64,000 nucleotides of DNA. Origin: Kribbella sp. CA-293567. GTDB lineage: Bacteria; Actinomycetota; Actinomycetes; Propionibacteriales; Kribbellaceae. Every line of letters begins with the position of its first letter. Within the stretch, counting starts at the first letter, position 1. The notes below the pieces were generated by a model. It was not told the DNA's origin, ran no database searches, and was given only the letters and a program-made list of their open reading frames with translations. Where the stretch lies: the NCBI RefSeq assembly GCF_027627575.1, contig NZ_CP114065.1, positions 7,378,001 to 7,442,000 on the forward strand. Reading direction: 5' to 3'. The position numbers were made by a program, and so were the translations under genes. Below are positions 1 to 64,000 of the stretch, one piece after another.

Positions 1-477
1 GAGTCGCTCGACGACGACCAGCGCGAGAGCCTGCGGATCGAGCTCGGCTACCTGCCCGCTCCCGCGGATGTCGCGACCGTCGGCCGGATGCGGCTGAACG
101 AGCTGGCGCTGCACTCGTGGGACGTCCGCAGCGCCGTCGACCCGACCGCGACCCTCGCACCCGAGGCAGTCCGCGAGCTGCTGTCCCAGGGGACGATGGA
201 TCTCAGCTGGATCAGCAAGCCGGCTGCTCTGGACGGCCGGACCGCCGTGCTGAACGTGGTCACGACCGATCCTGCCGCGGAGTTCACGCTGCACCTGGCC
301 GACCCGGTGAGCATCGGCGAAGCGAGCAGCGACGCCGACGGAACGCTCAGCCTGCCGGCCGAAGCGTGGCTTCGGCTGATGTCCGGCCGACTCGGCCCGG
401 ACCAGACTCCCGACATCGTGCAGGTGACCGGACCGGTCACGCTGGAAACCTTGCGCAACGTCTTCCAGGGCTACTGA
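1..477 (+). CDS. Maleylpyruvate isomerase family protein, mycothiol-dependent type (partial, 5' end outside window)
   Basis: The reading frame is open from the first base and ends with TGA at 475-477, so 158 residues of the C-terminal part are visible. The segment RLNELALHSWDVR followed by a helical stretch is typical of the DinB/MDMPI four-helix proteins that use mycothiol in Actinobacteria. A C-terminal domain of about 90 residues follows, as in the longer members. The metal-binding N-terminal half lies outside the window, so the substrate cannot be judged. A hairpin terminator follows immediately. Confidence 0.75.
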   Translation, partial: ESLDDDQRESLRIELGYLPAPADVATVGRMRLNELALHSWDVRSAVDPTATLAPEAVRELLSQGTMDLSWISKPAALDGRTAVLNVVTTDPAAEFTLHLADPVSIGEASSDADGTLSLPAEAWLRLMSGRLGPDQTPDIVQVTGPVTLETLRNVFQGY

Positions 478-490
478 AAGGTCACTGCTC

Positions 491-523
491 GGAGCGGTCT
501 ACACACCCTGTGTGGACCGCTCC
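491..523 (+). terminator. Rho-independent-type hairpin after the maleylpyruvate isomerase-like gene
   Basis: Arms 491-505 and 509-523 form a 15-bp stem with one G-T wobble and a 3-base loop. A short T-containing tract follows. It starts 13 bases after the stop codon of the upstream gene. Confidence 0.7.
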
Positions 524-601
524 GTCGGCCTTTGTCGCAGACCGCCACCGGTAGCTACCCTTCACCTCTGCCGCTTGTCCGGCTCGGTGAGGATGGGACG
601 C

Positions 602-1486
602 ATGGACTTGGACGTGTTCGTGATCGGCGGCGTCGGAATCGACACGATCGTGCGCGTCCCCGGCCTGCCGTTGCCGAATCACGAGACCATCCCCGTCGCG
701 CCGGTGGAGTCGTACGTCGGCCACACCGGTCACGGCGTCGCCATCGGCTGCCACCAGCTGGGGCTGCATCCCGGCCTCGCCGACGTGATCGGTGACGACC
801 CGGAGGGCCGGCGGATCCGGGCGACGTACGAGCGGCTCGGTCTGCCGTTGGCGGTGGCGCTCCACCCCAGCGGCACGCGGCGCAGCGTCAACCTGGTCTC
901 CCCCGACGGCAGCCGCGTCTCCCTGTACGACGGCAGGCATCCTCCGGGCATGCGCGTCGATCCGAACCTCTGGCGCGGGCGGATCGAGCAGGCGCGACAC
1001 GTGCACGTTTCGATCATGGACTTCGCGCGACGGGCGCTGCCCGACGTACTGGCGGCCGAGCGCACGCTGTCGACCGATCTGCACGACTGGGACGGCGACA
1101 ACGAGTACCACCGGGACTTCGCCCAGTGCGCCGACATCGTGTTCGTCTCGAAGAGGGCGTTGCGCGACAAGGCGGTGGACTGGATCTTCGTCAGCGGTCG
1201 CGCGCAGGTCGTGATCGTGATGGCCGGCTCGGACGGCAGTTATCTGCACGTTCGAGGCGAGGAGCCCGTTCACCTGCCGGCAGTGGACATCCCGGGCCGG
1301 CCGGTGGTGGACACCAACGGAGCGGGCGACGCCTATGTCGCCGCCTTCCTCACCACCTGGCTCGACGGTCGCTCGTACTACGAAGCCGCCGAAGCCGGCA
1401 CCATCGCGGGCGCCTGGGCCTGCGGCTCGCGTGGCACCCACACCGACCTGATCACCGCCGAACAACTCATGCTGCTCAGCCGGTAG
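602..1486 (+). CDS. PfkB-family carbohydrate kinase
   Basis: This 294-residue protein has the ribokinase/PfkB fold: an N-terminal FVIGGVGIDTIVR strand with the first glycine pair, and the PfkB signature DTNGAGDAYVAAF near residues 237-249, where D243 is the predicted catalytic base. It should phosphorylate a sugar or nucleoside with ATP in the cytoplasm; the substrate cannot be read from sequence. The ATG at 602 was chosen because GTGAGGA (587-593) lies 8 bases upstream and the protein then begins at the first beta-strand. An ATG at 593 and a further upstream start are possible but add non-conserved residues. It stands alone and converges with the Nudix gene. Confidence 0.85.
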   Translation: MDLDVFVIGGVGIDTIVRVPGLPLPNHETIPVAPVESYVGHTGHGVAIGCHQLGLHPGLADVIGDDPEGRRIRATYERLGLPLAVALHPSGTRRSVNLVSPDGSRVSLYDGRHPPGMRVDPNLWRGRIEQARHVHVSIMDFARRALPDVLAAERTLSTDLHDWDGDNEYHRDFAQCADIVFVSKRALRDKAVDWIFVSGRAQVVIVMAGSDGSYLHVRGEEPVHLPAVDIPGRPVVDTNGAGDAYVAAFLTTWLDGRSYYEAAEAGTIAGAWACGSRGTHTDLITAEQLMLLSR

Positions 1487-1493
1487 TTCTCAC

Positions 1494-2177
1494 TCAGCCG
1501 CGAGCGAGCGGCGGATGCAGAGTGATGGCCGGGCCGCGGCGGAACAGCTGGGCCGGACGGCCGCCGTCGCGGGTGGTGGTGGCGCCGAGCGGGACGACGA
1601 ACCCGTCGGTCTTGGTGGCCTTGCGATGGAAGTTGCGGGGATCGAGCTGCACTCCCCAGACCGCTTCGTAGACCCCGCGCAGCTCGGAGATCGTGAACTC
1701 GTCGGGGCAGAACGCCGCCGCGAGCGGTGAGTACTCCAGTTTCGCGCGGGCCCGCTCGACCGCGTCCGTGAGGATCCGGTGGTGGTCGAACGCCAGCCGC
1801 CGCGCATCGTCGAGCAACTCCGCGACGGTCACCCACTCGGCCGAGGCCGCATCCGTGCCGGCCACCGGAGCGGGCAGGTCGGGGACCAGCGCGAGATAGG
1901 CGACGCTGATCACCCGGCCGCGCGGGTCGCGACCCGGATCGCCGTACGTCGCGATCTGTTCGAGGTGGATCCGGTCGGAGACCAGACCGGTCTCCTCGGC
2001 GAGTTCGCGCCGCGCGGTCTCCTCCAGATCCTCCTTCGGGCGCACGAAACCACCCGGCAGGGCCCAGCGACCCCGGTACGGCGCGATGCCACGGCTGATC
2101 AGCAGAACCTGCAGGGCCCCGTCCCGGACGGTCAGGATCACCAGGTCGGCGGCTACCCCCAGCGGCTCGTAGTCCAT
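1494..2177 (-). CDS. Nudix hydrolase-related transcriptional regulator (NrtR-like)
   Basis: The 227-residue protein has an N-terminal Nudix domain with an intact Nudix box from G43 to L65 (Gx5E, REL, EETGL), so hydrolysis of an ADP-ribose-type substrate is possible. The C-terminal third (EFTISELRGVYEAVWG, then NFHRKATKTDGFV) matches the winged-helix domain of NrtR-type regulators, which sense ADP-ribose and control NAD genes. It is divergent from an SPFH / NAD-kinase-like operon, and the 111-bp gap holds two perfect palindromes suitable as its operators. Regulation of that operon and of itself is inferred. A plain ADP-ribose pyrophosphatase is the alternative. Confidence 0.8.
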   Translation of the reverse strand: MDYEPLGVAADLVILTVRDGALQVLLISRGIAPYRGRWALPGGFVRPKEDLEETARRELAEETGLVSDRIHLEQIATYGDPGRDPRGRVISVAYLALVPDLPAPVAGTDAASAEWVTVAELLDDARRLAFDHHRILTDAVERARAKLEYSPLAAAFCPDEFTISELRGVYEAVWGVQLDPRNFHRKATKTDGFVVPLGATTTRDGGRPAQLFRRGPAITLHPPLARG

Positions 2178-2192
2178 GGCACGAAACTCTAA

Positions 2193-2207
2193 TCGTCATC
2201 TTGACGA
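2193..2207. promoter_or_regulatory. Operator palindrome 1, proposed site for the Nudix-type regulator
   Basis: TCGTCATCTTGACGA is a perfect 6-bp inverted repeat (TCGTCA / TGACGA) with a 3-base spacer. It lies 16 bases upstream of the Nudix gene start. An identical pair of arms recurs at 2227-2241. Which protein binds is inferred from position. Confidence 0.7.
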
Positions 2208-2226
2208 AAAGCCATCCCAGGCCTTA

Positions 2227-2241
2227 TCGTCATAGTGACGA
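2227..2241. promoter_or_regulatory. Operator palindrome 2, proposed site for the Nudix-type regulator
   Basis: TCGTCATAGTGACGA repeats the same TCGTCA-N3-TGACGA arrangement as the site at 2193-2207. The centres are 34 bp apart, just over three helical turns. It lies 47 bases before the SPFH gene, so one regulator could cover both divergent promoters. Confidence 0.7.
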
Positions 2242-2288
2242 CAAGAGCTGACGAGTCGCCGAGGGGCGACGACAGGAGAACGATCGAG

Positions 2289-3287
2289 ATGGCAGACATC
2301 ACCCGGTTCCGGTTCATCAGCCACCTGCGGGCGAACCCGACCACCCACGTCCGGCACCTGCGCAACGGCAAGCTCGCGCACGAGGGCGCTGGGCAGGCGT
2401 TCTGGTTCCGGGCCCTCAACTCCTCGCTCAGCGAGGTGCCGATCGACGACCGGGAGCAGCCGCTGCTCTTCCACGGCCGCACGCTGGACTTCCAGGACGT
2501 CGTCGTACAGGCGACCGTGACGTACCGGGTGACCGACCCGGCGCTCGCCTCGACCCGGCTCGACTTCGGGATCGACCCCGATACCGGCCGGTGGCGGGCG
2601 ACTCCGCTGGAGCAGCTCGGTGGGTTGCTGACAGAGCTCGCCCAGCAGACGGCGCTGGACCTGCTGGCCGGTCTCAGCCTGACCCAGGCGTTGTCGGAGG
2701 GCATGGCTTCGCTGCGGCTCGCGATGAGCAGCGGGTTGCGTGACGACCAGCGGCTCACCGGCCTGGGGATCAGCGTCGAGGACGTGCGCGTGGTCGCCGT
2801 ACGAGCCGAATCGGATGTCGAGCGGGCCTTGCAGACCCCTACCCGCGAGATGGTCCAGCAGGCGGCCGACAAGGCGACGTACGAGCGGCGGGCGATGGCC
2901 GTCGAGCGGGAGCGGTCGATCGCGGAGAACGAACTGCAGAACCAGATCGAGCTGGCCCGGCGGGAAGAGCAACTGGTCACCCAGAAGGGCCAGAACGAAC
3001 GCCAGCGAGCGACCGAGGCGGCCGCGGCCGGCCGGATCGAGACCGAAGCCTCCGCAAGCCGGCGGCGACTGCTGGCCGATGCCGACGCCGACGCCAAGCG
3101 CGTGCTCGGTGCCGCGGAGGCCGCGGCCGAGAAGGCGATGCTGGAGGCCTACGCGGAGCTGGACCAGGGCACGATCCTGGCGATGGCGATCAAGCAGGGC
3201 GCGCTGCCGGAGATCGGCACGCTCAACCTCACGCCGGACCTGCTCACTCCGCTGCTGACCAAGCTGACGTCGGGGAGCAACGCATGA
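2289..3287 (+). CDS. SPFH / Band 7 domain protein
   Basis: The 332-residue protein has an SPFH (stomatin/prohibitin-like) domain in roughly residues 20-180, including the [13 protein letters not shown] strand pattern. A long charged helical region follows (about 190-290) with heptad-like Glu/Arg/Ala runs, expected to be coiled coil. No clear N-terminal membrane segment is seen, unlike classic stomatins. The ATG at 2289 follows GGAG by about 10 bases. Its stop overlaps the start of the NAD-kinase-like gene (ATGA), so the two are translationally coupled. Its role beside an NrtR-like regulator is unknown; a scaffold for the kinase is only a guess. Confidence 0.8.
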
Positions 3288-4159
3288 GCCTGCCTCCCCG
3301 GGCAGTCCTGGTGCACCGGGCGACCGAGCTCACCGAGCTGGTCGCCCGGCACGGAACGCGCCAGCAGGCAGGCTTCTTCCTGGCCGGCCGCGGTCGCTCC
3401 CTGGACTCGCTGGAGGACCGGCACGAGGCGCAGCAGAAGGCGCTGACCATGGTGTCCGCCGCGATCCCGCTGGACTGGCGACGCGCAGTTGCTGAGCGCA
3501 ACGATCTTGACCGGTTCGTCTTCGGCCCCGAGGACGTGGTGATCGCGGTCGGGCAGGACGGGCTGGTCGCCAACGTGGCGAAGTACCTGGACGGCCAGCC
3601 GGTCATCGGAGTCAATCCGGAACCCGGCTGGAACCCCGGCGTACTGGTGCCGCACGAGCCGGCCGCCGTACCGGATCTGCTGGTACGGCGGGAGGTCGAG
3701 GAGCGCACGATGGTTGCCGCCAGCACCGATGACGGGCAGAAACTGCTGGCCCTGAACGAGGTATACATCGGCAACCGCACCCACCAGTCGGCCCGCTACC
3801 GGCTGGCCTCACCGGAGGGGTTGGAGGAACGGCAGTCGTCATCAGGCTTGCTGGTCGGCACCGGAACAGGTTCCACGGGGTGGTGCCGCTCGGCCTGGCA
3901 GGAACGCGGAAGCCTGCTGAGATTACCTTCGCCGTCCGACCCGGCACTGTGCTGGTTCGTCCGCGAAGCCTGGCCGTCCCCGGCGACCGGCACCAGTTGC
4001 ACGGAGGGGTTGCTAACTGGTACCGAGCGGCTGACGGTCACGGCCGAAGCGGATCTGGTGGTGTTCGGGGACGGGATCGAGTCCGACAGCCTGAGCGTCG
4101 GGTGGGGGCAGCGGTTGGAGGTGGGGGTTGCTGAGGTGCAGTTGCGGTTGGTTCGGTGA
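3284..4159 (+). CDS. ATP-NAD kinase-like protein
   Basis: The 291-residue protein carries the NAD kinase landmarks in order: a GQDG motif at residues 90-93 in place of the usual GGDG, NEV at 158-160, and a glycine-rich GTGTGSTGW at 192-200. NAD kinases make NADP from NAD in the cytoplasm. The changed second glycine and the divergent N-terminal half suggest a paralogue with altered activity, not the housekeeping enzyme. It overlaps the SPFH gene by 4 bases and is probably under the same Nudix-type regulator, which supports a role in NAD(P) balance. Activity is inferred. Confidence 0.75.
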
Positions 4160-4500
4160 TTGCGCTTGCGCACCTGGCGCCTCCGCTCCTGCGTCGCGCG
4201 GGGTGCGACTGACTCACGGTCATCCCGCCCGTGTCTCGCCCATCGCGCTCGCCGCTTTCGCTCCTGCGTCGCTCCAGCTCTGAGTGCTCCCACCCACCCG
4301 GACCCGTGGAGTGGCGCTCCTGCGTCATGCGGATGCGATGGCCTCACGCTGGTCTCACCCGGTTTCGCGCCGATCGCCGCCGTAGCTCAGCTCTTGGGTC
4401 GCTGCACCTCTGTCTGCTCCTGCCCACCCGACTCGGTGGCGTTGCGTTCCCGCGTCGCTGCGGTTTTGGCTGCTCCCACACCTGACCCTGTGGTGATTGC
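4160..4500 (-). repeat. Inverted, degenerate copy of the ~130-bp repeat also found at 5592-5866
   Basis: The segment 4214-4360 is the reverse complement of the unit at 5720-5866, with blocks such as CTCACGGTCATCCCG, CTCCTGCGTCGCTCC and GTGCTCCCACCCACCCGG in the same order. Weaker copies of the same words continue to about 4500. The rest of the gap to 4671 shows nothing else recognisable and no supported gene. Confidence 0.75.
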
Positions 4501-4671
4501 ACGCCGACGCCGCACGATCGATCGCCTCACCGAACTCATCGCAGCAGTTCCGGAAATGAGCGGTCGCGGAAGCGCTGTAGAGCGACTGCCGGTCGACGTC
4601 CGAAGTCCTCTGCGCCGGGCGAAGCGCCCGTCGCGTCGGCAGCGTCTGATGACCTGCAGCAGCTCAGTTCG

Positions 4672-5340
4672 TCAGGGGAAAGCGAGGAAAGAGGTACTTG
4701 CCCGAGTGGTGATCTCGGTGAGTGCGGCAAGGTCCTCCAGCCGCCCACCAGTACTGACTTCGATCGTGGCGATGGTCGGCGAACTGGACAGTGCCAGATA
4801 GCGGTCGACCACGACGCGGACGGCGCCGGTCTCGTCGAGGTAGCGGTAGGTGAAGGTGATGTAGGGGCTCAAAAGCCCATTGTTCGCAGGGTTGGAGCGG
4901 TCGATCGTTCCTGTTGACCGCGACAGCAACTGAAAGCCTGGAGTTGCCGACAGCTGCTTCAGTTTGTTGTCGACCCGGGTGGTGAGAGGTTGTTCGGGGC
5001 GCAGGAAGCGCAGACGGAGGTTCGAGCCGCTGTCGGGGTGGACCCACTTGACCTCGTCCTCGGACAACACGACCGGCTTCCAGGTCAGTGGCACGACGTT
5101 GCTGAAGCCGCGGTTTGCTGGGCCGCCCCACTTCGTCGGTGCGTACTGCACCTGAGACGTGTTCAGCGCCGGCACAGTCGCCGTCTGGGGTGGGCGCGTA
5201 GGTGTCGCGGTAGTCGTCGAGGTCGGCTCGGGTTTACCGGTCGCTCCGTTGGAGTTGGAGACACACCCCGTGGCCAGGGGGACGAATATCAGGGTCGCCG
5301 CTAGTGCTTTCGCGACGTAGCCCGATTTGATACACCGCAA
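4672..5340 (-). CDS. Putative lipoprotein of unknown function
   Basis: The 222-residue product starts with a short basic segment, a hydrophobic core and the lipobox LATGC, with Cys26 as the predicted lipidated residue. A Thr/Pro-rich linker of about 30 residues follows, then a globular domain (VPLTWKPVVLSEDEVKWVHPDSGS...) that I do not recognise. The TTG at 5340 was chosen because GGAG lies 6 bases upstream and it gives a normal signal peptide; the ATG at 5433 would add 31 residues with no signal character. It would be anchored on the outer face of the membrane. The gene is flanked on both sides by inverted copies of one repeat family. Confidence 0.7.
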   Translation of the reverse strand: MRCIKSGYVAKALAATLIFVPLATGCVSNSNGATGKPEPTSTTTATPTRPPQTATVPALNTSQVQYAPTKWGGPANRGFSNVVPLTWKPVVLSEDEVKWVHPDSGSNLRLRFLRPEQPLTTRVDNKLKQLSATPGFQLLSRSTGTIDRSNPANNGLLSPYITFTYRYLDETGAVRVVVDRYLALSSSPTIATIEVSTGGRLEDLAALTEITTRASTSFLAFP

Positions 5341-5591
5341 TGTGGTCTCCGATGGTGGGGAATCTGAGCCTTCAGACGCTGTCGCTGGGTAGAAAGTTCG
5401 GTACGCCGGTCCTCCGGGATGCCGGACTGGCATTCAGGAGGAGATCTGTGGCCGCTGGGGCGCAGGTGGGCGTTTGCAGCGAGCCGTGGAGCCATGGCCT
5501 GCGGCTGATCGGCTTGCGGCCGGCGTCCGCGAAGTCGTCGGCGCCTGGTCTCGGTGGGTTGCACTCGCGCGACTTGAAGGCGCAACACAAG

Positions 5592-5866
5592 CGGTGGAGC
5601 GTGAGGCAGCCACATCCGCGCGGCGCCGGAGCCAAAATCACGGGGCCGGGTGGGTGGGAGCACCCAAAGTCGGAGCGACGCAGGAGCGAAGGCGCCGGGA
5701 GCGATGGGCGAGACACGAGCGGGTGGAGCGTGAGGCCACCGCATCCGCGCGACGCAGGAGCGCAAACACCACGGGGTCGGGTGGGTGGGAGCACCCAGAG
5801 CCGGAGCGACGCAAGGAGCGAAGGCGCCGGGAGCGACGGGCGCAACCCGAGCGGGATGACCGTGAG
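5592..5866 (+). repeat. Tandem ~130-bp repeat array, about 2.1 units
   Basis: Unit 1 starts at 5592, unit 2 near 5720 and a partial third at 5851, giving spacings of 128 and 131 bp. Shared words include GGTGGAGCGTGAGGC, GGGTGGGTGGGAGCACCC, CGGAGCGACGCA and GGCGCCGGGAGCGA. The same unit occurs inverted at 4214-4360. The surrounding gap 5341-6031 contains no supported gene; its last ~90 bases carry the promoter region of the S15 peptidase gene. Confidence 0.8.
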
Positions 5867-6031
5867 CCCGGAGTACGAAGTATTTCCCGTGCTTTCCACC
5901 CAAAGTGACCACTCGGGTGAGATGCGTGGAGACAACGGTGTCAGGTTCTGCTTAAGGTGCGTTCACCACAACGGCCCTGTCGAGGGAGGGCTGTGGTGAC
6001 TTTACCCACCGCCCAAAGGGGAGAGACACGC

Positions 6032-8014
6032 ATGCGCTCAGCTCGAAACCGATCGAGAACAGCGTTCCGGAGCAGTGTCGGCCTGTTGGCTGCCGCCGCG
6101 TTGGTGCCGATGGCTTCGCTGACCGCGACCGCCCGGCCCGCTGCCGCACCGGCCGATACCGCGAAGGCGGCGACGCCGGCGAAGCCGTTCGTGCAGGGGA
6201 CCAAGACGGTCGCCGCGTACGACTACGACAACGCGATCCATGAGCGCGTCCAGGTCGACGTACCGGGGGTGGACGGGGATCAGAACGGGATCACCGACCA
6301 GATCACCGTGGACATCGTCCGGCCGGGTGAGGCGGCTCAGGCCGGGATCGACGTTCCGGTGATCATCCAGGCCTCGCCGTACTACGCGAGCGACCCGAAG
6401 ACGTACTTCGACGCCAACGGTACCCGGCAGATCTTCTCGACCTGGCTGGACAACTACTTCGTACCGCGCGGCTACGCGTTCGCCTACGTGGACATGCCGG
6501 GCACGTTCCGCTCGACCGGCTGCAGCGACGTCGGCGCCGATCTGGAGGTGCGCGGCACGAAGGCCGTCATCGACTGGCTGAACAACCGCGTCGGCGCCAA
6601 GACCCCGGCCGGTGCGCCGGTGAAGGCCGACTGGTCGACCGGCAAGACCGGCATGATCGGTACGTCGTGGAACGGCACGATCGCGAACTCGGTCGCCAGT
6701 ACCGGCGTCAAGGGGCTCGAGACCATCGTCCCGATCGCCGCGATCTCCAGCTGGTACGACTACACCCGCAGCAACGGAGTGCCCTACTACGACGAGTACA
6801 TGGGCTTCCTGCACGACTACGTGAGCAACGACCTCAGCCCGCGCTGCGTGCAGCTGACCGGCGAGATCGAACAGGACTCCGACACCCGTACCGGCAGCTA
6901 CAGCCGCTGGTGGGACGACCGCAACTACCGGCTGGACGCCAAGAAGGTCAAGGCGTCGGTGTTCGTCGTGCACGGCCTCGACGACGAGAACGTGAAGACC
7001 CGGCAGTTCGGTGAGTGGTGGGACGAGCTGGAGAAGCGCGGCGTACCGCGCAAGATCTTCCTGCACCAGGGCGTGCACCTGGACGGCTTCAGCTTCCGCG
7101 ACACCTACGTCAACCAGCTGCACCCGTGGTTCGACCACTACCTGCAGGGTCTGCCGAACGACGTACTGAAGGCTCCGCAGGCGACCATCCAGCGCGAGGA
7201 CGGCAGCTTCACCACCGAGGCGCGTTGGCCCGCGGAGGGCGCGAAGAACACCAAGCTCGGCCTGAGCAAGCCGGCCGGTGAGACCGGTGGCCTGTCGATC
7301 GCCGCGCCCAGCAGCGCACCGATCAGCTTCACCGGCACCAGCGCCGAGTCGACCGACAGCGTCGTGCTGGACCCGTCGACGGCGCGGTCCGACCGGGCGG
7401 TGTTCGTCAGCAACGACCTGGAGCAGGCGGTCCGGCTGTCCGGCACCGGCAAGGTCGAGGTCCGGGTCAAGGTCGACAAGGTTGCCGCCGGCATCAAGGC
7501 ACGCCTGGTCGACTACGGTACGGCGACCCGCTACACCAACGTCACCAACGTCCCGAACACCCGCACCTGCTGGGGTGACGGCAACGCCCTCGACACCGGC
7601 TGCTTCGCCGACACCAAGGTCAACACGGCGGTCTCGAACACCGCGGTCGTGGTCCGCACGCTGGCCGACATCGGCCACTACAAGTCGCCCGACGAGAAGG
7701 TCTCGCTGCAGTCCGGCAAGTGGTACGACCTGACCTTCGAGCTGAACGCGGACGACGTCGTGTTCAAGGCCGGTCACCGCCTCGGCCTGGTGCTGACCGT
7801 CGAGCCCGACAACCCGTCGGTGCCCTTCACCGGCGCGACGATCACGCTGGACCCGGTCAAGTCCTCGCTGACCCTGCCGCTCACCGGCGCCACGGCCAGC
7901 CTGACCTCACCGGAGAAGACGCAGACCCGCGTCCAGGCCACCCAGCTCGCCCAGCCCGAGCCGGAGAAGGACCCCATCAAGCTGATGGAACAGTTCGTCG
8001 AAGCCTCGCGGTAA
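6032..8014 (+). CDS. Secreted S15-family (Xaa-Pro dipeptidyl-peptidase-like) hydrolase
   Basis: The 660-residue protein has an Arg-rich N-terminus and hydrophobic segment in residues 1-35, so it is exported. The alpha/beta-hydrolase catalytic residues of the CocE/PepX group are visible: Ser212 in GTSWNGT, Asp317 in HGLDDEN and His349 in GVHLDG. The C-terminal third is the beta-rich X-Pro dipeptidyl-peptidase C-terminal domain (FELNADDVVFKAGHRLGLVL). It should cleave dipeptides after Pro, or related amide or ester bonds, outside the cell. The ATG at 6032 is preceded by a strong AAAGGGGAG site. The gene is single and ends at a bidirectional terminator. Confidence 0.9.
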   Translation: MRSARNRSRTAFRSSVGLLAAAALVPMASLTATARPAAAPADTAKAATPAKPFVQGTKTVAAYDYDNAIHERVQVDVPGVDGDQNGITDQITVDIVRPGEAAQAGIDVPVIIQASPYYASDPKTYFDANGTRQIFSTWLDNYFVPRGYAFAYVDMPGTFRSTGCSDVGADLEVRGTKAVIDWLNNRVGAKTPAGAPVKADWSTGKTGMIGTSWNGTIANSVASTGVKGLETIVPIAAISSWYDYTRSNGVPYYDEYMGFLHDYVSNDLSPRCVQLTGEIEQDSDTRTGSYSRWWDDRNYRLDAKKVKASVFVVHGLDDENVKTRQFGEWWDELEKRGVPRKIFLHQGVHLDGFSFRDTYVNQLHPWFDHYLQGLPNDVLKAPQATIQREDGSFTTEARWPAEGAKNTKLGLSKPAGETGGLSIAAPSSAPISFTGTSAESTDSVVLDPSTARSDRAVFVSNDLEQAVRLSGTGKVEVRVKVDKVAAGIKARLVDYGTATRYTNVTNVPNTRTCWGDGNALDTGCFADTKVNTAVSNTAVVVRTLADIGHYKSPDEKVSLQSGKWYDLTFELNADDVVFKAGHRLGLVLTVEPDNPSVPFTGATITLDPVKSSLTLPLTGATASLTSPEKTQTRVQATQLAQPEPEKDPIKLMEQFVEASR

Positions 8015-8018
8015 AGCG

Positions 8019-8047
8019 AAAGGCCCCGGCATCAAGCCGGGGCCTTT
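8019..8047. terminator. Bidirectional terminator between the S15 peptidase gene and the polysaccharide operon
   Basis: AAAGGCCCCGGC (8019-8030) pairs perfectly with GCCGGGGCCTTT (8036-8047) around a 5-base loop. The stem has A and T tracts at its foot on both strands. It closes both the plus-strand peptidase gene and the 16-kb minus-strand operon, whose last stop codon begins inside the stem. Confidence 0.9.
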
Positions 8048-9222
8048 CAGTTCGCAGCGTTCGCAGAGGGTTTCGCCAAGGCCGAGTACGCCGACACCAG
8101 CAGCTCCGCGTCGTGTTCCCAGTTGAGTTCGGCGCCCGCGGCGCGTACGCCGTCGACGTAGCTGGGGTACTCGGCGATCAACGCACGCACGGCCGCGGCG
8201 AGCGATGCGGCGTTGCCCGGCTCGTACAAGGTGCCGAGCTGGTACTTCGTGATGACGGCTCGCAGCTCCGGCAGATCCGCGGCCACCACCGGTACGCCGG
8301 CACGTACCGCGTGGAACAGCTTGTTCGGCAGAGCCAAGCGGTGGTTCTCACACGTGTTGGTCAACGTGACCAGGGAGATTCCCGAGTCCTGCAAGACCCG
8401 GTCGACCTCGTCGATCGACGTCTCCGGCACCTTCTGCACCGGACCGAGGTCGAGCCGGTAGTTGGGGTCGACCGAGCCCATCAGCAGCGTGGGGAACGGC
8501 GCGAGCTCCTGGGCAGCACCGACGACCGCCGGCAGGTCGCGGCCCGCGCCGACGCGGCCGGCGTACAGGAGGCCGGTGGGTGTTGAAGGCAGGACAGGAG
8601 CAACCTCCGCCCGCGGGAAAGTGTTGCGGATGACGCGCACATCCGTCAGCCCACGCGAGCGCAGCCGTACGGCGATCCCGTCGCTCACCGTGAACACCAC
8701 GGCGGCCTGACGTGCCAGGCCGAGCTCGAAGCGCCGTCCACGGATCCGCCACAACGGCGTGGGCCGACCGGGCAGCGCGCGGTCGAACCACAGCTCATGG
8801 CTGTCGTAGACCAGCGTCGCCGACCAGCGAGCGGCGAACGACGCGGCCAGTTCCAGAGTGTTGAAGTCGTGCGCGTGCACGACCTCGAAGGGGTCCAGCT
8901 CCGCCAGCCGAGCGGCAGCCGCAGTACGCCACTGCTTCTCCGTGCGCAGCCGATGCTCGGGCAGCAGCAGCCAACGGCCGAACCGCTGCACGAGCACCTT
9001 CACCCCGCGCTGGCCATGACCGACCGCCGGGCCGCTCCCCCCGCGGAGACCCGCGGAGCGAGAGACCGACTCGACCGTCGCGCCGCCGTCGAGCGTGAAG
9101 CCCTCCGGCACGTCGCGACCGATCACGTGCACGGTGTGGCCGGCCGCGGTCAGCGCGGCGGCCTCGCGCAGGATGCGCGAGTCCCCGGCGATCGGGGACT
9201 GCGCAACCATCAGAACCCGCAT
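8047..9222 (-). CDS. Glycosyltransferase family 4-type
   Basis: The 391-residue protein is a GT-B glycosyltransferase. The N-terminal half has MRVLMVAQSPIAGDSRILREA and HAHDFNTLE; the C-terminal half has GLLYAGRVGAGRD and the acceptor/donor loop NHRLALPNKLFHAVRAGVPVVA. It probably transfers a hexose-type residue to a growing lipid-linked chain at the cytoplasmic face of the membrane. It is the last gene of the operon, 18 bases behind the fused glycosyltransferase, and ends in the terminator stem. The donor sugar cannot be assigned. Confidence 0.85.
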   Translation of the reverse strand: MRVLMVAQSPIAGDSRILREAAALTAAGHTVHVIGRDVPEGFTLDGGATVESVSRSAGLRGGSGPAVGHGQRGVKVLVQRFGRWLLLPEHRLRTEKQWRTAAAARLAELDPFEVVHAHDFNTLELAASFAARWSATLVYDSHELWFDRALPGRPTPLWRIRGRRFELGLARQAAVVFTVSDGIAVRLRSRGLTDVRVIRNTFPRAEVAPVLPSTPTGLLYAGRVGAGRDLPAVVGAAQELAPFPTLLMGSVDPNYRLDLGPVQKVPETSIDEVDRVLQDSGISLVTLTNTCENHRLALPNKLFHAVRAGVPVVAADLPELRAVITKYQLGTLYEPGNAASLAAAVRALIAEYPSYVDGVRAAGAELNWEHDAELLVSAYSALAKPSANAAN

Positions 9223-9240
9223 GTCACCGTCCGCCGGGAC

Positions 9241-11847
9241 TCATCGGCCACCCAGGAAGGGCAGCAGCGCCTCGACCGACTTGCGCCCGTCGTGCAACTC
9301 CCGGACGTACCGCGGTCCGGCATCGGCGATCTTGCGAGCCTCTTCGCGCTCGACCACCAGCCGCTCGATCACCTCGGCCAGGTCGTCCGGCGTCGCCTCC
9401 ACGATCGGAAGCTCGGTCGGCAGCAGGTCGCGCACGTGATCCGCGACGTGCCCGACCGTGGTCCGGCCGGCCGCCATCGCCTCGCAGGCGAAGACGCCGT
9501 ACGAACCGAGCAGCATCTGGTCGACGACGATGTCCGCGTCCTTGACCATCGCCATCAGCTCCGGGTGCGGAACACCCTGCACCCGCTGGTACTTGATCAG
9601 GCCGCGGGCATCCAGCGCGGTCAGCACCGGGTCGACGAACACCGACCCCTTCAGCGCGCTCGCCGACGGCGCGTGCAGCACCACCGGCACCTCCCGATCC
9701 ATCACCGGCACGTTCGAGGCCAGCGAATCGGGATCGACGACGACCGGCAGCCACTCGCTCTCCTCGACGTACTCGAGCAGATCGGGCGTGGTGACGAACC
9801 GCGGACCCTCGTACTTCACCAGGTGCTGGCGGAGCAGGTCGTTGGCCGCCTGCAGCCGCATGGTCAGCTCGTCGGTGCGGTCCGCGAACGGCGAGAACTG
9901 GTACTTCGCCCGGTGCCGGGCCGGGTCGCGCACCTCGGAGCCGTGGAAGACCAGCCCGTGCCGGATCCCGGCCGCGTCGAGCATCGGCACGTCCTGGTCC
10001 CACATCTGCCCGGGCAGCTGACCGAACATCGGCCGGCCCGCCTCGAACAGCACGTGGGTGACGTTCTGCAGTGCCCACGCGGTCAGCTCCAGCTGCCAGC
10101 GCAGGTCCTCGCGGTACTGCTCGTACGTGCCGGTGCGGTGCACCTTGAAGTCGTACTTGCCGCTCCCGGTGGTGAGCGACTCCGCCGCGATCGTGGGAAC
10201 CTCACGGACCACCGCGCTCGTCCACAGGTACGCCTGGCCGGCACTGTTGACCGGCCCGACCAGCAGCCGCCGTCCGGGCGCCTCGGAGTTGGCGTCCAGC
10301 ACCGGCTCCAGCTGCGTCCGGCCGAGCATCTCGGTGTAGAGCGCGCGCAGCCGATCGGCCTGACCGCTCCACGCCGCTTCCAGCTTGTACGCCGGGTCGG
10401 CGAGCCGCTCGCGGTAGGTGTCGGTCCGGCTGAGCAGCAGTTTCGCCTTCTCCGCCAGGTCGGCACTGTTCGCAGCCTGGAAGACCTCGCCGATCCCGGT
10501 CCGGGTGACGAACTCCTTCATGCTGGCCATGTCGCTGACCAGCACCGGCAGCCCACCCAGGCTGTACTCGAACAGCTTGTTCGGCATCGCCATCTCGTGG
10601 TTGGGAGCGCGCAGCATCGGGATGATGCCGGCGTCCGCCGTGGAGAGGAAGGCGGTCACCTCGGCGGGCGCGACCGGGTGCAGGTAGTGCATCCGGTCCT
10701 CCACCCCGAGCTCGTCCGCGAGCTTGCGCAGCGCGTCGACCGCGGGCTGCTTCGGCGACGGGACGGCGACCACGGCGAGGTGCACGCCGGGCATGCTCGG
10801 CAGCGCCTGGATCGCGGTCTCGATGCCCCGGACGACCGTGATGCCGCCGCTGTAGACCAGCAGCGGAACCTCGGCGGGCAGCCGCAGCTTGCTCCGGATG
10901 TCCCGCTCGATCTCCACCGACTCGGGGATGTCCGGGGTGTTCAGGATGACGGTCGGCAGATGCGGGAGCTTGTGCTCCTTCTTCAGCCGGTCGGCGATCG
11001 CCGAACTGACCGTGACGACACGGTCGGCGGCACCGAGGTACTCGCGCTCGTGGTTGGCCCAGGCGGCGATGTACTTCCGCGTGCGAGCGCCGTACCGGGC
11101 GATGCCGGGGACGTACTCGTGCGCGTCGTACACGACCTTGAGGTCCTTGCCACGCAGCTTGGCCCGGCCGGCCGCGCGTGCGGCCACGCCGATCACGTGC
11201 ATGTCGTGCGCGTGCACGACGTCCGGCTCGAGCCGGTCGATCAGGTCACCGAACGCCAGCTCGAGATCGATCGCCTCCGGGTGCACCCGGCGCCAGCGGG
11301 CCGGCCACGTCATCCGGTGGTGCACGCCGTCCCAGGCCCGCCAGGCGGACTTGAACGGCTGGTTCAGCTGGTTGCCCAGGCCCTGGCGGACCCAGATCCC
11401 GCGCCGGGCGGCCTGCCAGCCGACCCGGCGTACCAGCCTGCTGAGTACGCCGACCTTGAAGGCGACCTGTCCGGCGGAACCGGCCTTCTTCGCCTGGATC
11501 GCGTGCCCCGAGTCGGCCTTCAGCTCCTTGAGCCCGGCCTGCACCCGGTGGCTGCGCGCGAGGTAGGCGCGCTTGGACGGATAACCGACCAGCGGCGGCC
11601 GCCAGGTACGGCGCTTCGTCCGGCCGGCGTTCCGCTCGTCCCGCAGGACGAAGGGGACGGCCACCCGGACGACCATGGCGCCGTCCAGCATCTCGCGCGA
11701 CTGCTGACCGTTGGCCGCGACCCCGAGCACAGTGACCTGTACTCCGGCCTCGGCCAACGCTGCTGCCTCTTTACGGACCCGGCTGTCGTTGGTGACGTCG
11801 TTCGCAACGAGCATCACCACCCGAAGTTCTTCCGGGGAACGCGTCAC
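9241..11847 (-). CDS. Two-domain glycosyltransferase fusion (GT4 plus GPxNSAGQ-type GT-B domain)
   Basis: This 868-residue protein has two parts. Residues 1 to about 515 are a complete GT4-type enzyme (VVMLVANDVTNDSRVRKEA, HAHDMHVIG, YSGGITVVRGIETAI, MAMPNKLFEYSLGGLPVLVS). Residues 526-868 start with RRLLVGPVNSAGQ and form a second GT-B-like domain ending in VRELHDGRKSVEALLPFL. That second domain is homologous to the separate protein at 18159-19379. It could add two sugars in sequence. The GTG start at 11847 overlaps the stop of the preceding dehydrogenase gene. The size is about twice that of a usual GT4 enzyme. Confidence 0.85.
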   Translation of the reverse strand: MTRSPEELRVVMLVANDVTNDSRVRKEAAALAEAGVQVTVLGVAANGQQSREMLDGAMVVRVAVPFVLRDERNAGRTKRRTWRPPLVGYPSKRAYLARSHRVQAGLKELKADSGHAIQAKKAGSAGQVAFKVGVLSRLVRRVGWQAARRGIWVRQGLGNQLNQPFKSAWRAWDGVHHRMTWPARWRRVHPEAIDLELAFGDLIDRLEPDVVHAHDMHVIGVAARAAGRAKLRGKDLKVVYDAHEYVPGIARYGARTRKYIAAWANHEREYLGAADRVVTVSSAIADRLKKEHKLPHLPTVILNTPDIPESVEIERDIRSKLRLPAEVPLLVYSGGITVVRGIETAIQALPSMPGVHLAVVAVPSPKQPAVDALRKLADELGVEDRMHYLHPVAPAEVTAFLSTADAGIIPMLRAPNHEMAMPNKLFEYSLGGLPVLVSDMASMKEFVTRTGIGEVFQAANSADLAEKAKLLLSRTDTYRERLADPAYKLEAAWSGQADRLRALYTEMLGRTQLEPVLDANSEAPGRRLLVGPVNSAGQAYLWTSAVVREVPTIAAESLTTGSGKYDFKVHRTGTYEQYREDLRWQLELTAWALQNVTHVLFEAGRPMFGQLPGQMWDQDVPMLDAAGIRHGLVFHGSEVRDPARHRAKYQFSPFADRTDELTMRLQAANDLLRQHLVKYEGPRFVTTPDLLEYVEESEWLPVVVDPDSLASNVPVMDREVPVVLHAPSASALKGSVFVDPVLTALDARGLIKYQRVQGVPHPELMAMVKDADIVVDQMLLGSYGVFACEAMAAGRTTVGHVADHVRDLLPTELPIVEATPDDLAEVIERLVVEREEARKIADAGPRYVRELHDGRKSVEALLPFLGGR

Positions 11848-13145
11848 TGACGCACCGACCTTCCGATCACGATCCGACGGACACCCGCCCAGCGGGCCGG
11901 GTCGGTCGCGTCGCGACCGTCGACCAGCACCTGCACACCCGGCAGCTCGGCCGGGGTCAGTGCCTTGTACTCCGGGTGGTCGGCCTGCAGCACGGCGGCG
12001 TCGACGGCGTCACCGAGGTGGTAGGCCGCGAAGCCCAGGCCCTGCAGCTCCTCGTCGGAGTACATCGGGTCGTGCACGAACACCTCGGCACCCCGCGACT
12101 TCAGCGCCTCGACGGCCGGGAAGACCCCCGAGAACGCGGTCTCCTTGACCGCGCCGCGGTAGGACGCGCCCAGCACGACGACCTTCGCGCCGGACAGGTC
12201 GCCGTACGCGCCCTCGAGCAGACCGATGGTGTACTCCGGCATGTCCAGGTTGGCCTCGCGGGCTGCGCGGACGACAGTGGCCTCCGGGTCGGTCCACAGG
12301 TACAGCCGCGGGTAGACCGGGATGCAGTGGCCGCCGACGGCGATGCCGGGGCGGTGGATGTGGCTGTAGGGCTGTGAGTTCGACGCCTCGATCACCTGGT
12401 GCACGTCGATGCCGTTCTGGGCGGCGAACCGGGCGAACTGGTTCGCCAGGCCGATGTTGACGTCGCGGTAGGTGGTCTCGGCCAGCTTCGCCAGCTCCGA
12501 GGCCTCGGCCGAACCGAGGTCCCAGACGCCGTTGCCGCGCGGCAGGTCGGTGCGCTCGTCGAAGTCGAGGACGGCCTCGTAGAACGAGATGGCGCGCTTG
12601 GCGCCTTCCTCGGACAGCCCGCCGACCAGCTTCGGGTACTTGCGCAGGTCCGCGAAGACGCGACCGGTCAGCACCCGCTCGGGGGAGAAGACCAGGTGGA
12701 AGTCGGTGCCCTCGGTGAGGCCGGAGACCTCCTCGATCAGCGGCTTCCAGCGGGTCCGGGTGGTACCGACCGGCAGGGTGGTCTCGTAGCTGACCAGGGT
12801 GCCCGGGGTCAGGTGCTCGGCCAGCGAACGGGTGGCGTTCTCCATCCAGCCGAACTGCGGCTCGCCGGTCTTCTCGTCCACGAACAGCGGGACGACGATG
12901 ACGATCGCGTCGGCGCCGGGGATGGCGTCGGCGTAGTCGCTGGTCGCCCGCAGGCGGCCGTCGCCGACGGTCTCGGCCAGCTTCTCGGCCAGGTGGGCCT
13001 CACCCGGGAACGGCTCCTGGCCGGCGTTGACCAGGTCGACGAAGGACTGGTTGATGTCGACGCCGACGACTTGATGCCCCTTCGACGCGAACTGGACCGC
13101 CAACGGCAGACCGATCTTGCCTAGGGCAACTACTGCTACTCGCAC
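11844..13145 (-). CDS. wecC: Nucleotide-sugar 6-dehydrogenase (WecC / UDP-GlcNAc or UDP-ManNAc dehydrogenase type)
   Basis: The 433-residue protein begins with the NAD-binding VVALGKIGLPLA strand, has the central PERVLTGR segment, and carries the catalytic cysteine Cys274 in GGHCIP. It oxidises C6 of a UDP-N-acetylhexosamine to the uronic acid with two NAD. The GTG at 13145 was chosen because the NAD-binding strand follows directly; the upstream extension reads as the non-coding strand of the neighbour. In this operon it supplies UDP-GlcNAcA for the 3-dehydrogenase / aminotransferase / acetyltransferase set, or UDP-ManNAcA together with the epimerase. Confidence 0.85.
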   Translation of the reverse strand: MRVAVVALGKIGLPLAVQFASKGHQVVGVDINQSFVDLVNAGQEPFPGEAHLAEKLAETVGDGRLRATSDYADAIPGADAIVIVVPLFVDEKTGEPQFGWMENATRSLAEHLTPGTLVSYETTLPVGTTRTRWKPLIEEVSGLTEGTDFHLVFSPERVLTGRVFADLRKYPKLVGGLSEEGAKRAISFYEAVLDFDERTDLPRGNGVWDLGSAEASELAKLAETTYRDVNIGLANQFARFAAQNGIDVHQVIEASNSQPYSHIHRPGIAVGGHCIPVYPRLYLWTDPEATVVRAAREANLDMPEYTIGLLEGAYGDLSGAKVVVLGASYRGAVKETAFSGVFPAVEALKSRGAEVFVHDPMYSDEELQGLGFAAYHLGDAVDAAVLQADHPEYKALTPAELPGVQVLVDGRDATDPARWAGVRRIVIGRSVRQ

Positions 13146-13170
13146 GAAAACTCCACTGGGTATGAATCGT

Positions 13171-14358
13171 TCATCGGGGACCTCGCAAGCGCTTCTCCAG
13201 CGGGTGTTCCACCAGCTTGTAGAGCAGTGCGGAGGCAGCGATCGAGAGTGCCAGGACACCGGCGTACCAGGTCAGGTTCGACCAGCCGATCGGGCCGGCC
13301 ACACCGTGGAACTCCTTGATCGCGTAGAGGATGGTGGCGTGCACCAGGTAGAAGGAGTACGACCACTGGCCGAGCGCGACCAGCGGCTTGCTGCGCAGCC
13401 ACGACCGGCCACCGCGCATGTCCCGGGAGGCGACCGCCAGGATCAGCAGGCCGTACAGGACGGTGAGGATCTCCTTCTGGGTGAGCCCCATCGTGGTGGC
13501 CAGCGGGAACGTCTTCGCGTGCACGCCGGAGTAGTAGAGGGTGTAGATGCCGACCGAGAAGATCGCGAAGGCCAGCGGTACCGGCAGCCACGGCCGCCAG
13601 CCCGACCGCAGCGCGATCGCCAGGCCGATACCGAACAGGAACGCGACCGAGTGCAGCACCGGCTGCGGCAGTACCGGCACCGTGTCCGGGAAGTGGAACA
13701 GCGCCAGCCGGTACCCACCGCCGACCGCGACCGCCGCCAGACACAGGAGTAGCCCACCGGGCACCTTGAGCCGCTGGGTGAGCCGCCAGACGAACGGGAA
13801 GTAGGCGTAGAAGAACATCTCCACCGACAGCGTCCAGGACGCCGGGTTCCCGGCGTACAGGATGGTGGGTTCGTTCGACCAGCCGTGCAGCAGCACCAGC
13901 GACAGCAGCAGGATGCCGATGTCGAAAGGCTTGATCCAGCTCATCGCCGGATCCGGGTCGAACCGGTAGAAGACGAAGACCGCGAGCAGCAACGCCACCG
14001 CGTGAGCCGGCCAGATCCGGGCGAACCGGCGCCGGTAGAACGTGCCGACCTTCGTGTGCGGCTGCGCCGACCAGGTCAGCACGAACCCCGACAGGACGAA
14101 GAAGAACGTCACGCCGGAGGTGCCGTACTTGAGGAACTTGTGGATCGGCAGCGGCGCGAGGTTCGTCATGTGGTGCGCGAACACGAAGAACGCCGCCCAC
14201 CAGCGCAGACCGGTGAGCGACTCGACCCGCGGCAACCGCTTCTTGGGCGGCGCGGCGCCAGGTTCGGCCGGCACCGGCGCCGTCGGCTCGTCGTGAGCCA
14301 GCGGCGCGGGAGCGACCAGCTCCTGGCCCTCTTCTTTCTCCTCGGCGGCCTTCGTCAT
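13171..14358 (-). CDS. Membrane O-acyltransferase, acyltransferase 3 family
   Basis: The 395-residue protein has a charged Ala/Pro/Glu N-terminal tail of about 40 residues, then ESLTGLRWWAAFFVFAHHM, the opening of the acyltransferase 3 fold with its HH pair. About ten hydrophobic segments follow, including SLSVEMFFYAYFPF. Such proteins acylate (usually acetylate) sugars of surface polysaccharides at the membrane. The ATG at 14358 gives a 4-base gap after the epimerase gene, whereas the upstream extension would overlap that gene in a Arg/Pro-rich frame. It likely decorates the polysaccharide of this operon. Confidence 0.85.
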   Translation of the reverse strand: MTKAAEEKEEGQELVAPAPLAHDEPTAPVPAEPGAAPPKKRLPRVESLTGLRWWAAFFVFAHHMTNLAPLPIHKFLKYGTSGVTFFFVLSGFVLTWSAQPHTKVGTFYRRRFARIWPAHAVALLLAVFVFYRFDPDPAMSWIKPFDIGILLLSLVLLHGWSNEPTILYAGNPASWTLSVEMFFYAYFPFVWRLTQRLKVPGGLLLCLAAVAVGGGYRLALFHFPDTVPVLPQPVLHSVAFLFGIGLAIALRSGWRPWLPVPLAFAIFSVGIYTLYYSGVHAKTFPLATTMGLTQKEILTVLYGLLILAVASRDMRGGRSWLRSKPLVALGQWSYSFYLVHATILYAIKEFHGVAGPIGWSNLTWYAGVLALSIAASALLYKLVEHPLEKRLRGPR

Positions 14359-14362
14359 CTCG

Positions 14363-15424
14363 CTATCCCGCGGCGAGTGCGGCGACGACCCGGCCGGCCG
14401 CCTGACCGTCGCCGTACGGCGCGGCCTGGGCAGCGGTCGGAACCGGACGAACGGCCAGCTCGGGCAGCTTCGACAGATCCGTGGTGAGCACGTTCCAGCC
14501 GTCCTCGACGGTCTCGGTCCACTCGGTCTCGGTGCGCAGCGTGGTGCACGGCGTACCGAGCAGGAAGGCCTCCTTCTGCAGGCCACCGGAGTCCGTCACG
14601 ACGCCGACCGATCCGAGCACCGCCGCCACCATCTGCGGGTAGGCGAGCGGCTCGGCGGTGTGCAGCGAACCACCCGGACGCTCCAGCTTGATGCCGAACT
14701 CCGCGCAGCGCGCGACCAGCCGCGGGTGCGCGAGCAGCAGTACCGGGGTGTCCAGCGCGGCCAGGCCGTCGACGATCGCGGCCAGTTGCTCCGGGTCGTC
14801 GGTGTTGTCGGCCCGGTGGATCGTGGAGACCAGGTACTCGCCCTGCTTGAGACCGTCCGGCAGGTCCAGCGGCTGGTCCTTGACGGCGTCCCGGACCCGG
14901 AAGCAGACATCCGTCATGACGTCGCCGACCAGCCGGGAACGGTCCTTCAGGCCCTCGTTGGCCAGGTGCCCCATCGCGACCTCGGTCGGCGCGAGCAGGA
15001 TGTCGGCCGCGTGGTCGGTGAGGACCCGGTTGTGCTCCTCCGGCATCGACCGGTTGAAGGAGCGCAGGCCGGCCTCGAGGTGCGCGACCGGCAGGTGCAT
15101 CTTCACCGCCGACAGGGTGCCGGCCAGGGTGGAGTTGGTGTCGCCGTAGACCAGCACCCAGTCCGGGCGGTGCTCGTCCAGCACGGCGTCCATCGCCGAC
15201 AGCATCGCGCCGGTCTGGACTCCGTGGCTGCCCGACCCGACGCCCAGGTGGACGTCGGGGGCCGGGATCTTCAGGTCGGCGAAGAACACGTCGGACATGT
15301 TCTTGTCGTAGTGCTGGCCCGTGTGCACGATCACGTGCTCGTGCTCGGTGGCGGCGAACGCCTCCGCTATCGGGGCGAGCTTGACGAACTGCGGGCGAGC
15401 CCCGACGACGCTGAGGACCTTCAT
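14363..15424 (-). CDS. wecB: UDP-N-acetylglucosamine 2-epimerase, non-hydrolysing type
   Basis: The 353-residue protein shows the WecB-type landmarks GARPQFVKLAPI, GDTNSTLAG, HLEAGLRSFNR, PEEHNR and TIHRADN. It interconverts gluco- and manno-configured UDP-sugars at C2. In the Wbp/Wlb pathways a homologue (WbpI/WlbD) acts last, on the 2,3-diacetamido uronic acid. The sequence alone does not separate that role from the UDP-GlcNAc to UDP-ManNAc role. The start overlaps the stop of the oxidoreductase gene by 4 bases (ATGA). Confidence 0.9.
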   Translation of the reverse strand: MKVLSVVGARPQFVKLAPIAEAFAATEHEHVIVHTGQHYDKNMSDVFFADLKIPAPDVHLGVGSGSHGVQTGAMLSAMDAVLDEHRPDWVLVYGDTNSTLAGTLSAVKMHLPVAHLEAGLRSFNRSMPEEHNRVLTDHAADILLAPTEVAMGHLANEGLKDRSRLVGDVMTDVCFRVRDAVKDQPLDLPDGLKQGEYLVSTIHRADNTDDPEQLAAIVDGLAALDTPVLLLAHPRLVARCAEFGIKLERPGGSLHTAEPLAYPQMVAAVLGSVGVVTDSGGLQKEAFLLGTPCTTLRTETEWTETVEDGWNVLTTDLSKLPELAVRPVPTAAQAAPYGDGQAAGRVVAALAAG

Positions 15425-16461
15425 GACCGGGCGGCTCCACCGTTCTCGCCGAGTACGCCGTTCAGCGCGTCGGTCAGCTTGACGGACTTGCCCTCGTCGG
15501 CGGCGGAGGCGATCACGGCCTCGGCGACGACGACGGTGGCCAGACCCTGCTGCAGGGTGACGATGTCGGTCTCCTTGCCCAGGATCGCGTCGCGGAACGC
15601 CTCGTGCTCGGCCTTCAGCGGCTCGGGCTTGGCGATCGCGTACCGGATCATGTCGCCCTCGCTGACACCGCGGAAGTGCGCGACGTCGTCCCAGGCGGTC
15701 TGCACGGTGCCGTTGGCGTGGAAGGACAGGTCGGCCGTCAGGGTGTCGGCGATGAACGCGCCGCGCTCACCGGTGACGACGGTCAGCCGCTCCTTCATCG
15801 GGGACAGCCAGTTGACCAGGTGGCTGGTCACGGTGCCGTCCTGCAGCTTGCCGGTGACGGCGATCAGGTCCTCGTACTGCCGGCCGCTCTTGTGCGCGCT
15901 CTGCGCGGACACCGAGGCGAACGGCGACTGGGTCACCCACGCGGTCAGGTCGATGTCGTGGGTGGCCAGGTCGAGCACCACGCCGACGTCGGCGATCCGG
16001 GCCGGGAACGGGCCCTGACGACGAGTGGTGATCTGGTAGATGTCGCCCAGCTCACCGGCGGCGAGCCGGACCCGCAGCGCCTGCAGCGCCGGGTTGTACC
16101 GCTCGATGTGACCGACGGCGCCGATCACGCCGGCGGCCTCGAACGCCTTGGCGATCTCCGCGGCCTCGGCCGAGGAGCCGGCCAGCGGCTTCTCGATCAT
16201 CGCGTGCACGCCGGCCTCGGCCAGCGCCTTGGCGATCTCGGTGTGGTACTGCGTCGGCACGGCCACCATGCAGTAGTCGATACCGGCTTCGATCAGCTGC
16301 TCGACGTTCTCGTGCACCGGCAGACCGTTGGCCACGCCGTGCTTGTCACCACCCGGGTCGGCGACGGCGACCAGGTCGACGCCCTCGAGGGAGCCCAGCA
16401 CGCGGGCGTGGTGACGGCCCATCATGCCCAGGCCGATCAGTCCGGCGCGAAGGTTCGCCAT
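15421..16461 (-). CDS. Gfo/Idh/MocA oxidoreductase, WlbA/WbpB-like UDP-GlcNAcA 3-dehydrogenase
   Basis: The 346-residue protein has an N-terminal Rossmann motif (GLIGLGMMGRHHARVL), the family EKPLAGS loop, and a C-terminal alpha/beta domain with HDIDLTAW. Between an aminotransferase and a hexapeptide acetyltransferase gene it fits WlbA, which oxidises C3 of UDP-GlcNAcA. I used the ATG at 16461, with AGG 8 bases upstream; a GTG at 16470 would overlap the aminotransferase stop and add three residues. It ends in a 4-base overlap with the epimerase gene. Confidence 0.85.
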   Translation of the reverse strand: MANLRAGLIGLGMMGRHHARVLGSLEGVDLVAVADPGGDKHGVANGLPVHENVEQLIEAGIDYCMVAVPTQYHTEIAKALAEAGVHAMIEKPLAGSSAEAAEIAKAFEAAGVIGAVGHIERYNPALQALRVRLAAGELGDIYQITTRRQGPFPARIADVGVVLDLATHDIDLTAWVTQSPFASVSAQSAHKSGRQYEDLIAVTGKLQDGTVTSHLVNWLSPMKERLTVVTGERGAFIADTLTADLSFHANGTVQTAWDDVAHFRGVSEGDMIRYAIAKPEPLKAEHEAFRDAILGKETDIVTLQQGLATVVVAEAVIASAADEGKSVKLTDALNGVLGENGGAARS

Positions 16462-16462
16462 C

Positions 16463-17551
16463 TCAGGCACCTGCCTTCGCGACGGTGGCGACCGCGGTGA
16501 CGATGCGGTTCAGGTCTTCCTCGGACAGCGAGGGGTGCACCGGCAGCGAGAGCACCTCGGCGGCGGCCTTCTCGGTCTCCGGCAGGTCCAGCTCACGCTG
16601 GAACGACGGCAGGCGGTGGTTCGGGATCGGGTAGTAAACGCCGCAGCCGACACCGTGCTCGTTGCGCAGCGCGTCGGCGAAGCCGTCGCGGTCGTCGGTG
16701 ACGCGGATCGTGTACTGGTGGTAGACGTGGGTCGCCTCGGCGGCCACGGTCGGAATCGCCACGCCCTGCAGGTTCGCGTCCAGGAAGGTCGCGTTCTCCT
16801 GCCGCTGCTTGGTCCAGCCGCCGACCTTGGTGAGCTGCACCCGGCCGATGGCGGCGTGCAGGTCGGTCATCCGGTTGTTCAGGCCGACGACCTCGTTCTC
16901 GTACTGCTTCAGCATGCCCTGGTTGCGGAACAGCCGCATCCGGCGCTCGAGCTCGGCGTTGGCGACCGAGTTCATGCCGCCCTCGCCGGACGTCATGTTC
17001 TTGGTCGGGTACAGGCTGAACATCGCGAACTCACCGAAGGTACCGACCGGGGCACCGTTCCAGGTCGCGCCGTGCGCCTGCGCGGCGTCCTCGTACAGGT
17101 GCAGGCCGTGCTTGGCGGCGATCGCGCCGAGCTCGGTCATGTTGGCCGGGTGGCCGAACAGGTGCACCGGCATGATCGCCTTGGTCTTGTCCGTGATCGC
17201 GGCCTCGACGGCGGCCGGGCTCAGGCAGAAGTACGTCGGCTCGATGTCGACGAAGACCGGGGTGGCGCCGGTGAGCGCGACGCTGTTCGCGGTCGCGGCG
17301 AAGGTGAACGACGGGACGATGACCTCGTCGCCCGGACCGACGCCCGCGGCCAGCAGACCCAGGTGCAGACCCGAGGTGCCCGAGTTCGTCGCGACGCAGG
17401 CTCGGCCGGAGACCAGCGCTGCGCCGAACTCCTGCTCGAAGGCAGCGACCTCAGGACCCTGGGCGAGCATTCCGCTGCGCATCACACGGTCGACTGCCTC
17501 CCGCTCCTCCTGCCCGATGATCGGCTTCGCGGCCGGAATCGGCTGCACCAT
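16463..17551 (-). CDS. PLP-dependent sugar aminotransferase, DegT/DnrJ/EryC1 family (WlbC/WbpE-like)
   Basis: The 362-residue protein has the DegT family pattern: NSGTSGLHLGLLAAGVGPGD, the aspartate in EDAAQAHGA and the PLP-binding lysine Lys184 in SLYPTKNMTSGEGG. It should add the 3-amino group to the 3-keto sugar made by the upstream-type dehydrogenase. The ATG at 17551 shares its first base with the stop of the acetyltransferase gene. A much longer frame to 18301 only overlaps that gene and was not used. Confidence 0.9.
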   Translation of the reverse strand: MVQPIPAAKPIIGQEEREAVDRVMRSGMLAQGPEVAAFEQEFGAALVSGRACVATNSGTSGLHLGLLAAGVGPGDEVIVPSFTFAATANSVALTGATPVFVDIEPTYFCLSPAAVEAAITDKTKAIMPVHLFGHPANMTELGAIAAKHGLHLYEDAAQAHGATWNGAPVGTFGEFAMFSLYPTKNMTSGEGGMNSVANAELERRMRLFRNQGMLKQYENEVVGLNNRMTDLHAAIGRVQLTKVGGWTKQRQENATFLDANLQGVAIPTVAAEATHVYHQYTIRVTDDRDGFADALRNEHGVGCGVYYPIPNHRLPSFQRELDLPETEKAAAEVLSLPVHPSLSEEDLNRIVTAVATVAKAGA

Positions 17552-18162
17552 CAGTTCTCCTCCTGGTTTTCGCCGGCCGGCCGCAGCCGTCCGTCGGTTT
17601 CGATGTACATCTCGCCCGTTGTCGGGCACTTCCAGTCGCCGTTGCCGACGTCCTGCAACGGAACGCCTGCTTTGCCGACCCACTTGATCCGGCGGGCCGG
17701 GACCCCGGCGACCAGCGCGAAGTCTGGCACGTCCTTGGTCACCACCGCACCCGCGGCGACGGTGGCCCAGCGGCCGATCGTGACCGGTGCCACGCAGACC
17801 GAACGGGCGCCCACCGAGCTGCCAGTGCGCAGCGTCACACCGACGGCGTCCCAGTCGGACGCGCTCTTCAGCGTGCCGTCCGGGTTGATCGCGCGCGGGA
17901 AGTGATCGTTGGTGAGGACGACCGCCGGTCCGATGAAGACGCCGTCCTCGAGCACGGCCGGCTCGTAGACGAGAGCGTCGTTCTGGATCTTGCAGTTGTC
18001 GCCCATCGTCACGCCGGTGCCGACGTAGGCACCGCGGCCGATGATGCAGTTCTTCCCCAGTACGGCGTTCTCGCGGATCTGGGACAGGTTCCAGACGGAC
18101 GATCCGTCGCCGATCTGCGCGGTTTCGTCGACATCTGCCGACGCTGCGATCCGGGACGTCAC
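17551..18162 (-). CDS. Hexapeptide-repeat N-acetyltransferase (WlbB/WbpD-like)
   Basis: The 203-residue protein is a left-handed beta-helix with many hexapeptide turns (IGDGSSVWN, IGRGAYVGTG, IGPAVVLTND) and the NDHFPR loop with the likely catalytic histidine seen in WlbB/WbpD enzymes. It should acetylate the 3-amino group of the UDP-amino-uronic acid using acetyl-CoA. The GTG start overlaps the stop of the glycosyltransferase-like gene (GTGA). Its C-terminal tail has KCPTTGEMY, also typical of the family. Confidence 0.9.
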   Translation of the reverse strand: MTSRIAASADVDETAQIGDGSSVWNLSQIRENAVLGKNCIIGRGAYVGTGVTMGDNCKIQNDALVYEPAVLEDGVFIGPAVVLTNDHFPRAINPDGTLKSASDWDAVGVTLRTGSSVGARSVCVAPVTIGRWATVAAGAVVTKDVPDFALVAGVPARRIKWVGKAGVPLQDVGNGDWKCPTTGEMYIETDGRLRPAGENQEEN

Positions 18163-19379
18163 AAGGTCTCCTTCGGGTCAAGCCAGTCAGTGAGTGCGTG
18201 GGCGGAACGACGCCCGTCGTGCAGCTCCGCCACGAAGGCGGGGCCCGCGGCGGCCTGCTCGGCGGCCGCCGTACGGTCGGAGAGCAGGTCGGTGAGAACA
18301 CTGCCGAGCGAATCGGGATCCGCCTCGACGATGGGCACCTCGCGCCCAGTCAGACTACGCACCCGATCGCGTACGGCCGAACCGACGTAAGAAACGCACA
18401 AACGTCCGGCGGCCAGCGCCTCGACCGCGGCGACGCCGTACAGGCCGATCCGGAGCTGGTCGACGACGATGTCCGCGGCGCCGATCACGGCCGGCATCTC
18501 ACTGTGCGTGACTCCGCTGATCCGGCGGTACTCGACCAGGCCGCGGCCGGCCAGCTCGGTCAGTACCTCGTCGATCCGGTCGCTGCCCTTGAGCTGCGCG
18601 CTGGACGGGACGTGCACGACGACCGGGAGGTCGGTGGAGAAGAGCGGGCGCGCGGCCTGTGCCCACGGGGCCGGGTCGATCGCGACCGGCAGCCACTGCG
18701 CTCCCGGTACGTCGTCCAGCAGGTCGACCGTGGAGACGAAGACCGGGACGTCGGCTGCCTCGACCAGCTCGGCGAAGCGGGCTGCCTGGACCTCGAGCCG
18801 GTCGGTCAGCGGGTCACCCGGTGTGAACGGGGACCAGCGCTCGCGCCCGGCGTGGCGGCTCGGCAGGCGAATGTCGGAGCCGTGGAAGAGCAGGGCCGGC
18901 TTGATCCCGGCCTCTTTGAGCCGAGTCAGCTCGGTGGAACCGTCCTTCAGGCCGCGGGCGCCGAAGATCGGGCGCAGCGACTCCATCAGGACGTGCGTGT
19001 ACGAGCCCAGGACGTGCTGCTCCTGGGCTCGCTGCCAGCGCGGCTGACCGAACCAGGTCAGCGGTACGCCGTAGTCGTCGCGAAACTGGAACTGGCCCTT
19101 GCGGTGCACCGAGAAGGCCGTCGCCGAGACGCCCTCGACGGTGTCGGCCGCGCGGGCCCAGGCGTATCCCTGGCCCGCGCTGTTGGTCGGGCCGACGAAC
19201 AACCGGACCGGGGTGTCGGCCATCTGCGGGAAGGTGGGTAGCTGCGCGTAGCTGTAGCGCAGCCCCTTCAACCGTCGCCGGACCGCACCGGCGGTCCTGG
19301 CGATCGGCGTCGGCAGGTGGTCACGAAGTGTTCGCGCGGATGTCACCTGCACGCCCACTCCGCCAGCCCGGTCCGGCAT
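18159..19379 (-). CDS. GT-B glycosyltransferase-like protein with GPxNSAGQ domain
   Basis: The 406-residue protein has about 57 leading residues and then, from residue 58, a domain starting VRLFVGPTNSAGQ. Shared blocks with residues 526-868 of the fused glycosyltransferase at 9241-11847 include LLFHGSD, FVSTVDLLDDV, ADIVVDQ, GVAAVEALAAGR and VAELHDGR. The fold resembles the C-terminal halves of GT4 enzymes. Its donor and acceptor are unknown. The ATG at 19379 lies 4 bases after the preceding stop; a GTG a few codons inside is possible. Confidence 0.75.
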   Translation of the reverse strand: MPDRAGGVGVQVTSARTLRDHLPTPIARTAGAVRRRLKGLRYSYAQLPTFPQMADTPVRLFVGPTNSAGQGYAWARAADTVEGVSATAFSVHRKGQFQFRDDYGVPLTWFGQPRWQRAQEQHVLGSYTHVLMESLRPIFGARGLKDGSTELTRLKEAGIKPALLFHGSDIRLPSRHAGRERWSPFTPGDPLTDRLEVQAARFAELVEAADVPVFVSTVDLLDDVPGAQWLPVAIDPAPWAQAARPLFSTDLPVVVHVPSSAQLKGSDRIDEVLTELAGRGLVEYRRISGVTHSEMPAVIGAADIVVDQLRIGLYGVAAVEALAAGRLCVSYVGSAVRDRVRSLTGREVPIVEADPDSLGSVLTDLLSDRTAAAEQAAAGPAFVAELHDGRRSAHALTDWLDPKETL

Positions 19380-19383
19380 TTCG

Positions 19384-20172
19384 TCACTCCTGCCCCGCTC
19401 CGACCATCCGGTCGAGCTCACGGCGGGCGGCGGGCAGGCCGAGCACGACCGGCGTGCCCGGCTTGCGCTGACCGACCTGCCAGCCGGCCCAGACGGAACC
19501 ACCGTCGAGTGCGATCACGACATCGGCCTGGTCGATCGTGGTCATCACGTCGGCGCGGCCGAGGATCCGGTTCCAGTACGTCTTGGCCAGGGTGTCGGCC
19601 TTGCGGTTCTGGGTCAGCTTCTTCATCGGCGCCGATTTTTTGATTGCCGTCGGCAACACCTTGACGCCGGCCCGGCGCAGTCGCCGGGCCCGCCACTGAA
19701 CCGCCTTGACGACCCGCTTGGCTCCGGTCGGCCGCGGCTTGGCGGCCGGCTTCGGAGCCGGCTTGGCCGTGTTGATCGCCTCGGCCGCCGCCACCGGCTC
19801 GTCGCCTTCGGCGACCGCGTCATCGGCGGCTTCGGTCGCCTCGGCGACCTCGTCGGCCTCCGTGGCAGTGGACTCCACCGCGCTCTCGTCGACGACAGCC
19901 TCGGGGGCAGGCGCCTTGGCCGACTCGGCGACCGCGACCGGCACCTCCTCGGCGTCGACGACGGGGACGGCCTGGACGACCGGGGCTTCCGCGACCGGCA
20001 TCCGGCCGGGGCCGATCAGGGTGAAGGTGTTGACCAGGCCGTCGACCGGACCGGCCGGGGGGACCCAGGCGACCACGTCGAGGGCGAGGTCGTCGCGGCC
20101 ACCGAGGTCGGCGCGGACGGTGTCGAAGTACGACGGGGGAAGCCGCCGGGTGCTCAGGAGTACGACCTTCAT
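19384..20172 (-). CDS. Unknown protein with acidic low-complexity centre, in polysaccharide operon
   Basis: The 262-residue protein starts MKVVLLSTRRLPPSYFD and has a first alpha/beta-like segment. A long Ala/Glu/Val-rich acidic stretch follows (about residues 65-145), then an Ala/Pro/Lys-rich basic part. The end, RADVMTTIDQADVVIALDGGSVWAGWQVGQR, resembles a Rossmann-type strand and turn. I do not recognise the family. The terminal segments resemble pieces of glycosyltransferases with the middle replaced by linker. It lies 1 base after one glycosyltransferase gene and 4 bases before another, so a helper or docking role is a guess. Confidence 0.65.
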   Translation of the reverse strand: MKVVLLSTRRLPPSYFDTVRADLGGRDDLALDVVAWVPPAGPVDGLVNTFTLIGPGRMPVAEAPVVQAVPVVDAEEVPVAVAESAKAPAPEAVVDESAVESTATEADEVAEATEAADDAVAEGDEPVAAAEAINTAKPAPKPAAKPRPTGAKRVVKAVQWRARRLRRAGVKVLPTAIKKSAPMKKLTQNRKADTLAKTYWNRILGRADVMTTIDQADVVIALDGGSVWAGWQVGQRKPGTPVVLGLPAARRELDRMVGAGQE

Positions 20173-20173
20173 G

Positions 20174-21499
20174 TCAGACCACCGCCCCAACGCGCTCGGC
20201 CAATGCCTGGATCCGCGGATCCATCTGCAGGTCACGCCGGTAGGAGGCGCCGAACTCGCGCGCCTTCGCCCGGATCCCCTCGTCCGCGGTCCGCGCGGCG
20301 CGGGCCGCCTCGATCAGCGCTTCCGCGATCGTCTCGGGGTTCTCGACGTCCTTCACCGGGAACCACAGCGGATGCCCACGCAGTACGTCGGACGCCGCGT
20401 TCATCGGGTCGTGCACCGAGACGATCGGCAGACCGGTGGCGAGGTACTCGAAGACCTTGCCGCTGGTGACGTAGCGGCCCTTGCCCAGCATCAGCAGCTG
20501 GACGTCGAACTCGTCGTAGGCCTTGGCGATCTCCGCCTTGCCGACCGGGCCCTCGTAGCTGACCCCGTCCTCGGCGGCCGCGTTCAGGATGCCGAGCATG
20601 TCGGCGCGCGGCTGGGCGTAGTACCCGAGGTAGCCGTGGATCTTCACCTTGGCGTCGCGCAGGTCCTCGGACTGCTCCTTGGCCAGCTGCCAGCCCTTGA
20701 CGAAGTCGGCCAGCGGGACCTTCGGCGACACCGTGCCGACGTAGCCGAAGACCAGCGGCCGATCGGTCACCGGGCCGCGGTCCTGGGTCGACGGCACCAG
20801 GTCGGGATCGAACCCGTTGGCGACGGTGTGCATCTTGCCCGCGTGCTCGGGGTAGAGGTCCTTGTGCCAGTCGAGGATCGGGTCGTTGACGAACCAGACC
20901 TCCCGCGCGGAGTTGACCAGCTTGCGCTCCCAGCGGGCGGCGCGGCTGTTCGGCTCGTGCAGGCGGTCACCGCTGAAGACGTCCAGCAGCCACGCGTCGC
21001 GGTAGTCCATCACGTAGGGCACGCCGGACTTCTTGAACAGGTGGTACGCCGCCGCGAAGGTGACGTGCGGGTTCGCGGTCGCGACCGTCAGGTCCACCTT
21101 GTTCGCCTGGTGGATCTCCTCGGCGGCCTTCTCGATCGTGCTGCGCCACGGGCCGTACCCCGTTTCCGGGAACGGGATCTGGTCGCGCTTGGTGCGCCAC
21201 TTGGCCCACAGCTTCGGGTTGGCCGCCCGGGACTTCGACCAGTTGCGCAGGTCGGCCTCGAGGATCGGCCACTCGAACGGCACCCGGACCACCTCGACGT
21301 CGGGGTGGATCCGCTCTTCCAGGGTCAGGTCGGCGCCGGTGAACCGGTGGAAGGTCTCCCGGTCCGCGGTCAGCACGGTGACCTTCCAGCCCTGTTCGGC
21401 AAAACGGTTCGCCGTCGCGAGCGCGCGATAGACGCCACCGCCTCGGCAGGGCGGGTAGCCCCAGCAGACGTACAGCATGTGTGGGCGGGCCTGGTTCAT
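20174..21499 (-). CDS. Glycosyltransferase family 4-type
   Basis: The 441-residue GT-B enzyme has an N-terminal YVCWGYPPCRGGGVYRALATANRFAEQ segment, a central VFGYVGTVSPKVPLADFVKG start of the second domain, and GKVFEYLATGLPIVSVHD near the end. The long N-terminal domain with DYRDAWLLDVFSG is like the enzymes related to WbuB. The ATG at 21499 overlaps the stop of the preceding gene (ATGA). It should add a sugar in the cytoplasm during chain assembly; specificity is not readable. Confidence 0.85.
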   Translation of the reverse strand: MNQARPHMLYVCWGYPPCRGGGVYRALATANRFAEQGWKVTVLTADRETFHRFTGADLTLEERIHPDVEVVRVPFEWPILEADLRNWSKSRAANPKLWAKWRTKRDQIPFPETGYGPWRSTIEKAAEEIHQANKVDLTVATANPHVTFAAAYHLFKKSGVPYVMDYRDAWLLDVFSGDRLHEPNSRAARWERKLVNSAREVWFVNDPILDWHKDLYPEHAGKMHTVANGFDPDLVPSTQDRGPVTDRPLVFGYVGTVSPKVPLADFVKGWQLAKEQSEDLRDAKVKIHGYLGYYAQPRADMLGILNAAAEDGVSYEGPVGKAEIAKAYDEFDVQLLMLGKGRYVTSGKVFEYLATGLPIVSVHDPMNAASDVLRGHPLWFPVKDVENPETIAEALIEAARAARTADEGIRAKAREFGASYRRDLQMDPRIQALAERVGAVV

Positions 21500-22590
21500 G
21501 CACTTCCTCGCAGCAGGTCTTGGATGGCTTCGGCCATTTCGTCGTACGGCGTCGTGGCGGGCAGGTGGTCGGCGGCCCACCGGAGTGCGCGGTCGCGCAG
21601 CTTCTCCAGCTCCCCTGGGTCGTCCGACCAGCGGCGCAACGTCTCCGCGGCCTCGGCGACGGTGTCGATCAGGACACCACCACCGGATTCCTCGATGATC
21701 CTCGTCTGACGGGGCAACCTGGTGGAGACCACCGGAAGTCCGCTGGCGAGGTACTCGTAGATCTTGGAGGGCATCGCCTCGATGAACGCCGGGGTCGGCT
21801 GGAGCAGCGCCAGGCTGGCCCAGGCTCCCTCGGCGATCCGCCAGGCGTCGGCCGGTGGCTGCCGGCCGTGCAGCCGGATCCGGCCCGCGACATCGGGCCG
21901 CTCGATCCGGCGTTCGAGCTCGTCGCGATCGGCACCGGCCACCGGCCCGATCAGATCGAGCGACCAGCCCGGCGCGGCCGCGATGGTCTCGACCATGTCG
22001 AACAGTCCCCGGCTGACCCGCAGGTCGCCGACGTAGACCACCCGCGGCTCCCCCGCCGGCGGTGCCGGGGCCAGAAAAGCCGCGACCGGCTGGTTGGTGA
22101 CAACCATCCGGTGCTTGGCCTGGTGTGGCGAGAGGTGGGAATCAGCGACGACGGTGAGGTCGGCTCCGGCGGCCAGCCGGGTGCTCAGGGCCACCATCAG
22201 CCGGGCGGGCAGCCCCACCGGGCCTCTGGCCCAGGCCCGGTCGCGAAGCAGCCGGCCGTAGTCCTCGTGCACGTCGGCCACCATCTTGCGGCGGCGGAGC
22301 GCGGTCACCAGCCGGGTGATCGGGATCATGTCCGGATCGACGGTCACCACCACCTTGGCGCTGGTGCGCCAGGGCAGGACGGCGGTGCGGGCCAGCCGCT
22401 GGACCAGGCTGCCCCGGTTGCGAGCGTGGACGGCGGCCCCGGCCGGACCTCCGGCCGGGTCGCCCAGACCCCACAGCTCGACGTTCAGACCCCGCTTCTG
22501 CAGGGCTGCGGTGATCTTGTGCAGCCGCGCGTCGGCGACGTCGTGGCCGGACGTGATGATGCCCACGTCCGGCCCGGGGGTGGATCGCAT
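21496..22590 (-). CDS. Glycosyltransferase family 4-type
   Basis: The 364-residue GT-B protein starts PDVGIITSGHDVADARLHKI and has RVVYVGDLRVSRGLFDMVETIA at the second domain and AMPSKIYEYLASGLPVVSTRLPRQ in the nucleotide-sugar site. It lies 2 bases behind the ABC ATPase gene. It is likely one of the chain-building transferases of the exported polysaccharide. The substrate is unknown. Confidence 0.85.
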   Translation of the reverse strand: MRSTPGPDVGIITSGHDVADARLHKITAALQKRGLNVELWGLGDPAGGPAGAAVHARNRGSLVQRLARTAVLPWRTSAKVVVTVDPDMIPITRLVTALRRRKMVADVHEDYGRLLRDRAWARGPVGLPARLMVALSTRLAAGADLTVVADSHLSPHQAKHRMVVTNQPVAAFLAPAPPAGEPRVVYVGDLRVSRGLFDMVETIAAAPGWSLDLIGPVAGADRDELERRIERPDVAGRIRLHGRQPPADAWRIAEGAWASLALLQPTPAFIEAMPSKIYEYLASGLPVVSTRLPRQTRIIEESGGGVLIDTVAEAAETLRRWSDDPGELEKLRDRALRWAADHLPATTPYDEMAEAIQDLLRGSA

Positions 22591-22592
22591 CG

Positions 22593-23378
22593 TCAGAAGT
22601 CCTCGAGAGTGGCTGCGCTCTTCGCGTTCACCTGCAGGAACTTGGTGTAGGCGGCGATCACCTCGTCGGGGGTACCGCGCATCATCAGCTTGCCGTGGTC
22701 CAGCCAGATGCAGTCGTCACACAGGTCCTTGACGCTGCTCATCGCGTGGCTGACCAGGAACATCGTCCGGCTGTTGGTGACGAGTTCCTTCATCTTGTTC
22801 GACGCCTTCTGCTTGAAGGACGCGTCACCGGCCGACAGTGCCTCGTCGATCAGCAGGATGTCGGGATCCATGTGCACGGCCACCGAGAAGGCCAGCCGGC
22901 TGAACATGCCGGACGAGTACGTCCGCATCGGCATCTCCATGAAGTCGCCCAGCTCGGCGAACGCGGCGATCTCCTCGTACCGCTCCTGGATCGCCTTGCG
23001 GCTCAGGCCGGCCGCGAGACCACCGAGGACGACGTTCTCCTTGCCCGACAGGGCGGCGTTGAAGCCGACGCCCAGCGACAGCAGCGTGCTGACCCGGCCG
23101 TGCACCTCGATCCGGCCGGTGGTCGGCGGCAGGATGCCGGCCAGCGACCGCATCAGCGTCGACTTGCCGGCACCGTTGGCGCCGATGATGCCGATCGTGG
23201 TGCCGTGATCGACGTCGAAGGAGACGTTCTGGACCGCCTTGACCTCGCGGACCGCGCGCTCGCCGCGGCCGAGCCGGACCAGGGCGCTCTTGAAGGTCGG
23301 CACCCGCTCGAACGTCGTCCGGTAGGTGATCGAGACGTCCTGGACCTTGACCGCCGGAGCGGTTGAATTGTTTGACAT
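22593..23378 (-). CDS. Polysaccharide ABC exporter ATP-binding subunit (Wzt/TagH-like)
   Basis: The 261-residue ATPase has Walker A GANGAGKST, the signature YSSGMFSRLAFSVAV, Walker B ILLIDEAL and the H-loop FLVSHAM. The N-terminal extension VQDVSITYRTTFERVPTFKSALVRLGRGER and the early regulatory segment are typical of the exporters of teichoic acids and O-antigen-like chains. There is no C-terminal carbohydrate-binding domain. The ATG at 23378 was chosen; a start at 23417 would overlap the permease gene. It works with the permease just upstream. Confidence 0.9.
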   Translation of the reverse strand: MSNNSTAPAVKVQDVSITYRTTFERVPTFKSALVRLGRGERAVREVKAVQNVSFDVDHGTTIGIIGANGAGKSTLMRSLAGILPPTTGRIEVHGRVSTLLSLGVGFNAALSGKENVVLGGLAAGLSRKAIQERYEEIAAFAELGDFMEMPMRTYSSGMFSRLAFSVAVHMDPDILLIDEALSAGDASFKQKASNKMKELVTNSRTMFLVSHAMSSVKDLCDDCIWLDHGKLMMRGTPDEVIAAYTKFLQVNAKSAATLEDF

Positions 23379-23394
23379 CGACTTCTTCTCGGCC

Positions 23395-24261
23395 TCAGAG
23401 ACGGACAACGAACTCACGCTCCCTCGACATGAAGAACAACGAGCCGATCAGCACCGCGGCCAACGCCCAGACCACCGCCCCGATCCACATCTTGATGTCC
23501 GGGACCTGCCCGCGGACGAGCAGGTCGGTCCAGCCACCGATCAGGGAGTACAGCGGGTTGAACTGGATGAAGCTCTGGAACTTGGGCGGCGCCTGCTCGG
23601 CGAACCAGAGCACGGGCGACAGGTAGAGCCAGATCCGGACGAAGTACGGCAGGAAGCTGGTGGTGTCGCGGAAGTACACCTGCAGGGCGGCGAAGATCAT
23701 TCCCATCCCGGCCGCGAAGATCGTCAGCAGGATCAGGAAGACCGGCGCGAGCAGCATCGCCCAGTGCAGCGGCTGGCGCATCAGCAGGTGGATGGCGAGG
23801 TAGACGCCCATCGTCGGCAGGAACCGGAAGAACGAGGTCCGCAGCGCGGACAACGGCAGCAGCATCCGCGGGAACGACATGTTCATCAGCAGCTTGCCGC
23901 CACCGACCACGCTGGACGCGCCGGCCGTCATCGCACCGGAGAAGTAGTAGAAGGCGAACAGCCCACCGCACATGTGAGCGAACCGGGCCGCGCCGTCGTC
24001 CTGTGAGTTCGCGCCCGCGATGATCTCCACCAGCAGGTAGTACACGCCCGCCAGTAGCAGCGGGTTGAGGACCAGCCAGATCTGACCGAAGAAGGTGTTG
24101 GTGTTGGCTGCCCGGATGCCGGTCCGGGACATCTCAGCGGCGAACTCCCGCCGCTCCCACAGCGCCTTGAAGTACGGGCGGAGCGGCGGCAGGCCCACCT
24201 TGTGCGGTTCGTACACATGCACCGACGGGTTGAACTCCTCGTCGACGCGAGTCGCGTTCAT
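23395..24261 (-). CDS. Polysaccharide ABC exporter permease (ABC-2 type, Wzm/TagG-like)
   Basis: The 288-residue protein has a cytoplasmic N-terminus with RPYFKALWERREFAAEMSRTGIRAANTNTFFGQIWLVLNP, the amphipathic entry helix of ABC-2 exporters, followed by six hydrophobic segments. The stretch FAALQVYFRDTTSFLPYFVRIWLYLSPV is typical of TagG/Wzm. It is the first gene of the 14-gene operon, so the promoter should lie in the gap before 24261. Confidence 0.9.
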   Translation of the reverse strand: MNATRVDEEFNPSVHVYEPHKVGLPPLRPYFKALWERREFAAEMSRTGIRAANTNTFFGQIWLVLNPLLLAGVYYLLVEIIAGANSQDDGAARFAHMCGGLFAFYYFSGAMTAGASSVVGGGKLLMNMSFPRMLLPLSALRTSFFRFLPTMGVYLAIHLLMRQPLHWAMLLAPVFLILLTIFAAGMGMIFAALQVYFRDTTSFLPYFVRIWLYLSPVLWFAEQAPPKFQSFIQFNPLYSLIGGWTDLLVRGQVPDIKMWIGAVVWALAAVLIGSLFFMSREREFVVRL

Positions 24262-24615
24262 TCAGGCGACGCCTCTCTGGGGACGGTCGTAGTCATCGAA
24301 ATCCGAACGGGGTCCGCACTTCGCCTAATAGGTCCGACCACCGCTGGATCGATTTTGTTCGACGGTGGCCACGGTCCACGGCGACGGGGCCACGCAAACC
24401 GGAAGCAGAGTAGCGGATTGGCGTCGGGACCGACGACACAGCGTGCCTCCTGGGTGAGCAGCGACGCACAGACGGCTACCGAACGTCGCGACCGACCGGA
24501 GAAGTCACCTCCGCCGATCGTTATCCGGAATATACATTTGACACCTCATGCGAAGCCAATCAACGTACCCCGGCGCAGCGGTGAGGTGTAATCGACGCGA
24601 CAGATTCAACGTCGC
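24262..24615. other. Gap with presumed promoter of the polysaccharide operon
   Basis: This stretch separates the permease gene start from the end of a small minus-strand frame. It has lower GC than its flanks near 24500-24560. I see no convincing gene, repeat or RNA in it. The operon promoter is presumed to lie here on the minus strand. Confidence 0.4.
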
Positions 24616-24975
24616 TCAGAAGATATGGCTGACCAGCCGGTACGCCGGAACCGCTGCCAGCAGGCGCGTTCGCGGGCTCGCGTTGCTGCCGGTGGGATCC
24701 ACCCAGGGCTCGACGGTCAGCGGTCGCTGAACGGCGCCGGTCTCGGCACCACCCGCCGTGGACAGCCTCACCATCCACGGAAGCTCGCCTGGCACCGCAT
24801 GGATCCCACCGGCGCCCCGGGGGCCCTTACCGGCCTGGGCGGCAGAGTCTCTTCCCAGCCGGGCGCGGGCACGCGCCGAGTGCACCGGCACGATGACCAG
24901 GGCGGCGGTCATCGCACCACGACCGAAGGCCCGGCGATGATGCCTGGGCAGAACCTCACGCAGTTGCTGCGACAT
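24616..24975 (-). CDS. Short exported-type protein, possible remnant of a trypsin-like protease
   Basis: The ATG at 24975 has an excellent ribosome site (AGGAGGAG, about 5 bases upstream), which is the main support. The 119-residue product has a basic start, a weak hydrophobic stretch (AMTAALVIVPVHSARA) and then GGIHAVPGELPWMVRLS. That last segment resembles the start of a mature S1 serine protease, but no catalytic His, Asp or Ser segment follows. It may be a truncated protease or an unrelated small secreted protein. It is divergent from the TrmB/LuxR-type regulator gene. Confidence 0.45.
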   Translation of the reverse strand: MSQQLREVLPRHHRRAFGRGAMTAALVIVPVHSARARARLGRDSAAQAGKGPRGAGGIHAVPGELPWMVRLSTAGGAETGAVQRPLTVEPWVDPTGSNASPRTRLLAAVPAYRLVSHIF

Positions 24976-25375
24976 GGGGTCTCCTCCTCATCGGCCTCAC
25001 GATGGAGTTGCACAGTTTGTACACCCTCCGGCACAGCCGGTGATGGCACGGGAGTGCGAGGGCACCGATGCGCCGGGATCGAGACCCAACCGAAACGGCG
25101 TTCGCTGACGGGAAAGCGAACTGGGGCCAGAATTGGAACAGCAGCCCGGCGGCGCTCAGGTGGTCCGTCGCCGGGCTGCTGGACCTCAATTCTCGCTCAC
25201 AACTGCGCGGAAATGGTGGCCAGATGGTGACACGGCACAAGAATGCTGACAGAACAACAATTATGGCGCGACGCAGTTGCCGGGATACGGACAGTGCCGG
25301 GACGATTTCCCAGATCGTTCTAGGCTGGAGCGGCGGTAGCGCACAGTGAGCGCGCTCGGGAGGGAGGGGAGAGTC
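24976..25375. other. Divergent intergenic region with a large hairpin
   Basis: This 400-bp gap separates two divergent starts. Its central feature is a two-part stem: AGAATTG (25129-25135) with CAATTCT (25187-25193), and AGCAGCCCGGCG (25140-25151) with CGCCGGGCTGCT (25169-25180), around a 17-base loop. It could be the 3' end of a small RNA or a leader structure for the regulator gene. No open frame in the gap looks real. Confidence 0.55.
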
Positions 25376-26368
25376 ATGAGCTCGACCGACACGGAGCGTG
25401 CCGACCACCTACGGGTGCTCGGTCTCAGCGACGACGAGATCCGGGTCTACCAGCACCTGTTGCGGACCGGTCCGTCCTCGATCGAGGAGCTGGACGCGGC
25501 GGTCACCGGCCGGGCGGCGGGGATCGACGCGACCCTCGGCGGCCTGGTCCAGGCGGGGCTGGCCCGGCGGTCCGGGTCGGACCACTCCAGGTTCCTCCCG
25601 GTGCCCCCGGACGCCGGCCTGGAGGCGCTGACGCTGCGCCGGGAGTCGGAGCTCAAGCAGGCCAGGATCGAGGTCCTGAACGCGTACGACGAGTTCCGCC
25701 GGACCGTGCACAACGAGTCGACCACGCACCTGATCGAGGTGGTCACCGGCAGCGCGATCGTCGAGCGGATCCACCAGATCAAGGGCAGCGCGCAACGCGA
25801 GATCCTGGCCATCGACACCCCGCCGTACTACCTGGGCGCGGGCCCCAACCAGGAGGAGATCGAGCAGCTCCGCCGCGGTGTCGCGTACCGGATCGTGTAC
25901 TCGCCGGAGTCCGTCGAGGTGCCCGGCTACCTGACCGAGAACATCCTGCCCTGCGTGGAGGCCGGTGAGCAGGCCCGGGTACTGCCCGACGTACCGGCCA
26001 AGCTGACCATCATCGACGGGTCGATCGCCTTCGTGTCGATGTCGGTGCGCGACACCGACGTGAACCGGTCGCTGCTGATCATCCGGCCGAGCAGTCTGCT
26101 CACCGCCCTGATCGGGATGTTCGAGCTCTGCTGGCGCAACGCCCTGCCGCTGCACGCCTCGGTCGGGGCCGAGGACGACCGGCTGGAGCCGATCGAGCGA
26201 CGCCTGCTGGCCCTGCTGGCGACAGGGGCAGCGGACGACACGATCGCCCGGACGCTGGGGATCAGCCGCCGGACCTTCTTCCGCTACCTCGAGCGCCTGA
26301 TGAACCGCACCGGCGCCACCACCCGGTTCCAGCTGGCTCTGCACGCCGCCCGGGAGAACTGGCTCTGA
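25376..26368 (+). CDS. TrmB-like / LuxR-type transcriptional regulator
   Basis: The 330-residue protein has an N-terminal TrmB-like winged helix (LGLSDDEIRVYQHLLRTGPSSIEELDAAV) and a middle phospholipase-D-like sensor segment (IHQIKGSAQREILAIDTPP). The C-terminal LuxR-type helix-turn-helix is ERRLLALLATGAADDTIARTLGISRRTFFRYL. Such proteins are common in Streptomyces and relatives, often beside secreted-peptide or metabolite genes. The ATG at 25376 follows GGGAGGGGAG. Target genes are unknown; the divergent short gene is the nearest candidate. Confidence 0.85.
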   Translation: MSSTDTERADHLRVLGLSDDEIRVYQHLLRTGPSSIEELDAAVTGRAAGIDATLGGLVQAGLARRSGSDHSRFLPVPPDAGLEALTLRRESELKQARIEVLNAYDEFRRTVHNESTTHLIEVVTGSAIVERIHQIKGSAQREILAIDTPPYYLGAGPNQEEIEQLRRGVAYRIVYSPESVEVPGYLTENILPCVEAGEQARVLPDVPAKLTIIDGSIAFVSMSVRDTDVNRSLLIIRPSSLLTALIGMFELCWRNALPLHASVGAEDDRLEPIERRLLALLATGAADDTIARTLGISRRTFFRYLERLMNRTGATTRFQLALHAARENWL

Positions 26369-26370
26369 CC

Positions 26371-26417
26371 GAACGCGCAAGGGCCCTGGACGCGATGTCC
26401 AGGGTCCTTGCGCGTTC
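26371..26417. terminator. Strong hairpin between convergent regulator and asd genes
   Basis: A 21-bp stem with arms 26371-26391 and 26397-26417 starts 2 bases after the regulator's stop and ends 5 bases before the asd stop. The arms differ by a single G-T wobble (GGGCCC versus GGGTCC). It would serve both strands. Confidence 0.8.
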
Positions 26418-26422
26418 TCGGG

Positions 26423-27526
26423 TCAGTGCGCCGCGGTGAACTCCTTGGCGACGACCTCGGCGATCTGCGCGGTGTTCAGGGCCGCGCCCTTGCGCAGGTT
26501 GTCGCCGCAGACGAACAGCTCCAGTGCCTGCGGGTCGTCCAGCGACCGGCGGATCCGGCCGACCCAGGTCGGGTCGGTACCGACCACGTCGGCCGGGGTC
26601 GGGAACTCCCCCTCGGCCGGGTTGTCGAAGACCAGCACGCCCGGCGCGTCCCGCAGGACCTCGCGGGCCTCGTCGACGTCGACCTCCTGGCTGAAGCGAG
26701 CGTGCACCGACAACGAGTGGGTGGTGATGACCGGCACCCGTACACAGGTCGCGGAGACCTTCAGGTCGGGCAGGTTGAGGATCTTGCGGGACTCGTTGCG
26801 GACCTTCAGCTCCTCCGAGGACCAGCCGTCGTCCTTGAGCGAACCGGCCCACGGGACGACGTTCATCGCCAGCGGCGCCGGGAACGGCCCGAGCGCGTTG
26901 CCGATCACCCGGCGGACGTCACCCGGCGTGGTGCCGAGCTCGCGGTTGCCGGCCACCTTCATCAGCTGGTCGTAGAGCGCGTCGATGCCTTCCTGCCCGG
27001 CCCCCGAAGCCGCCTGGTACGACGCGACGACGAGCTGCTCGAGCTCGTAGCGGTGGTGCAGCGCGCCCATCGCGACGATCATCGACAGCGTGGTGCAGTT
27101 GGGGTTGGAGATGATCCCCTTGGGCCGGTTGCGGGCCGCCTCGGCGTTCACCTCGGGCACCACCAGCGGCACGTCGGGGTCCATCCGGAAGGCGCCGGAG
27201 TTGTCCACCACGACGGCACCCTTGGAGGCCGCGATCGGGGCCCAGTGCGCCGACACCTCGTCCGGTACGTCGAACATCGCGACGTCGACCCCGTCGAAGG
27301 CGTCGGCGCTGATCGCGACGACCTCGACCTCCTCGCCGCGGACCTTCAGCCGTTTGCCCGCGGAGCGCTCGGATGCGATCAGCCGGATCTCGCCCCAGAC
27401 GTTCTGGCGGGTCGAGAGCAGGGTCAGCATCACCGTGCCGACGGCGCCGGTGGCACCGACGACCGCCAGGGTCGGCAGGCCCGTCCGGTCTTCGGTCTGA
27501 TCGTAGGCAGCGCTCACAGGGGTCAC
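26423..27526 (-). CDS. asd: Aspartate-semialdehyde dehydrogenase
   Basis: The 367-residue protein has the NADP-binding GATGAVG at 24-30, and the catalytic cysteine Cys144 in SNPNCTT. Near the C-terminal part, [11 protein letters not shown] carries the family's conserved histidine. It reduces aspartyl phosphate to the semialdehyde, the branch point to lysine/diaminopimelate, threonine and methionine. The GTG start overlaps the stop of the aspartate kinase gene (GTGA), the usual actinobacterial lysC-asd operon. Confidence 0.95.
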
Positions 27527-28044
27527 CGTCCAGTTCCTCCGTACACGACAGCTTGGGTGTGCTCGTCGTCCAGGTCGAATGCAGTGTGCGCCGCCGTGAC
27601 CGCCGCGTCTACAGCGTTCTCGTCGACGACCACCGAGATCCGGATCTCGGAGGTCGAGATCATCTCGATGTTGACGCCGGCGTCGGCCAGCGCGGAGAAG
27701 AACTTCGCCGAGACCCCGGGGTGCGAACGCATCCCGACGCCGATCACCGAGACCTTGCCGATCTGGTCGTCGTACAGCAGTTGCTCATAGCCGACCTCGT
27801 CCTTCATCCGGGCCAGCGCGGACATCGCCCGGGAGCCGTCGGAGCGCGGCAGCGTGAAGGAGATGTCGGTCCGGTTGGTGGCGACCGCGGACACATTCTG
27901 GACGATCATGTCGATGTTGGTCTCGGCGTTGGCCACCGTCTCGAAGATCCGGGCCGCCTCACCCGGCTTGTCGGGCACGCCGACCACGGTGATCTTGGCC
28001 TCGCTGCGGTCGTGGGCCACGCCGGAGATGATCGCCTGTTCCAT
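27523..28044 (-). CDS. lysC: Aspartate kinase, beta subunit (internal in-frame start)
   Basis: The ATG at 28044 begins [17 protein letters not shown], which lines up with the known beta-subunit start MEEAVLTGVATDKSEAK at Met250 of the Corynebacterium glutamicum enzyme. An AAGGA motif lies about 9 bases upstream. The product of 173 residues would hold both ACT domains and form the regulatory partner in the alpha2-beta2 enzyme. Internal initiation here is inferred from this match. Confidence 0.65.
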
Positions 28045-28791
28045 GTTCTGAATTTCCTTCGCATCGACGACCCAGGTGCCTTCCTTCTGCGAGAAGGAGG
28101 AACGCACGTGGACGGGGACGTTGTAGCGCCGCGCGTACTCCACGCAACGCAGGTGCAGGACCTTGGCGCCGCAGGCGGCCATCTCGAGCATCTCCTCGTA
28201 GGAGATCTTCGGGATCTGCTGCGCGGCCGGCACGATCCGCGGATCCGCGGTGAAGATGCCGTCCACGTCGGTGTAGATCTCGCAGTAGTCCGCCTCGAGC
28301 GCGGCGGCCAGCGCGACCGCGGTGGTGTCGGAGGCGCCGCGGCCCATCGTGGTGACGTCCTTGGTGTCCTGCGCGACGCCCTGGAAGCCGGCCACGATCG
28401 CGACGTGACCCTCCGCCAGCGCCTCTTCCAGCCGGCCCGGCGTGATGTCGATGATGCGGGCGTTGCCGTGCCGGGAGGTGGTGATCACGCCGGCCTGCGA
28501 GCCGGTGAACGAGCGGGCCTCGTAGCCCAGGTTGGCGATCGCCATCGCCAGCAGGGCCGCGGAGATCCGCTCTCCCGAGGTGAGCAGCATGTCCAGCTCC
28601 CGCGGCGGCGGCAGTGGTGAGACCTGTTTGGCCAGGTCCATCAGTTCGTCGGTGGTGTCGCCCATCGCGGAGATCACCACCACGACGTCGTTCCCGGCCT
28701 TCTTCGTGGCGACGATCCGTTGGGCGACGCGCTTGATGCAATCGGCGTCAGCGACCGAAGAACCGCCGTACTTGTGCACGACGCGTCCCAC
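27523..28791 (-). CDS. lysC: Aspartate kinase, alpha subunit
   Basis: The 422-residue enzyme has the kinase start KYGGSS at 7-12, [12 protein letters not shown] near 147-158 for nucleotide binding, and two C-terminal ACT domains for lysine/threonine feedback. It makes aspartyl phosphate, the first step of the aspartate family pathway. The GTG at 28791 follows GGAG by 5 bases. Residue 250 is an in-frame methionine with its own ribosome site, giving the separate regulatory subunit known from Corynebacterium. Cotranscribed with asd. Confidence 0.95.
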
Positions 28792-29017
28792 AGAGTCTCC
28801 TCACAGCTTGAATCCCCAGTAGCGAGCACTGGTTGCGGTACGCCGTGCGGCACTGCACCGGGCGTAGTCGTTCGGCCTCATTCTAGCCGTGATCTTCTCG
28901 TTAGCTACGGGGCGACCATCGACTGGTCCCCCCGTTCGGCAGGACGCCGGGAGGCCGGGAGGAACACCAGCCGAGCCCGTCGGAAGCCGCAGACCTTGCC
29001 GCTGAACGGACCACTTG

Positions 29018-29027
29018 CTTATATAAG
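29018..29027. promoter_or_regulatory. Palindromic candidate operator upstream of the ArsR-type gene
   Basis: CTTATATAAG is a perfect 10-bp palindrome 23 bases before the ArsR gene start, with ACTT and AAGTG halves just around it. ArsR proteins bind such AT-rich palindromes over their own promoters, and TATATA could also be part of the -10 element. Assignment is by position. Confidence 0.5.
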
Positions 29028-29049
29028 TGACGCCTGAAACACTGAGGGT

Positions 29050-29394
29050 GTGCATGCCTTCGACATCCTCGGCGATCCGGTCCGGCGGCGGATCCTGGAC
29101 CTGCTCGCCGACGGTGAGCTGCCGGCCGGCCGGATCGCGGCCACCATCGGCGAGGAGTTCGGCATCAGTCAGCCGGCGGTGTCCCAGCATCTGCGGGTAC
29201 TGCGCGACAACGGCTTCGCCACCGTCACCGTCGACGGCACCCGCCGCCTCTACGCGGTCGACCCCGGCCCGCTGCGCGAGATCGACGCCTGGCTCGACCG
29301 GTACCGCAAGTTCTGGACCCATCGTCTGGACGCCCTGGAGACCGAACTGCGCCGTGGCCGCCGGGCCGCCCGGACCGAAACCGGCGACGCCTGA
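29050..29394 (+). CDS. ArsR-family winged-helix regulator
   Basis: The 114-residue protein has the ArsR fold: FDILGDPVRRRILDLLADGELPAGRIAATI, then the recognition helix ISQPAVSQHLRVLRDNGF and a wing. No metal-binding cysteine cluster is seen, so it is of the non-metal SdpR/YceH-like kind. The GTG at 29050 is very close behind GAGGG, so the transcript may be nearly leaderless. It precedes a RibD-C-like gene in the same direction, a common pairing in Actinobacteria. Confidence 0.85.
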   Translation: MHAFDILGDPVRRRILDLLADGELPAGRIAATIGEEFGISQPAVSQHLRVLRDNGFATVTVDGTRRLYAVDPGPLREIDAWLDRYRKFWTHRLDALETELRRGRRAARTETGDA

Positions 29395-29509
29395 GCTTCG
29401 CCGTACCGGAGTCTTGACTATCACTTGCGGCCTTTCGGCAACCTTCCGGGTGCTTTCGGACATTACTGACTGACAGAGCTTTTCGCGGTCACCGGTGGGG
29501 AGCAGCAGG

Positions 29510-29908
29510 ATGAGGAAGATCATCGCCGTTCTGGACGCCTCGATCGACGGCGTCGCCGAGACGCCGCGCGAGTGGCCGGTGACCGAGGCGGCCGTGGACG
29601 CGGCGCTGGCGATCACGGACACCGCGCTGATCGACCGGGAGACGTTCGAGGCGATCGCCGCCGGGCCTCCCGGACTGAAAGGGCTCCGCAAACTGGTGGT
29701 CTCCCAGACCTTGGCCAGCGCCGCCGCGGTGGAGAACTCCGAAGTGATCGGCGGCAGCCACCCACTGCGGACCCTGGCCGCTCTGAAAGAGGTCCCGGGC
29801 AAGGACCTGGTCGTCCTCGGCAGCGCCGCACTCCTGCAGTCGCTGCTCGGGGCCGGACTGCTCGACGAACTGCAACTACTGAAACCCGCCGCCTACCGGA
29901 CTTCCTGA
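29510..29908 (+). CDS. Dihydrofolate reductase-like (RibD C-terminal) protein, truncated at the C-terminus
   Basis: The 132-residue protein begins MRKIIAVLDASIDGVAE, followed by the KLVVSQTL and DLVVLGSAALLQSLL strands of the RibD_C / DHFR-like family. Members are normally about 180-190 residues and continue past DELQLL with a PVVLGGG-type segment; here that is replaced by KPAAYRTS and a stop. The reading frame ends 16 bases inside the convergent MFS gene. GGGGAG 7 bases upstream supports the ATG at 29510. It may be a decaying gene. Confidence 0.6.
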   Translation: MRKIIAVLDASIDGVAETPREWPVTEAAVDAALAITDTALIDRETFEAIAAGPPGLKGLRKLVVSQTLASAAAVENSEVIGGSHPLRTLAALKEVPGKDLVVLGSAALLQSLLGAGLLDELQLLKPAAYRTS

Positions 29909-31137
29909 ATCACCGGCTCCGGCGCCGGCTGGAGGGCCGCCGAGTCGTCGGTATCGGCCGGGCGATGCGGCGGAACGTGCAGGAGCGACAACGCCGCCGC
30001 TATCGTGAGCGCCGCGGCCATCACCCAGACGTAGCGAACGCCGAAGGCCTCGACCACCACGCCCGCGAGTGCCGAACCGATCGCGCCGCCGGCCATGCCG
30101 GCACTTCCCATCCAGCCGAACACCTCGGTCTTGACCGAGTCCGGAGTCATCGCGCCGAGCCGCTCGTAGAGCGCGCCGACCATCGGGGCGAGCGCGAGAC
30201 CGGCCAGGAACGACGCGATTCCCAGCGACACCGGCGACCAGGTCGCGAAGGCGCAGAGCACCATGCCGGCCGAGACCAGTACCGCGCGCCGCCAGACGTA
30301 CGACTTGCGACGACCCGGCAGCGCACCGACGATCACGCCGCCCAGCAGGCTGCCGATCGCCCAGACCGTCTCCAGTACGCCGGCGATCAGGCGATTGCCG
30401 TGCTCGTCCGCAAAGGCCACGATTCCGAGCGAGACGGAGGCGAAAGCCGTGACACAGAAGGCGAAAGAGAGGATCATCGGCAACCGGTACCGATGCCAGA
30501 GGAGTTGCCGGGCCGTCAGCCGCGCGCCGGTCGACTCGTCGTGCGGGACCGCCGGAAGTTGCCGCAGCCCGAACCACCAGACCGAGATCGCGGCCATCAC
30601 GGCCGCTCCCAGTACGCCGGCCCGCGGGCTGGCGAAGCTGACCACCAGCGCGCCCAGCATCGGGCCGATCGCGAACAGCACTTCCTGCGCGGTCGCGTCG
30701 AGCGCATAGACGGCACGCAGCCGTGAGCCCTGGACGAGCCGCGGCCACGCGGCACGGAGCGTCGCGGTGACCGGCGAGACGACCGCACCGGCGAGCGCGG
30801 ATACCACCGGCATCAGCCGGTACCAGTCCGCCGGCAGCAAGGCGAGCGCGGCCATCGCCACCGACCACGCCATTCCCGTGCAGATCACGACGCCCCGGCC
30901 GCCGCGCCGGTCCGCCAGCCGCGACCAGATCGGCCCACCGACCGCCATGCCGACCGAGTAGGTGCCGGCCACCACGCCGGCCCAGCCGAAGTTGCCCGCG
31001 GCATCCTTCGCCAGGAACGAGACCGGCACCAGCGCCGCGATCACCGGGATCCGGGCGAGGACCGCCGAGGTCAGCAGGACGAAGACGCCCTGCGTCCGCC
31101 AGAGCGCGCGATAAGCCGACAGGTCCATAACCAGCAT
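29893..31137 (-). CDS. MFS transporter
   Basis: The 414-residue membrane protein has about twelve hydrophobic segments and the MFS loop between helices 2 and 3 (WSRLADRRGGRGV). It resembles drug or metabolite exporters of the DHA type. The ATG at 31137 has AGGA 4 bases upstream; the ATG at 31128 is the alternative. The long upstream frame to 31566 overlaps dinB and is not coding. The promoter shares a 71-bp gap with dinB, including the LexA box. Confidence 0.8.
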   Translation of the reverse strand: MLVMDLSAYRALWRTQGVFVLLTSAVLARIPVIAALVPVSFLAKDAAGNFGWAGVVAGTYSVGMAVGGPIWSRLADRRGGRGVVICTGMAWSVAMAALALLPADWYRLMPVVSALAGAVVSPVTATLRAAWPRLVQGSRLRAVYALDATAQEVLFAIGPMLGALVVSFASPRAGVLGAAVMAAISVWWFGLRQLPAVPHDESTGARLTARQLLWHRYRLPMILSFAFCVTAFASVSLGIVAFADEHGNRLIAGVLETVWAIGSLLGGVIVGALPGRRKSYVWRRAVLVSAGMVLCAFATWSPVSLGIASFLAGLALAPMVGALYERLGAMTPDSVKTEVFGWMGSAGMAGGAIGSALAGVVVEAFGVRYVWVMAAALTIAAALSLLHVPPHRPADTDDSAALQPAPEPVIQEVR

Positions 31138-31201
31138 TCTGTCCTGTCTGGTTGGCCCGGCGCCTCCGGAATTCTCCCTATTCACCACGCCTGAGAGTAT
31201 G

Positions 31202-31215
31202 CGAACATATGTTCG
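31202..31215. promoter_or_regulatory. LexA (SOS) box overlapping the dinB start codon
   Basis: CGAACATATGTTCG is a perfect 14-bp palindrome and fits the Gram-positive LexA consensus CGAAC-N4-GTTCG exactly. The predicted dinB ATG (31209-31211) lies inside its right half. LexA bound here would block transcription or translation start until DNA damage. Confidence 0.85.
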
Positions 31216-32408
31216 TGCCTGACGGCGAAGCGACCATTCTGCATGCCGACCTGGACGCCTTCTACGCGTCGGTCGAGCAGCGGGACGACCCACGCCTGCG
31301 CGGCCGCCCGGTGATCGTCGGCGCCGGCGTCGTGCTCGCCTGCAGCTATGAGGCGAAGGCCTTCGGGGTCCGGACCGCGATGAACGGCGGCCAAGCCTTT
31401 CGCCGGTGCCCGCAGGCGATCGTGGTGCAGCCGCGGATGTCGGCGTACTCCGAGGCGAGCAAGGCCGTCTTCGCCGTCTTCGCCAACACAACCCCACTGG
31501 TCGAAGGCCTGTCGATCGACGAGGCGTTCCTCGACGTCGGCGGGCTGCGCAAGATCGCCGGGACACCGGTCGAGATCGCCCAGCGGCTGCGTTCCGCCGT
31601 GCTGACCGAGGTCGGATTGCCGATCACGGTCGGGGTGGCCCGGACGAAGTTCCTGGCCAAGGTGGCCAGCGGGGTCGCCAAGCCGGACGGGCTGTTGCTC
31701 GTCCCGCCCGAGCGAGAGCTGGAGTTCCTGCACCCGCTGGCGGTGGAGCGGCTCTGGGGCGTCGGCGCGGTCACGGCCGAGAAGTTGCGCACCCGGGGAC
31801 TGACCACGGTCGGGGACGTCGCGGCCCTGCCTGAGGCGGCCTTGGTCGCGATGCTCGGCCGGGCGTCAGGGCGGCACCTGCACGCTCTGGCCCACAACCG
31901 GGACCCGCGGCCGATCGAGGTCGGCGTACGGCGCCGGTCGATCGGGTCGCAACGCGCGCTCGGGCGTTCACCGAAGTCGGCCGAGACGCTGGACGCCATC
32001 CTGGCCGGACTGGTCGATCGGGTCACCCGGCGGATGAGATCGGCGGGGCGGTCCGGGCGGACGGTCACCCTGCGGCTGCGTTTCGACGACTTCAGCCGGG
32101 TCACCCGCTCACATACGTTGCCCCAGGCAACAGGTCAGACGCGCGCGATCCTGGTCACCGCGCGGGCGTTGATGGCGACGGCGCGACCGCTGATCGAGAA
32201 GCAGGGCATCACCCTGGTCGGCATTTCGGTCGGCAACCTGGAGAACGAGGCGAGCGTGCAACTGGCACTGCCCTTCGACAAGGCCGCGAACAACGAACTC
32301 GACTCGGCACTGGACGGCGTTCGGAACCGGTTCGGCAGCAACGCCATCACTCGCGGCGTCCTGCTCGGGCGCGACCAGGGGCTGACGGTGCCGATGCTGC
32401 CGGACTGA
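31209..32408 (+). CDS. dinB: DNA polymerase IV (Y-family translesion polymerase)
   Basis: The 399-residue protein has the Y-family palm motifs HADLDAFYASVEQ and LSIDEAFLDV with the metal-binding Asp and Glu residues. A helix-hairpin-helix thumb segment (LWGVGAVTAEKLRTRGLTTVGDVA) and the little-finger domain complete it. A QLALPF beta-clamp binding motif sits close to the C-terminus. The ATG at 31209 lies within a LexA box and has no good ribosome site, so the message may be leaderless; GTG at 31215 is possible. SOS control is predicted. Confidence 0.9.
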   Translation: MFVPDGEATILHADLDAFYASVEQRDDPRLRGRPVIVGAGVVLACSYEAKAFGVRTAMNGGQAFRRCPQAIVVQPRMSAYSEASKAVFAVFANTTPLVEGLSIDEAFLDVGGLRKIAGTPVEIAQRLRSAVLTEVGLPITVGVARTKFLAKVASGVAKPDGLLLVPPERELEFLHPLAVERLWGVGAVTAEKLRTRGLTTVGDVAALPEAALVAMLGRASGRHLHALAHNRDPRPIEVGVRRRSIGSQRALGRSPKSAETLDAILAGLVDRVTRRMRSAGRSGRTVTLRLRFDDFSRVTRSHTLPQATGQTRAILVTARALMATARPLIEKQGITLVGISVGNLENEASVQLALPFDKAANNELDSALDGVRNRFGSNAITRGVLLGRDQGLTVPMLPD

Positions 32409-32411
32409 CCG

Positions 32412-33068
32412 TCAGGACCGCGGGTAGCCGATCTCGATGATGTCGTCCTTGAGGTCCTTGAGCATCACCTCGGGATTCAGCGCGGTGACGACCTCCTCGG
32501 TGAGTGGCATCAGGGCGTAGACGTGATGAACGGCCGCGAGCTCCAGCGGGACCTCGTAGTACTCCTCGGCGAAGGTCAGGTACGCCTCCGGGCGCCCGTC
32601 GGCGAGCAACTCGAAGAGCCAGTCGGCGCCATCCTTGCCCACCCCTTCGACCGGTCCGCACTGCCAGCGGTCGTCCGTGGGCGTGCGCCAGAAGCAGACG
32701 GTCACCGATCGGCGGCCCTGCTCGTCGGTGAGGGCCGGCTCGTCCAGGGTCGGCGCGAGCTCGTCGGGAACCCCGATGAAGAGTCCGGGCCAGGTCTGGT
32801 GATCCGGATGCTGCCAGGGTGAGATCGGTGACTCGTGCGCGAACCCCTGGGCGATCACGCCGTCGGGCGAGAAGACGATCGTGTAGTCGTCGCCGGTGCC
32901 GCTCCGCATCAACGCCGCCTCGTCAATCGGGGACCACTGCGCGTCGAAGCTGTAGATCCGGTACTCCGGGGCCGGGCTGAGCACGGCGTCCAGCATCGCG
33001 AGCGCGCGACTGGTCCGGCGGACCCGTTCGATGTCGGGCAGCCGGCCGAGCAGTTCGTAGACGGACAT
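32412..33068 (-). CDS. Conserved hypothetical protein of Actinobacteria
   Basis: The 218-residue protein starts MSVYELLGRLPDIERVRRTSRALAMLDAVLSP and contains a YYSFDA-like YRIYSFDAQWSPIDEAALMRSGTGDDY segment, then DRWQCGPV and DGADWLFELL. Proteins with these blocks are scattered in Streptomyces and relatives without a known role; this recollection is not a search result. No signal peptide or membrane segment. Start choice is uncertain: ATG codons at 33152 and 33191 are in frame upstream. It converges with dinB with a 3-base gap. Confidence 0.6.
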   Translation of the reverse strand: MSVYELLGRLPDIERVRRTSRALAMLDAVLSPAPEYRIYSFDAQWSPIDEAALMRSGTGDDYTIVFSPDGVIAQGFAHESPISPWQHPDHQTWPGLFIGVPDELAPTLDEPALTDEQGRRSVTVCFWRTPTDDRWQCGPVEGVGKDGADWLFELLADGRPEAYLTFAEEYYEVPLELAAVHHVYALMPLTEEVVTALNPEVMLKDLKDDIIEIGYPRS

Positions 33069-33219
33069 CCGGATATTCAACCGGTTCGGGTCTGCGGTCG
33101 CGAGTCCGGTCACGCCAACTGTGGACAACTCCGCCGTACCGGGAATATCCATTGCCGTTCCAACGCTCACTCGTCCAAGACGACCGGTCATTTTCACTGC
33201 TCGAAAGGGATGACAGCTG

Positions 33220-34048
33220 ATGTCCGCCGCGAAAGTCTTTCCGCTGAACCTGTTCGGGATCGCCTTCGGTCTGTCCGGCCTGGCCGGCACCTGGACCGCG
33301 GCCGGCGAGAAGCTGCACCTGGATCCAAGCGTGGGCAACATGTTCTGGATCGTCGCTGCCGTCGTCTGGCTGGTCAGCCTGACCCGCTATCTGCTCGGTG
33401 CCCGGACGGCGCGGCAGGTGCTCGAAGACCTCGGCCATCCGGTGCTGGGCCCGTTCGCCGCACTGGTCCCGGTGACCGGGATGCTGCTCGGCGCACGGCT
33501 GAGCCACTACGCTCCCACGGCCGGCGAGACCGTCGTACTGGTCATGTTCGCGGTGACCATCGTGATCGCGACGTTGTTCCTGCGACGGCTGATGGTCGGC
33601 GGCCTGGACTTCGATCGGCTGCACCCGGGCTACCTGCTGCCGACGGTCGCCGCAGGTCTGATCGGTGGTCAGAGCCTGACGACGGTCGGTCTGCGGGAGC
33701 TGGGGGTCGCATCCTTCGCGGTCGGCATCCTGATGTGGCTGCTGCTCGGCGCCGTACTGACCGCGCGGCTCGCGTTCCGGGAGCCGCTGCCCGCGGCCCT
33801 GGTGCCGACGATCGCGATTCACGACGGCCGCCAGCGGTACCTACCTGATTCACTGGCTGACCGCATCGGGAGTCGCCCTCGGTGGCCTGTGGACGATCGT
33901 CGTTCTCGCTGCCGTCACCCTGGTGATCGGCTGGATCGCTGTGAACTCGATCCGCTGGGTAGTGACGAATCGCCGCGCGACCGTGACCCGGCGGCCCCGG
34001 ACGCGCGGCGATCTCCTGCACCGCTCGGAAGCTACCGCTCGACCGTGA
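33220..34048 (+). pseudogene. Decayed TDT-family (TehA/SLAC1-like) membrane transporter
   Basis: The frame from ATG 33220 gives about 200 residues of a TDT-type membrane protein (FPLNLFGIAFGLSGLAGTW, then several helices up to ALVPTIAI). After about 33825 that frame turns into Arg/Ser-rich sequence. A shifted frame then reads TYLIHWLTASGVALGGLWTIVVLAAVTL and stops at 34046-34048, which looks like the missing last helices. About 60-70 residues usually present between the two parts are absent. A deletion with frameshift explains this. The remnant runs 17 bases into the convergent catalase gene. Confidence 0.75.
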
Positions 34049-35693
34049 CCCGCTTGTTGGGCACGCAGTGGGTCATGGTCAGCCCACTGACGTCACGCGG
34101 CCCGTTCTTGCCGAGGTTGGCCAGCCGGTCCAGTTCCTCGTCGGTCAGCGACTGCGTCGCGAGCGGCTCGAGCTGGCTGACGTCGTCCGGGCTGATCCCG
34201 AGACCGTCACCGACGCGCAGGCCCAGTTCGTCCTCGGCCATCAGGAAGTGCCACACCATCCGCTCCTGGATCGGCCGGTCGCACTGGCTGAGTGCGTCCA
34301 CCAGGTTGGCGACCAGGTCGTCGCGCTCCCACTGCTCCGACAGCAGGTACCGCTCACCGGCCTGCTTGTAGTCGTTGGTCCGCGGGATCCGCTGACGGGT
34401 CAACCGGCCGCTGATCTCCGGTCCCTGGACGTCGTGGGTCGGGTACTCCGCCTCGGTCAGGCCGCCGAGGATCGAAGGCTCGTAGTTGACGTGTGGGTTC
34501 TGGCCTTCGCCGAGGTCGACGCCGTACGCCATCTGACCGTCGCGCTGGTTGGTGGCGACCTTCTTTTTCGGCGCGTTGACCGGCAGCTGCAGGTAGTTCG
34601 GGCCGACCCGGTAGCGCTGGGTGTCGGAGTAGCTGAACGTCCGGCCGACCAGCATCTTGTCGTCGGAGAAGTCCAGGCCGTCGACCAGTACGCCGGTGCC
34701 GAAGGCGATCTGCTCGTTCTCGGCGAAGAAGTTCTCCGGCACCCGGTTCAGCACCATCGTGCCGACGGAGTGCAGCGGGAACTGCTCCTCCGGCCAGACC
34801 TTGGTGTCGTCCAGCGGGTCGAAGTCCAGCTCCGGGTGCTCGTGGTCGTCCATCATCTGCACCGACAGCTCCCACTCGGGATAGTCGCCGCGCTCGATCG
34901 CCTGGTAGAGGTCGCGGGTGTGCGACCCGAGGTCGGTCGCCTGGACGTTCGCCGCGTCCTCCGCGGTGTAGGACTCGACCCCCTGCTTGGGCAGCCAGTG
35001 GTACTTGATCAGCTTGGTCTCACCCTGGGCGTTGACCCACTTGTAGGTGTTGACCCCGAAGCCCTGCTGATGGCGGTAGCTGGCCGGGATCCCTCGTGGG
35101 CTGAAGACCAGCGTGACCATGTGCAGCGCCTCGGGCGTCTGGCTGAGGAAGTCGAAGGCCCGGTTCGGGTCCTGCCGCTCGAAGGTGACCGGGTCCGGCT
35201 TCTGCGAGTGGATGAAGTCGGGGAACTTGATCGCGTCGCGGATGAAGAAGACGCCCAGGTTGTTGCCGACCAGGTCCCAGTTGCCGTCCTCGGTGTACAG
35301 CTTCACGGCGAAGCCCCGCGGGTCCCGGGCCACTTCGGAGGAATCCCGGCCCCCGGCGACGGTGGAGAAGCGGATCGCCAGGTCGGTGCGCTTGCCCGGC
35401 TCCTGGAACAGCTTGGCCCGGGTGAAGACCGAGGCGGGCTGGTCGCCGACCTTGCCGGAGGCCTCAAAGTACCCGAAAGCGGTGGCGCCGCGCGCGTGCA
35501 CGACACGCTCGGGGATCCGCTCCCGGTCGAAGTGGCTGATCTTCTCCAGGAACTGGTAGTTCTCCAGCGTCGCCGGGCCACGGGCGCCGATCGTGCGCTG
35601 GTTCTGGTTGTCGTAGACCGGGTGCCCCTGCCGGTTCGTCAGGACGGGGCGCTCGGCGCCGGCTTCCGGCTGCTGGGAGGACGCGGTGGTCAT
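34032..35693 (-). CDS. Monofunctional haem catalase
   Basis: The 553-residue protein has the distal-pocket histidine segment [15 protein letters not shown], the asparagine segment in [24 protein letters not shown], and the proximal haem-tyrosine region [21 protein letters not shown]. It breaks down hydrogen peroxide in the cytoplasm. The ATG at 35693 has AAAGGG 8 bases upstream and overlaps the Fur-type gene by 4 bases (ATGA). Control by that regulator is likely, as in the Streptomyces CatR-catalase pair. Confidence 0.95.
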
Positions 35694-36181
35694 TGGGAGC
35701 CCTTTCGTGGCGTCGGTAGCTGGTGCTCGGTTGTCGTACGGCCATGGGCCGGCTGTTGGTCGGCGCAAGTGGGGCAGAGACCCCAGAAGAGGACCTCGGC
35801 TTCCTCCACCCGGTACCCCGCCGCGCTCGCGGGCAACAGACAGGGCGCAGCGCCGACGACACAGTCGACGTCGGTCGTCAGCCCGCACTGGCGGCAGGTC
35901 AGGTGATGGTGGTTGTCGCCGACCCGGCTCTCGTACCGGGCCGGATGACCGGCCGGCTGGATCCGCCGGACCACTCCGGCTGCAGTCAGCGCGTCGAGGC
36001 AGTCGTAGACCGCCTGCGTGGACAGTGAGCCCAGCCGGGCGCGCGCGTGCTCCGCCACCTCGGCGACAGTGAGGTGGTCGTGACCGGAGCCGGCTTGGTC
36101 GAGGACCTCCAGGACGGCGATCCGCGGCTTCGTCAGGCGCAGACCGGCGGCCCGCAAACGAGTGATGGCCGATTCGGACAT
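35690..36181 (-). CDS. Fur-family peroxide regulator (CatR/FurA-like)
   Basis: The 163-residue protein has the Fur winged helix ([30 protein letters not shown]) and the metal and Zn sites [11 protein letters not shown] and CPTC. Linked to a catalase gene by a 4-base overlap, it fits the peroxide-sensing CatR/FurA branch that represses itself and the catalase. A palindromic operator lies 15 bases upstream. The divergent ankyrin gene may share control. Confidence 0.9.
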
Positions 36182-36195
36182 ACCCCTATCGCAAC

Positions 36196-36219
36196 GACTT
36201 GTCTTGAATCAGTCAAGTC
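36196..36219. promoter_or_regulatory. Candidate Fur/CatR operator
   Basis: GACTTG (36196-36201) and CAAGTC (36214-36219) form an inverted repeat with a 12-base centre. Nested inside, CTTGA (36203-36207) and TCAAG (36213-36217) form a second one. The site lies between the divergent Fur-type and ankyrin genes, 15 bases from the first start. Confidence 0.7.
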
Positions 36220-36255
36220 TTAGCGCGTCGTCCCGGGTCGACCTACGATCGGGGC

Positions 36256-36654
36256 ATGGCCGAAGCACTGACCGAAGCCGAACTGGACTACCTGCGCTCG
36301 CTCTTCGACCTGGCCCGCGACGGCAGGTCGGCCGAGCTGGCCGCGGCGGTCGACGCCGGCGTACCGGTGAACCTGACCAACGGAGCAGGTGACTCGTTGC
36401 TTATTTTGGCGGCGTACCACGATCATCCGGAGACGGTGGCAGCTCTGCTCAGCCGGGGAGCCGACACCGCGCGCGTCAACGATCGCGGGCAGACCGCGCT
36501 GGCCGCTGCCGTCTTCCGGCAGTCGACGGACAGCGTGACGCAACTGCTCGACGCCGGTGCCGATCCGGCCCTCGGGCCCAAGTCGGCACTCGACATCGCG
36601 CGGTTCTTCGAACTTCCCGAGATGCTGGCTCTACTGAGCCGCCCGCCGGGTTGA
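36256..36654 (+). CDS. Ankyrin-repeat protein
   Basis: The 132-residue protein contains about three ankyrin repeats (LLILAAYHDHPETVAALLSRGADTARVNDRGQTALAAAVFRQSTDSVTQLLDAGADP shows two in order). It lacks a signal peptide. Divergence from a catalase/Fur pair recalls the Pseudomonas KatB-AnkB pairing, where an ankyrin protein is needed for full catalase activity, although that one is periplasmic. A supporting role for the catalase here is inference. Confidence 0.8.
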   Translation: MAEALTEAELDYLRSLFDLARDGRSAELAAAVDAGVPVNLTNGAGDSLLILAAYHDHPETVAALLSRGADTARVNDRGQTALAAAVFRQSTDSVTQLLDAGADPALGPKSALDIARFFELPEMLALLSRPPG

Positions 36655-36721
36655 GCGGCGGACGGCCTGGGTCAGCTGGACAACGGCCGGCCGGCCGAGC
36701 GTCCCGGGAGCTGAGGCCTGG

Positions 36722-37366
36722 TCAGCGGCGCTGGACGACTTCCTCGGCGACCTCGACCAGCTCGCGGTCGTTGGCCTCGGTCTCGGGGTCGTGGGCCGGC
36801 TCCAGCCGGTCGTGCGCGATCAGGGACTGGACGGCCCGCAGTACGGCGCTCGCCGCGGCCCCCCAGGTGGAGACGTAGGAGAACTGCCACCACCACAGCG
36901 CCTCGATGACGCGACCCTCTTCGTAGTGCGCGAGTCCGTGCACCAGATCGGTCGCGATCGCCGTCAGGTCGTCGGAGAGCCGGTTGACGGTGATCTCCGG
37001 CGGAGCGGCGTACGGGTCGAAGACCTCGGCGTACTCGTCCAGGCCCTCGAACAGGACCGCCAGCCGGGCGCGCATCGCGTCGAGATCCGGATCCGGCCCC
37101 GCGTCGCTCTCGAACCGCTCCTCGGGAACGAAGTCCTCGAAGGCACCCAGCCGCCCGCCGGCCAGCAGCAACTGGCTGACCTCGAGCAGCAGGTACGGCA
37201 GCGAGGCGAGTCCCTCGTCGACACCGTCCTCGTCGGGTTGCGCGGCGATGTCGCGCACGGAGATGAGGAAGCTCTGCACCTGGTCGGCGATCTGTTCGGC
37301 GAATTCCAGCAGGTCCTCGGAATCCGTCGCCAAAGCGCGCTCAGCAATATCGGTTGATTCAGTCAT
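36722..37366 (-). CDS. DUF5063-type protein
   Basis: The 214-residue acidic protein is mainly helical, with [23 protein letters not shown] at the start and [40 protein letters not shown] near the end. This matches the actinobacterial family found next to recR; function unknown. No membrane segment. The ATG at 37366 overlaps the recR stop by 8 bases, so it is the last gene of the ybaB-recR operon. Confidence 0.8.
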
Positions 37367-37958
37367 CGATCGATCGTCGCCCTTCAAACGCCCGTCCGAG
37401 TGTGACCTCGTCGGCGTACTCGAGGTCACCGCCTACTGGAAGTCCACTAGCCAAACGGGTGACGCGCAACCCCATGGGCCGGAGCAACCGGCTCAGATAG
37501 GTCGCTGTCGCCTCACCCTCCAGGTTGGGATCGGTGGCCAGAATGATCTCGGTCACCTCTCCGCTGGCCAGCCGCTGCATCAGTTCCCTGATCCGCAGCT
37601 CGTCCGGCCCGATCCCCTCGATCGGCGAGATCGCGCCGCCGAGGACGTGATAGCGACCCCGGAACTCGCGGGTCCGTTCGATCGCCACGACGTCCTTGGC
37701 CTCTTCGACCACGCAGATCAGCGCGAGGTCGCGACGCGAGTCGCGGCAGATCCGGCACTGCGTCTCCTCGGAGACGTTGCCGCAGATCTCACAGAACTTG
37801 ACCTTCTCCTTCACCTGCACCAGCACGTGCGCGAGCCGGCGGACGTCGGTCTCGTCGGCCGACAACAGGTGGAAGGCGATCCGTTGCGCGGACTTCGGAC
37901 CGACGCCGGGAAGCCGGCCGAGCTCGTCGATCAGGTCCTGGACGGCGCCTTCGTACAC
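37359..37958 (-). CDS. recR: Recombination protein RecR
   Basis: The 199-residue protein has the helix-hairpin-helix [17 protein letters not shown], the four-cysteine zinc motif [16 protein letters not shown], and a Toprim domain ([18 protein letters not shown]). Its length is exactly that of typical RecR. It acts with RecF and RecO in loading RecA at gaps. The GTG at 37958 was chosen since the family starts VYEG...; it follows the ybaB stop with a 1-base gap. Confidence 0.95.
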
Positions 37959-37959
37959 G

Positions 37960-38430
37960 TCAGCCCTGGATCTGACCGGGTGAACCGGTCGCGTCCGGCT
38001 TGCCGAAACCGATGCCCGGCTTCGTCGTGCTGTCGTCCTGGACCGGCTCGTCGCTCGGGCCACCGCCGCCGAACATGCCACCGAGGTCGGGCAGACCGCC
38101 ACCGCCGAGCCCACCGGCCAGCGGACCCATCGCGTTGGCCGCGACCTGCTTGGCGTTCTCCGAGGCGTCGCGAACCGCGGCGACGATCAGATCGGCCAGT
38201 GTCTCGGTGTCGTCGGGATCGACCGCCTGCGGCTTGATCGTCAGGCTGAGCAGCTCACCGGTGCCGGACACGAGCGCGGTCACCAGCCCACCGCCGGCAC
38301 TCCCCTCGACCTCCTGGCTCTCCAGGCTGGCCTGAGCCTCCATCAACTGGCTCTGCATCGCCTGCGCCTGGGCCAGCAGGTTGGACATGTCGAAGCCACC
38401 AGCACCTTGCGAGCCGCCACCGTCGAACAC
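37960..38430 (-). CDS. ybaB: YbaB/EbfC-family nucleoid-associated protein
   Basis: The 156-residue protein has the YbaB core ([53 protein letters not shown]), preceded by a short Gly-rich start and followed by a Gly/Pro-rich tail longer than in E. coli. It is a small DNA-binding dimer coupled to recR in most bacteria. The GTG at 38430 follows GGGAG. A DnaA-box cluster lies about 120-160 bp upstream. Confidence 0.9.
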
Positions 38431-38547
38431 CGCGATCTCCCGTCCGAACTGCTTGCCAGTTCCACTTGCTCCCCGAGCCTAGCCGGTCCCCCGGACAACC
38501 CACCGCGCCGGGAGCACCCAACCGGAAACCGATAAGTCTCCCAAGCC

Positions 38548-38657
38548 TTCTCCACAAGTTGTGGACACCTTTATCCACAGGCTGTGGAGAACCCGGTACC
38601 GCGGGCAACGGTTGCCGCTTGGGTGCTATCCACCGGTAAGCACACTGCTGTGGATGA
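38548..38657. promoter_or_regulatory. Cluster of DnaA boxes upstream of ybaB-recR
   Basis: Four 9-mers alternate in orientation with 2-3 bp gaps: TTCTCCACA (38548-38556), TGTGGACAC (38560-38568), the perfect box TTATCCACA (38571-38579) and TGTGGAGAA (38583-38591). Boxes one and four make the whole cluster palindromic. A fifth, TGTGGATGA, lies at 38649-38657. All but the perfect box have a single mismatch to TT(A/G)TCCACA. It is not next to dnaA or dnaN, so it is not a standard oriC. Confidence 0.75.
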
Positions 38658-38699
38658 ACCGGGTCGAACCTGTGAATTCCCGAGCTGTTCATCGCGTGG

Positions 38700-39110
38700 C
38701 CGCCCGAGGCGCCGGGGGGATCGACTCAATCCTGCTGGCTGAGGTGCTGCGGAACTCGACGTCTTGGCGCCAGGGCCGCTGAGGCACCGGCGAGCTTGAC
38801 CCACTCCGTGACTGCCGAAAGCTCTGGGGAGCTCGACGCTCTATGTGGTCCCTGAGGCGCTGCGGAGCCCGACTCGCTCCGTGGCTGCGAGGCGCCGGGA
38901 GCTTGACGTCTCGGCGTCGGGGCCGTCTGAGGCACCGGAAAGCTCCACTCAACCCGTGGCCGCCGAAGCGCTGCGGAGCTCAACGTCTTGGCCCCAGAGC
39001 CGCCTGGGCCGCCGGGGAGCTCGACTCTGCCCGAGGCGCTGCGGAGCCCCACTCACTCGGTGGCTGCGAGGCGCCGGGGAGCTCGGCGCCTTGGCGTCGG
39101 GGCCAGGAAC
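38700..39110. repeat. Degenerate ~179-bp tandem repeat array
   Basis: GAGGCGCTGCGGAGCC starts at 38854 and again at 39033, and GGCTGCGAGGCGCCGGG at 38882 and 39061, both 179 bp apart. Sub-motifs such as GCTCGACGTCTTGGC recur within units in shorter steps. The array fills most of the 966-bp gap between ybaB and dnaX. The remainder, 39111-39396, holds no supported gene; a 36-codon plus-strand frame ending at about 39372 could be a remnant. Confidence 0.7.
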
Positions 39111-39396
39111 TGCTGGAGGCCGCATCGCGCCGATCGCCGCGTGCAGCGAGCGCCTTGCTGGTCAGCAACACCGAACTTGCCGGCGATCTTCGCGGCTGGC
39201 GGTAGCTGACGGGCTGCCCCGCTCGGCCGTCTCCCGGACGACGGCCTCGGTCGCGTGAGCGGTGACTTGCGAGCGCGCCGACCCCAGCACCCATGCCGCC
39301 GTCGATCAGCGCAAGACCATCGGCGGTGCGGTGCTCAACGGGGGCAAGCGCCAGTTCGGCGTACCGGGGTAGGTGTGGTTCGAGTCGGGAGCGAGC

Positions 39397-42300
39397 TCAG
39401 TTGGGCTCTTCGCTGATGATCTGAGCGCCGAGAGTTTCGGCGAGGAGGTCTGTGTGGCTGCGCGAATCTTCTTCGAGGACGAGGTCGTCGTCGCCGATCG
39501 CCTCGGCCTCTTCCTCCGGCGTCAACGGCACCTCGACAACCTGCACCTGCGACGCACGGCGACTCTGCTCGGCCGCGACCGCAGCCTCCGCGGCACGACG
39601 CTTGCTGGCTGTCTGCTCCCGGGGTCCCCCAGCGGGCGACTTGGGATTCGCCGCCGGCGCGGGCGGGCCGCCGGCCTGCTGATCCGACTGCAGGCCCGAT
39701 TGAATGGGCACCCCCCCGTTCTGTACGCCGACCGCCTCCGCACCTTCCGGCGCTCGTACCGCGGTCCCGGTCCCCGATGCCTGCGCGGTGGCCTGAGCAT
39801 TTCCGACACCGGCGGTCGGGTAAGCGTCTGCCCCTGTGGATGCGGCGCCCGACGATGCGGAACTCGAACCCGGCGCGATGCCAGAGCCCGAAGATCCATC
39901 CGAACCCGCTGGCGCGATGCCTGAGCCCGATGCCTCCGAACCCGACGGCGCGACGCCAGGCGATCCAACTCCTGAACCCGACGACGCGCCCCCAGAAGCT
40001 GATGAGGCATCCCAAGAACCCGAAGCCCCAGCGCCCAAACCTGTGGGCTCAGCGCCTCCACTCACATCCCCGGCACCCAGGCCTGCGGGCTCACCCGCCC
40101 CGGAGGGTGCACCCGACGGGCTAGCGCCCGGGCCGGGGTGGCCGCCTGACGGGCCGGCGGCCCAACCGGGGTCGCCGCCTGACGGGCCGAAGGCCGAACC
40201 AAAGCCGGAGGGCCCACCCGACGCGCCTGCACCCAGACCGGAAGACCCACCTGACGGACCAGCATCCAGACCGGTGGACCCACCTGATGGGCCTTGCCCC
40301 GGACCCGAGGAAGCAGCGCCCGTCCCCGAAGGACCAACGCCTTGACCCGACGACGCAGACCCCGAGGCCCCGCCCGAACCGAACGCCCCAGGCCCCGAAG
40401 CCCCGCCTTGCCCAGACGGGTATTGAGAACCAGCGTCACTCACCGGCGCACCGCTACCAGCCGCACCGGGCGAGTCCCAGGACGACGACGACGCGCTTGG
40501 CGGCACAGCCGCGGCCGGAGCGACCGCGCTCGGGTCGCTGGACGGGTCGACGACGGCTTCGACGCGGCGGTTGAGGCCGATCGTGGCGATCATCGCCTCG
40601 CGGAGAATCTCGTCGCTGCCGGACCGTGCGAAGCTCTCGCGGGCTCCGGCGTTCACCAGCCCGAGCGTGAGGGTCTGCTCGTCGATCGCGATGACCTGGG
40701 CGTTCTGGCTCAGCATGATCCAGGCGAACCGGCGCTTAGCCTTCACCGCCTCGAGAATCTGCGGCCAAAGCCGGCGCACGTCGATCAGCCCGACCGACCC
40801 CGACGAAGTACCGGCTACGGCCGGCCCAGAACCGCGAGCCGGAGCAGGCGCCGGCGCAGCTTGAGCAGGCGCCGCAGGTGAGCCGGTAGTAGATGAGCTG
40901 CTCGAAACAGGCGGGTTCACGGACGCTGCCGCCTGACCACCCGAAGAGGAGGCCGCAGGCTCCGCACCCCAGGCCCCCGAGCGAGAGCCGGAATTGTTCA
41001 CCACTGCAGGCGCAGCAGCGTCCTGCCCAGAAGCACCCGCCGGTACTGCGGACTGCGAGTCCCCAGCCGCTCCCGGCTTCGAAGCCCCGTCCTGCGCACC
41101 GTCCGACGCGACGTGCCCCGCGCCACCAGCTTGATCCGCAGCATTGGGTTGACCCGACGCCTGACTCTGTCCGGGCGCTTCGCCCTGTCCGCTGCCCAAC
41201 CCGGCCGCAGCGCCTTGTGCACTTGACCCTTGACCAGAAGCCGAAGACCCACCTTGGCTTGCCGCACTACCGTGACCGTCGGCCTGCCCCGGCCCACCGA
41301 CTGACCCCGAGGGCTGGGAGGCGACCGCAATCGGCTGTGCGTAGGCAGCCGCCTGAGCACCGCCAGGCGCAGTACCGGCTGCTTGATCCGGGCTGACGTG
41401 GTTCGCCGCGCCGGCGGCGGGCGCAGTACCGGCTGGGTTGTAGTCGACGCCTACCGCCGGGGCGGGCGCAGTACCGGCGGCTCCACCCGTGATGGTGAGG
41501 CGGCGCTCCATCCGGTCGAGGCGGGCTTGGATGCCGTTGGTCGAGTCGTCGGCGCCAGGCAGCAGGACCTTGGCGCAGATCAGCTCGAGCTGCAGCCGAG
41601 GAGCCGTCGCGCCACGCATCTCCAGCAATCCGGCCGCGACGATGTCTGCCGCCCTGGTCAGCTCCGCAGGGCCGATGCCCGCGGCCTGCGTCTGCAGTCG
41701 CTCGCCCTGGTCCTCGGCGGCCTCGATCAGCCCGGAGGCGACCGCATTCGGCACCGCGGACAAGATCACCAGGTCGCGGAGCCGGCGCAGCAGATCTTCG
41801 GCGAAGCGCTTCGGGTCCTGCCCGGTCTCGATCACCTTCTCGATCGTCTCGAAGACGGCGCGGCTGTCGTGCGCCGCAAACCCGTCCACGCAGCCATCGA
41901 GCAGCGAGTCCGGCGTGAAGCCGAGCAGCTGCACGGCGAGCCGATACGTCACGCCTTCCTCGTCGGCACCACCGATCAACTGGTCGAGCACGCTCAGTGA
42001 GTCACGCACCGATCCGGCACCGGCGCGGACCACCAACGGCAGCGCGGCCGGCTCGATCGTGACGCCCTCGGCCGTGCACAGGGTCGACATGTAGTCGGCC
42101 AGCGCCTTCGGCGGGACCAGCCGGAACGGGTAGTGGTGGGTCCGGGACCGGATCGTGCCGATCACCTTCTCCGGCTCCGTCGTCGCGAAGATGAACTTCA
42201 GGTGCGGCGGCGGCTCCTCGACCAGCTTCAGCAGGGCGTTGAAGCCCTGCGTGGTGACCATGTGCGCCTCGTCGATGATGTAGATCTTGTAGCGGCTCTC

Positions 42301-42657
42301 GACCGGCGCGAAGAAGGCCCGCTCGCGCAGGTCGCGCGCGTCGTCGACACCACCGTGCGAGGCGGCGTCGATCTCGATCACGTCGATGCTGCCGGGCCCG
42401 CCGCGGGCGAGGTCCGTGCAGGACTTGCAGACGCCGCACGGCTCGGCGACCGGGCCCTGCTCGCAGTTGATCGCGCGGGCCAGGATCCGGGCGCTGGTGG
42501 TCTTGCCGCAGCCGCGTGGACCGGAGAACAGGTAGGCGTGGTTCACCCGGTTGTTGCTCAGCGCGTTCCGCAGCGGAACGGTGACATGGTCCTGCCCGAT
42601 CACCTCGGAGAAGGTCTCCGGGCGATACCGGCGATACAACGCAAGGGGTGCTTCCAC
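39397..42657 (-). CDS. dnaX: DNA polymerase III subunits gamma/tau with very long low-complexity tail
   Basis: The 1086-residue protein starts with the clamp-loader AAA+ domain: LYRRYRPETFSEVIGQDHV, Walker A GPRGCGKT at 46-53, a zinc module with CGVCKSC, and IDEAHMV. A Gly/Ser/Gln/Ala-rich linker follows, then the tau domain (LWPQILEAVKAKRRFAWIMLSQNAQV). After that comes a second, very long Gly/Ser/Pro/Ala stretch with repeating GPSGG / GLGAG units, and an acidic end (VEVPLTPEEEAEAIGDDDLVLEEDSRS). GTG at 42657 has AGGG 8 bases upstream. The family is usually 600-800 residues. Confidence 0.95.
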   Translation of the reverse strand: MEAPLALYRRYRPETFSEVIGQDHVTVPLRNALSNNRVNHAYLFSGPRGCGKTTSARILARAINCEQGPVAEPCGVCKSCTDLARGGPGSIDVIEIDAASHGGVDDARDLRERAFFAPVESRYKIYIIDEAHMVTTQGFNALLKLVEEPPPHLKFIFATTEPEKVIGTIRSRTHHYPFRLVPPKALADYMSTLCTAEGVTIEPAALPLVVRAGAGSVRDSLSVLDQLIGGADEEGVTYRLAVQLLGFTPDSLLDGCVDGFAAHDSRAVFETIEKVIETGQDPKRFAEDLLRRLRDLVILSAVPNAVASGLIEAAEDQGERLQTQAAGIGPAELTRAADIVAAGLLEMRGATAPRLQLELICAKVLLPGADDSTNGIQARLDRMERRLTITGGAAGTAPAPAVGVDYNPAGTAPAAGAANHVSPDQAAGTAPGGAQAAAYAQPIAVASQPSGSVGGPGQADGHGSAASQGGSSASGQGSSAQGAAAGLGSGQGEAPGQSQASGQPNAADQAGGAGHVASDGAQDGASKPGAAGDSQSAVPAGASGQDAAAPAVVNNSGSRSGAWGAEPAASSSGGQAAASVNPPVSSSSSTTGSPAAPAQAAPAPAPARGSGPAVAGTSSGSVGLIDVRRLWPQILEAVKAKRRFAWIMLSQNAQVIAIDEQTLTLGLVNAGARESFARSGSDEILREAMIATIGLNRRVEAVVDPSSDPSAVAPAAAVPPSASSSSWDSPGAAGSGAPVSDAGSQYPSGQGGASGPGAFGSGGASGSASSGQGVGPSGTGAASSGPGQGPSGGSTGLDAGPSGGSSGLGAGASGGPSGFGSAFGPSGGDPGWAAGPSGGHPGPGASPSGAPSGAGEPAGLGAGDVSGGAEPTGLGAGASGSWDASSASGGASSGSGVGSPGVAPSGSEASGSGIAPAGSDGSSGSGIAPGSSSASSGAASTGADAYPTAGVGNAQATAQASGTGTAVRAPEGAEAVGVQNGGVPIQSGLQSDQQAGGPPAPAANPKSPAGGPREQTASKRRAAEAAVAAEQSRRASQVQVVEVPLTPEEEAEAIGDDDLVLEEDSRSHTDLLAETLGAQIISEEPN

Positions 42658-42709
42658 GACGGCAACCCTAGCGCCGAGCGCCGACAATTCCTCTCCGCCC
42701 ATCCACGGG

Positions 42710-43582
42710 TCAGCGCAGACCTTCCTCCAGGAGGCCCAGCAGGTAGTCGCCGTAGCCCGACTTGGGCAGCGCGTCGGCACAACGCTGCAGGCCCGCATCG
42801 TCGATGAAGCCGCGGCGCCAGGCGATCTCCTCGGGACAGCTGATCTTCTGCCCCTGCCGCGTCTCGACGGTGCGGACGTACTCACCGGCCGACATCAACG
42901 CGTCGAACGTCCCGGTGTCCAGCCACGCCGTACCGCGCGGCAGCACCTCCACCTGCAGTCGCTTGTCCTGCAGGTAGATCGCGTTGACGGCGGTGATCTC
43001 CAGCTCGCCCCGCGCCGACGGCTTGACCTCCTTGGCGACCTCGACGACATCACTGGAGTAGAAGTACAGCCCCGGTACGGCGTACTTGCTCTTCGGCCGA
43101 GCCGGCTTCTCCTCGATGCTCAACGCCCGCCCGTCCTGGTCGAACTCGACCACCCCGTACGCCGACGGATCCGCGACCCGGTACGCGAAGACGACTCCAC
43201 CGTCCACGTCGTTGAACCGCTGCAGATGGAGGCCGAGGCCGGGTCCGTAGAAGATGTTGTCGCCGAGCGCGAGCGCCACCGATTCGGACCCGATGAACGA
43301 CTCCCCGATCAGGAACGCCTGCGCCAGCCCCTCGGGACGCGGCTGTTCGGCGTACGAGATCTCCATCCCGAACTGTGAACCGTCACCCAGCAACCGCCGG
43401 AACTGCCCGAGATCCTCCGGCCGCGTGATCACCAGCACCTCGCGAATGTTCGCCAGGATCAGCGTCGAAAGCGGGTAGTAGATCATCGGCTTGTCGTAGA
43501 CCGGCAGCAGTTGCTTGCTGACCCCCATCGTCAACGGCTGCAACCGGGTCCCGTCCCCGCCGGCCAAGATGATCCCTCGCAT
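42710..43582 (-). CDS. rfbA: Glucose-1-phosphate thymidylyltransferase
   Basis: The 290-residue protein begins [41 protein letters not shown], the classic RmlA signature, and has the [10 protein letters not shown] and [13 protein letters not shown] blocks. It makes dTDP-glucose for dTDP-rhamnose and other deoxysugars. The length is standard. It stands alone here, 52 bases before dnaX in the same direction, without rmlB, rmlC or rmlD beside it. Confidence 0.95.
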
Positions 43583-43696
43583 CCCCGCCACGATACCCAC
43601 GCCGTACCGCCGGCGCGGCTGACCGGCGATTCGACCGCGGCGTCTGCCCGGACCGCGAACCAAAGCTCGAGATCCGGGCTGACGACGATCCGGGGG

Positions 43697-45322
43697 CTAG
43701 TCGAGGTGATAGTCGGCGAAGCGGCTGCGAAGGTCCTTCTTCGAGAACTTGCCGACGCTGGTCTTCGGCACCTCGGCGATGAACTCGACCGCGTCCGGGA
43801 GCCACCACTTGGCGACCAGCGGGCGCAGATACTCCAAGATCTCCTCCGACGTGGCGGTCGAGCCGTCCTGCAGTACGACGCACGCCAGCGGTCGCTCGTC
43901 CCACCTCGGATGCGGTACGCCGATGACGGCCGCCTCCTTGATCGCCGGATGCGCCATCAGCAGGTTCTCCAGCTCGACCGAGCTGATCCACTCGCCACCG
44001 GACTTCACCAGGTCCTTCGTCCGGTCGACGAGCCGGACCGAGCCGTACTGGTCGATCGCGGCGACGTCGCCGGTCTTCATCCAGCCGTCCTCGGTGTTCA
44101 GTTCGACGCCTTCGTCGGGGCGGTAGTACTCCGCCGCGATCCACGGGCCGCGGACCTGCAGCTCGCCGGTCGCTTCGTCGTTCCACGGCAACGGCTCGAT
44201 CGATCCCGGCTCGACGATCCGCACCTCGACCCCCGGCAGCGGCAGCCCTTGCCGGGCGCGCAGCTTGGCCTGCTCGTCCTCGGACAGTCCTTGGTCACGC
44301 AACGGGACATGCGCCGCGGTCGCCACCGGACTGGTCTCGGTCATCCCCCACGCCTGCAGGATCGGCTTGCCCAGCTTCGCCCGGAACGCCTCGGACAACG
44401 CCAGTGGCACGGCCGAACCGCCACACGGAATTCGCCGCAGCTTCGGCAGCTCCACTCCGTCGAGCAGCGGCAGCATGCCCTGCCAGATCGTCGGGACGCC
44501 GGCCGCCAGCGTCACTTCCTGCTCGACCATCAACTTCAAGATGCCTTGCGGTGTCATGTCCGGCCCTGGGAAGACCAGGCTCGCCCCGGCCATCGGCGCG
44601 GCATGCGCAAGACCCCATGCGTTGGCGTGGAACATCGGCACCACCGGCAGCACGGTGTCGGTCTCGTGCAGCCCGATGCCGGCGTTGGTGAGCACCCCGA
44701 TCGAGTGCAGCCAGGTCGAGCGGTGCGAGTAGACGACGCCCTTGGGATTCCCCGTCGTTCCGCTCGTGTAACACATCGCGGCGGCCTGGTTCTCGTCCTG
44801 CACGTGGAACTCGACCGGCTCCGAACCGGCCAGCAGCTCCTCGTAGTCGTGGAAGCGCGGATCGTCCGGCACCTCGACGCTCGGCGCGCCAGGCGGCAGG
44901 TCGTCCATCACCACCACGTGCCGGACCAGTGGCAGCCGATCGAGCAACGGCAGGAACAACCCGAGCAGCGACCGGTCGACGAAGACGACCTCGTCCTCGG
45001 CATGGTTCGCGATGTAGACCACTTGGTCGGGGAAGAGCCGGATGTTGAGCGTGTGCAGGACTCGCCCGGTGCACGGCGCGGCAAAGTACAGCTCCAGATG
45101 GCGGCCGGAGTTCCAGGCGAAGGTGCCGACCCGGCCGTCCGCGCTGATGCCCAAGGTGTCGAAGACGCCGCCCAGCCGTCTGGTCCGCGCGGCCCACTCC
45201 GCGTACGTCGTACTGGTCGGGGCGGGGCCGCCGGTGTAGACGGTCTTGTCCGGGAAGAACTGCTCGGCCCGGCGGAAGATCGTGTCCAGGGACAGCTGCG
45301 AATCCTGCATAAGACCCTTCAT
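43697..45322 (-). CDS. Fatty-acid / medium-chain acyl-CoA ligase
   Basis: The 541-residue AMP-forming enzyme has the P-loop-like YTSGTTGNPKGVVYSH, the QAWGMTETSPVA motif, the TGDVAAIDQYGSVRLVDRTKDLVKSGGEWIS hinge block, and the C-terminal lysine in KTSVGKFSKKDL. It activates a carboxylic acid to the CoA thioester; chain length is not readable, but the closest pattern is the long- and medium-chain FadD-like group. Two in-frame ATGs, 45322 and 45310, are possible. An acyl-CoA dehydrogenase gene precedes it in the same direction. Confidence 0.9.
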   Translation of the reverse strand: MKGLMQDSQLSLDTIFRRAEQFFPDKTVYTGGPAPTSTTYAEWAARTRRLGGVFDTLGISADGRVGTFAWNSGRHLELYFAAPCTGRVLHTLNIRLFPDQVVYIANHAEDEVVFVDRSLLGLFLPLLDRLPLVRHVVVMDDLPPGAPSVEVPDDPRFHDYEELLAGSEPVEFHVQDENQAAAMCYTSGTTGNPKGVVYSHRSTWLHSIGVLTNAGIGLHETDTVLPVVPMFHANAWGLAHAAPMAGASLVFPGPDMTPQGILKLMVEQEVTLAAGVPTIWQGMLPLLDGVELPKLRRIPCGGSAVPLALSEAFRAKLGKPILQAWGMTETSPVATAAHVPLRDQGLSEDEQAKLRARQGLPLPGVEVRIVEPGSIEPLPWNDEATGELQVRGPWIAAEYYRPDEGVELNTEDGWMKTGDVAAIDQYGSVRLVDRTKDLVKSGGEWISSVELENLLMAHPAIKEAAVIGVPHPRWDERPLACVVLQDGSTATSEEILEYLRPLVAKWWLPDAVEFIAEVPKTSVGKFSKKDLRSRFADYHLD

Positions 45323-45439
45323 GGGCCCACTGTGCCAGGTGCCGTCACACCTTGACCATGACCTCGCACTGAACTGCCGATGACCTCAGCTACATGCCAA
45401 CGGCAACGAGCTGCCGCTCCGACCAGGTACGCCGACGCC

Positions 45440-46612
45440 TCAGCTGAAGTGCGCCCCCGGCTTGCGGTACCCGCGCAACAGGTCGCGAGAGATGATCAGC
45501 CGCTGCATCTCGTCGGTGCCCTCGAAGATGCGCCAGAGCCGGACTTCCCGGAACCAGCGTTCGACCGGCAGTTCCTTCGTGTACCCCATCCCACCGTGGA
45601 TCTGGAGTACTCGGTCAGCGACACGGTTGACCGTGTTCGTGCAGTAGAGCTTGGCGATCGCGCTGTCGTGCTGCGGCGGGCGGCCCTGGTCGACCGACCA
45701 AGCGGCGTACAGGACGAGCCAGCGGGCCGCCTCCAGTTCGACCTCGGAATCCGCGATCATCCACTGGATCGCCTGGTTGTCGCCGATCGCGCTGCCGAAG
45801 GTCCGGCGGGTGGTGGCGTGCTCGATCGCCAACTGGAGCAGGCGTTCACAGGCACCGATACCACGCGCCGGGATGATGAAACGGCCCTTCATGATCCAGC
45901 GCATCGCCAGCTCGTAGCCCTGGCCGATCTCGCCGAGCACATGGTCGTGCGGCACCCGGACGTCGTCGAAGTTGAGGGTCGCCGGGACCGCCTGGCCCAT
46001 TGTGATGATCGGGTCGGAGGTCCAGCCGCGGTCCCGGTCGACCAGGAACGCGGTGAAACCGCCCTTCGAGCCCTTGTCGGCGTCCGTGACGGCGATGACG
46101 ATCGCGAAGTCGGCCTCGTTGCCGCCGGTGATGAACGTCTTCTCGCCGCGGATCACCCACTCGTCCCCGTCCCGGCGGGCGGTGGTCCGGATCGCCCGGG
46201 TGTCGGAGCCGGCGCCGGGTTCGGTGATCGCGAAGCACGACTTCCGCTCGCCACTGATCGTCGGCAGCAGATACTCCTTGCGCTGCTCCTCGTTGCTCTC
46301 GAAGAGGATGTTGTCGGCCTCACCGCCGAACGAGAACGGTACGAACGTCCGCCCGAGCTCGCTGGTCACGATGACCTGGTCGACCGCCGACAGGTCCATC
46401 CCGCCGTACTCCTCGGGCGTGCTCAGCCCCCAGAAGCCGAACGACTTCGCCTTCAGCCGCAACTCCGTGATGGTCTCCGGCTCAACTCCCGGCAGTCCTT
46501 CTCGCTCCCGCCGGAGCACCTCGTTCTCCAGCGGCATCAGCTCCCGGCGAACGAACTCGCGCGTCGTCTCCCGGATCGCGCGCTGTTCCTCACTGAGCGA
46601 GAAGTCGACCAT
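45440..46612 (-). CDS. Acyl-CoA dehydrogenase
   Basis: The 390-residue protein has the family start MVDFSLSEEQRAIRETTREFV, the FAD-binding ITEPGAGSD and TGGNEAD segments, and the C-terminal QIHGGMGYTKELPVERWFREVRLWRIFEGTDEMQRLIISR. It introduces the alpha,beta double bond into acyl-CoA using FAD. GGAGGG a few bases before the ATG at 46612 supports this start. With the downstream ligase it suggests a small fatty-acid use unit. Confidence 0.95.
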   Translation of the reverse strand: MVDFSLSEEQRAIRETTREFVRRELMPLENEVLRREREGLPGVEPETITELRLKAKSFGFWGLSTPEEYGGMDLSAVDQVIVTSELGRTFVPFSFGGEADNILFESNEEQRKEYLLPTISGERKSCFAITEPGAGSDTRAIRTTARRDGDEWVIRGEKTFITGGNEADFAIVIAVTDADKGSKGGFTAFLVDRDRGWTSDPIITMGQAVPATLNFDDVRVPHDHVLGEIGQGYELAMRWIMKGRFIIPARGIGACERLLQLAIEHATTRRTFGSAIGDNQAIQWMIADSEVELEAARWLVLYAAWSVDQGRPPQHDSAIAKLYCTNTVNRVADRVLQIHGGMGYTKELPVERWFREVRLWRIFEGTDEMQRLIISRDLLRGYRKPGAHFS

Positions 46613-46693
46613 CAGCCCTCCAACGATTGAGTGTCCGACCACCGTAGGCGGAAAACTCGCCCGTCGACATGCGGGCAATCACCTGTTCGCGGG

Positions 46694-47512
46694 TCAGGGC
46701 ACGATCGGTACGGCGCGCTTGTGGATGGTGCGGCGGTGGTAGCCGATGATCGTCTCGGCCGACTCGTCGCTGATCTGCTTGCCCTCGAGGAAGTCGTCGA
46801 TCTCGTCGTAGGTCACGCCCAGCACCAGCTCGTCCGGGACGCCCGGGTTGGCGCTCTCCAGATCGGCCGTCGGGACCTTGCCGGTGACCTGCTCCGAGGC
46901 ACCGAGCCGGGCGCCCAGCGCACGGACGCGGCGCTTGGTGAGGCCGGCCAGCGGGGTCAGGTCGCAGGCGCCGTCGCCGTACTTGGTGAAGAACCCCATC
47001 ACCGCCTCGGCGGCGTGATCCGTCCCGACCACCAGCCCGCCGTGGGCGCCGGCGACGGCGTACTGGGCGATCATCCGCTGCCGGGCCTTGATGTTGCCGG
47101 TGTGGAAGTCGGCGCGCTCACCGAGATCCGCGTGCCGCACCGACTCGACCATGGCGTCCGTGGCCGGCTTGATGTCCACCGTGAGCGTCTCGTCCGGGCG
47201 GATGAACTCGAGGGCCCGCTGCGCGTCGTCCTCGTCGGCCTGTACGCCGTACGGCAGGCGCATCGCGATGAAGCTCGCCTTGCCGCCCTCCGCGCGGACC
47301 CGCTCGACGGCGAGCTGGCAGAGGCGGCCCGCAGTACTGGAGTCGACGCCGCCGGAGATGCCCAGCACGTACGCCGTGGTGCCGGACAGCCGGAGCTGGT
47401 CGACCAGGAAGCCGACCCGCCGCTCGATCTCGGTGTCGGCGTCGAAGGACGGCGTCACCCCGAGTTCGCCGATGATCAGTTCCTGCAGATACCGGCGGTC
47501 GAGCTCGCTCAT
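46694..47512 (-). CDS. nadE: Ammonia-dependent NAD synthetase
   Basis: The 272-residue protein has the ATP-pyrophosphatase P-loop [12 protein letters not shown], the [35 protein letters not shown] block, and the C-terminal [23 protein letters not shown]. It converts nicotinate adenine dinucleotide to NAD with ammonia. No glutaminase domain is attached, and the length fits the short form. The SRP RNA gene lies about 80 bases upstream on the same strand. Confidence 0.95.
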
Positions 47513-47593
47513 CGGACTCCCTCGTAGGCGTGGATCGATCGACCACAGCCTATTTCGCGAGCCTGAGCGGCCGTCGCGAAGGGGTCCGGACAT

Positions 47594-47687
47594 AAGGATT
47601 CCCCGCGCACCCGGAAGAGCTCACTTACCCTTGCTGCCTTCCGGCCCTGGGGGAGTTGGGCGAGATACCGCCACGCGGGGAACCAGC
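47594..47687 (-). ncRNA. ffs: Signal recognition particle RNA, small bacterial type
   Basis: On the minus strand, CAGGGCCGGAAGGCAGCAAGG contains the conserved apical hairpin with the GGAA tetraloop and the AGCA internal-loop strand that binds Ffh. The ends CCCCGCG (47601-47607 on the plus strand) and CGCGGGG (47674-47680) close the long hairpin. Exact ends are uncertain by several bases. The ffs - dnaX - ybaB - recR order is the usual actinobacterial one, here with other genes inserted. Confidence 0.9.
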
Positions 47688-47785
47688 CAGAAGTGTACGC
47701 GATCAGGACCACCACCTCAGAATCCGGGCCTCCCCTACTCGGCCTTCGACGGAATGCCGGCCGCCGCCGACCGGTTGCCTACTTC

Positions 47786-48604
47786 ATGACGAGCCTCGAC
47801 TTCGGCCCTTTCGGCATCACCACCGGACTGACCAGCAGCCCCGAGTCGCTGGCGGCAGCGCGTGCCGCGGAAGACCTGGGCTACCCGGCGATCTGGCTCT
47901 CCGGCGGCCCGCTCCCCGGGTTGCAGACCATCACCGATGTAGTCGAGGCGACCTCGACGATCAAGTTCATCAGCGGGATCCTCGCGGTCGACACCTACAG
48001 CGCCGCGGACGTGACCTCGGCGTACGCCGAACTGGCGGCCGCCGCTCCAGGCCGCTTCACCGTCGGCCTCGGCGGCGCCCACGGCCCGAAGCCGCTCGCC
48101 ACCTTGAACGCCTTCCTCGACCAGTTGGACGGCGTACCGGTTGAGCATCGCCTCCTGGCCGCCCTCGGCCCCCGAATGCTCGAACTGGCCAAAGAACGAA
48201 CCTCCGGCGCCTACCCGTTCCTGATCACCCCGGACTACACCGCCGAACTGCGCAGCACACTCGGCCCCGGCAAACTCCTCGCCGTCGCCCACCTGGTCGT
48301 CCTCGAAACAGACCCGGCCCGCGCACGAGCCATCGCCCGAGACACGATCGGCTTCTTCCCCCAACTCCCCGGCTACGCGGCCTCCCTCAAACGCCAGGGC
48401 TTCACCGACACCGACCTGACGACCCTCCCCGACCACCTGATCGACAGCCTGGCCGCCTGGGGCACCCCCACCGACATCGCCACCAAGCTCCACGCCCACC
48501 ACGAAGCCGGCGCCGACCACGTCGCCGTCAACGTCATCACCGGAGAAACCGGCCCCCAGCCAATCCCCCAATGGCAAGCCCTAGCCCCCGCCCTCCTCAC
48601 CTGA
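47786..48604 (+). CDS. LLM-class, probably F420-dependent, oxidoreductase
   Basis: The 272-residue protein has the luciferase-like TIM-barrel pattern: SPESLAAARAAEDLGYPAIWLSGG, IKFISGILAVDTY, PGRFTVGLGGAHGPKP and GADHVAVNVI. It resembles the short TIGR03620-type members, which use F420 in Actinobacteria. Substrate unknown. The ATG at 47786 begins MTSLDFGPFGI; an ATG at 47693 would run into the SRP RNA promoter region. It is the last chromosomal gene before the tRNA and the integrated element. Confidence 0.85.
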   Translation: MTSLDFGPFGITTGLTSSPESLAAARAAEDLGYPAIWLSGGPLPGLQTITDVVEATSTIKFISGILAVDTYSAADVTSAYAELAAAAPGRFTVGLGGAHGPKPLATLNAFLDQLDGVPVEHRLLAALGPRMLELAKERTSGAYPFLITPDYTAELRSTLGPGKLLAVAHLVVLETDPARARAIARDTIGFFPQLPGYAASLKRQGFTDTDLTTLPDHLIDSLAAWGTPTDIATKLHAHHEAGADHVAVNVITGETGPQPIPQWQALAPALLT

Positions 48605-48650
48605 CCACCCCGATTTCCTCCCCACCGCCACCTCGCGTATCCTTCCGCGT

Positions 48651-48738
48651 GGAGGATTCGCCTAGTGGCCTAGGGCGCACGCTTGGAAAGCGTGTTGGGG
48701 GCAACCCCTCACGAGTTCGAATCTCGTATCCTCCGCCA
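48651..48738 (+). tRNA. tRNA-Ser (anticodon GGA)
   Basis: The acceptor arms GGAGGAT and ATCCTCC pair fully and the CCA end is encoded. The anticodon loop TTGGAAA places GGA at 48685-48687. A long variable arm (TTGGGGGCAACCCCTC) marks it as a serine tRNA. The T-arm reads GAGTTCGAATCTC. It is the likely attachment site of the downstream element. Confidence 0.95.
48701..48738 (+). other. Inferred attL: 3' part of tRNA-Ser
   Basis: AICEs of the pSAM2 type integrate into tRNA 3' ends and keep the gene intact. The element starts directly after this tRNA. No second copy of its 3' end was found further right in the window, so the core length cannot be measured and attR is presumed to lie beyond 64000. 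Confidence 0.45.
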
Positions 48739-48797
48739 CTCTCCGAGAGGCCGACCGACCAGCTTTCCACCTGGTCAGAGCAACATTCGGGCGCTCG

Positions 48798-48855
48798 CAG
48801 AGACCGAAGTAGGACTGGCCTGGCCGCATCAGCGGCCGGGCCAGTTCGGTCTCTG
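48798..48855. terminator. Long hairpin just right of the tRNA-Ser gene
   Basis: CAGAGACCGAA (from 48798) pairs with TTCGGTCTCTG (to 48855). The inner arms CTGGCC and GGCCAG, and GGCCGC and GCGGCC, extend the stem to a 4-base ATCA loop. Two copies of GGTCTCAGTTG follow at once. It may terminate tRNA transcription or be part of the recombination site. Confidence 0.65.
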
Positions 48856-48978
48856 GTCTCAGTTGTGGTCTCAGTTGGCGGTGCGCGGGCCTGCCAGGCC
48901 CACTTATAGCGGTGCCCAATTTTAACTGGTTGATCGTGAGCTACTGACCGAAGCGGCTCAAGTTGGCACACTGCGAAA

Positions 48979-51612
48979 ATGGCATTCAAGAGGCGCCCAC
49001 CAACTGTTCCCGCCCCAGCCGACCCCGAACAGCTCTATCGGATACTCGCTGGGTCTAACGGTGGCCCGCCCGCGCTATGGATCCATCAAGGTGACGTTCT
49101 CCGTGAGTGGCACATGGACCACTCAGATAGCAAAGACGTCGCGATCGAACTGCCTACCGGCGCGGGCAAGACACTCGTCGGTGGCCTCATCGGCGATTTT
49201 CGACGGCGTACAGATTCAGATCGAGTCGCATACCTCTGCCCAACGCGACAACTCGCCAGGCAAACGGCCGACAAACTAGAGTCCTACGGCATCCCATCGG
49301 TCCTGCTCACAGGCCAGGCTACGGACTGGAACCCAGCAGACCGAGCTCGCTACATAGGTGCGCAGGCAGTCGCGGTGAGCGTTTACGGTCACGTCTTTAA
49401 CAGTAACCCGGCATTGGGCGATGCTCAGGTTCTTATCCTCGATGATGCTCACGCGGCATATAACGCAACTGCTGGACCCTGGAGCCTACAGATTCGGCGT
49501 GAGCAGCCAGCTTACCTGGACGTCGTGTCCGCTCTCACTGAGGCGATTGACCCGCTGGTGCTTGAAAGACTCCGCACAAACACTCCTAACGGAAAATATC
49601 TCGCCAACGTCTACATGGCGTCGCCGATCGGAATCCACGCGGCGGCTCAGCAACTTGAGAGCGCACTTGAAGGCGCCGCAGCATCGGGCACGATTGACAA
49701 AAATGCAAAGTATGCACTCATAAAGCTACGGGGACATCTCGATAAGTGTCTCGTGTTTTTATCATATGGCTCTTTGCTCATTCGGCCACTAATACCTCCG
49801 ACAGCCTCGCACCCGGGGTTCGATTCTCCGCGACAGCGCGTGTACATGAGCGCGACCTTGGGCGCTGGCGGAGAACTCGAGCGCGTCTTCGGCCGCCCTA
49901 AGATCAAACGAATTGCAATCCCGAAAGGTTGGGACCAACAAGGAACAGGACGGAGGTTCTTCTGCTTCCCCGAACTGACTACAGACCTTTCCAAGGCACC
50001 GGCCGGAGTAGACGATTGGGTAGCGAGCACCATTAAAGAACAAGGTCGAACCGTAGTGATGGTGCCGGACAAATACACAGCTGAAGAATTCGCCCGCACC
50101 AAGATACCCGCGGGCATCGAGATATTACGCGCTTCCGACGTCGAAGACGATCTATCAGTCTTCACGTCGAAAGATAGCGCGGTGCTAATGCTGACCAATC
50201 GCTACGATGGCGTCGACCTTCCCAACAATGACTGTAGGTTGGTTATATTGGCGGACCTTCCAACCCGAGGTGACCTGCAGGAGAGGTTTCTCTACAGCGC
50301 CCTTGGTGCTAACGACGTTCTTGAGGAACGCGTGCGTTCACGAGTCGCTCAGGGCTCAGGACGGGCTACTAGAAATTCCGGAGATTTTTCCACCGTTGTT
50401 ATGCTCGATGGCGATCTAACGAGCTTTTGCGGACGGCGCGACATACAAGCCGCAATGCATCCAGAGGTACACGCAGAGTTGAAGTTTGGCTTCGAGAACA
50501 GTCTGGAGACGGACTCAACTGAAATGACCGCGAACATTCGGGTCTTTAGGCGGCATGACAAAGAATGGCTGGGCATCGAACCAGACATAACGGCTGACCG
50601 CGACACACTTCATCGACAGGATCCTCCAACCTCTCCGCAACTTCAGTTGGCGTCCCGGTTTGAAGTTGAGGCCTGGCAAGCAGTCTGGCAAAATGATCTC
50701 CCCCGCGCCCTCAATCAAGCTCGGCAAGCGCTCGACGCGCTGACCCACGGCCAAGCATCTAAACGCTATGCGGCACTCTGGTATTACCTCGCATCATGCT
50801 GGGCATCACGGCTAGCTATATCGACAGGCGACACTTCGCTAACAAAGACGTCCCGCAAATATTATGAAGACGCCAAGCAATCCGCTCGGGGAACGACGTG
50901 GCTTGCACATCTGGCTTCACCGGCAGAAACGGGGATGAATACCACTCCAGACCAGCGCGACCCTGTGGACATCAGCGCAGCGAGAGCGATCCGGAAGGCC
51001 GCGCCCACCATCGGACATGCTGCGAAATTTAAGATCGCTAGCGCCACGGCCCGAGAAGGTTTAGCCAACAAGCCAGCCACGGCCTACGAAAATGCATTGG
51101 TCTACATGGGGCAACTCGCGGGATCAGACGAGAGTTACGGGAACGGAAGTGCCACCGCAGCACCAGATGCAAACTGGATATTCGGAGGTCTCTCATGGGT
51201 CTGCTGGGAAGCGAAGAGTGAGGCACTGGATGACGGCGAGCTGGGGGTTGAAAATGTCCGCCAGGCAGGCGGCCATCTAAGGTACGTCGCCGGCAAGCGG
51301 GGAGAATCTATTCCGAGCGCATCAGCAGCCCTGCTAATGACTTCCCAGAAGAGAGTTCACCCCGCCGCCATCTCGGTCGCCGAGGATTCTGTGTACCTAG
51401 TTCGCTCAGATGTAGTTTTGGATGTCTACGATCGCCTGATACGGGCCTGGAATATCCTGCGCGCGCGGGGACTCGCCACATTGACTGAGGATGACGTGTT
51501 TACCGCATTAAGCACCGAAGGCGCATTGCCATCTGTTTGGATAGCAGAGTTCTGTAAATCTCCAATGGCAGCGTTGACGCTTGATTCTGGCGGCTATCCA
51601 CTCGAACCCTGA
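48979..51612 (+). CDS. DEAD/DEAH-box helicase-like protein, AT-richer cargo gene
   Basis: The 877-residue protein has superfamily 2 motifs in order: LPTGAGKT at 58-65, DDAH at 155-158, SAT at 291-293, NRYDGVDLP at 407-415 and QGSGRATRN at 458-466. About 400 residues with no recognised domain follow. The layout is nearer to XPD/DinG-type helicases than to RNA helicases. Codon use is clearly less GC-rich than in neighbours, which marks transfer. It lies between the tRNA and the integrase, converging with the latter over 19 bases. A role in phage or plasmid defence is plausible but unproven. No clear ribosome site. Confidence 0.8.
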   Translation: MAFKRRPPTVPAPADPEQLYRILAGSNGGPPALWIHQGDVLREWHMDHSDSKDVAIELPTGAGKTLVGGLIGDFRRRTDSDRVAYLCPTRQLARQTADKLESYGIPSVLLTGQATDWNPADRARYIGAQAVAVSVYGHVFNSNPALGDAQVLILDDAHAAYNATAGPWSLQIRREQPAYLDVVSALTEAIDPLVLERLRTNTPNGKYLANVYMASPIGIHAAAQQLESALEGAAASGTIDKNAKYALIKLRGHLDKCLVFLSYGSLLIRPLIPPTASHPGFDSPRQRVYMSATLGAGGELERVFGRPKIKRIAIPKGWDQQGTGRRFFCFPELTTDLSKAPAGVDDWVASTIKEQGRTVVMVPDKYTAEEFARTKIPAGIEILRASDVEDDLSVFTSKDSAVLMLTNRYDGVDLPNNDCRLVILADLPTRGDLQERFLYSALGANDVLEERVRSRVAQGSGRATRNSGDFSTVVMLDGDLTSFCGRRDIQAAMHPEVHAELKFGFENSLETDSTEMTANIRVFRRHDKEWLGIEPDITADRDTLHRQDPPTSPQLQLASRFEVEAWQAVWQNDLPRALNQARQALDALTHGQASKRYAALWYYLASCWASRLAISTGDTSLTKTSRKYYEDAKQSARGTTWLAHLASPAETGMNTTPDQRDPVDISAARAIRKAAPTIGHAAKFKIASATAREGLANKPATAYENALVYMGQLAGSDESYGNGSATAAPDANWIFGGLSWVCWEAKSEALDDGELGVENVRQAGGHLRYVAGKRGESIPSASAALLMTSQKRVHPAAISVAEDSVYLVRSDVVLDVYDRLIRAWNILRARGLATLTEDDVFTALSTEGALPSVWIAEFCKSPMAALTLDSGGYPLEP

Positions 51613-52850
51613 CCACCCAATTGAGCAGTCGGACCACCCAGGTCAGGTGGCCAGAGAAGCCCGCCTACACGACCAGCAACGTCGCGCCGGACCGCTTCTG
51701 TGATGTGCTGATACCGAGCGGCCATTGCGGTCGTAGACCAGCCCATGATCCCCATTACTGCGCGCTCCGGCACTCCGAGCAGCAGAAGGACCGTTGCCGC
51801 CGTATGCCTAGCATCGTGCAGCCGGCCGTCGCGAACCTTTGCGGCGGCCAACAGCGCCTTCCACTGGTGATAGTCGGTGTTCGGATTCAGCGGACGTCCG
51901 ACCTCAGAGGCGAATACCCATCCGCCGGCCTCCCAGAGTTGACGAGCTGCGATGCGCTCCGCGTCCTGCTCTTGCTTGTGGGTTCGCAGCAGCTCAACCA
52001 ACTCGTCAGGGAGGCCGATGCTTCGTCGTCCGGCCTTCGATTTCGTCTGGGCAGCATCTGCGCGCAACTGGCGTCGCTCGGGGCAATAGCCCGCGTGCGC
52101 CCGCCCGCATGGGCTGTCGCAGCCGTGTTCGTACTTCGGCCTCACTCGGCCCCGGCGGACTCGCAACACTCCCTTCTCAAGGTCGATGTCAGACCACATC
52201 AAGCCGAGAGCTTCGCCCTGGCGCAGGCCGAGCGCGAGCGCGATCGCCCATCGGCTGCTATTGCGGAGCTTCTTCGCCTCTTCGAGGATGAGTTGCACCT
52301 CAGCCACGCTGTAGGGCTCGACCTCGTCGTCAGCCTCATCGATCCGCGGCGGCTTTGCCATCGCAGCCGGATTCGTGGTGATGCGCTTCCGCCGGTGAGC
52401 CTCGCCAAGCGCCGTTCGGATCGTGCGGTGCGCCTGGTGTGCGGTCGCAGCCTTGCTGCCGGACCGCTGCATCCTCACGTACAGCTTCTCAAGGTGTTCG
52501 GGCTCAAGCTTGTCCAGGCGGTGAGCGCCGATGCCGGGGACAAGATGCTTGCGTACCGCGACCTCGTACGCCGAGTAGCTCGACGGTCGGACGTTCGGCC
52601 GGGCGATGTTCTCTAGCCAGTGGGTAAGCCACATCTCGACCGTCCACGCCTTGCCTACTTTGCGGACATTACCGTCGTCTCGCGCGCGTTCGAGATCCCG
52701 GACCTTCTTCGTGACGATGGCCTCGGTCTTCCCACGCACGTGCCGCCGGTCAGGAGTCCCGTCATCGCGGACACCAACGGTCACCCGCCCATGCCAACTC
52801 CCGTCCGCGCCCTCGTAGATGCTTGATGCAAGGTTCGGTTTGCGTCCCAT
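51594..52850 (-). CDS. Tyrosine site-specific integrase of the AICE
   Basis: The 418-residue protein has an N-terminal Arm-binding type segment (SIYEGADGSWHGRVTVG), a SAM-like core-binding domain (WLTHWLENIARPNVRPSSYSAYEVAVRKHL) and the catalytic residues R210 (ALGLRQGEAL), H345 and R348 (LHDARHT), and Y380 (ARYQHIT). A cysteine-containing insertion (C244, C248, C256) in the catalytic domain is common in actinobacterial phage-type integrases. The ATG at 52850 follows the excisionase gene by 14 bases. It should recombine attP with the tRNA-Ser site. Confidence 0.95.
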   Translation of the reverse strand: MGRKPNLASSIYEGADGSWHGRVTVGVRDDGTPDRRHVRGKTEAIVTKKVRDLERARDDGNVRKVGKAWTVEMWLTHWLENIARPNVRPSSYSAYEVAVRKHLVPGIGAHRLDKLEPEHLEKLYVRMQRSGSKAATAHQAHRTIRTALGEAHRRKRITTNPAAMAKPPRIDEADDEVEPYSVAEVQLILEEAKKLRNSSRWAIALALGLRQGEALGLMWSDIDLEKGVLRVRRGRVRPKYEHGCDSPCGRAHAGYCPERRQLRADAAQTKSKAGRRSIGLPDELVELLRTHKQEQDAERIAARQLWEAGGWVFASEVGRPLNPNTDYHQWKALLAAAKVRDGRLHDARHTAATVLLLLGVPERAVMGIMGWSTTAMAARYQHITEAVRRDVAGRVGGLLWPPDLGGPTAQLGGQGSSG

Positions 52851-52864
52851 AGCTATCCCTCTCC

Positions 52865-53173
52865 TCAGGCGGCTGTCTGGTCTCGGCGGGCGCTGTCTCG
52901 CAGCCGCCTGACGTACTCCGTGATGCACTCGGCCGGGATTCGCCGCAGCCGGCCGACGGGGACTGACTCCAGCTCTCCAGACTTGACGAGCGCGTAGGCG
53001 AAGGTCCGGCCGATACCAAGACGTGCGGCCGCCGCCTCGACCGTGAGCAGCAGAGGCGCTGGCTCATCGGACACCTGCCGCGGGGAATCGACTGCTTCAA
53101 GAGCGCTAGTCATTGCAGTTCTCCTCTGCTCTGCGGTGCTGTCACTGGCGGTCGCATTGCGGGATTCGGTCAT
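52865..53173 (-). CDS. Excisionase-type helix-turn-helix protein
   Basis: The 102-residue protein ends with a MerR/excisionase-like domain: LLLTVEAAAARLGIGRTFAYALVKSGELESVPVGRLRRIPAECITEYVRRL. It should direct the integrase toward excision. The ATG at 53173 overlaps the stop of the DUF3631 gene (ATGA) and has GGGAG 5 bases upstream. An ATG at 53113 with AGGAG is an equally good start and would give 82 residues. Followed directly by the integrase gene. Confidence 0.85.
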   Translation of the reverse strand: MTESRNATASDSTAEQRRTAMTSALEAVDSPRQVSDEPAPLLLTVEAAAARLGIGRTFAYALVKSGELESVPVGRLRRIPAECITEYVRRLRDSARRDQTAA

Positions 53174-54501
53174 GCGCTCTCCCAGATGGCCGGCGGCTCG
53201 GTGATGGCATCGCTGGAAACTGCCCGGACAGCTCTCGGACCCCAAGCCGTCCCAGGCGTCCCAGCCGTAACTTCCCTGGTCAGAGCCGGGACGGCTTGGG
53301 TGGTTGGGACGGCTTGAGCCGTCCCAGGGGGTGAAGCCGTCCCCGTGCTGACCTGCGAAGGGACGCCTGGGACGGCTGGGACGCCTTCCCCATCGGCAGC
53401 CTTCGGCTCAGGGCAATACCGGTTCCATGCGTCGGTGAAGTCGCTGCGGCTGTAGCCCTTCGCCTGTCCGGTGGTGAACCGGATGTTCGCGCTGCGGATC
53501 TCGAAGTCGCGTAGCAGGTTGCCCATCTTCATCGGGGTCAGCCCGTTCGGCCCATGCGTCGCCCAAGGCGCCTCCGGATCAGACTTGAGCCGGTCGAGCA
53601 GTACCGCAGTAGGCAGCGCGTCGGCGTCCTGGAACGCGATCCGGCAGTCAGTCAACAGACGGGTGTGTAGTGATCCCTCCTCCCCCGCATCACGGTCGCT
53701 AGTGAGCACGACAGCCGCCTTGCGCGCTGCCCGCGGCCACTGGCCGGCCGCGAGGTCAGCAATGGCGATCATGGGTTCCCAGGTGTCGGCCGCGCGGTCT
53801 TCCAGTGGCATGTCCGGCGCGGCGTCGGTGAGGTCTTCGATGTGCGAGGCGAGCCATTGATTGAGGCGCTGCCGCAGGTCGTCCAGCTCGGGGCCGTCGC
53901 GGCGGACTCGGTACGGCTGCACGCTCTCGCCCGGTGCGCGTCGACGCATCCGAACGACGGCGGCACGGTCCTCGATCGTGTCCGGCATCGCACCAATCCC
54001 CGCAAGTGCGGCCATGGCGAACGTGACGTGCTTTTCGACCTTGTCCCGTCCTGCGTTGTAGCGCAGGGTCGTACGGCCGCGCTGGTGGCCGGCGTTGAGC
54101 AGCCCGCGAAGATCTTCGTTGTCGCCGGCCTTCGCGCCAAAGATCGTGTCGGCCTCATCAATCAGCAGCGTCGGCGGGTCGCTTGGGTTCATACCGATGG
54201 ACCGGTAGACCGCTGACGGGCTGGCGTTGGTGGTCATCAATGGCCGGTGGCACATCCCTTCGACCATGTCGAGTAGCCGCGACTTTCCACACCGCTTCTC
54301 TGGTGCACGGATCACCAGCCGTGGCGCGCAGTTCCATGCGGGGATTGCATGGCTGGCGGCGATCCACAGCACGACAGCGACCAGCGCCGAGGTGCTGGGC
54401 AGGATGACGTAGCGGCCGATGGTCGCTGCAACATCGTCAAGCAGCTCAGCACCATCGAAGGCGTCGCCCTGGTCCTCGTTGCCGTCGGTAAGACTCGTCA
54501 T
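53170..54501 (-). CDS. DUF3631-domain ATPase, AICE replication protein
   Basis: The 443-residue protein has a Walker A-type APEKRCGKS at 66-74 and Walker B LLIDEAD at 112-118, then the DUF3631 region with RDAGEEGS and LLRDFEIRSANIRF. In AICEs such proteins act with a prim-pol as the replication pair, probably as helicase. It overlaps the prim-pol gene by 4 bases. The Pro/Ala/Thr-rich C-terminal 70 residues are encoded by a dense set of GGGACG-type repeats (about 53248-53383), a possible origin. Confidence 0.8.
   Translation of the reverse strand: MTSLTDGNEDQGDAFDGAELLDDVAATIGRYVILPSTSALVAVVLWIAASHAIPAWNCAPRLVIRAPEKRCGKSRLLDMVEGMCHRPLMTTNASPSAVYRSIGMNPSDPPTLLIDEADTIFGAKAGDNEDLRGLLNAGHQRGRTTLRYNAGRDKVEKHVTFAMAALAGIGAMPDTIEDRAAVVRMRRRAPGESVQPYRVRRDGPELDDLRQRLNQWLASHIEDLTDAAPDMPLEDRAADTWEPMIAIADLAAGQWPRAARKAAVVLTSDRDAGEEGSLHTRLLTDCRIAFQDADALPTAVLLDRLKSDPEAPWATHGPNGLTPMKMGNLLRDFEIRSANIRFTTGQAKGYSRSDFTDAWNRYCPEPKAADGEGVPAVPGVPSQVSTGTASPPGTAQAVPTTQAVPALTREVTAGTPGTAWGPRAVRAVSSDAITEPPAIWESA
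53248..53383. repeat. Cluster of nine GGGACG / CGTCCC motifs, candidate AICE origin
   Basis: CGTCCC starts at 53248, 53257, 53320 and 53338; GGGACG starts at 53288, 53306, 53360, 53369 and 53378. Several are extended as GGGACGGCTT. Spacings of 9 and 18 recur. The cluster is inside the 3' coding part of the DUF3631 gene. Iteron-like arrays in or beside rep genes are typical plasmid origins; coding bias for Pro/Gly/Thr is the alternative cause. Confidence 0.6.
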
Positions 54502-55373
54502 GCTGCGATCCCTTCGTCGCGGAAACCGCCAGCGATGGCGGCTCTGATCTCGCGTTCGGTCTGCTCTGCTTCACGGCCGACGCCAGTCAGGGCGGCGACG
54601 GCGGCTGCGTACTCGATCGCCCCGGCCGCGACCATCCGTGCAACGCCTCTGGCAGCGCCGTAAAGCGTCGTACGGCGACGCCCCTCGCCCGCCCGGCGTA
54701 CGGCGTCGAGGTGAGCCGCTAGGAGCTGATCGGGGTATGAGATGCCCCCGCTCTGCCGTACCGGAGTTGGGTCGGTTCCCTTGGCGGACGGATCGGCCGG
54801 CGCAGGCAGACAGGCGTCAATCAAGGGGCGGGGCATCTCTGTTGTGTCTGGGCTTCCTGTGGTCGCCCATCGGTACGGGAGGCCGGTGCGGTGATGGATC
54901 GACGGCGGGAGAACGACGTACCCGCCGTCTGCTTTGATGTCGATCCCTCGACGTCCGGGCATTGGTCGAGACGGCATCGGGCGGCCGGGGTGGCGGTAGT
55001 ACAGGTGCTGCCCGCCGGAGCCGGTGACCACCCGGAGCGTGCGCGGCAACAGTCCCTCGACCATGAGATGGGTCATGCTCGTCGTTCCGCCGTGTGCCGG
55101 GTCGACGTCGACCACCAGGAGGTCAGACACAGCACCGGTCCGGACGGCGAGCTGTCCATACGGGACAGCGGCGACGAGTGCGGCGATGCGGGCCGGTTCG
55201 GTGGTGGCGGCGTAGAAACCGTGGCAAGTCAGGTGTCCACAGGTCGCCGGGTCGTGGTTGGCGTCCACGCGGCAGACGCCGCAGTTGGCTAAGGGACGCT
55301 TGGAGCGAGCAAGCATGAACACTGGCCAGCCGCGCCCTGCGGCGGCGAGAGCGGCAGTCAGGATGTTGTTCAT
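54498..55373 (-). CDS. Bifunctional DNA primase/polymerase (prim-pol) domain protein
   Basis: The 291-residue protein has the prim-pol fold: an N-terminal helix (GWPVFMLARSKRPLAN), a cysteine motif (C31, C34, C45, C50), the metal-binding DVD at 89-91 and HLYYRHPGRP. A helical C-terminal segment completes it. It likely primes AICE replication and defines the prim-pol AICE subgroup. The ATG at 55373 has GGGGAG 9 bases upstream; the longer upstream frame reads through the small membrane-protein gene in another frame. Confidence 0.85.
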   Translation of the reverse strand: MNNILTAALAAAGRGWPVFMLARSKRPLANCGVCRVDANHDPATCGHLTCHGFYAATTEPARIAALVAAVPYGQLAVRTGAVSDLLVVDVDPAHGGTTSMTHLMVEGLLPRTLRVVTGSGGQHLYYRHPGRPMPSRPMPGRRGIDIKADGGYVVLPPSIHHRTGLPYRWATTGSPDTTEMPRPLIDACLPAPADPSAKGTDPTPVRQSGGISYPDQLLAAHLDAVRRAGEGRRRTTLYGAARGVARMVAAGAIEYAAAVAALTGVGREAEQTEREIRAAIAGGFRDEGIAA

Positions 55374-55411
55374 GGGGTGGTGCTCCCCTCGAGTAGTTGC
55401 AGGCGGCTGGG

Positions 55412-55726
55412 TCACTTGTCGCCTGCTCGGTGAGTGGCGCGGATGTGGTTGATGACGTGGCGTCCGATCCGGACTCGCAGGCCGGAGCCGTCGCACTTTC
55501 CGCAGTGCCTGTACGCGTTGCCGAATGGGGACTTGAACTTGCCTGCGCCCTTGCATCGGCGGCACTTGCCGAACGGCCAGACGAGGCAGGTGAACAGGTA
55601 GAACGCGATGCAGACGGTGACGATCAGTGCGACGGTGGCGACCTGGCCGGCAGTGTGGACAGCGGCAGCCAGCTCGCTACTTTGGGTAGCGGCGCTCAGG
55701 TAGGAGGTAGCGGCAGTGATGGGCAT
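55412..55726 (-). CDS. Small membrane protein with DnaJ-type cysteine motif
   Basis: The 104-residue protein has one clear membrane segment (VATVALIVTVCIAFYLFTCLVW), then CRRCKGAGKF and CGKCDGSGLR. These are two CxxCxGxG half-sites as in the DnaJ zinc centre. The ATG at 55726 is preceded by GGAGG at 7 bases. Similar small proteins sit between tra and rep genes in AICEs; function unknown. Confidence 0.75.
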   Translation of the reverse strand: MPITAATSYLSAATQSSELAAAVHTAGQVATVALIVTVCIAFYLFTCLVWPFGKCRRCKGAGKFKSPFGNAYRHCGKCDGSGLRVRIGRHVINHIRATHRAGDK

Positions 55727-55770
55727 GGAATGCCTCCGGAAAGCTGTTTTTGGGCGTGAGGAGCCGTGGC

Positions 55771-55869
55771 CGCTACCCGCTACGCGGAAATGAACGGCCT
55801 GGTCAGGTACTGATTACGGGGTAGCGGGGCGGGTAGCGTGGGCGCTACTCGTAGCGGCCAGGCCGCTAC
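55771..55869. repeat. Cluster of seven CGCTAC / GTAGCG motifs
   Basis: CGCTAC starts at 55771, 55778, 55843 and 55864; GTAGCG starts at 55821, 55833 and 55851. All lie in the 170-bp gap between the small membrane-protein gene and the FtsK/TraB-type gene. Such clusters next to traB act as the TraB binding locus (clt) in related elements, or as iterons. The gap shows no gene. Confidence 0.7.
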
Positions 55870-55896
55870 CTTTTGCCGCCCCGCAGTTCCCCTAGT

Positions 55897-58098
55897 TCAG
55901 TTACGTTCCGTGGTATCGCGGCGGTTGATCGCGGCGCGGATGTCGTCGGCCTTGGCGCCCTTGCGGGTCGCGCCGTCGCGTTTGATGTTGACGCTGGGGA
56001 CCTTCGCCGATCGGGCTTGAGCCGAGATCGCTTCGGCGGTTGTGCCCTCGTACTGCTCGGGCATCTGCTGTGCCAGCCGCCCGGCGATCGTGTCCCAGTG
56101 CGCCGCGCTGTCTGCCCCCATCACGGTCAGCATGTCGGCCAGGACATCGCGGGTGGCGCGCTCGACCTCTTCTCCGGCCGCCATGCCGGTCAGCAGTCCC
56201 ATCCGCTCTCTGTGGGCCCTGGCAGCGGTGAGGATCTTCTCTGCGTCGCTGTGGTCAGCCAGGTACGTCCGCACGGTCGGTGTGGCGTCCGCTGCGCCGT
56301 ACAGATAGCCAACGCCTCGGTACTCGTCCCCGACCGGCAGAGTCGCGGCGTCGAACCCCTCGGCGTAGGCGTCGCCACCAAGGACAGCTTCGGAGACGAT
56401 GCGGTTGCCGCACTTGAGCGCGAACCGTACGGCGTGGTTGTCGCGGTACCGATTGAACAATCGGCCGACGTCACCGGCCCCGACGCCGGAGGGCTTCTGC
56501 GAACTGGACACGATCACGACGCCGGCCGACGGGCCGACCGCCTGGATGCGGGAAAGCTTGGCCGCGATCTGCTTGTTGACCTCCTGGTCCTCAGTCTCGA
56601 AGTAGACCTGAAACTCTTCCATCACTATGACCAGCACCCGCAGATCTGGGTAGCGGGCATCGCGGGCAAGCTCCTCGGTCAGCTTGCCTTCCGGGCACAC
56701 GCTCACTGGCAGAGCGGCGAGCTGGGTGTTGACGCGGTCAATGTGGGCAAGAACTTCATCCAAGATCGCGAGTAGGTTTCCGATCGGGTCTGGGTCGTTG
56801 GGACTTGGGTGAGTACCGAACACGATGCGATGAGCAACCAGCTTGAATTTGAGCCAGTCCGGGGAGTTCTTGCCATCGACAACGATCAACTTCACGTACG
56901 GATCGAGTGCGGCATGCAACGCGATCAACCGGGCGGCGAAGGTCTTGCCCTTGCGCGGCTGCGCACCGACAAGCAGTGAAATCCACATCAGCAGCAGCGA
57001 TACCGGGGCATCGCGCTCGTCCTTGCCGAACTTGGCCGGCCGCCAGATGCTCCGCGGCTTGCAGTCCAGCATGTCCGTACGGCCCACCGGCACGGCCAGC
57101 GGATCGCGGTCGGCCACGAACAGAGTGTGCCGCCGAGAGCTGCTCTTGTCCGGCGACAGGAACACCTGGTTTACGTGCACGTCCAGGCCGGACGCGATCT
57201 TCTCCCGCGAGCCCTGCACGTCTGACCAGCCCTTGCCGTACGGGAGATCAACCAACACCTGTGAGCCGGTGTTGCGGGCGTCCCGCGACATCTGCGATCC
57301 GAACCGGATCTCCTGGTCAGCCTTGTCCGGCTTACCGAGACCGGCCGCGTAGTAGGCGCGCAGGACGATGTTAGAGTTGAGCTTGCGGAATCGCGGCGCC
57401 ACTACCGCCGTACCAACCAGCGTCTGACCAGCGGGCCGGCCGTAGTGTGCCAACGCTGCGACCGCACCAACGCACGCAGCCGCCAGGGCGGCCGCAGGAG
57501 CGGCGTTCCACAAGATCGGGGCACTGATGGCAAGGCCGATGTTCTGAGCCGTGAGAACGGAGCCTCTCCACAGCCGGGTGGCCTTGAGCTGACGATGGAT
57601 CTTTTCCCACTCCTTTAGCTCTTTCGCGTCGGCGGCCGTCTGCTCCAACGCGACCGAGTTCGGTACCCACCACCACGCGATCTGCTTACCTACAAGGCGA
57701 AACAGCCCACGGCCAGCGAACCAACCGAGCTTGCATCCATACCACGGCGACCGGACGCCGTGATACGCCGCGACATGCGCAGCACGGGCCAGCGCACGCC
57801 GCGCGGTCGCGGGCAGGTTCTCGGGGCGCAGGTGAACCGGGATGATCGGCAACCGCTCCCCCGGCGCGACCGTCACCGGCGCAGCAGATGTATCCACAGG
57901 CACCAAGACCTTGCCCGCGCCCGGATCGGTGTCAGCATCGTCATCTAGGGCGACCTCGTAGGCCGTGTCCATTCCCTCGATATCTGCCGTCGACAGCCGT
58001 ACCAATTCGCCGGCCTTTTCGTCCTGCGCCTGTGAGGCGTCATCGCGGCGGGCGCGATGGGCTTCCAGGTCGATCAGCTCAGGAATCTGGTCGGGCAT
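55897..58098 (-). CDS. FtsK/SpoIIIE-type DNA transfer ATPase (TraB-like)
   Basis: The 733-residue protein has two hydrophobic segments near 180-215, then the motor domain with Walker A GAQPRKGKT at 378-386 and a Walker B region LVIVMEEFQVYF. A small C-terminal segment with a winged-helix look (AEAISAQARSAKVPSVNIKRDG) would read the DNA recognition repeats. It should be the single pump moving double-stranded AICE DNA to the recipient. The ATG at 58098 has a GGGGAG site upstream. Confidence 0.9.
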   Translation of the reverse strand: MPDQIPELIDLEAHRARRDDASQAQDEKAGELVRLSTADIEGMDTAYEVALDDDADTDPGAGKVLVPVDTSAAPVTVAPGERLPIIPVHLRPENLPATARRALARAAHVAAYHGVRSPWYGCKLGWFAGRGLFRLVGKQIAWWWVPNSVALEQTAADAKELKEWEKIHRQLKATRLWRGSVLTAQNIGLAISAPILWNAAPAAALAAACVGAVAALAHYGRPAGQTLVGTAVVAPRFRKLNSNIVLRAYYAAGLGKPDKADQEIRFGSQMSRDARNTGSQVLVDLPYGKGWSDVQGSREKIASGLDVHVNQVFLSPDKSSSRRHTLFVADRDPLAVPVGRTDMLDCKPRSIWRPAKFGKDERDAPVSLLLMWISLLVGAQPRKGKTFAARLIALHAALDPYVKLIVVDGKNSPDWLKFKLVAHRIVFGTHPSPNDPDPIGNLLAILDEVLAHIDRVNTQLAALPVSVCPEGKLTEELARDARYPDLRVLVIVMEEFQVYFETEDQEVNKQIAAKLSRIQAVGPSAGVVIVSSSQKPSGVGAGDVGRLFNRYRDNHAVRFALKCGNRIVSEAVLGGDAYAEGFDAATLPVGDEYRGVGYLYGAADATPTVRTYLADHSDAEKILTAARAHRERMGLLTGMAAGEEVERATRDVLADMLTVMGADSAAHWDTIAGRLAQQMPEQYEGTTAEAISAQARSAKVPSVNIKRDGATRKGAKADDIRAAINRRDTTERN

Positions 58099-58100
58099 GG

Positions 58101-58361
58101 TCAGCTCCCCTCTCCGTCGGACGTGGTCGGAGCGAGCACAATGCGGAACGGCCCAACCCACAGATACGCCAGATCCGCGCCGTCCAGCGTGCTGACGGAG
58201 GTCAATGCGAGGGCTTTGCTGACGGCATCCTGGTACTCCTGCGGCCAGCGCGGCATCGCGGCTCGGACGACAGGCTGCATCGCAGCGAGGGCACCGATGA
58301 GACTCGCGACTTCGGCTGCGTCGAAGGTCGGGATTGACTCGGAGACGTTGGGGTTAGTCAT
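58101..58361 (-). CDS. Small AICE protein of unknown function
   Basis: The 86-residue protein starts MTNPNVSESIPTFDAAEVASLIGALAAMQPVVRAAMPRWPQ and looks mainly helical with no membrane segment or motif. GGAGAAG before the ATG at 58361 and its 2-base spacing on both sides place it firmly in the transfer operon. I do not recognise a family. Confidence 0.75.
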   Translation of the reverse strand: MTNPNVSESIPTFDAAEVASLIGALAAMQPVVRAAMPRWPQEYQDAVSKALALTSVSTLDGADLAYLWVGPFRIVLAPTTSDGEGS

Positions 58362-58363
58362 GA

Positions 58364-59173
58364 TCACTTCTCCGCGTTCTGGTTGGGCCGGGCGTGGATG
58401 AGGTGAGCGAGCGCAGCACCCATGCCAAGTACGGCGACGGGCAAGCAGGCGACAACCGTTGTGATCTGCCACGGCGCCCGAACAACTCCGGCCGCCTCTA
58501 GCAGGTGGTAGGCGACCTGCCCGAGCGCACCCAGGACTAGTGCTGACAGTGCGGACCACTTAGCGAATCGGCGGGCAGCCGCCGGCACCTTCCCGGATAG
58601 CCACACCCGCAGCGCGAATGCCGCATAGGTCTCTACGCCGATGGGAAGCGTGATCGCGGAGTTGATCGTGAACCCATCCGCGATTCCGGGTAGGGGGTGG
58701 ACTACGCCGAAGCCGGTGAGCGTGCCGAGTCCGACCCAGCCGGACCAAACCGCGACGAACGCGGGCAGAGCCAGCAACAGCACCGGCCATGACCGCACCG
58801 GTCGACCAGTAGTGGGTACGACCGCGGGACTATCTCCGATTGGGGTGGTCTGAGTAGCCGTCCCCAGGTCTACGGGTGCCGCGACCTGCGGAGATGCCTC
58901 CGCCCCCTTCGGCGCGGGGGGCATCTCGTCTGGACTGTCGCTGTGCTCGATTTCCACCGGGTTCGGGACCGAGCGCAAATGCGGCTCGGCCGGTGCCGGC
59001 GTGGGCTCGTTGAGTGCATTGAGAACCACGCGGGCCTTCTCGGCGCCGATCCGGAATTCCTTCATGATCCTGTTCCGCGACGGAACCACACCAAGGTCGG
59101 CAGCGAGCTGACGAGCCGCTGGGATCAGGTCTTCGATCGGGACTGGGTAGGTCGTGCGGACCAGGGTGCTCAC
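58364..59173 (-). CDS. DUF2637-like membrane protein with N-terminal helix-turn-helix
   Basis: The 269-residue protein begins with a small DNA-binding-type helix region (DLIPAARQLAADLGVVPSRNRIMKEFRIGAEKARVVLNAL). A Pro/Ala-rich linker follows, then four membrane segments (WPVLLLALPAFVAVWSGW ... VVACLPVAVLGMGAALAHLI). This combination is common beside TraB-type genes in AICEs, probably in plasmid spread. The GTG at 59173 overlaps the stop of the DUF6284 gene. Confidence 0.75.
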   Translation of the reverse strand: MSTLVRTTYPVPIEDLIPAARQLAADLGVVPSRNRIMKEFRIGAEKARVVLNALNEPTPAPAEPHLRSVPNPVEIEHSDSPDEMPPAPKGAEASPQVAAPVDLGTATQTTPIGDSPAVVPTTGRPVRSWPVLLLALPAFVAVWSGWVGLGTLTGFGVVHPLPGIADGFTINSAITLPIGVETYAAFALRVWLSGKVPAAARRFAKWSALSALVLGALGQVAYHLLEAAGVVRAPWQITTVVACLPVAVLGMGAALAHLIHARPNQNAEK

Positions 59174-59418
59174 GCTACGACCTCCGAAATGATGTCGCCG
59201 TGCGCCAGCTCGCAACTCACGTCAAGGACGCGACGCTCAGCCCGACGCACCCGCCGCCGATCTAGAACCGACACGTTCGGTCCAGCGGTGATGTAGGCGA
59301 TCTCGGCGTCCAACAGGTCCAGCTCGGCCGCGATCAGCGGCCACTCTTGCTCGATTTCAACCAACTCAGCCGCAGTCGGTTCCTGCCTGGATGCGGCTTG
59401 GAGAGGGATGATGTTCAC
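59170..59418 (-). CDS. DUF6284-type small protein
   Basis: The 82-residue protein has AELVEIEQEWPLIAAELDLLDAEIAYITAG, a charged helical pattern of the DUF6284 family found first in actinobacterial transfer operons. The GTG at 59418 has AGGAG about 8 bases upstream. Function unknown. It is the first gene of the minus-strand transfer operon and divergent from the GntR regulator gene. Confidence 0.8.
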   Translation of the reverse strand: MNIIPLQAASRQEPTAAELVEIEQEWPLIAAELDLLDAEIAYITAGPNVSVLDRRRVRRAERRVLDVSCELAHGDIISEVVA

Positions 59419-59526
59419 GGTTGTGCTCCTGTTCTCAACGGACAAGTGCGGCCTAGACGCCTCGGCGGGTGCCACCGCCGGGGCGTCGCCGTTTGTAGCG
59501 AGCAACTTCCTGAAGGTCTTGGTCTA

Positions 59527-59589
59527 CTTGTGCAACTTGTGGGAACAAGCTTGCCGAGTGACATGTTGGAACAAGTTGGATAAGCTTGT
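59527..59589. promoter_or_regulatory. CTTGT / ACAAG half-site cluster, proposed operator of the GntR regulator
   Basis: CTTGT starts at 59527, 59536 and 59585; ACAAG starts at 59545 and 59571. The first three are spaced exactly 9 bp apart, and CTTGT-GGGA-ACAAG makes a clean inverted repeat. The cluster lies between the divergent transfer operon and GntR gene, as expected for a KorSA-like repressor of both. Confidence 0.7.
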
Positions 59590-59615
59590 CAAGTAACCCG
59601 GGAGAGGAAGTTGAG

Positions 59616-60341
59616 ATGCCGGAGACGTTGCAAGAGCGGGTGGCCCGCCTGATCCGAGACTCGCTAGGCGAGCCGGGGTCGCCCCTGCCCAGCGAAGCCG
59701 AGCTCGTCACCCGCTACGGCGCGAGTCGAAACACCGTTCGGGCAGCGCTCTCAGCGCTGGAGGCTGAAGGGCTGATCACCAGCAGCCAGGGCCGGACTCG
59801 CCGTGTACGCGAGATCAACCGGTGGGAATGGAAGATGGCCGAGTGGGAGAAGGCCCACAACAACGATGGCGACGCTTGGGCCAACACGATCAAGGCCCAA
59901 GGCGGGACGCCGAAGAACGATCTGCAGATCCTCACGATCCAAGCGCCGGCGCACGTAGCGGCAGCACTGGAGATCCCCGAGGGAACCACGATCCAAGCCC
60001 GGAACAGATTGCGCTGGGTGAACGATGAGCCTCACCAGCTGAGCGATTCCTACTTCCCACCGTTCGTCACCGACGGGAACGAACTGTTCTGGAACCCAAG
60101 TGACCTCGGCGTACAGGGCGGCCTGCTGGCGGCGACTGGACACAAGCAGGCTCGCTGGCACGACACCCTGACGGCTCGAATGCCGACCAGCGAAGAGGCG
60201 CAGCGACTCATGATGGCACCTGGCACACCTCTACTGGTCCATACCCGAGTCGGCTACGACGAGGAGCACCGACCGGTTCGCTACATGGTCTCGCGCATGG
60301 CGGCCGACCGTGTCGAGGTCTCGTACGACCTGGATGCCTGA
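59616..60341 (+). CDS. GntR-family regulator (HutC/KorSA-like)
   Basis: The 241-residue protein has the GntR winged helix (ETLQERVARLIRDSLGEPGSPLPSEAELVTRYGASRNTVRAALSALEAEGLI) and a UTRA-type effector domain (LEIPEGTTIQARNRLRWVNDEPHQLSDSYFP). In pSAM2, KorSA of this family keeps replication and transfer genes silent. GAGAGGAAG precedes the ATG at 59616. An operator cluster lies just upstream. The next gene overlaps its stop by one base. Confidence 0.9.
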   Translation: MPETLQERVARLIRDSLGEPGSPLPSEAELVTRYGASRNTVRAALSALEAEGLITSSQGRTRRVREINRWEWKMAEWEKAHNNDGDAWANTIKAQGGTPKNDLQILTIQAPAHVAAALEIPEGTTIQARNRLRWVNDEPHQLSDSYFPPFVTDGNELFWNPSDLGVQGGLLAATGHKQARWHDTLTARMPTSEEAQRLMMAPGTPLLVHTRVGYDEEHRPVRYMVSRMAADRVEVSYDLDA

Positions 60342-60838
60342 TGCTGATCAAACTCGATGAGTCGTACCGTCCACTGGTCCACAAGGTTCGGGACGATGCG
60401 GGCGAGTGGCTATCCACTAAGGGAACCGACCAGTATCGCGGCGGCCTCGATATGTCGCAGGTCCACGCGAATATCGATCGGGACTTCGACGCCTTCGAAT
60501 TCGTGGGCTGGAAGGTGGCCGGCCAAGTTGTCGCGATGCTGGCGATCATCGATCCGGAGGCGGAGTTCTGGACGGCGGAAGAGTTGGCTGAGCCGCAGAC
60601 CTATATCAGCCGATTCTTCGTTGTAGAGCACGGAAAGGGCTACGGATCGGCCCTACTGCGCGCGGTCATCGACAGTGCGCGAACCCAAGGCAAGCATTGG
60701 GTCCGGCTCAACTGCTGGAGCACCAATACACGACTGCACGAGTACTACCTACAGCACGGCTTCCAACACGTCCGGACCTGCGACATACCCGGCCGCATGA
60801 GCGGGGCACTGTTCCAGAAGGATCTTCGGTCTTCCTGA
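60341..60838 (+). CDS. GNAT-family N-acetyltransferase
   Basis: The 165-residue protein has the GNAT core with TYISRFFVVEHGKGYGSALLRAVIDSARTQGKHWVRLNCWSTNTRLHEYYLQHGF: the Q/RxxGxG/A-type acetyl-CoA loop appears as HGKGYGSA. The acceptor is unknown. Its ATG shares one base with the GntR stop (TGATG), so both are cotranscribed. Such acetyltransferases often follow the GntR gene in AICEs. Confidence 0.85.
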   Translation: MLIKLDESYRPLVHKVRDDAGEWLSTKGTDQYRGGLDMSQVHANIDRDFDAFEFVGWKVAGQVVAMLAIIDPEAEFWTAEELAEPQTYISRFFVVEHGKGYGSALLRAVIDSARTQGKHWVRLNCWSTNTRLHEYYLQHGFQHVRTCDIPGRMSGALFQKDLRSS

Positions 60839-60846
60839 GTACCGTC

Positions 60847-60875
60847 GGCCGGCCGGCAGAGGTTTGCTGGCCGGT
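60847..60875. terminator. Hairpin between convergent GNAT and XRE genes
   Basis: GGCCGGCCGGCA (60847-60858) pairs with TGCTGGCCGGTC (60864-60875) with two wobble pairs and a 5-base loop. It ends at the first base of the stop codon of the convergent XRE gene. No long T tract is present. Confidence 0.5.
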
Positions 60876-61720
60876 CAGCCTTCCTGAAGGTCAGTCACCG
60901 CTTGGGACACGAGTTGGCGCGCCGTCGCCCCATAGACGGCTGATTTCTGCAGGAGCGAGAACGCCCTGACGTGGATCTCGATCTCTCGTGGCTGGACGAT
61001 GTCCAGGCCAGCCGAGACGGTTTCGACCTGGACTCGGTCTTCGTCGAATATCCAGAAACTTCCCTGGGTGAGGCACTGACGCTCTGCGCCGGCCGGGATG
61101 ATTCCGAGGCTCACGCGGGGAAGCGACATGACGGCAAGCAGGCGGTCGAGCTGGCCCAGCATGACGTCTGCGTCACCGATGCGAGTCCGTAGGGTCTGCT
61201 CTTCGAGTACGAAGACGAACCGGCGGTTGCCGGTGTAGAGAATCCGCTGACGTTCCATCCTGGTCGCGACCGCCTCATCCAGGTCGCTGGACAGGTTCAG
61301 AAAGTCGTTCCAGAACCGGAGAATCGTTGCGGAGTACTCGGCCGTGTGAAACAGGCCGGGCAACACGGTGTTCTCGTAGATCCTGAACAGCTTGGTTCGT
61401 TCGTACAGCGGCACTGGTGTGCTCTGGTAGTGCTTCAGGCCGGCGCGCATGTGGCGTTGCCACTCGACGTACATGGACTCGATTGCTCGAGCTGTTGCGA
61501 TCAGGTCGGCGGCCTGGTCGACGGCGCCGCAGGACTGGCACCAGGCGGTGATGTCGTCGGCGCTGGGATTCGTCGTACCGCTCTCGATCTTGCTGATCTT
61601 GGTGAAGTGCCAGCCGTGCAGGGCAGCAAGAGCCCGCCCCGTCAGCTTCGCATCAACGCGAAGCTCTCGGAGGCGGGCTCCTAAGGCTGCCCGGGCCTGC
61701 TTGACTGGTGTACTGGTCAA
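60875..61720 (-). CDS. XRE-type helix-turn-helix regulator with DUF5753 domain
   Basis: The 281-residue protein has an N-terminal XRE domain (LGARLRELRVDAKLTGRALAALHGWHFTKISKIESGTTNPSADDITAWC). The DUF5753 domain follows (YENTVLPGLFHTAEYSATIL, RQRILYTGNRRFVFVLEEQTLRTRIGDADVMLGQLDRLL). These are very common in Streptomyces and relatives, usually paired with a small partner. Here the partner is the DUF6879-type gene 3 bases upstream in the same operon. Confidence 0.85.
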   Translation of the reverse strand: MTSTPVKQARAALGARLRELRVDAKLTGRALAALHGWHFTKISKIESGTTNPSADDITAWCQSCGAVDQAADLIATARAIESMYVEWQRHMRAGLKHYQSTPVPLYERTKLFRIYENTVLPGLFHTAEYSATILRFWNDFLNLSSDLDEAVATRMERQRILYTGNRRFVFVLEEQTLRTRIGDADVMLGQLDRLLAVMSLPRVSLGIIPAGAERQCLTQGSFWIFDEDRVQVETVSAGLDIVQPREIEIHVRAFSLLQKSAVYGATARQLVSQAVTDLQEG

Positions 61721-61723
61721 CGG

Positions 61724-62254
61724 TCAGGCAGGTTTGAACTCGTTGTGTGGAGTGGCCATCTCCCACGCGCTCTCGAACGCTGTGAGGCACGCGTTGACGA
61801 TGCTCGGGTCCTGAGTGATGTCGTGGTCTAGGACGTGGCCGGCGCCGTCGAAGTGGGTGAAGCTAACCGCTTCGCGGTCGAACAGCCAGAAGTCGTTGCC
61901 TGGCAGCAGAAGCGTGCTAGCCATCCGGCGAGACAGCCACCGGACCTCTTCGCCGGCCTCTACCAGCTTGCCGGTGTCCAGCCATTCGAAACGGATGTAG
62001 TCGGTGACCGGCTCGGACACGATGCGAAGACGGCGCATCGTCTTGCCGGCCTTCATGTTGGCGTCCATCAGCTCGAACCACCAGCGCCACCACTCGGCCT
62101 CTTCTTCAGGGTCTAGCGGTTCTCCGCGGAGCCACTGGCTGAACCGGTCTCGCTCGATGTCGGTGGCATAGATGTCCCGCATTTCCAGGTGAAGCGCCTC
62201 GTGCTTGTACGACGACAGCAGCGCGTCGCGCTCATCTCCTGAGATCGGCTGCAA
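61724..62254 (-). CDS. DUF6879-type protein, partner of the XRE/DUF5753 regulator
   Basis: The 176-residue acidic protein has LHLEMRDIYATDIERDRFSQWLRGEP, then RRLRIVSEPVTDYIRFEWLDTGKLVEAGEEVRWLSR and NDFWLFDREAVSFTHFDG, the DUF6879 pattern. The start is TTG at 62254, supported by GGAGG 9 bases upstream. Pairs of this kind are widespread in Actinobacteria; whether they work as toxin-antitoxin or as a signalling pair is not settled. Confidence 0.8.
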   Translation of the reverse strand: MQPISGDERDALLSSYKHEALHLEMRDIYATDIERDRFSQWLRGEPLDPEEEAEWWRWWFELMDANMKAGKTMRRLRIVSEPVTDYIRFEWLDTGKLVEAGEEVRWLSRRMASTLLLPGNDFWLFDREAVSFTHFDGAGHVLDHDITQDPSIVNACLTAFESAWEMATPHNEFKPA

Positions 62255-62259
62255 CGCTT

Positions 62260-62640
62260 CTAACCTCCAACGAGCTGGGCAACGGTCGCCTTGGACAGAT
62301 GGATGCAGGTCTCATGATCCGGCACCGGCTGCCTGAACTGGCTCAGCACCGCCGGATCGTGAACCTCTGGCCCCTGGACGATGTAGTTCCCATTGTCCTT
62401 CACGTGGACGATCGGCGGGATCAAATTCCTCTCGTCCGTGGTCAGGCCGTCGAGCTGGAGGTAGTCCAACAGCGGCGGCGGAATCTCGATGACGGTGTCC
62501 CCGTCAGGGATCGACAACCGCGCCAAAATGCCTTCGTCGTAGACGCGCCACCCTTGGATGACATAAGACTCTTCATCGGTCCGGTAAAGCGTAGGAGAAT
62601 TGTTTGGTGTCGAAGTCTTACCCAGGAACCATAGCAACAT
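62260..62640 (-). CDS. Small hypothetical protein with duplicated YVxQGxxVxD segment
   Basis: The 126-residue protein contains SYVIQGWRVYDEGILARL early and NYIVQGPEVHDPAVLSQF later, a clear internal duplication about 60 residues apart. Each copy is followed by a proline- or acid-rich stretch such as DTVIEIPPPLLDYL. It has no signal peptide. AGGAG lies 7 bases before the ATG at 62640. It is the first gene of the operon with the DUF6879 and XRE genes. I do not know its function. Confidence 0.75.
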   Translation of the reverse strand: MLLWFLGKTSTPNNSPTLYRTDEESYVIQGWRVYDEGILARLSIPDGDTVIEIPPPLLDYLQLDGLTTDERNLIPPIVHVKDNGNYIVQGPEVHDPAVLSQFRQPVPDHETCIHLSKATVAQLVGG

Positions 62641-62942
62641 CTTGCCGCTCCTAATCTCGGGGTTGCCCGGTCTTGCTCGGACTCACTCCAGCATCAATGC
62701 TGTCGAGCAACACGTCAAGAGCCCTTTATTTACAGCGTTCTACGCTCCACCATGGCACACGGTCGCCCTGCTCACTACATACGAGAGGCGAATTGAAGCA
62801 ACATCGAGCAACGCGCTTAGCAAGACAAGACGCAGTCCACTACCGTCGCTTTCTACGACCGGCAATGAGGCAATAATCCGGCATCAAACAATGGCGCGCC
62901 GATGATCGCGGCCATACCTGACAGTTGACTGGAGAGAGCACC
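62641..62942. other. AT-richer divergent intergenic region
   Basis: This 302-bp gap separates divergent starts and is less GC-rich than the flanks. It should hold promoters for both directions. No gene, repeat or stable hairpin was recognised in it. Confidence 0.4.
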
Positions 62943-63137
62943 ATGGACGACAGCGGGGTCGAGTGGGGCGGCACAGGACCGACCGAACCAGTCGAGACGG
63001 ACAAGCGAGGCTGGGTCGTTTTGCGACCCTCGCCAGCGTGCGACGGCCGCAACCCGATGACCGGCCGCGTCTGCCTCTTGGGCGACCACAAGGGCTACCA
63101 CCGCGACACAGCCGGCGCCGAGTGGCTCGAAGATTAG
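62943..63137 (+). CDS. Small hypothetical protein, CDGR...GYHRD type
   Basis: The 64-residue protein contains CDGRNPMTGRVCLLGDHKGYHRDTAGAEWLED, where two Cys and two His are spaced as in a possible zinc knuckle (C-x9-C-x4-H-x3-H). Similar short proteins are common in actinobacterial mobile regions. GGAGAG lies a few bases before the ATG at 62943. Function unknown. Confidence 0.7.
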   Translation: MDDSGVEWGGTGPTEPVETDKRGWVVLRPSPACDGRNPMTGRVCLLGDHKGYHRDTAGAEWLED

Positions 63138-63146
63138 GCCCAGCAG

Positions 63147-63377
63147 ATGAAGACACGCAACACACGAGACCACCAACTACGCCGCTGGGCATTGCGGACC
63201 GAAACGCTGGATAGGCGCAATGGCGTACAACCAGACGGCTACGACCCTGGCGGAGTCAGCCAGGTCCTCCCCTGGTGCGTCGAGGCATACCTAGCCAGAG
63301 GCCCGGTCCGCCCCCGAACGTCCACCCGCAGATACCGTCAGCGCGAGCGGCGGCACCTCACCACGGACAGACCATGA
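63147..63377 (+). CDS. Small Arg-rich hypothetical protein
   Basis: The 76-residue frame starts 9 bases after the preceding stop and has QVLPWCVEAYLARGPVRPR in its centre and a very basic tail. The ribosome site is weak. It is probably translated with the gene before it, but composition alone does not prove coding. No family recognised. Confidence 0.45.
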   Translation: MKTRNTRDHQLRRWALRTETLDRRNGVQPDGYDPGGVSQVLPWCVEAYLARGPVRPRTSTRRYRQRERRHLTTDRP

Positions 63378-63398
63378 CTATCCAGGGGGCAGTTGCAG

Positions 63399-64000
63399 TC
63401 AGTCCGCGACCACAGCCCCATTCCCTTGATGGACAAAGTGATCCACAAGAGCAGCCAACGCCGATGGGGGGACCGTGCCGACTCGCCCAAGCGTGAGGTT
63501 TGTGAAACTAGCAGCCGACACAACCGATTCAGGGCCAACTGCAACTGATACGACATTCTTGGCAAGCCGGGTTCGCGTCTCGACACCATATGCGACGGCT
63601 TGGTAATACCCATTCCGCGCGACGACGTCTTGGTTCCATGAGTATTTACATTCGAGCACTAACGCCTTCACCCCAGGCGACAGGAGCAGCAAATCTGCGC
63701 CATTGCTGCGATGGGCTTGACTAATCCCTCTCGTCGCCTCAACAAATGGACTAGGCGAACCAAGATGCGCCCACACGCCGGATGCTTCAAACCAGAGCAA
63801 GTACACCTCGCCTGCGGGACTTGCTATCTCATAGTTGGGTGCGCCCGACTTCGCGCTAAGCGGACGCAGTGAGGTGATCTGGCAACCTGCCTCGCGCAGG
63901 GCGATCAGAAGCATGCCCAGGATCGAGAGGTGGAATAGACGCCATCTAATCTCCTCGTCAGGCATCAACAATCGGTACATCAAGAAATCCACCGACCGTT
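63399..64000 (-). CDS. PD-(D/E)XK nuclease-like protein (partial; start may lie outside window)
   Basis: About 197 residues are visible from a GTG at 63992, and the frame stays open to the window edge, so the start is uncertain. The core ADLLLLSPGVKALVLECKYSWN followed by YYQAVAYGVE fits a PD-(D/E)XK nuclease: Asp, then E-x-K, then the Q of the following helix. An N-terminal helical part (FHLSILGMLLIALREAG) precedes it. DNA cleavage is predicted from these residues. It is AT-richer than the AICE backbone. Confidence 0.6.
   Translation of the reverse strand, partial: RSVDFLMYRLLMPDEEIRWRLFHLSILGMLLIALREAGCQITSLRPLSAKSGAPNYEIASPAGEVYLLWFEASGVWAHLGSPSPFVEATRGISQAHRSNGADLLLLSPGVKALVLECKYSWNQDVVARNGYYQAVAYGVETRTRLAKNVVSVAVGPESVVSAASFTNLTLGRVGTVPPSALAALVDHFVHQGNGAVVAD

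Follow-up and report, generated by a model that had tools for sequence, protein, structure and literature searches.

The DnaA-box cluster upstream of ybaB-recR in this Kribbella genome appears, on a modest balance of probability, to be a regulatory module that binds DnaA at the ybaB-recR promoter, both the binding and the regulation being predicted from sequence. Titration of DnaA may be an additional role of the cluster, and the position of the array upstream of ybaB-recR suggests that DnaA might also tune repair.

Layout of the DnaA-box array

The array sits between a dnaX-like ORF, named by sequence and position, and ybaB-recR, and all three genes lie on the minus strand (Table 1). The layout described in the first-pass annotation was recovered in full: four boxes alternate in direction within 44 bp (38548-38591), separated by gaps of 3, 2, and 3 bp, with one perfect box and with the outer two as exact inverses on opposite strands, and a fifth box follows 57 bp further. 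A distal box in the orientation of box 5 recurs in many relatives. A feature absent from that annotation is a 19-nt outer inverted repeat (38513-38531 and 38609-38627), which is concentric with the boxes and essentially private to this genome, as 17 of its 19 positions match here and 8 to 15 in other genomes. A mobile-element palindrome was rejected, since in congeners the cluster is not flanked by the outer repeat. Degenerate direct repeats of approximately 49 nt, with a spacing of approximately 75, lie between the cluster and dnaX at 38703-39106. Further away, roughly 9 kb from the cluster, is an SRP RNA gene (RF00169; 47591-47687), and a tRNA lies at 48651-48735 of the window.

Table 1. Features at the ybaB-recR locus, in coordinates of the window.
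Feature	Coordinates	Strand	Description
recR (recombination mediator)	37359..37955	-	TIGR00615
ybaB (YbaB/EbfC nucleoid-associated protein)	37960..38430	-	GTG start; TIGR00103
Putative ybaB promoter	38476..38498	-	TTGTCCGGG-N8-TAGGCT; RecA-NDp/PafBC-like
Conserved element	38525..38544	-	TTGGGAGACTTATCGGTTTC; GGGA part at same proximal-box offset as in dnaA/rpmH element
DnaA box 1	38548..38556	+	TTCTCCACA; promoter-proximal in ybaB sense; position kept in 36/37 Kribbella genomes
DnaA box 2	38560..38568	-	GTGTCCACA; one mismatch
DnaA box 3	38571..38579	+	TTATCCACA; perfect
DnaA box 4	38583..38591	-	TTCTCCACA; exact inverse of box 1
DnaA box 5, distal	38649..38657	-	TCATCCACA; one mismatch
dnaX-like ORF, upstream	39397..42885	-	

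The window (the whole 64-kb stretch of DNA analysed, at 7378-7442 kb of the genome) has no overall excess of boxes, with 25 found versus 19.6 expected. Four boxes in 44 bp were never obtained in 60 simulated 500-kb sequences (30 Mb), in which the maximum was three, reached once; the array of four boxes is therefore not explained by chance. Box statistics for the whole genome, a single 7.61-Mb contig, derive from pattern searches, and the three-box core of the array was found at a single place in this genome. The cluster had been placed outside oriC with no dnaA or dnaN close by, and this is borne out: in the record, dnaA is located at 333 kb and the cluster at 7416.5 kb, which puts them 0.53 Mb from each other when counted across the ends. 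Dense DnaA boxes away from oriC, as looked for in a datA-like site, are thus present at the cluster.

Conservation and spacing relative to the putative promoter

The ybaB upstream region was compared in 37 Kribbella genomes, this genome counted in. The first-pass annotation had named absence from close relatives as a refuting outcome; the cluster is instead kept in 36 of the 37, with DnaA-box cores at the ybaB promoter; five of these 36 have two cores only, and in all five the proximal box still holds its place. The exception (G028) keeps ybaB-recR but has neither the boxes nor the TTGTC motif nor the GGTTTC element. The far-side neighbour, judged in the relatives by sequence alone, is dnaX in some Kribbella genomes and another gene elsewhere, and the cluster stays beside ybaB. 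No box pair, nor three cores within 66 bp, was found upstream of recR at 79 other actinobacterial loci, and the ybaB-recR cluster is likewise missing in five relatives from the same order. A literature search on Kribbella DnaA boxes found no paper. In genomes of one family (f20), a similar three-box pattern occurs at places without dnaA or ybaB-recR matches; one such locus (L125, among L118-L128) matches dnaN.

The actinobacterial promoter of the LexA-independent DNA-damage response (RecA-NDp/PafBC) has the consensus tTGTCRgtg-8nt-TannnT (PMC5656591). The sequence TTGTC-N12-TAGnnT at ybaB fits this consensus in core and spacing, and TTGTC, the exact spacing, and TAnnnT are present in most genomes; the R and gtg positions are unmatched here, where CGGG stands instead of Rgtg. 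The putative ybaB promoter thus resembles a PafBC-type damage promoter, with PafBC use predicted. The genome carries pafA, and a PafB-like WYL/WCX protein is encoded nearby; pafC was not singled out. The conserved element TTGGGAGACTTATCGGTTTC is unique in the genome when up to two mismatches are allowed, and the TGGGAGACT-TCGGTTTC element has no other place at up to two mismatches and three places at three mismatches.

The offset of the proximal box start from TAGnnT, the -10-like element, is 63 nt in 9 genomes, 64 nt in 14, 74 nt in 4, 75 nt in 8, and 76 nt in 1. All 36 module-bearing genomes therefore fall into only two classes, 63 to 64 or 74 to 76 nt, which differ by one helical turn. The distance from GGTTTC to TAG behaves similarly, at 38 nt in 21 genomes, 48 nt in 1, and 49 nt in 14. 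When mapped onto a ybaB-recR DNA tree, the box distance switched class at least five times and the GGTTTC distance at least four times, each by about one turn; the two distances are not independent, as most switches shift both. At two loci (L017 and L022), the step comes from the use of an alternative box adjoining GGTTTC. The spacer sequence differs widely among genomes, and the stretch between TAG and the ybaB start codon, used as the internal control, takes 17 lengths with at least 20 changes on the tree. Five successive steps of 10 to 12 nt have a P of about 1e-4 if net changes are uniform over 3 to 20 nt, a rough figure given that the tree comes from a single 1.4-kb locus and the null is arbitrary. 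Quantised spacing of this kind is expected if a box-bound protein must face RNA polymerase and unexpected for a titration site, and it speaks for promoter control rather than an independent titration site.

Related box pairs at other loci

Inverted box pairs cluster around dnaA, with 49 of 61 pairs in seven genomes lying within 0.6 Mb of it versus approximately 8.8 expected (from per-genome figures). Pairs at dnaA/rpmH, parA, dnaB, and an Lrp/methionine-gamma-lyase intergenic position are found in all seven fully listed genomes. By exact-core count, the ybaB pair is found in at most six of these seven, as G028 is without it; in another genome (G058) ybaB was not located and no ybaB pair was assigned in this count. 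Ahead of an ORF other than ybaB, G058 carries a DnaA-box pair just before a PafBC-like motif (L166, near 3383).

The loci read closely were picked for carrying a pair, so that the figures of 15 out of 15 that follow describe spacing and gene association, not presence. In 15 of 15 dnaA/rpmH loci, GGGGA comes after the pair at offset 13, followed by TTGACC-N18-TACCGT, and TACCGT lies 50 nt from the pair. The composite TGTGGA-N7-GGGGA is common to this region and the ybaB module, and GGGA at the same offset ties the module to the dnaA-region element. At dnaB the pair lies 38 nt from TAC[CG]GT in 15 of 15 loci, with a PafBC-like motif beyond TAC[CG]GT at variable distance and a LexA-like box, e.g., TCGATCAGGTGTTCGA, in 14 of 15. 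The box layout of the ybaB cluster recurs at the dnaA-dnaN region in 16 of 16 Streptomyces-like loci (family f22). The ybaB-recR site is probably one member of a small DnaA regulon in the neighbourhood of oriC, along with dnaA/rpmH, parA, and dnaB.

The dnaB upstream region (L162, at C1:448.7 kb of this genome, and L167-L180) brings together an inverted DnaA-box pair, a LexA-like SOS box, and a PafBC-like motif, and the DnaB protein of this genome has an intein-like insertion that splits its family matches into two stretches. The divergent intergenic region between an Lrp-type regulator and a methionine-gamma-lyase-like gene (L045, C1:485.5 kb; L181-L186) holds a conserved array, usually of four boxes, with 5 to 11 cores within 2 kb in relatives; this array is possibly a true titration site.

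Proposed mechanism, alternatives, and known systems

In the proposed mechanism, binding of DnaA to the inverted box pairs would be cooperative, at approximately -75 to -120 from the predicted transcription start, and the bound DnaA would make contact with RNA polymerase from a constant helical face. The target would be a promoter of SigA type with PafBC (DNA-damage) character, on which DnaA would most likely act as an upstream activator, the direction of the effect being predicted as well. The dose of YbaB and RecR would thereby be coupled to the cell's DnaA or initiation state, and the cluster, by holding DnaA, may titrate it as a side effect. Several points weigh against this mechanism: five genomes carry two cores only, G028 keeps ybaB-recR without the module, the Rgtg positions are unmatched here, and the enrichment of pairs near oriC would suit titration too. 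Put more broadly and tentatively, Kribbella may possess a compact DnaA regulon (dnaA/rpmH, parA, dnaB, and ybaB-recR) that combines helically phased DnaA modules with PafBC-type damage promoters, with a LexA-like box also at dnaB, so that initiator and damage response jointly set the expression of repair and replication genes; this wider scheme is possible and falls short of being likely.

The first-pass annotation had offered two roles, of which promoter control gains from the quantised spacing, the likeness to a PafBC-type promoter, the GGGA offset shared with dnaA/rpmH, and the similar pairs kept at dnaA/rpmH, parA, and dnaB; the strong enrichment of inverted pairs within 0.6 Mb of dnaA is also compatible with titration. 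That the cluster is a DnaA reservoir (datA-like, or like the Streptomyces clusters H24, H69, and D78), which lowers free DnaA and delays re-initiation and lies before ybaB incidentally, is unlikely. The array is very dense, inverted pairs are concentrated near dnaA as given above, and E. coli boxes too accumulate near oriC and titrate DnaA (PMC12371093). However, a reservoir has no need of a fixed promoter phase, yet the spacing is quantised; moreover, the cluster accompanies ybaB even where the opposite neighbour differs, and the five two-core genomes keep the proximal box in place.

It is distinctly improbable that a protein other than DnaA, recognising TCCACA/TGTGGA palindromes, controls ybaB-recR. 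Strong conservation is indeed limited to the cores, and plus-strand boxes are often preceded by GTG rather than TTN, but the commonest minus-strand box (TGTGGATAA, 30 of 62) reads as the DnaA-box consensus in reverse complement, and the layout is identical to the one at the Streptomyces-like dnaA-dnaN region and similar to what precedes dnaA in Kribbella. An element acting in RNA, in which the nested palindrome forms a transcript hairpin (attenuator or terminator), is very improbable despite folding z-scores of -4.5 (DNA) and -5.0 (RNA): the site precedes the putative promoter and has no Rfam match, and the bases adjoining the outer cores pair in few relatives. The hairpin was rejected on the grounds that the unconserved outer arms are private to this genome and that the cores are constant, with no covariation. 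A second, cryptic, or former replication origin, for which the likeness of the box layout to the Streptomyces-like dnaA-dnaN region could speak, is the least credible of all and was rejected, as the sampled and noisy GC skew (mostly negative to the left and positive to the right of dnaA, with local exceptions) has no switch at the cluster and neither dnaA nor dnaN is nearby.

A DnaA-controlled ybaB-recR promoter, if true, would be an actinobacterial case of the initiator DnaA acting as a transcription factor on recombinational repair, and the one-turn changes in spacing across species would constitute a natural experiment that makes face-of-helix contact testable. It would also mean that some actinomycete DnaA-box clusters around oriC are promoter modules and not pure titration sites.

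Among known systems, datA of E. coli consists of dense DnaA boxes away from oriC and promotes hydrolysis of DnaA-ATP with IHF. The Kribbella cluster is likewise a dense group of DnaA boxes outside oriC, the two being compared on box density only. The H24, H69, and D78 sites of Streptomyces coelicolor are reportedly DnaA-box clusters studied as replication control sites; they too are actinomycete clusters in the chromosome segment around oriC, set beside the Kribbella cluster by description and not by sequence. As a transcription factor, DnaA of E. coli controls repair genes (PMC8203912), and its regulon, whose targets include replication and repair genes, displays a preference for box pairs 2 to 3 bp apart (PMC11317965). 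Gaps of 2 to 3 bp are shared with the Kribbella array, but the E. coli pair model joins tandem boxes, whereas the Kribbella boxes form inverted, alternating pairs that keep helical phase with the promoter. The closest precedent in gene content comes from Borrelia burgdorferi, where DnaA binds upstream of dnaX-ebfC, ebfC being the ybaB homologue, and activates the operon in vitro, as well as binding upstream of other replication genes (PMC9879097). In both organisms DnaA boxes precede an operon carrying the ybaB homologue, with binding predicted in Kribbella. The Borrelia sites lie in the dnaX 5' UTR and comprise a single predicted DnaA box plus a region that resembles no known box (PMC9879097), whereas Kribbella has a consensus-like box array upstream of a separate, PafBC-like ybaB-recR promoter. 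Control of a ybaB homologue by DnaA is thus already known in Borrelia, and the Kribbella arrangement would be a variant thereof.
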